DNA of 15,939 nucleotides from an uncultured Caulobacteraceae bacterium (GTDB taxonomy: Bacteria; Pseudomonadota; Alphaproteobacteria; Caulobacterales; TH1-2): positions 1-15,939 of the forward strand of contig CALBST010000141.1 of assembly GCA_937967425.1 (NCBI GenBank). The letters run 5' to 3'. Positions 1-15,939 of this stretch are shown here, piece after piece. Numbering within the stretch: the stretch's first letter is position 1; the number at the start of each line of letters is the position of its first letter. Position numbers and translations under genes: made by a program. The notes under the pieces were generated by a model. It had not been told where the DNA came from and searched no databases. It saw only the letters and a program-made list of their open reading frames with translations.

Positions 1-711
1 GCTGGCTCGTTCCGGACAACGCGGCCAGGCATTCTCCTCTTCCGCTCGCTCGCCGGCACGCTCGGCATGATCCTGGCGTTCTGGGCATATCAGGAGATGC
101 CGCTGGCCGAGGCCAACGCACTTTCGTTCACGCGCACGCTTTGGATCGTGCCGCTGGCGATCTTTGTGCTGGGTGAGAAAATCGGGCCGTGGCGACTGGG
201 CGCGACGATCGTCGGCTTCATCGGCGTGCTGATCATGCTGCAGCCGTCCATCGCAAACGCCGTCGGCTGGCCGGCGGCGGCCGCGCTCGCGTCAGCGGCG
301 CTGTTCGCGATGACCGTGACCGGCATGAAGATGATGACGCGCGATCACACGGTGACGGTCCTGATGGTGTGGTCAGCCGTGCTCGGACTGGTGCTCTCAA
401 TCCCCCTGGCGGTTCTCGAATGGCGCTGGCCGGCGCCTGTCGACCTGGCGCTCTTGGCAACGATGGGCGTGCTCGGGATCGCGACACAGGCCTGCTACAT
501 CAAGGGCATGGCGCTGGGCGACGCCGCGGCGATGGCGCCGATCGACTACACGCGCCTCGTGTTCGCGATCCTGTTTGGCTTGGTGCTGTTCAACGAAGTG
601 CCGAACTGGATCACAATGCTGGGCGCGCTGATCGTGATTGGCTCGACCTTGGTGATCACGCTCCGGGAACTGCATTTCAAGCAGAAGCCCCCGCCCGTGC
701 GCACCGAATAG
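1..711 (+). CDS. EamA/DMT-superfamily transporter, 3' part (5' end outside window)
   Basis: The reading frame is open from the first base and ends in TAG at 709-711, so 236 residues are visible and the N-terminus is missing. The internal ATG at 67 lies inside a transmembrane stretch and is probably not the true start. The protein is a chain of hydrophobic helices with short basic loops. The phrase AEANALSFTRTLW followed by LGEKIGPWRLGATIVGFIGV matches the end of the first EamA repeat. A second repeat follows, with ATQACYIKGMALGDAAAMAPIDY and a helix ending near LFNEVPNWITMLGALIVIGS. EamA proteins are ten-helix inner-membrane permeases of the drug/metabolite transporter superfamily and export metabolites or amino acids. 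The substrate cannot be read from sequence. The C-terminus is a short, charged, cytoplasmic-looking tail. The family call is secure; the substrate is unknown. Confidence 0.9.
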   Translation, partial: AGSFRTTRPGILLFRSLAGTLGMILAFWAYQEMPLAEANALSFTRTLWIVPLAIFVLGEKIGPWRLGATIVGFIGVLIMLQPSIANAVGWPAAAALASAALFAMTVTGMKMMTRDHTVTVLMVWSAVLGLVLSIPLAVLEWRWPAPVDLALLATMGVLGIATQACYIKGMALGDAAAMAPIDYTRLVFAILFGLVLFNEVPNWITMLGALIVIGSTLVITLRELHFKQKPPPVRTE

Positions 712-780
712 CGCCCCCGCATTGCACTTAGTCAGCGTTGGGGATTGCTCCGGGCGCGTGCGCTCCCCATAACCCGGCTC

Positions 781-1917
781 GTGACCACTGCCCCCGCCTC
801 CAAGCCTTCGCTGGCCGGCCTTTCCAAGGCTGAGCTGGCCGAGAAGCTCATTGCCGTCGGCGTCGAGCCGAAGAAGGCGAAGATGCGCGTCGAGCAGCTG
901 TGGCGCTGGATTTACCATTACGGCGTGACCGATTTCGGCGCGATGACCAACGTCGCCAAGGAATTGCGCGCGACTTTGGCCGAACACTACACGCTGGCGC
1001 GCCCGGAGATCGTCACGCAGCAGATCTCGACCGACGGCACACGCAAGTGGCTGATCCGTCTTGGCCCGGGCGTCGAAGCGGAAGCGGTGTTCATCCCAGG
1101 CGTCGGCAAGGCGGGCGCGCTCTGCGTGTCGAGCCAAGTCGGCTGCACGCTGAACTGCACGTTCTGTCACACCGGCACGCAGAAGCTCGTCCGCAACCTC
1201 ACCTCCGCCGAGATCGTGGCGCAGGTGATGATCGCGCGCGATGCGTTGGGCGAATGGCCTACTCAAGAGCGCCCGCTGAACGACGGCGACCGTCAGCTCA
1301 CCAACATCGTGTTCATGGGCATGGGCGAACCGCTCTACAATTTGGACAATGTCGATACCGCGATCGATGTGATCTCGGACGGCGACGGCATTTCCATCGG
1401 CCGCCGCCGCATCACGGTGAGTACGGCGGGCGTGGCGCCGCGCATCCAGGAGCTTGGCGAACGCACCGGCGCAATGCTGGCGATTTCGCTGCACGCCACC
1501 AACAATGAGTTGCGCAACCAGCTGGTGCCGCTCAACAAGAAGTATCCGCTCGAAGAATTGTTCGCCGCGATCCGCTCCTACCCTTCGCTCGGCAACGCCA
1601 AGCGGGTGACGTTCGAGTACGTGATGCTGAAGGGCGTCAACGACTCGCTGCCAGAGGCGAAGGCGCTGGTGAAGTTGCTCGCCGGCATTCCGGCGAAAAT
1701 CAATCTGATCCCTTTCAATCCATGGCCGGGCACGAACTATGAGTGCTCGGACTGGGCGACGATCGAAGCCTTCGCCGAAGTGCTGAACCGCGCCGGCTAT
1801 TCCTCACCGATCCGCACGCCGCGCGGCCGCGATATCCTCGCCGCCTGCGGACAGCTGCGCTCCGAAAGCGTGAAACAGCGCGCAAGTGAGCGGCTGAAGG
1901 CGGAAGCCGCTCAGTAA
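781..1917 (+). CDS. rlmN: Dual-specificity 23S rRNA/tRNA adenine-C2 methyltransferase RlmN (radical SAM)
   Basis: RlmN methylates C2 of A2503 in 23S rRNA and A37 in some tRNAs, using radical SAM chemistry in the cytoplasm. The CX3CX2C iron-sulfur motif (CTLNCTFC) has its cysteines at residues 122, 126 and 129. The two catalytic cysteines are also present: C115 in LCVSSQVGC, equivalent to the methylated cysteine of E. coli RlmN, and C356 in ILAACGQL. The GMGEPL motif and [20 protein letters not shown] are typical of the family. The GTG at 781 was chosen as start (378 residues, near the usual length). A TTG at 745 would add 12 residues of poor character. Neither start has a convincing ribosome-binding site. 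The gene stands about 70 bases after the permease gene on the same strand. Confidence 0.95.
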
Positions 1918-1968
1918 CTGCGAAGCCCCGGCAGCAATTGCTTCCGCCGCACACCGTGAACTGGTCCG

Positions 1969-1999
1969 TTGACATTATCCGGATTAATGACGGTAGTGT
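1969..1999 (+). promoter_or_regulatory. Candidate sigma-70-type promoter for the secreted metalloprotease-like gene
   Basis: A perfect -35 hexamer TTGACA lies at 1969-1974 in the rlmN–2030 gap. The downstream -10 is weak: the best candidate is TAGTGT at 1994-1999, with a 19-base spacer. It would start transcription shortly before the ATG at 2030 and also serve the acetyltransferase gene. This rests on motif matching only. Confidence 0.3.
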
Positions 2000-2019
2000 G
2001 CGCCGCTTGGGGCGTTGAT

Positions 2020-2024
2020 GGAGG
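2020..2024 (+). promoter_or_regulatory. Shine-Dalgarno GGAGG deciding the start at 2030
   Basis: GGAGG lies five bases before the ATG at 2030. It overlaps the upstream in-frame TTG/ATG candidates (2015, 2018), so 2030 is the best start. Starting there also gives a clean signal peptide. Confidence 0.7.
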
Positions 2025-2029
2025 CACAC

Positions 2030-2515
2030 ATGCTCTTGCGTCGAACGTTTTGCATGCTCGCAGGCGTCGCCATGCTGCTCTGGCCGGCACACGCAACGGC
2101 GCAGGTCTACCAAATCAATGTCGGCGGATTGCCGATGTCTTGTTCGTCGTTCGCCGGCGAGCCGGTGATGATTATCGTCAACCCGAACGTGCAGGACGTT
2201 GGCGTTGCGCACCGCAACTATTACGGCGCGCCGGCCATCGAACTAAACCCCTACGTCCTCGGGCGCTTTTCGCCCATCGTGCAACAATGGTGGTTCGGGC
2301 ATGAGTGCGCGCACCACGGCCTGCCACCACCCATGAACACTGAAACCAACGCCGACTGCTTCTCCGTCCGCCAGCTTCGCCAGTACGGCATTCTGAACAA
2401 TCCTCAGCAGCTGATGGCGTTTCAATATGAGCTTTCGATGCTGCCCGGATCGCCAATGGGACATTTGCCTGGCCCGATGCGCGCTCAGAACATCATCAAC
2501 TGCGCGCTGTACTGA
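2030..2515 (+). CDS. Small secreted gluzincin-like (putative zinc metallopeptidase) protein
   Basis: This 161-residue protein begins with a signal peptide: arginines at residues 4-5, a hydrophobic core, and cleavage probably after AHATA near residue 24. The mature part carries HECAHH, an HExxH zinc motif, followed ten residues after the last motif histidine by ETNAD. That fits the ExxAD motif supplying the third zinc ligand in gluzincin peptidases. It would therefore act in the periplasm or outside the cell. Four mature cysteines (in PMSCSSF, HECAH, NADCF and INCALY) could form disulfides. I do not recognise a named family. The protein is far shorter than M48 peptidases, so it may be a minimal peptidase or a non-catalytic relative. 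It sits nine bases before the acetyltransferase gene and is probably co-transcribed with it. Confidence 0.65.
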   Translation: MLLRRTFCMLAGVAMLLWPAHATAQVYQINVGGLPMSCSSFAGEPVMIIVNPNVQDVGVAHRNYYGAPAIELNPYVLGRFSPIVQQWWFGHECAHHGLPPPMNTETNADCFSVRQLRQYGILNNPQQLMAFQYELSMLPGSPMGHLPGPMRAQNIINCALY

Positions 2516-2523
2516 AGGCCGGC

Positions 2524-3036
2524 ATGACGCTTCCAACGCTTGAGACGCCGGGCGCGGTGTTGCGCCCGCTCCAACTCAGTGATGCGGAAGCGTTGTTCGC
2601 CGCGCACGGCGACGAACGCAGCCACCATTACTGGTCGGGCCCCGCTCATCGTGACGTGGAGCAAACACGCGCCTATATCGCCGACACGCTGGCTATGAGT
2701 GGCGCGCACGTCTGGGCGATCACCGAGGATGGCGGCGAGGCGCTTGGGCGCATCGCGCTCTTTGTGCAACGCCAAGGCGTTGGCGAGATCGGAATCATCA
2801 TGGTCCCGGCCGCGACGGGGCGCGGGCTTGCCTCGAAGGCCCTAAGCCTCGTCGTCGATTACGGCTTCGGCCCTCTCGACCTACACCGCATCGCCGCCGA
2901 CATCGATCCGGACAACAACGCCTCGATCTCGCTCTTCCTGCGCGGCGGCTTTCAGCGCGAGGGCCTGCTGCGCGGCAACTGGAAGACGCATCTCGGCATC
3001 CGCGACACCGTGATGATGGCGAAGCTCAGGGACTAG
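2524..3036 (+). CDS. GNAT family N-acetyltransferase (RimJ/RimL type)
   Basis: This 170-residue protein transfers an acetyl group from acetyl-CoA to an amine, often a protein N-terminus or a small metabolite. The opening LRPLQLSDAEALFAAHGD is typical of RimJ/RimL-like GNATs. The acetyl-CoA pyrophosphate loop is VPAATGRGLASKAL at residues 94-107 (RxxGxG/A-type). Beta strand and helix signatures follow in LDLHRIAADIDPDNNASISL (residues 118-137) and in GGFQREGLLRGNW (141-153). The ATG is preceded by GAAGG formed across the end of the previous gene, which supports the start and translational linkage with the secreted protein. The acceptor substrate is not predictable. The gene ends 21 bases before the convergent FabH-like gene, with no terminator visible between them. 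Confidence 0.88.
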   Translation: MTLPTLETPGAVLRPLQLSDAEALFAAHGDERSHHYWSGPAHRDVEQTRAYIADTLAMSGAHVWAITEDGGEALGRIALFVQRQGVGEIGIIMVPAATGRGLASKALSLVVDYGFGPLDLHRIAADIDPDNNASISLFLRGGFQREGLLRGNWKTHLGIRDTVMMAKLRD

Positions 3037-3057
3037 GAGCGCGTCTCGGCTGCGGAG

Positions 3058-4182
3058 CTACAGCTCTTCGATGAACTTCAGATTCCGCAGGCCGTCGCCG
3101 CTGCGTTCTTTGGCGTTCATTTTGCCGCTGCGGATGCCGTTGATGAGTTCAAGCGCGGATTTTTTGTTTGGCGGCAGGTCCGCGTCGCTTTGACCGAGCG
3201 GCGTCACCCGGTCGCCCCAGCGGACGAGGTGCGCGCAAACTGTGAGACCGGCGCCGAAGGCAGGCATCAGGATGAGCGCGCCGGGCTTCACACGCCCCTC
3301 TTCCAGCGCCTCCGCCAAGGCAACAGGCACGGTCGCGGCGCTCATGTTGCCGTAGCGCTCAACGGTGAGCATCACCTTGTCGGACGATACGCCGCTGCGT
3401 GAAACGACCGCATCGATGATGCGCAGATTGGCTTGATGCGGAACGACGAGATCGATGTCGTCAGCGGTGACGCCGCATTTGGCCATGACGGCCTGGCTCG
3501 CTTGCACCATGCCGCCGACGGCGCGCTTGAAGATTTCCGGGCCGTCGAAATCCCAATCGGTGTCGCCATAGGTTATGCCGTGGTTGACGTAAGCCGTTCC
3601 CATGCCGCGCACGCGCAGGGTTTGACGGGCATCGGCGATGCAGCCGAGTTGTTCGCCAAGAACACCTTCCGGCTTATCGGTCGCTTGCACGACGACGGCC
3701 GCACAGCCATCGCCGAACAGGACGGCGACGTTGCGGTTCTCCCAATCCATGAACGGCGAAATCCACTCGACGCCGATGACGATCGCGTTCTTCACGACGC
3801 CGGTGCGGATCATCGCGGTGGCGGTCGAGAGCGAGTAGAGGAAGCTGGTGCAGGCGGTGTTGAGATCCATCGAGGCCGCCTTCGTGGCGCCGATCGCGGC
3901 CTGCACGCCGGAGGCGGAGTTGGGCACCTGCTCATCATTGCTGCAGCTGCCGTAGACGATGAGGTCAACGTCCTTCGCATCGAGGCCCGCGCAGGCGAGC
4001 GCGCGTTTGGCCGCGACCACCGCCATCTCGCTGGCGGTGACGTGGCTCACGCGGCGCTCCCTCATGCCGGTGCGCGAGACGATCCATTCGTCATTCGTAT
4101 CGAGAAAGGTGGAGAGGTCAGCGTTCGTCAGCGTGGCCGGCGGCATGCATTTGCCCCAGCCTGTAATTGCCGCATACGTCAT
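3058..4182 (-). CDS. 3-oxoacyl-[acyl-carrier-protein] synthase III (FabH-like paralogue) with C-terminal extension
   Basis: KAS III enzymes condense an acyl-CoA starter with malonyl-ACP to begin fatty acid or polyketide-type chains. This 374-residue protein has the catalytic triad: C111 in NTACTSF, H249 in PHQAN and N279 in YGNMSAAT. It also has the conserved opening AITGWGKCMPPATLTN and DTNDEWIVSRTGMRERRV. E. coli FabH has 317 residues. The extra length here is mostly a tail after RWGDRVTPLG (about residues 331-374), rich in lysine and charged residues. No plsX, acpP or ihfA neighbour is visible, so this is probably an accessory paralogue rather than the housekeeping FabH. The ATG has AAGGGA eight bases upstream. 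It is 93 bases downstream of the small membrane protein genes on the same strand and may be co-transcribed with them. Confidence 0.9.
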   Translation of the reverse strand: MTYAAITGWGKCMPPATLTNADLSTFLDTNDEWIVSRTGMRERRVSHVTASEMAVVAAKRALACAGLDAKDVDLIVYGSCSNDEQVPNSASGVQAAIGATKAASMDLNTACTSFLYSLSTATAMIRTGVVKNAIVIGVEWISPFMDWENRNVAVLFGDGCAAVVVQATDKPEGVLGEQLGCIADARQTLRVRGMGTAYVNHGITYGDTDWDFDGPEIFKRAVGGMVQASQAVMAKCGVTADDIDLVVPHQANLRIIDAVVSRSGVSSDKVMLTVERYGNMSAATVPVALAEALEEGRVKPGALILMPAFGAGLTVCAHLVRWGDRVTPLGQSDADLPPNKKSALELINGIRSGKMNAKERSGDGLRNLKFIEEL

Positions 4183-4275
4183 TCGAGCGGTCCCTTGTTC
4201 TTGTGGCGCTACCGCTAGCAGGCGGCGCGGCGGGCGTCATCTGGGAAGCGATGCTGCGATGCAGCTAAGGGCCAG

Positions 4276-4539
4276 CTACTTGCGCACGTTCTTACCGAGA
4301 ATGGCCACGATGAGAAGGACAAAGGCGGCGAGCCTGATCAGGTAAAGCCAGGAGCGCTCCTCATAGGGGAGCGACAGCAGGACGGTCAGCGCCGAGCTGA
4401 TCGCGATCAACAGGAACGCCACCGAGAACGCCAAGAACAGATTGTCGGAGCTGCGTATCCAGAAGCGGAAGAAAAACGCCGAGGCCACGAAATAGCCCAT
4501 CGTGATCATGCCGGCGAAGTATTCAGAGTGCGGAAACAC
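4276..4539 (-). CDS. Small three-helix membrane protein B (DUF5985-like)
   Basis: This 87-residue protein has three predicted transmembrane segments, about residues 9-27, 34-56 and 64-82. It opens with HSEYFAGMITMGYFVASAFF and ends with a short basic tail, GKNVRK. I associate this pattern with the DUF5985 family, from memory. The start is a GTG placed immediately after the TGA of the upstream gene, in the same reading frame, with GGGAG nine bases ahead of it. The upstream neighbour is also 87 residues. The two align without gaps around the first loop (R25, R29, S30 here against R24, R28, S29 there), so they look like a duplicated pair. The function is unknown; a heteromeric membrane complex is an inference. 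Confidence 0.75.
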   Translation of the reverse strand: MFPHSEYFAGMITMGYFVASAFFFRFWIRSSDNLFLAFSVAFLLIAISSALTVLLSLPYEERSWLYLIRLAAFVLLIVAILGKNVRK

Positions 4540-4803
4540 TCACTTGATCTCCCAAAGGAAGCCGTGAAGCAGCACGGCCACCGCCGCGAACGCGGCTATC
4601 TGGCGATAGACCAACAGATCCGTCTCCGGCGATGGAATCACATCGATGACGATGAGCCCATTCTGGATGGTGAGAAAGAAGAAGCAGAGAGCGCACCAGA
4701 ACAACAGCCGCGCGCCGGAACGCTTGTAGGCCCGCGCCATCAAGAACGTGCAGACGGCGCACGTCAGCAGGCACAGCACATAGACGACAAGCGGCGCGAT
4801 CAC
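4540..4803 (-). CDS. Small three-helix membrane protein A (DUF5985-like)
   Basis: This 87-residue protein starts at a GTG that overlaps the TGA of the ATP-grasp gene (GTGA, bases 4803-4800), a common sign of translational coupling. A longer frame reaching to 4884 would run through the ATP-grasp coding sequence with an unlikely charged leader, so I reject it. Three transmembrane segments lie at about residues 4-22, 32-54 and 68-84, and there are four cysteines in the first two. The loop RAYKRSGARLLFW resembles that of DUF5985-type proteins. The stop TGA is followed directly by the GTG start of the paralogous gene downstream, with no intervening base. The function is unknown. The tight packing suggests that the ATP-grasp enzyme and both membrane proteins work together. 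Confidence 0.75.
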   Translation of the reverse strand: MIAPLVVYVLCLLTCAVCTFLMARAYKRSGARLLFWCALCFFFLTIQNGLIVIDVIPSPETDLLVYRQIAAFAAVAVLLHGFLWEIK

Positions 4804-5729
4804 GTCTTCCGGTCTCGTAGCTTGAAGGCGTCGGAAAGCGGTTTGAGTTGCTCGGCCTCGCTTGGCCGCGCCGGGTATGACCAACTCTCCCCCAGCTCTC
4901 GATCGAAATCGGCGGGCTCAAAGCGGCAGAGCCCGGCTTCGGGCGTGAAGGTGAGCTCGCCGAAGAGCGGTCCCTTGGCCGTGTCGTAGAGATCTACGCG
5001 CAAGAAGCGGAACCCCCTGGCGAGCGTCTTCGCGGCATCAAGCATTTCGTCGAGATGCGGCGGCTTGGGCGCCAACTCCGGCGCCGCCGGATAGTTCATC
5101 TTGAGATCAAGGCGCTTCCATTGGTCCGTGTAGAACTGGCGCGTGTGCTTGCGGAAGCGCGCATGATCGACCTGAATGAAGCGCACATCGCCATCGACCA
5201 CCCAGAACTTGTAATCGTCGGGCGATTCCTGGTCGCCGATGAACGGCTCGATCAGGATTTGGCGTTTGACGTTGCCGTACGCCCACTCGCGATGGACCAT
5301 GTGGTGATCATAGTCACGCCAGCCGTTCGCGGTGCGCGCCGCTTCACGCAGGTTGGAATGGTCTTTGAGAAAAATGATCTGCGCGCTTGAGTGATTGGCC
5401 TTCATCACCGCAGGCTTTGGCACTTCGCGTAGGACCTCTTCGGTGACCTCTTCGCCGTGCCACAAGGTCGGGATCAGCCAGCGATCACCGAGCGCCTTAG
5501 AAACGTATTTCTTGACCTCAACCTTATCCACGAGCTCAGGCGCGCGCGCGTCATGTGCGTCCAATTTGAAGTGCTGCATCTTTTCCGAGAACAGCTGCGG
5601 ATTCGCCAAATTGGGGAAACGGCCGAAGACGCGGAAATAGTCGAAACTCACTGCAAGGCGATCGGGAACGCGGCGAAGCAATTCCAGGTACGCGAGCTTG
5701 GCCGCCCACCGCAAAGAATTGCCCGACAT
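4800..5729 (-). CDS. ATP-grasp protein, TupA-like (teichuronopeptide biosynthesis family)
   Basis: This protein of about 309 residues belongs to the ATP-grasp superfamily, whose members join a carboxylate to an amine or thiol through an acyl-phosphate. The N-terminal part has VKKYVSKALGDRWLIPTL and then PAVMKANHSSAQIIFLKD, the nucleotide-binding lysine region. The central part has LIEPFI and DDYKFWVVDGD (about 171-181). The C-terminal part has LRVDLYD (243-249) and GELTFTPEAG (257-266), which carry the acidic magnesium ligands. TupA-like proteins are linked to polyglutamate or peptide decoration of cell-surface polymers in Gram-positives. In proteobacteria they occur near envelope polysaccharide genes, but no glycosyltransferase is visible here. 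ATG at 5729 is preferred over GTG at 5735; the ribosome-binding site is weak. It heads a coupled operon with the two small membrane proteins. Confidence 0.85.
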   Translation of the reverse strand: MSGNSLRWAAKLAYLELLRRVPDRLAVSFDYFRVFGRFPNLANPQLFSEKMQHFKLDAHDARAPELVDKVEVKKYVSKALGDRWLIPTLWHGEEVTEEVLREVPKPAVMKANHSSAQIIFLKDHSNLREAARTANGWRDYDHHMVHREWAYGNVKRQILIEPFIGDQESPDDYKFWVVDGDVRFIQVDHARFRKHTRQFYTDQWKRLDLKMNYPAAPELAPKPPHLDEMLDAAKTLARGFRFLRVDLYDTAKGPLFGELTFTPEAGLCRFEPADFDRELGESWSYPARPSEAEQLKPLSDAFKLRDRKT

Positions 5730-5784
5730 GACCACACCCGTCGTTTCGCTTCAGCGACAATGCAAATTATGCGGATGAACCAGT

Positions 5785-5814
5785 TAACGAGTGTTCGCAA
5801 AGGGAATCTCGTTA
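5785..5814. promoter_or_regulatory. Inverted repeat in the divergent promoter region (candidate operator)
   Basis: TAACGAG at 5785-5791 is matched by its inverse CTCGTTA at 5808-5814, with a 16-base spacer. It is roughly in the middle of the 134-base gap between the divergently transcribed ATP-grasp operon and the DUF4149-like gene. Both genes could be controlled from it. The left arm overlaps a GTTAAC hexamer. There is no direct evidence of binding. Confidence 0.3.
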
Positions 5815-5863
5815 CGGCGCGTGAAGAAAGGTCGCAGGGCCGACTCATGCTAGCAACGCGGGC

Positions 5864-6271
5864 ATGGAACCTATCGCACAGGCAACCGCTATCGTTCTTG
5901 CTGGCGCTTCGCTCGGCTGGATCGCGCTCTTCTCGTTCGTGCTGGCGCCGGTGGCGTTCAAGCAATTCGACGCAGGCCGCGCCGAGCGCCTCGTAAAGCA
6001 TGTCATGAATTCCGGGCACGGGATTTTGGGTCTGATCGCGTTTGCTTCGGCGATTGCCGCGCTTATGGCGGGCGCGATCGCTGGCGCTTCGGTGGCGGCA
6101 GTGGGCGGCGCCTTCGCGTTCATGTGCAAGTTCGCGCTCGCGCCGCGCGACGATAAGCCGATCAAAGGCCATCGCGTGCTGAAGACCGCGCGCATCGTGG
6201 CGTCCGGACTGACTGCCTTTATCGCGCCGGTTCTGATCGCCGCGATCGTGCTGACGATGCTGAAGATTTAA
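5864..6271 (+). CDS. DUF4149/TMEM205-like four-helix membrane protein
   Basis: This 135-residue integral membrane protein has hydrophobic segments at about residues 8-30, 50-72, 75-92 and 112-133. The first loop LAPVAFKQFDAGRAERLVKH (residues 27-46) and the polar segment KFALAPRDDKPIKGHRVLK (residues 89-107) match the layout of DUF4149 (TMEM205-like) proteins, whose function is not established. The ATG at 5864 has only a weak purine-rich region upstream. It is divergent from the ATP-grasp operon. Its stop codon overlaps the stop of the convergent phospholipase-like gene in the four bases TTAA (6268-6271). The family assignment is from remembered sequence pattern and is moderately secure. The inner-membrane location is secure. 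Confidence 0.7.
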   Translation: MEPIAQATAIVLAGASLGWIALFSFVLAPVAFKQFDAGRAERLVKHVMNSGHGILGLIAFASAIAALMAGAIAGASVAAVGGAFAFMCKFALAPRDDKPIKGHRVLKTARIVASGLTAFIAPVLIAAIVLTMLKI

Positions 6272-7869
6272 GCGGCGGCTGTCGCTTTGCCTTCCTGGAT
6301 TGCGCGCTTGGCGCGCTCGATCCAGGTGGCGACGTCATCGGCCGTCGGCGCTGGCGCTGTGCCCCAGGCGCGCTGACCTTCATCCGACAAGCCCCATTGC
6401 GCGACGCCTTCGCACAATTGCACGGCGTCGCTCTCCGCCAAGTCCTGCGCATCCTGGATTCCGCACGCAACCAGGGCCTGCGCTTCGCGTGACTTCAAGC
6501 CGGGGACGGTGCATGCAAGTAGCGCTTGCGCTTGCCAATCGCGGATCACCTTGGCTGAGATGTGACGCGCATCGATCTGCTGCTCGCCCTCTTCTGCATT
6601 CATCGCCAGCAGATCGGCGATCGTCTTCACGCCAACAGCTTCGAGACGCTTTGCGGTCTTCGGGCCAATCGACGGCGCCTGCACAACCGGCGCGCCTTCG
6701 TTGAGCGTGAACTTCGGCAATGTCTTCTCGCGCTTCGCCAGCGGCGCGCCTTCCGGTAGCTCACGCGGCATTTGCTGCTTCGTGGGCGCCGGCAGCGCGA
6801 TCGGTTGCGGTTCGGACTTCGTCTCCAGTTCGATGGTGCGCACTGGCTTGGCGCGAGGCAGCGCTGGCGCCTTTGTCTTTGAGTTGCGCGGGGGCGCGCC
6901 CTCGCCCGCCTTCCCACCGATCTCGCGAGGCCACTTAGCGTCCAGCGAAGAAAGCGGCGTCTTCAGCACCTCGGCGGCGTGCAATTCGCGGACAAGCTTG
7001 TCGTCTTCGCCCAGCGTCGCCCGAACTTTTCCGGTGCGTTGGAACTCTTCGAACTGCGCCTGCACCTCGCGGCGCGAGGCGGCGTCGTCCAACGCCTTCA
7101 ATACAGTCTGGATTGGGATTTCGAGCGCCAGGAAGAAGGCCTGCAAGTCGCCGCTCACTTTCGGCGGCCGAACCGCAGCTTCCTCGAACGCGCGATCGAG
7201 GATACGCGCAAGACCGACGGCCGCGTGGCCGACAAGCTTTGCAATCGTGTCCTTCAGTTCCTGATCGAGCCCGGCCGGCGGGTCCTTCACGCCCTTAGCG
7301 AAGTCATAGTGATCGATGACTGTTTCGTAGTGCTGGTTGGACTCGCGCGCCCCTGCGCGCACCATTTCCGCCAGCCAACTCTCGCCGCCGGGCGCATCCA
7401 TCTTCGGATAGCCGCCCATGTCGTTCTCGAGAATCCGTTGGAAGGTGGCGTAGGACTTCGAGAAGCTCCACTCGACGGCGCGGTGAATGACATTCTCTTC
7501 TTCTGTTTGGTGGGTGTGGAACGGCTGAATCGGATCGACGTAATAATGGCTCATCACACCGGCCGACCATGCCGCCAGCTTCCAATCCTTCGCCGCCAGC
7601 GCGCGCACCGTGCGGCGGTACCATTCTTCGCAGCTCTCGATCGCCCCGCCCCACTCCTTTTCGCGCACGTGCAGGACGTGGTTCTTGAAATCCTTGAACT
7701 GCTCATCCGGCGCCTTTGCGCCAGCGAGGTAGTCGGCGTGATGGTGCAGCAGCAGGTTGCGCCAGCGCTCGGCGTCCGGGCTCTGCAGGTGTCGCAGCGC
7801 ATCGACCGCCAAGCGGTGATGGTTTGACCGGCAGCGGCTCGCGAAAACGACCGCATACAATAGCGACAT
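6268..7869 (-). CDS. Zinc-dependent phospholipase C/P1-nuclease-like domain fused to a DUF4332 helix-hairpin-helix domain
   Basis: This 533-residue protein has two folded parts. Residues 1-235 resemble the all-helical zinc phospholipase C/S1-P1 nuclease fold. Candidate metal ligands are H17/H18 in NHHRLAVDAL, H64 or H67, H108 and D112 in MSHYYVDPIQPFHTH, H118, and H129 and E133 in VIHRAVEW. That matches the HxxxD...H...HxxxE order of the family. Residues about 310-395 are a proline- and lysine-rich linker. Residues 398-530 form a DUF4332-like region with a helix-hairpin-helix phrase, SIGPKTAKRLEAVGVKTIAD, probably for nucleic acid or protein binding. No signal peptide is seen, unlike secreted phospholipases, so a cytoplasmic role is likely. 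AAGGAAG lies just before the ATG. The substrate (phospholipid, nucleic acid or other) is not determined. It lies 69 bases downstream of the GmrSD-like gene on the same strand. Confidence 0.75.
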   Translation of the reverse strand: MSLLYAVVFASRCRSNHHRLAVDALRHLQSPDAERWRNLLLHHHADYLAGAKAPDEQFKDFKNHVLHVREKEWGGAIESCEEWYRRTVRALAAKDWKLAAWSAGVMSHYYVDPIQPFHTHQTEEENVIHRAVEWSFSKSYATFQRILENDMGGYPKMDAPGGESWLAEMVRAGARESNQHYETVIDHYDFAKGVKDPPAGLDQELKDTIAKLVGHAAVGLARILDRAFEEAAVRPPKVSGDLQAFFLALEIPIQTVLKALDDAASRREVQAQFEEFQRTGKVRATLGEDDKLVRELHAAEVLKTPLSSLDAKWPREIGGKAGEGAPPRNSKTKAPALPRAKPVRTIELETKSEPQPIALPAPTKQQMPRELPEGAPLAKREKTLPKFTLNEGAPVVQAPSIGPKTAKRLEAVGVKTIADLLAMNAEEGEQQIDARHISAKVIRDWQAQALLACTVPGLKSREAQALVACGIQDAQDLAESDAVQLCEGVAQWGLSDEGQRAWGTAPAPTADDVATWIERAKRAIQEGKATAAA

Positions 7870-7925
7870 GACTTCCTTGCCCTCGCCCCAGGGATAAACG
7901 CGAGGTTAAGAAATCGGGCCGCTTT

Positions 7926-7944
7926 GGTTAGCGAGGCGTTAACC
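7926..7944 (-). promoter_or_regulatory. CtrA-box-like inverted repeat upstream of the phospholipase-like gene
   Basis: GGTTA and TAACC arms flank a nine-base spacer. Read on the minus strand this gives TTAA-N7-CTAAC, one base off the CtrA consensus TTAA-N7-TTAAC known from Caulobacter. It overlaps the stop codon of the GmrSD-like gene and lies 57-75 bases before the phospholipase-like start. A further TTAACC half-site lies at 7902-7907 (minus-strand reading). The regulator assignment is inference. Confidence 0.33.
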
Positions 7945-9603
7945 GCCCCGCACCAGCCCCCAATCTTCGCTGAGAATCCGCACCAGCCGCTCGTGACGCT
8001 CCTCGATGGCCTGAAGGGTCCATTCCGCAATCGGCGCGATGTCCTTGGTAAGGGCCAGGATCGGCGCGTTGGTGTCGAAATAGATCTTGCGCTTCTCCGG
8101 ATAGGGCTTCACGTCGGCGGAGGCGTTCTGGTTGTAGGTAAGCAGCGTGAGGTTGCCGAGCAGATTGGCCAGTTCGCCGCGCAGCGCGGGATCGGGAAAA
8201 CGCTCGTTCCACCAAGGGCCGCCGTTCTTCGGCAGCACGTGCTCAACCGTCGCGTCGTCTGTCATCCGCACGATGCGCCCACCCGGCATCGCCGCCTCCA
8301 AGCGCATCAGCAGCAAGCGGCGCTGACGGTCGCGCTTCCGCGAACGGTTAAGCGTGTGAAAGAACTTCATCTGCTCGGCGTCGGTGAGCAGCAGTGCGCG
8401 CTGCTTGCCTTCACCGGCATAGAGCACCTTGTCGTCGCTGACATATTTTATGATATTGGCGTACCGCGCTTCGCGATCGCGGTTCTCGACGACCGAGAGT
8501 TCGCACGCAAAAGTGAAACGATCGAGCGCCTGGAAGAAACGGCGCGCGCGCTCGTGTTCGGAAGCGTGCTCCGCCAGGAACGCGATGGCGCACGGCGCCC
8601 AATCCCACTGCTCCACTTCTTTCATGAGCGCGACGCGGCGGTTCACTTCGGCGCTGGCTGGGCCGACATCGATGGAGCCTGCGAAAATGGCGCGCAACGC
8701 GTGCGCGTAGCGCGGCAGCTGCTCGAACAGGAAAACACGCACGCCGCCCGCCCGCTCGACTGCGGTGCGGAATGAGGCCAAGTCTCCAGGCGAAAGCAAC
8801 GGTTCGCCCGTTAGCAGGAACGGCATCATGTAAAGCAAACGCGCGAAGTTCTCACGCTCGAACAAATCTTCAGTTTGCTCCCACTTACGCGCGGCCGCAT
8901 CCGCCTCGGTATTTGAGAGGCCGGAATTCTCCAGCAAGTCGCTCTTGATTATGTCCGCGCCCGAAAGCGGCGAACCGCGTTTATTTAGCGTGTTGAACAC
9001 GGTTTGCGCGCAGCCGCGCTCATCAGCATCGACAACGTTCAGCGTACAGGCGCGCACGACGTACGACATGAACGCATCCAGCTCGCGATCTTCCGTGATC
9101 TTGCTGAGCTCAGACTCGATCGTGCGAGAGGCGCCGGCAATCAGATCCTTGGAGTCGACGCCAATCTCGGCGTGACGCGCGAGCTCTTGCATATGTCCCG
9201 GCTCTTGCACGTAGCCGAGATAGAAATTCTGATCTTCCTCACGCAGCAGCAAACGCGGCGTGTTTCCGTCCATGATCAGGGTTTGATATTGCTTCGAGCG
9301 GCCAGGAATTCGATCGCGCACATAAGCAAGCATCATCGTCAGCGTCGCGAGACGTTGTTGTCCGTCGGAGACTTCAAGCTTGCCATGATTTTTCACGAGG
9401 ACGATCTGGCCAATGAAATAGAACGTCGCGCCGCGCTTGTAGGCGCGCCACAGATCCTGGATGAGCTCACGGACTTCGCGGTCGGTCCAAGTGTAGGGAC
9501 GCTGGTAGCGCGGAACTTTGAGCTGCTTGCGCGTGAGCACCGCGCCCAGATTTAGGATTGTGGAGGTCAGCCCGAGGGGCGTGTCGCCGAAAGCGCCGGC
9601 CAT
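7939..9603 (-). CDS. GmrSD-type DUF262 + DUF1524 (HNH) nuclease-like protein
   Basis: This 554-residue protein has the N-terminal DUF262 domain: VPRYQRPYTW at 30-39, the nucleotide-handling motif DGQQRLATL at 80-88, and FNTLNKRGSPLSGADIIKSD at 203-222. It also has a C-terminal DUF1524 His-Me-finger nuclease: ATVEHVLPKN with H455, LGNLTLLTYNQN at 482-493, and PYPEKRKIY at 500-508. Both domains appear intact. The family includes GmrSD, a type IV restriction enzyme cutting glucosylated hydroxymethylcytosine DNA, and SspE and BrxU, which act in phage defence. A role in cutting modified foreign DNA is therefore plausible, but many family members are uncharacterised. The ATG at 9603 has GGGGAG seven bases upstream. 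murI lies upstream and the phospholipase-like gene downstream. No dnd, ssp or methyltransferase partner is present in the window. Confidence 0.9.
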   Translation of the reverse strand: MAGAFGDTPLGLTSTILNLGAVLTRKQLKVPRYQRPYTWTDREVRELIQDLWRAYKRGATFYFIGQIVLVKNHGKLEVSDGQQRLATLTMMLAYVRDRIPGRSKQYQTLIMDGNTPRLLLREEDQNFYLGYVQEPGHMQELARHAEIGVDSKDLIAGASRTIESELSKITEDRELDAFMSYVVRACTLNVVDADERGCAQTVFNTLNKRGSPLSGADIIKSDLLENSGLSNTEADAAARKWEQTEDLFERENFARLLYMMPFLLTGEPLLSPGDLASFRTAVERAGGVRVFLFEQLPRYAHALRAIFAGSIDVGPASAEVNRRVALMKEVEQWDWAPCAIAFLAEHASEHERARRFFQALDRFTFACELSVVENRDREARYANIIKYVSDDKVLYAGEGKQRALLLTDAEQMKFFHTLNRSRKRDRQRRLLLMRLEAAMPGGRIVRMTDDATVEHVLPKNGGPWWNERFPDPALRGELANLLGNLTLLTYNQNASADVKPYPEKRKIYFDTNAPILALTKDIAPIAEWTLQAIEERHERLVRILSEDWGLVRGG

Positions 9604-9725
9604 TTATGTCTCCCCGCCAGATTTATTCTTGGACAGGAACGTACGCGGGCGGCGCATGCGCGCAATGCACGTGCTGGAATAACTCAGCCTGTGCGCGTCG
9701 AGCGTTTCCCAAAAAGCACGGCGGG

Positions 9726-10556
9726 CTAGCGCGATAGTCCCGCAACTTCAAAGTTCGGCGCTTCGCCGATCCGCGAAAAATCCGAGAAGCCTCTCGCCTC
9801 GAATGCACGCAAAGGTGCGCGCGCGCTATCTGCGCTTGTGAACCCTGCACGCCTAACGCGCACCGGCCCCTCTTCAGCAATCAAGACATGTGCGAGCCGG
9901 CGCGCGATCGCTTCGCCGGAATCCATCCACACGCATGGACGCGGCGCAGCAACCGCCAGTTCCGCCGCCAGCAGTGGGAAGTGCGTGCAGGCGAGCGCGA
10001 CAACATCGATCTCGGCGCCGCCAGGGGCGCCAAAGAGACCTTGAATTGCATCTGTGATTGCAGATTTGTCAACCGCCTCGCCGCCCAGCTTCCGCTCCGC
10101 GGCTTCAACCAGTCCGGCGGAGCCAAAGCGGATCAAGCGCTTTCCAGCCGCGAATTGGGCGATGAGGTCGTTCGTGTAAGGACGCTGAACGGTGGCCGGG
10201 GTCGCCAAGAGGCCGATAACGCCTGTGCGCGTGAGCGCCGCGGCCGGCTTTATTGGCGGCACAACGCCGACAACCGGAATGCTCAACGCCGCGCGAACCG
10301 GCTCCAGCGCAATCGTCGACGCCGTGTTGCAGGCTACGACAACGGCCTCCGGCTCCCACTGCGCCACCAGCCGCGAGAGCAAGGCTGGGACACGGGCGCG
10401 CAACTGCTCGTCGGTTTTCAGACCGTACGGGAGCCAGGAATTGTCGGCGGCGTAGTCCAGCTCGAACGCGTGCCCGGACGCGGCGATGGCATCCAGCACC
10501 GAGAGCCCGCCGACGCCCGAATCGAACACCAGAACGCGCTTTGCGCCGTTAACCAT
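9726..10556 (-). CDS. murI: Glutamate racemase MurI
   Basis: MurI interconverts L- and D-glutamate in the cytoplasm, supplying D-glutamate for peptidoglycan. The 276-residue protein has the N-terminal FDSGVGGLSVL with D12 and S13, and the two catalytic cysteines C76 (VACNTAS) and C190 (ACTHFPLL). It also has the substrate-region phrases AADNSWLPYG (residues 36-45) and GVVPPIKPAAA (97-107). Length and motifs are normal for the family. The start ATGGTTAAC places a TTAACCAT motif (opposite strand) across the initiation codon. A 122-base gap separates its stop from the GmrSD-like gene. Upstream is a divergent region of about 200 bases shared with the MBL-like gene. Confidence 0.95.
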   Translation of the reverse strand: MVNGAKRVLVFDSGVGGLSVLDAIAASGHAFELDYAADNSWLPYGLKTDEQLRARVPALLSRLVAQWEPEAVVVACNTASTIALEPVRAALSIPVVGVVPPIKPAAALTRTGVIGLLATPATVQRPYTNDLIAQFAAGKRLIRFGSAGLVEAAERKLGGEAVDKSAITDAIQGLFGAPGGAEIDVVALACTHFPLLAAELAVAAPRPCVWMDSGEAIARRLAHVLIAEEGPVRVRRAGFTSADSARAPLRAFEARGFSDFSRIGEAPNFEVAGLSR

Positions 10557-10712
10557 TTGGGCAATCAGACCGCAGCGAGAACGTTAACCAATGCGCTGAT
10601 TTAGGCCCGCTTTTCCGTTTCGGCCAGCATACGGCGCGCATCTGTGGAAACCTCGCGTTAACCGACTTTGCGGGAATCATAAGCACGGGTAGCAACGCTG
10701 GAGTGGGGTTAA
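10549..10712. promoter_or_regulatory. Cluster of TTAACC/TTAA motifs in the murI–MBL-like divergent region
   Basis: TTAACCAT (10549-10556, overlapping the murI start), TTAACCAA (10584-10591), TTAACCGA (10658-10665) and TTAAACGT (10709-10716) all lie in the same orientation between the divergent genes. TTAACCAT is known in Caulobacter as a half-site associated with CtrA. No complete TTAA-N7-TTAA box was found here. Control of murI and the MBL-like gene by a cell-cycle regulator is an inference. Confidence 0.35.
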
Positions 10713-10758
10713 ACGTCAACGCGCCGAATGGCGTGTTTCAGGATTCGGGGTCGGTACC

Positions 10759-11718
10759 ATGAACGCCATCGGCAAATCGTCCGTCGTCTTCGTGACGCTG
10801 TCAGGCCTGTTCTGGGGCGGATGGGTGTTGGGCTCGCAAACGCCCGAAGGCCAAGAAGCTATCGCACGCGCTTACGCCGCGTACGCGGAGCAGCAAACCG
10901 CGGCCAACGAAGATCTCTTCGATTCAACCGCGCTTCGCGCCGTCGTCTGTGGCGGCAGCGAGAACGGCGCGCAGCAGCCCTGCCTCGCGGTTGTCGCAGG
11001 CGGCCGGCTCTTCATCGTTGATGCCGGCTCGGGAGCAGCAGAATCGCTCATTCAGCGCGGCGTGCCGATGGCCCGCCTGCAAGCGGTGCTGCTGACCAGC
11101 TCTGGTCTCCAGCAAATGTCCGATCTTAGCGAAATGTACGGCCACGCCACGCGCGGGCGCGACGATGCGCTGCTGCCGGTTTACGGCCCGGCCGACACAC
11201 AGCGCATGGTCGATGGCTTGAACCAAGCCGCCGGGATGGACGGCGCCTCGCGCGGCTTACAGGCCTGGGGCCCCTCGCCGGAGCCCGGCCGCTCAGTCAT
11301 CGTATTCGAAGGCGACGGCCTCACGGTTTCCGCCTTCACCACACAAGAAGACGCATTCAGCGGCCGCGTCGGCTATCGCTTCGATTATCGCGGCCGTTCG
11401 ATCGTCGTCGGCGGCGATGGGCGCATGATTGGCGCGGAAGCGGCCTTGAACGCCGACGTGGTGCTGCAGGGCGCGCAGAGCCAAGCGCTCTCGCATATCC
11501 GTCAGCAAGCCAGCATGACAGCGGCGGAAGTGGCGGCGCAAGCGCGCGGCTCGAACGCCGGCCTCGTCGTGCTCACCGGCGCGAACAACCAGGTCGAAGC
11601 GCAAGTGCAGCTCTCGGAAGCGCGCGCTGCGGGCTTCGACGATGTGGTGTCAGGCCGCGTCGGCACGCTGGTGGAGCTGCCGCTCGATAACATGGAAATC
11701 AACGTCCGTCCGCTTTAA
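10759..11718 (+). CDS. Membrane-anchored metallo-beta-lactamase-fold protein lacking metal ligands (pseudoenzyme)
   Basis: This 319-residue protein has an N-terminal hydrophobic segment (residues 8-25), then a chain that follows RNase Z-like MBL-fold hydrolases closely. C64 and C75 sit in the usual first-strand region. LFIVDAGSGAAESL (84-97), RLQAVLLT (106-113), LLPVYGP (138-144), VGYRFDYRGRSIVV (204-217) and D220 all match. The metal-binding HxHxDH that should follow LLT is SSGLQQ (114-119). The later ligand positions are also changed: TQE (195-197) where VDH is usual, LQGAQ (236-240) where VHEA is usual, and VLTGANN (271-277) where LTHxVPP is usual. Only the aspartate is kept. The frame is intact, so this is a maintained non-metal protein rather than a decayed gene. 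Its role is unknown. A terminator follows directly. Confidence 0.8.
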   Translation: MNAIGKSSVVFVTLSGLFWGGWVLGSQTPEGQEAIARAYAAYAEQQTAANEDLFDSTALRAVVCGGSENGAQQPCLAVVAGGRLFIVDAGSGAAESLIQRGVPMARLQAVLLTSSGLQQMSDLSEMYGHATRGRDDALLPVYGPADTQRMVDGLNQAAGMDGASRGLQAWGPSPEPGRSVIVFEGDGLTVSAFTTQEDAFSGRVGYRFDYRGRSIVVGGDGRMIGAEAALNADVVLQGAQSQALSHIRQQASMTAAEVAAQARGSNAGLVVLTGANNQVEAQVQLSEARAAGFDDVVSGRVGTLVELPLDNMEINVRPL

Positions 11719-11741
11719 CGCAGCCAGACAGACGCCAAGCG

Positions 11742-11770
11742 AAAGGGGAGCCGCAGGGCTCCCCTTTTTT
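11742..11770 (+). terminator. Intrinsic (Rho-independent) terminator after the MBL-like gene
   Basis: GGGGAGCC (11745-11752) pairs perfectly with GGCTCCCC (11757-11764) around a GCAG loop. It is followed by six T residues (11765-11770), and AAA precedes the stem. It ends the MBL-like transcript 24 bases after its stop codon and insulates the downstream DUF3108–rsmB–rpe run. Confidence 0.95.
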
Positions 11771-11841
11771 GCTGCGCAAGCGCCGTTGTTACGGCGATTG
11801 AGGCTTGCCGCGGCCTGACGCGGCTCTAACACTTTCCGCCG

Positions 11842-12645
11842 ATGCGCCTGTCATTTGCCTTCGCCGCATTCGCATTTCTGTTCGCGACGCCCGCGGCGGC
11901 GGATCGCTTTGCCCTGACCTATGATGGCCTGGGCTTAGGCTTTGTGCCTGTTGGCGGCGTCACCGTCGATGCAGACGTCTCCGAGGATAGCTACGACATC
12001 TCCGCTTCGCTGCAATCGCGCGGCATCCTGAACTTGTTCGAGCGCACAAACATTCAGGCCAACTCATCAGGACTGATAAATAACGGCACGGTGCGGTGGC
12101 AACGCTACCATTTGGATCACCACTATAGCCGCAAGCGCCGCGTCATCAGCATGAGCGCGGACATCGACGGCTCCATCACGTCGGAGATCGAGCCGATCTA
12201 CCGGACCTGGGGCGATCCGGCCGCGACCGAGGAGCAGCGCCGGATTTCGCGGGACCCGCTCTCGAATGTCGTCGCCATGGCCATAGACGTAGGCCGCTCG
12301 CACCGCTGCGAAGGGACCTATCCAACCTTCGACGGCCGCTTTCATTACCTGCTGCAACTCAGCGGCGGCGACGTCGATGATTTTGAGGGCGGCGGTTACC
12401 AAGGCGAGGTGCTGAAGTGCGATCTTGCCTACATCGCGGTCAGCGGCTTCAACCCGCGCGACGCGGGCCGCCGGCGCATCCCCGAAGGTGAAATCTGGTT
12501 CGCGCTGATGCCGGACACGACATTCGCGCCGCCGGTACGCATCTCGACGCCGCTTTCCGCCGGTGGCGCGACGATCCGGCTCTCCGGCTTCCGGCGCGCG
12601 CGCGTTGACGTGGAATACACGTCCGATACATCCGCCAGACCTTGA
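11842..12645 (+). CDS. DUF3108 domain-containing periplasmic protein
   Basis: This 267-residue protein has a signal peptide (MRLSFAFAAFAFLFATPAAA, cleavage after A20) and a mature, beta-strand-rich domain. The opening DRFALTYDGLGLGFVPVGGV and the following YDISASLQSRGILNLF match DUF3108 proteins, a periplasmic or outer-membrane-linked family of unknown function in proteobacteria. Two cysteines, in HRCEGTY and VLKCDLAY, could form a disulfide. It is the first gene after the strong terminator, so it probably has its own promoter in 11771-11841, where I could not find a convincing -35/-10 pair. Its TGA overlaps the TTG start of rsmB (TTGA), which suggests translational coupling with an unrelated cytoplasmic enzyme. 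Confidence 0.8.
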   Translation: MRLSFAFAAFAFLFATPAAADRFALTYDGLGLGFVPVGGVTVDADVSEDSYDISASLQSRGILNLFERTNIQANSSGLINNGTVRWQRYHLDHHYSRKRRVISMSADIDGSITSEIEPIYRTWGDPAATEEQRRISRDPLSNVVAMAIDVGRSHRCEGTYPTFDGRFHYLLQLSGGDVDDFEGGGYQGEVLKCDLAYIAVSGFNPRDAGRRRIPEGEIWFALMPDTTFAPPVRISTPLSAGGATIRLSGFRRARVDVEYTSDTSARP

Positions 12646-13898
12646 CCGCCCGCCGCGCCGCCACCGATCTGCTTGTCGCTGTGATGGAGCGTGGCCGCGC
12701 GCTGGAAGATGCGCTCGCGGAAACCCCGAGCTTCAACGCACTCGAAGGCCGCGACCGCGCCTTCGCGCGCGCGCTGACAACAGCGGGTCTGCGCCGTCTC
12801 GGCGGCATCAACGCGGTGCTTTCGGAATTCCTCGCACGCCCCCTGCCCGACGACGCGGCGCACGCACGCGCACTGCTGCACCTCGGCGCCGCGCAATTAC
12901 TGGTGCTCGGCACGCCGGCGCACGCTGCAGTGGGCGAAACGGTCGAGACCGCCAACCACATGCGCGAAGCACGCGGGTTCGCGAAGCTGATGAACGCGGT
13001 GCTGCGCAAGGTGGCGAGCAACGGTCAGGTGATCCTCGACGATCTGCCGCCTGGCGCGGACCTGCCGCAATGGCTCTACACGCGCTGGCGCGCGACCTAC
13101 GGCGAAGCGGTGGCGCAGATTGCCGAAGCGCTGCTGAACGAACCACCCCTCGATCTCAGCGTGAAGCAGGATGCAGAGGGTTGGGCCGAACGGCTCTTTG
13201 GCGTGGTGACGCCGACAGGCAGCGTGAGGCTTGGCGAGCACCCGCCCATCGATAGCCTGCCCGGCTTCAATGACGGCGCCTGGTGGGTGCAGGACGCGGC
13301 GGCTGCGTTGCCGGCAAAACTACTCGGCGACGTGCGCGGCAAACGCGTGCTTGATCTCTGCGCCGCGCCCGGGGGGAAGACGCTGCAGCTCGCAGCGGCC
13401 GGCGCGCGAGTCACCGCCGTCGACAAATCCGAAGCGCGATTGAAGCGGCTCAAGGAAAACCTCGCGCGAACAAAGTTGGAAGCGGAAGTGATCTGCGCCG
13501 ACGCCTTGGAATTCAGCGCCGAGCCATTCGACGCAGTGCTGCTCGACGCGCCGTGCACGTCGACCGGAACACTTCGTCGTCATCCGGACGTCGCATGGCT
13601 GCGGCGGCCCACGGACGTTCGCGCGCTTGCCGATCTACAAGCACAGCTCATTGAAGCCACGGCCAAACTGCTGAAACCCGGCGCGCCGCTGGTGTATGCG
13701 GTGTGCTCGCTTGAGCCCGAGGAAGGTCCCGGCGTCGTTGCGGAAGTTCTGCGGCAAGGTTGGCGGCGCGCGCCGCTGAAGGATGAAATCCCAGCCGAGT
13801 TCATCACCGCCGATGGCGATATGCGAACCCATCCCGGCCACTGGCCCGAGATCGGCGGCCTCGACGGCTTCTACGCCGCCCGTTTGCTGCGCAGCTAA
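12642..13898 (+). CDS. rsmB: 16S rRNA (cytosine-967 C5)-methyltransferase RsmB
   Basis: RsmB methylates C967 of 16S rRNA in the cytoplasm using S-adenosylmethionine. The 418-residue protein has an N-terminal NusB-like RNA-binding domain (about 1-125, including AHAAVGETVETAN and FAKLMNAVLRKV). A Rossmann-fold methyltransferase domain follows. SAM motif I is VLDLCAAPGGKT at 236-247, and the next SAM contact is VDKSEARLKRL at 260-270. The two catalytic cysteines are C305 in LDAPCTSTG and C355 in AVCSLEPEEG, the latter starting the reaction. DAPCTSTGTLRRHPDVAWL is the alphaproteobacterial form. The TTG start overlaps the DUF3108 stop, and no better in-frame start is nearby. The gene is followed 56 bases later by rpe. 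Confidence 0.95.
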   Translation: MTARRAATDLLVAVMERGRALEDALAETPSFNALEGRDRAFARALTTAGLRRLGGINAVLSEFLARPLPDDAAHARALLHLGAAQLLVLGTPAHAAVGETVETANHMREARGFAKLMNAVLRKVASNGQVILDDLPPGADLPQWLYTRWRATYGEAVAQIAEALLNEPPLDLSVKQDAEGWAERLFGVVTPTGSVRLGEHPPIDSLPGFNDGAWWVQDAAAALPAKLLGDVRGKRVLDLCAAPGGKTLQLAAAGARVTAVDKSEARLKRLKENLARTKLEAEVICADALEFSAEPFDAVLLDAPCTSTGTLRRHPDVAWLRRPTDVRALADLQAQLIEATAKLLKPGAPLVYAVCSLEPEEGPGVVAEVLRQGWRRAPLKDEIPAEFITADGDMRTHPGHWPEIGGLDGFYAARLLRS

Positions 13899-13931
13899 CG
13901 CACGGGGAACCACCTCGCCTTGCGCCCACTC

Positions 13932-13943
13932 CCCCGCGCGGGG
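13932..13943. repeat. 12-base perfect palindrome before rpe
   Basis: CCCCGCGCGGGG ends 11 bases before the rpe ATG. Folded as RNA it would be a four-pair stem with a GCGC loop that includes the only purine-rich stretch available as ribosome-binding site. It is too short, and lacks a T-tract, to be a terminator. Confidence 0.4.
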
Positions 13944-13954
13944 TACGACAAATC

Positions 13955-14617
13955 ATGGCGCGGACGCTCATTTCACCTTCGATATTGGCGGCGGATTTTT
14001 CCAAGCTGGGCGAGGAAGTGCGCGCGGCTGAGGAAGCCGGCGCAGACATGATCCATGTCGATGTCATGGACGGCCACTTCGTGCCGAATATCTCGATCGG
14101 CCCTGGCGTGGTGAAATCGATCCGGCCGCACTCGAAGCTGCCGTTTGACGTCCATCTCATGATCGCGCCGGTCGATCCGTACATCCAGGCGTTCCGCGAT
14201 GCCGGCGCCGACATCATCACCGTTCACCCCGAAGCGGGACCGCACCTTCACCGCACGCTGCAAGCCATCCGCGCGACGGGCGCTAAGGCCGGTGTCTCGC
14301 TTAATCCCGGCACGCCGGCGGAAGCGATCGATCCCGTGATCGATCTGATCGACCTCGTTTTGGTGATGAGCGTCAATCCAGGCTTTGGCGGGCAGAGCTT
14401 CATCGAGACGGCGCTGCCGAAGATCGAAAAGCTGCGGAAGAAGATCGATGCATCGGGGCGCGACATTATCCTGGAAGTCGACGGCGGCGTGAACGCGAAG
14501 AACGCCGCGCGCGTCATTGCGGCTGGCGCGACGGCGCTTGTGGCCGGCACCGCAATCTATGGCGGCGATCCCAAGGCGTACGCGGATAATATCGCAAAAC
14601 TCAGAGCCGCCGCGTGA
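13955..14617 (+). CDS. rpe: Ribulose-phosphate 3-epimerase
   Basis: Rpe interconverts ribulose-5-phosphate and xylulose-5-phosphate in the pentose phosphate pathway. The 220-residue TIM barrel shows the metal ligands and catalytic residues: H34 and D36 in MIHVDVMDGHFVPN, H67 in FDVHLM, and D176 in LEVDGGVN. It also has the phosphate-binding NPGFGGQSF at 141-149 and ALVAGTAIY at 194-202. Length is normal. The ATG at 13955 gives the standard ISPSILAADFSKL start. The gene lies between rsmB and the heparinase-like gene and is separated from the latter by only five bases, so the two are very likely co-transcribed. Confidence 0.97.
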   Translation: MARTLISPSILAADFSKLGEEVRAAEEAGADMIHVDVMDGHFVPNISIGPGVVKSIRPHSKLPFDVHLMIAPVDPYIQAFRDAGADIITVHPEAGPHLHRTLQAIRATGAKAGVSLNPGTPAEAIDPVIDLIDLVLVMSVNPGFGGQSFIETALPKIEKLRKKIDASGRDIILEVDGGVNAKNAARVIAAGATALVAGTAIYGGDPKAYADNIAKLRAAA

Positions 14618-14622
14618 GCTGA

Positions 14623-15939
14623 ATGAACGCGCCGGTCTCCCCCACCAACCGGCACGCGAAGCCGGTCGCGGCGAACGATCACTGGCGCGCGAATCCATTT
14701 CATCGCATGCGTCTCGGCGACGCCGCGCCCGACCGCATCGGTCGTTGGGGAAATGATCCACGCGTCGGCAACACAGAACGCGGCCGCGAAATTGGCCGAG
14801 GCATCTGGCGCATCGGCGCCGAACGATTGCACGGCGATCACCTCTTTCCGTGGTTGCCGGCGCACCCTTCGCGCCACTTCACCGCGCGGCTGCATTCGTT
14901 CTCGTGGCTTGTTGACCTGGCCGCTGTCGGGCCCTCTGCACATTCGTTCATCGCGCAACTGATCGATGCGTGGGTGAAAGAGCACGGCGAGTGGGACGAC
15001 CTTGCCTGGGATCCCGAGATCACGGCGGAGCGTCTCTTCGCCTGGCTCTGCTGGGGACGCCCCGCATTCGAGCAAGGCGCACCGGAGCAACGCGCCTCGT
15101 TGTTGCGTTCAGCGGCGCGGCAAGCGCGTTTGCTGATGATGGCGCAAAGCGAGTTGAGCGAGCGCCATCTCGGATCGATCAAGGCAGGCGCGGCGCTGGT
15201 GCTCGCGGGCGCAGCCGATTTTCCGGAAGGAGAGCGCTTCGCCGAGCAAGGCGAGGAAATGCTCATCGAAGCCTGCGCCAAGCAATTTTATCCCGACGGC
15301 GGCCACCTCTCCCGCTCACCCGAAGCGCTGGCGGAAGCGTTGTGCGACCTCGTCACCGCGCGCGATGCGCTCGACGACCCGCCACCGATCATCACCGACA
15401 CGCTGCCAAAGCTCGCCAACATGCTGCGCATGCTGCGGCTGGGCGACGGCGGCCTGGGCTGCTTTCAGGGCGGGTCCGAAGCCTCCGCCGCCACCATCGA
15501 CGCAACGCTCGCGCGCGTCGGCGGCGAGGTTCGCCCGTTTCAATTCGCAAACCACACCGGCTTCCAGCGTCTAGAAGTCGGCCCAATGCGAGCATTGCTC
15601 GATGTCGGCGGCGCGCCACCGCTCAACTACGCCGAACGCGCACACGCGAGCGCGCTGGCTTTTGAGCTATCGAGCGAGACGGAGCGCCTGATCGTCAATA
15701 TCGGCGCCACGCGCGAGCTCTCGCCCGCCGCGCGCATGGCCGCGCGCGCCACCAACGCGCACTCAACACTCGTGCTAGCCGATGCGCTCTCGGCAAATCT
15801 CGACGAGCGCCGCGGCGGCTCGCGCCTCAGCGGCCCGCAGCTCGACGAAGTGCGCCGCTCCTCGGACGAAAGCGGCATCACCGTCCAGGGCCGCCACGAT
15901 GGCTACAAGGAAAAGTACGGACTCTGGCACCGGCGCTAC
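14623..15939 (+). CDS. Heparinase II/III family protein, 5' part (runs off window end)
   Basis: The frame opens at ATG 14623 and continues without a stop to the last base, giving 439 residues. The start of the protein is complete and the C-terminus is outside. The N-terminal half is an alpha/alpha toroid: LHSFSWLVDLAAVG, AQLIDAWVKEHGEWDDLAWD, ERLFAWLCWG and FYPDGGHLSRSPEAL are typical of heparinase II/III family proteins of alphaproteobacteria. RLGDGGLGCFQGGSEAS (about 276-292) marks the linker to the beta-sandwich domain, which begins afterwards. Family members are polysaccharide lyases acting on uronic-acid polymers, but most in this clade have no known substrate. No signal peptide is evident at the N-terminus. 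The gene sits five bases after rpe and is probably in the same operon. Confidence 0.88.
   Translation, partial: MNAPVSPTNRHAKPVAANDHWRANPFHRMRLGDAAPDRIGRWGNDPRVGNTERGREIGRGIWRIGAERLHGDHLFPWLPAHPSRHFTARLHSFSWLVDLAAVGPSAHSFIAQLIDAWVKEHGEWDDLAWDPEITAERLFAWLCWGRPAFEQGAPEQRASLLRSAARQARLLMMAQSELSERHLGSIKAGAALVLAGAADFPEGERFAEQGEEMLIEACAKQFYPDGGHLSRSPEALAEALCDLVTARDALDDPPPIITDTLPKLANMLRMLRLGDGGLGCFQGGSEASAATIDATLARVGGEVRPFQFANHTGFQRLEVGPMRALLDVGGAPPLNYAERAHASALAFELSSETERLIVNIGATRELSPAARMAARATNAHSTLVLADALSANLDERRGGSRLSGPQLDEVRRSSDESGITVQGRHDGYKEKYGLWHRRY

Follow-up and report, generated by a model that had tools for sequence, protein, structure and literature searches.

A conserved MBL-fold pseudoenzyme with a predicted membrane helix, encoded near murI in Terricaulis-type Caulobacterales

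Background

PNGM-1 and bacterial RNase Z are metal-dependent hydrolases with an HxHxDH site. MBL-fold pseudoenzymes are best known from eukaryotic RNA-processing complexes. A degenerate MBL fold also makes up the N-terminal half of ELAC2, the long-form RNase Z; the metal motifs are missing from this RNase Z-like half, which assists in binding the substrate. The known systems closest to the protein considered here, which we call pMBL, are PNGM-1 (PDB 6j4n and its mutants) and bacterial RNase Z (1y44, 2fk6). It differs from them in keeping one of the seven metal ligands and in its conserved, predicted N-terminal membrane helix.

The gene lies in a window of 15,939 nucleotides, by which we mean the whole stretch of contig CALBST010000141.1 that was analyzed, from an uncultured Caulobacteraceae bacterium. 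We found no earlier description of the pMBL family in open PMC papers. Where its members are named in their sources the name is often 'ribonuclease Z' or 'MBL fold metallo-hydrolase', and the results below make these labels misleading.

The gene and its predicted fold

10759..11718, + strand: coding sequence of pMBL, an MBL-fold pseudoenzyme of 319 aa (open frame, AF2 model, dN/dS)

The initial annotation read an MBL fold in an open frame, and both parts hold. The frame of 319 codons is intact, and the AF2 model (pLDDT 86.9) shows the alpha-beta-beta-alpha arrangement of an MBL fold. In this model the MBL domain and the two helices before it take up the whole chain, and no Pfam match to a beta-CASP domain was found up to an E value of 1. 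The protein scores below the Pfam cut-offs (23.5 bits against 27 for PF12706, 14.6 against 22.7 for PF00753) and below the NCBIfam equivalog cut-offs for RNase Z (39.6 against 363 for NF000806, 13.6 against 292.95 for TIGR02651). Its fold matches include 8gyg, an entry titled arylsulfatase. An Rfam scan of the window gave nothing at gathering cut-offs.

Loss of the metal site

11098..11115, + strand: SSGLQQ (residues 114-119) in place of HxHxDH (alignment counts)
11347..11349, + strand: position of the former VDH histidine, now E197 (His in 0/222 rows, Glu in 167/222)
11416..11418, + strand: D220, the sole metal-ligand residue kept (bridging Asp of SGDT, here GGDG)
11467..11469, + strand: position of the former VHEA histidine, now Q237 (Gln in 145 and His in 75 of 222 rows)
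11572..11580, + strand: LTG (residues 272-274) in place of LTH (His kept in 0/222 rows)

These counts come from 222 pMBL rows, which include the window protein twice, aligned with 120 homologs of an active paralog (the best 120 of 4697 from one query, L059). All seven ligands, the four of HxHxDH among them, are present in 120/120 of the actives listed. Among the pMBL rows 216/222 keep none of the HxHxDH four, and no row keeps more than one. When all seven are considered, 213 rows have the bridging Asp alone, 3 have none, and 6 have the bridging Asp plus one residue in an HxHxDH column (the first His in P0050, the second His in P0063 and Asp in four rows). The bridging position itself is Asp in 219 rows and Asn in 3. 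The common replacements at the four HxHxDH ligands are S/G/N, G/D, T/Q and Q/R; the VDH histidine has mostly become Glu, and the LTH histidine mostly a gap, G, N or S.

The claim that the window protein has lost its metal-site histidines is thus correct (SSGLQQ, E197, LTG). The stronger claim of loss at all sites stands for six of the seven ligands and fails for D220. The VHEA histidine was also counted as a usual metal ligand, which it is not. This histidine is invariant (H240) in an 11-row alignment of divergent members, A2, and is kept in about a third of the full set, so its loss was probably later, toward the window's branch. The divergent branch retains both H240 and H251 (A2 numbering); the window's branch does not have the two together.

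A clade-wide motif of the SSGLQQ type, which the initial annotation suggested looking for, is not conserved. Sequence varies where HxHxDH used to be, with an entropy of 1.35 bits vs 0.28 in the actives (106 pMBL and 41 active rows). Two acidic residues adjoining former ligand sites have become near-invariant. They are D122, present in 219/222 rows, and D198, the residue after E197, present in 221/222; most actives have Gly at these positions (102/120 and 96/120).

Close relatives with an intact HxHxDH had been named as the finding that would speak against a pseudoenzyme. None was seen: HxHxD occurs in 0 of the 221 distinct pMBL proteins listed and in 0 of 54 genome ORFs (39 distinct). Intermediates that mostly keep HxHxDH were likewise absent from the 221 listed proteins and from the matches in 249 genomes of the order (E<=1e-35) and in 385 of the class (E<=1e-30).

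The N-terminal helices, the cysteine pair and the C-terminus

10774..10839, + strand: N-terminal helix predicted to lie in the membrane (residues 6-27 in AF2; W19, W22, G16xxxG20 / G21xxxG25)
10843..10920, + strand: juxtamembrane helix, residues 29-54 (AF2 helix)
10948..10983, + strand: C64 / C75 pair, a possible disulfide joining the first two strands (conservation)
11674..11715, + strand: conserved C-terminal stretch ELPLDNMEINVRPL, residues 306-319 (entropy 0.78 vs 1.51 in actives)

The membrane anchor that the initial annotation noted corresponds to the AF2 helix at residues 6-27. Its sequence varies much less than that of the anchor in the active paralogs, with an entropy over residues 10-26 of 0.44 vs 1.99 (106 rows of pMBL, 41 of actives). 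All 222 rows have W19 and W22, 221 have G21 and 220 have G25. The juxtamembrane helix is similarly fixed at G31 (222/222), Y39 (221/222) and F54 (220/222), as is E306 at the start of the C-terminal stretch (222/222). The pattern of Trp and small-xxx-small residues, which is far weaker in the actives, suggests helix-helix packing with itself or with a partner.

This helix would span the membrane with an N-in/C-out topology. A place in the membrane and periplasm is what the sequence, the model, the one Lys preceding the helix and the Cys pair point to. C64 and C75 are both present in 222/222 pMBL rows and in 120/120 of the actives listed, which fits an oxidizing compartment, and the two may form a disulfide.

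Distribution, origin and selection

A search with the window protein (best 120 of 472) and one with a profile of divergent members (best 120 of 388) together gave at least 221 distinct pMBL proteins, counting the window's own (P0001). The group lives in soil and water. The carriers are mostly MAGs, and their source names include Hyphomonadaceae, Terricaulis, Candidatus Viadribacter, Caulobacterales and Alphaproteobacteria. One homolog, P0133, is from a MAG named Hydrogenophilaceae. A family Aquidulcibacteraceae has recently been proposed for Terricaulis, Vitreimonas and Aquidulcibacter (PMC12700997). Within the family of genome G001 pMBL is found in 41/60 genomes (E below 1e-100) and 19/60 have no match. 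In an order sample it is found in 33/249 genomes, all from the family set; the extra match, in G131, is an active protein. In a class sample of 385 genomes pMBL is found in G001 only, and the ten other matches all have HxHSDH.

A maximum likelihood tree of 81 rows puts the 36 pMBL rows on one side of a branch with support of 100/100; the stem is 1.89 changes per column long. The midpoint root of this tree serves for drawing only. Its rows are every third pMBL row and every second active row of alignment A3, to which 10 class-level and 14 genome actives were added. A3 holds the window protein, 41 actives and 105 pMBL proteins out of a representative set of 116, from which chains longer than 345 aa had already been excluded. 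We also looked for an ancestral active MBL gene beside murI in genomes without pMBL, namely the 19 of the family and G131. There was no match to the pMBL profile at 17 murI loci in 16/20 genomes, with flanks of about 1.5 kb.

pMBL is under purifying selection. Its dN/dS is 0.068-0.115 (Nei-Gojobori, 10 pairs among the window and four loci), a rough figure, as are all those given here, with dS at 0.5-1.7. This agrees with the earlier reading of a maintained pseudoenzyme and gives no sign of decay. At the same five loci the values are 0.069-0.124 for murI, 0.079-0.123 for rsmB, 0.072-0.156 for the DUF3108 gene and 0.035-0.085 for rpe, so pMBL is constrained about as strictly as its neighbor murI and housekeeping genes. 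A GmrSD-type (DUF262/DUF1524) nuclease gene at 7939-9603 (- strand) has 0.044-0.072, which is unusually low for a defense-type gene; it keeps the same place in 16/16 close loci at 63-93% identity.

Genomic neighborhood and the upstream element

9726..10556, - strand: murI, glutamate racemase, divergent neighbor (NCBIfam TIGR00067 above cut-off)
10643..10678, + strand: upstream block TGTGGAAAC with TTAACC-N10-GAATC, the likely promoter or regulatory block of pMBL
11842..12645, + strand: DUF3108 protein (PF11306 above cut-off)

The position of pMBL is conserved. In 24/24 loci murI is near it and transcribed away from it. DUF3108 is nearby in 22/24; of the other two, L016 ends at a contig edge and L049 has no DUF3108 in the stretch read. 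Eight divergent loci include seven with DUF3108, which shares the strand of pMBL in five and is on the opposite one in two. We did not find rsmB, rpe or DUF4332 in these eight, three of which are stretches of 8 kb or shorter. All six divergent loci read between murI and pMBL (L049, L050, L052, L053, L055, L056) have an ORF for a D-Ala-D-Ala dipeptidase (PF01427) there. Other arrangements were seen in passing. A DUF1800 and DUF1501 pair lies between pMBL and DUF3108 in L002 (7011-9733, Pfam), with similar ORFs in L007 and L010, and at 6268-7869 (- strand) of the window a Zn-dependent phospholipase C-like domain is joined to DUF4332 in one protein.

The gap of 202 bases between murI and pMBL contains the conserved block. 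GANTC is the CcrM site, and TTAACC resembles the CtrA half-site. An arrangement of TTAACC-like and GANTC elements is present in 31/39 ortholog upstreams, 5/11 of the divergent ones among them (shuffle mean 0.21, maximum 2; the L043 upstream was excluded for not matching the start pattern), but since the pattern was defined post hoc and the orthologs are not independent this shows conservation rather than a regulon. Each of four genomes has a single match to a tighter pattern, 76-104 bases upstream of the pMBL start in every case, but its reversed control also gives 4 matches in the same genomes (1, 0, 3, 0). Chance would thus account for the count, and only the position is telling. A regulon sharing the whole upstream motif was not found in the four genomes, where the tighter pattern occurs only upstream of pMBL. 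pMBL may be regulated through CtrA/CcrM-like elements, judging by the motifs. A conserved short inverted repeat (CGCGCC...GGCG/GCGCG) and a GGGGTC right before the pMBL start codon lie at 10675-10758.

What pMBL might be

We argue that the best explanation as a whole, at a probability of about 0.8, is an ancient, lineage-specific pseudoenzyme kept as a membrane-anchored, non-catalytic protein near murI. A relative of the membrane-anchored PNGM-1/RNase Z-like hydrolases would have become devoid of its dinuclear metal site in the ancestor of the Terricaulis-type group of Caulobacterales, a single loss being the simplest account, and the gene would have been retained since then as a single copy near murI. 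The membrane helix (W19, W22, G21xxxG25) and the juxtamembrane helix would anchor it in the inner membrane, and the MBL domain would face the periplasm. No member seen has the site, yet all keep the fold, the anchor and the surfaces, and this argues for a non-catalytic role. The former motif varies while the membrane helix and the C-terminus have gained constraint, which is the pattern expected under selection for a function other than metal catalysis. pMBL very probably has no canonical metallo-hydrolase activity, and it is also very probably under selection for a non-catalytic role.

One can imagine that the loss of catalytic residues was the beginning of decay, or that the window is a single-strain assembly or sequencing error. 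We give this practically no chance, and it is ruled out by at least 220 further homologs with the same loss, a dN/dS of about 0.1 and 41 family matches without internal stops (three of them partial). A better rival makes pMBL the inactive half of a heterodimer with the active membrane-anchored paralog, which it would stabilize or direct; CPSF100 forms such a pair with CPSF73, and INTS9 with INTS11. The two share a fold family, an N-terminal anchor plan and the Cys pair, inactive INTS9 and CPSF100 do dimerize with an active protein (PMC7980224, PMC4819959), and the active-paralog profile has a match in 31/41 pMBL genomes. However, one of the 31, in G015, is a weak match with an internal stop, 10/41 have no match at E<=1e-40 (these genomes may be incomplete), and the active protein is found in 7/19 genomes that have no pMBL. 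The paralog has no match in some carriers and is present in some non-carriers, so pairing is unlikely as the general role, and as an obligate rule it is unsupported. pMBL may still pair with some other of the many MBL proteins. In L020 and L021 an active membrane-anchored MBL paralog directly precedes a sulfatase ORF (PF00884 in L020).

Another scenario has the site remade rather than abandoned. D220 is kept and D122 and D198 are newly near-invariant at positions that are mostly Gly in the actives, so there may be another ion site in pMBL, and an all-carboxylate site of the Ca2+ or Mg2+ type could make it a different enzyme or an ion-gated sensor. We consider this very improbable. Conserved Asp residues may have a structural part (N-caps, turns), the positions that once held ligands are themselves drifting, and the two histidines of the divergent branch are not both retained in the window's.

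We return to the non-catalytic, membrane-anchored protein. The emptied MBL domain would be a binding or scaffolding surface, for self-assembly or as an adaptor, and not a hydrolase. We lean toward a scaffold or adaptor over a ligand sensor; the structural or sensing role first proposed remains a fair inference. The linkage to murI, with the dipeptidase of the divergent clade, would point to a job in the cell envelope. This is the best lead that synteny suggests, but the linkage can be passive, 19/60 family genomes have no pMBL match, and a link to the cell wall is doubtful. A fuller envelope scenario is unlikely: the pocket of D122, D198 and D220 would bind or sense a wall ligand or ion, the W/GxxxG helix would signal or assemble a complex, and the TTAACC and GANTC promoter beside murI would set expression. 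If it were true, an MBL hydrolase would have become, across a whole bacterial lineage, a dedicated part of the envelope that is membrane-tethered and non-catalytic. The lineage has cultured members (Terricaulis, with the soil bacterium Terricaulis silvestris), and many genomes with pMBL also have its active sister family. Together pMBL and this sister are a natural experiment on the path from metallo-hydrolase to scaffold or sensor.

Comparison with known systems

With its predicted MBL fold, lost metal ligands and continued selection pMBL matches the MBL-fold pseudoenzymes. The membrane-anchored Caulobacterales paralogs annotated as 'MBL fold metallo-hydrolase / ribonuclease Z' (P0222, P0245 and P0292, for example) also have an N-terminal hydrophobic stretch, and they share the C64/C75 pair and the VDAG/FDAG, GYRxDYxGRS and GD motifs. 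Their identity to the window protein is 26-32% (41 active rows of A3). They differ in keeping every ligand (120/120 listed), in a weakly conserved anchor, and in two insertions, seen in 14 aligned paralogs, that pMBL does not have. The N-terminal half of ELAC2 is fused to an active half and is not known to have a membrane anchor, unlike pMBL; the ELAC2 rows among the fold matches of pMBL align to the C-terminal half.

The eukaryotic CPSF100 and INTS9 likewise have an MBL fold with a degenerate metal site, and theirs sits in complexes with an active partner (PMC7980224, PMC4819959). They show that a pseudo-MBL fold can work in assembly. CPSF100 and INTS9 also carry a beta-CASP domain, and their work is in RNA 3'-end processing, whereas pMBL has a predicted membrane helix and no room for beta-CASP, and in 10/41 genomes it is without a match to its nearest active paralog. 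It is a bacterial MBL-fold pseudoenzyme with a conserved membrane helix, constrained about as strongly as murI.
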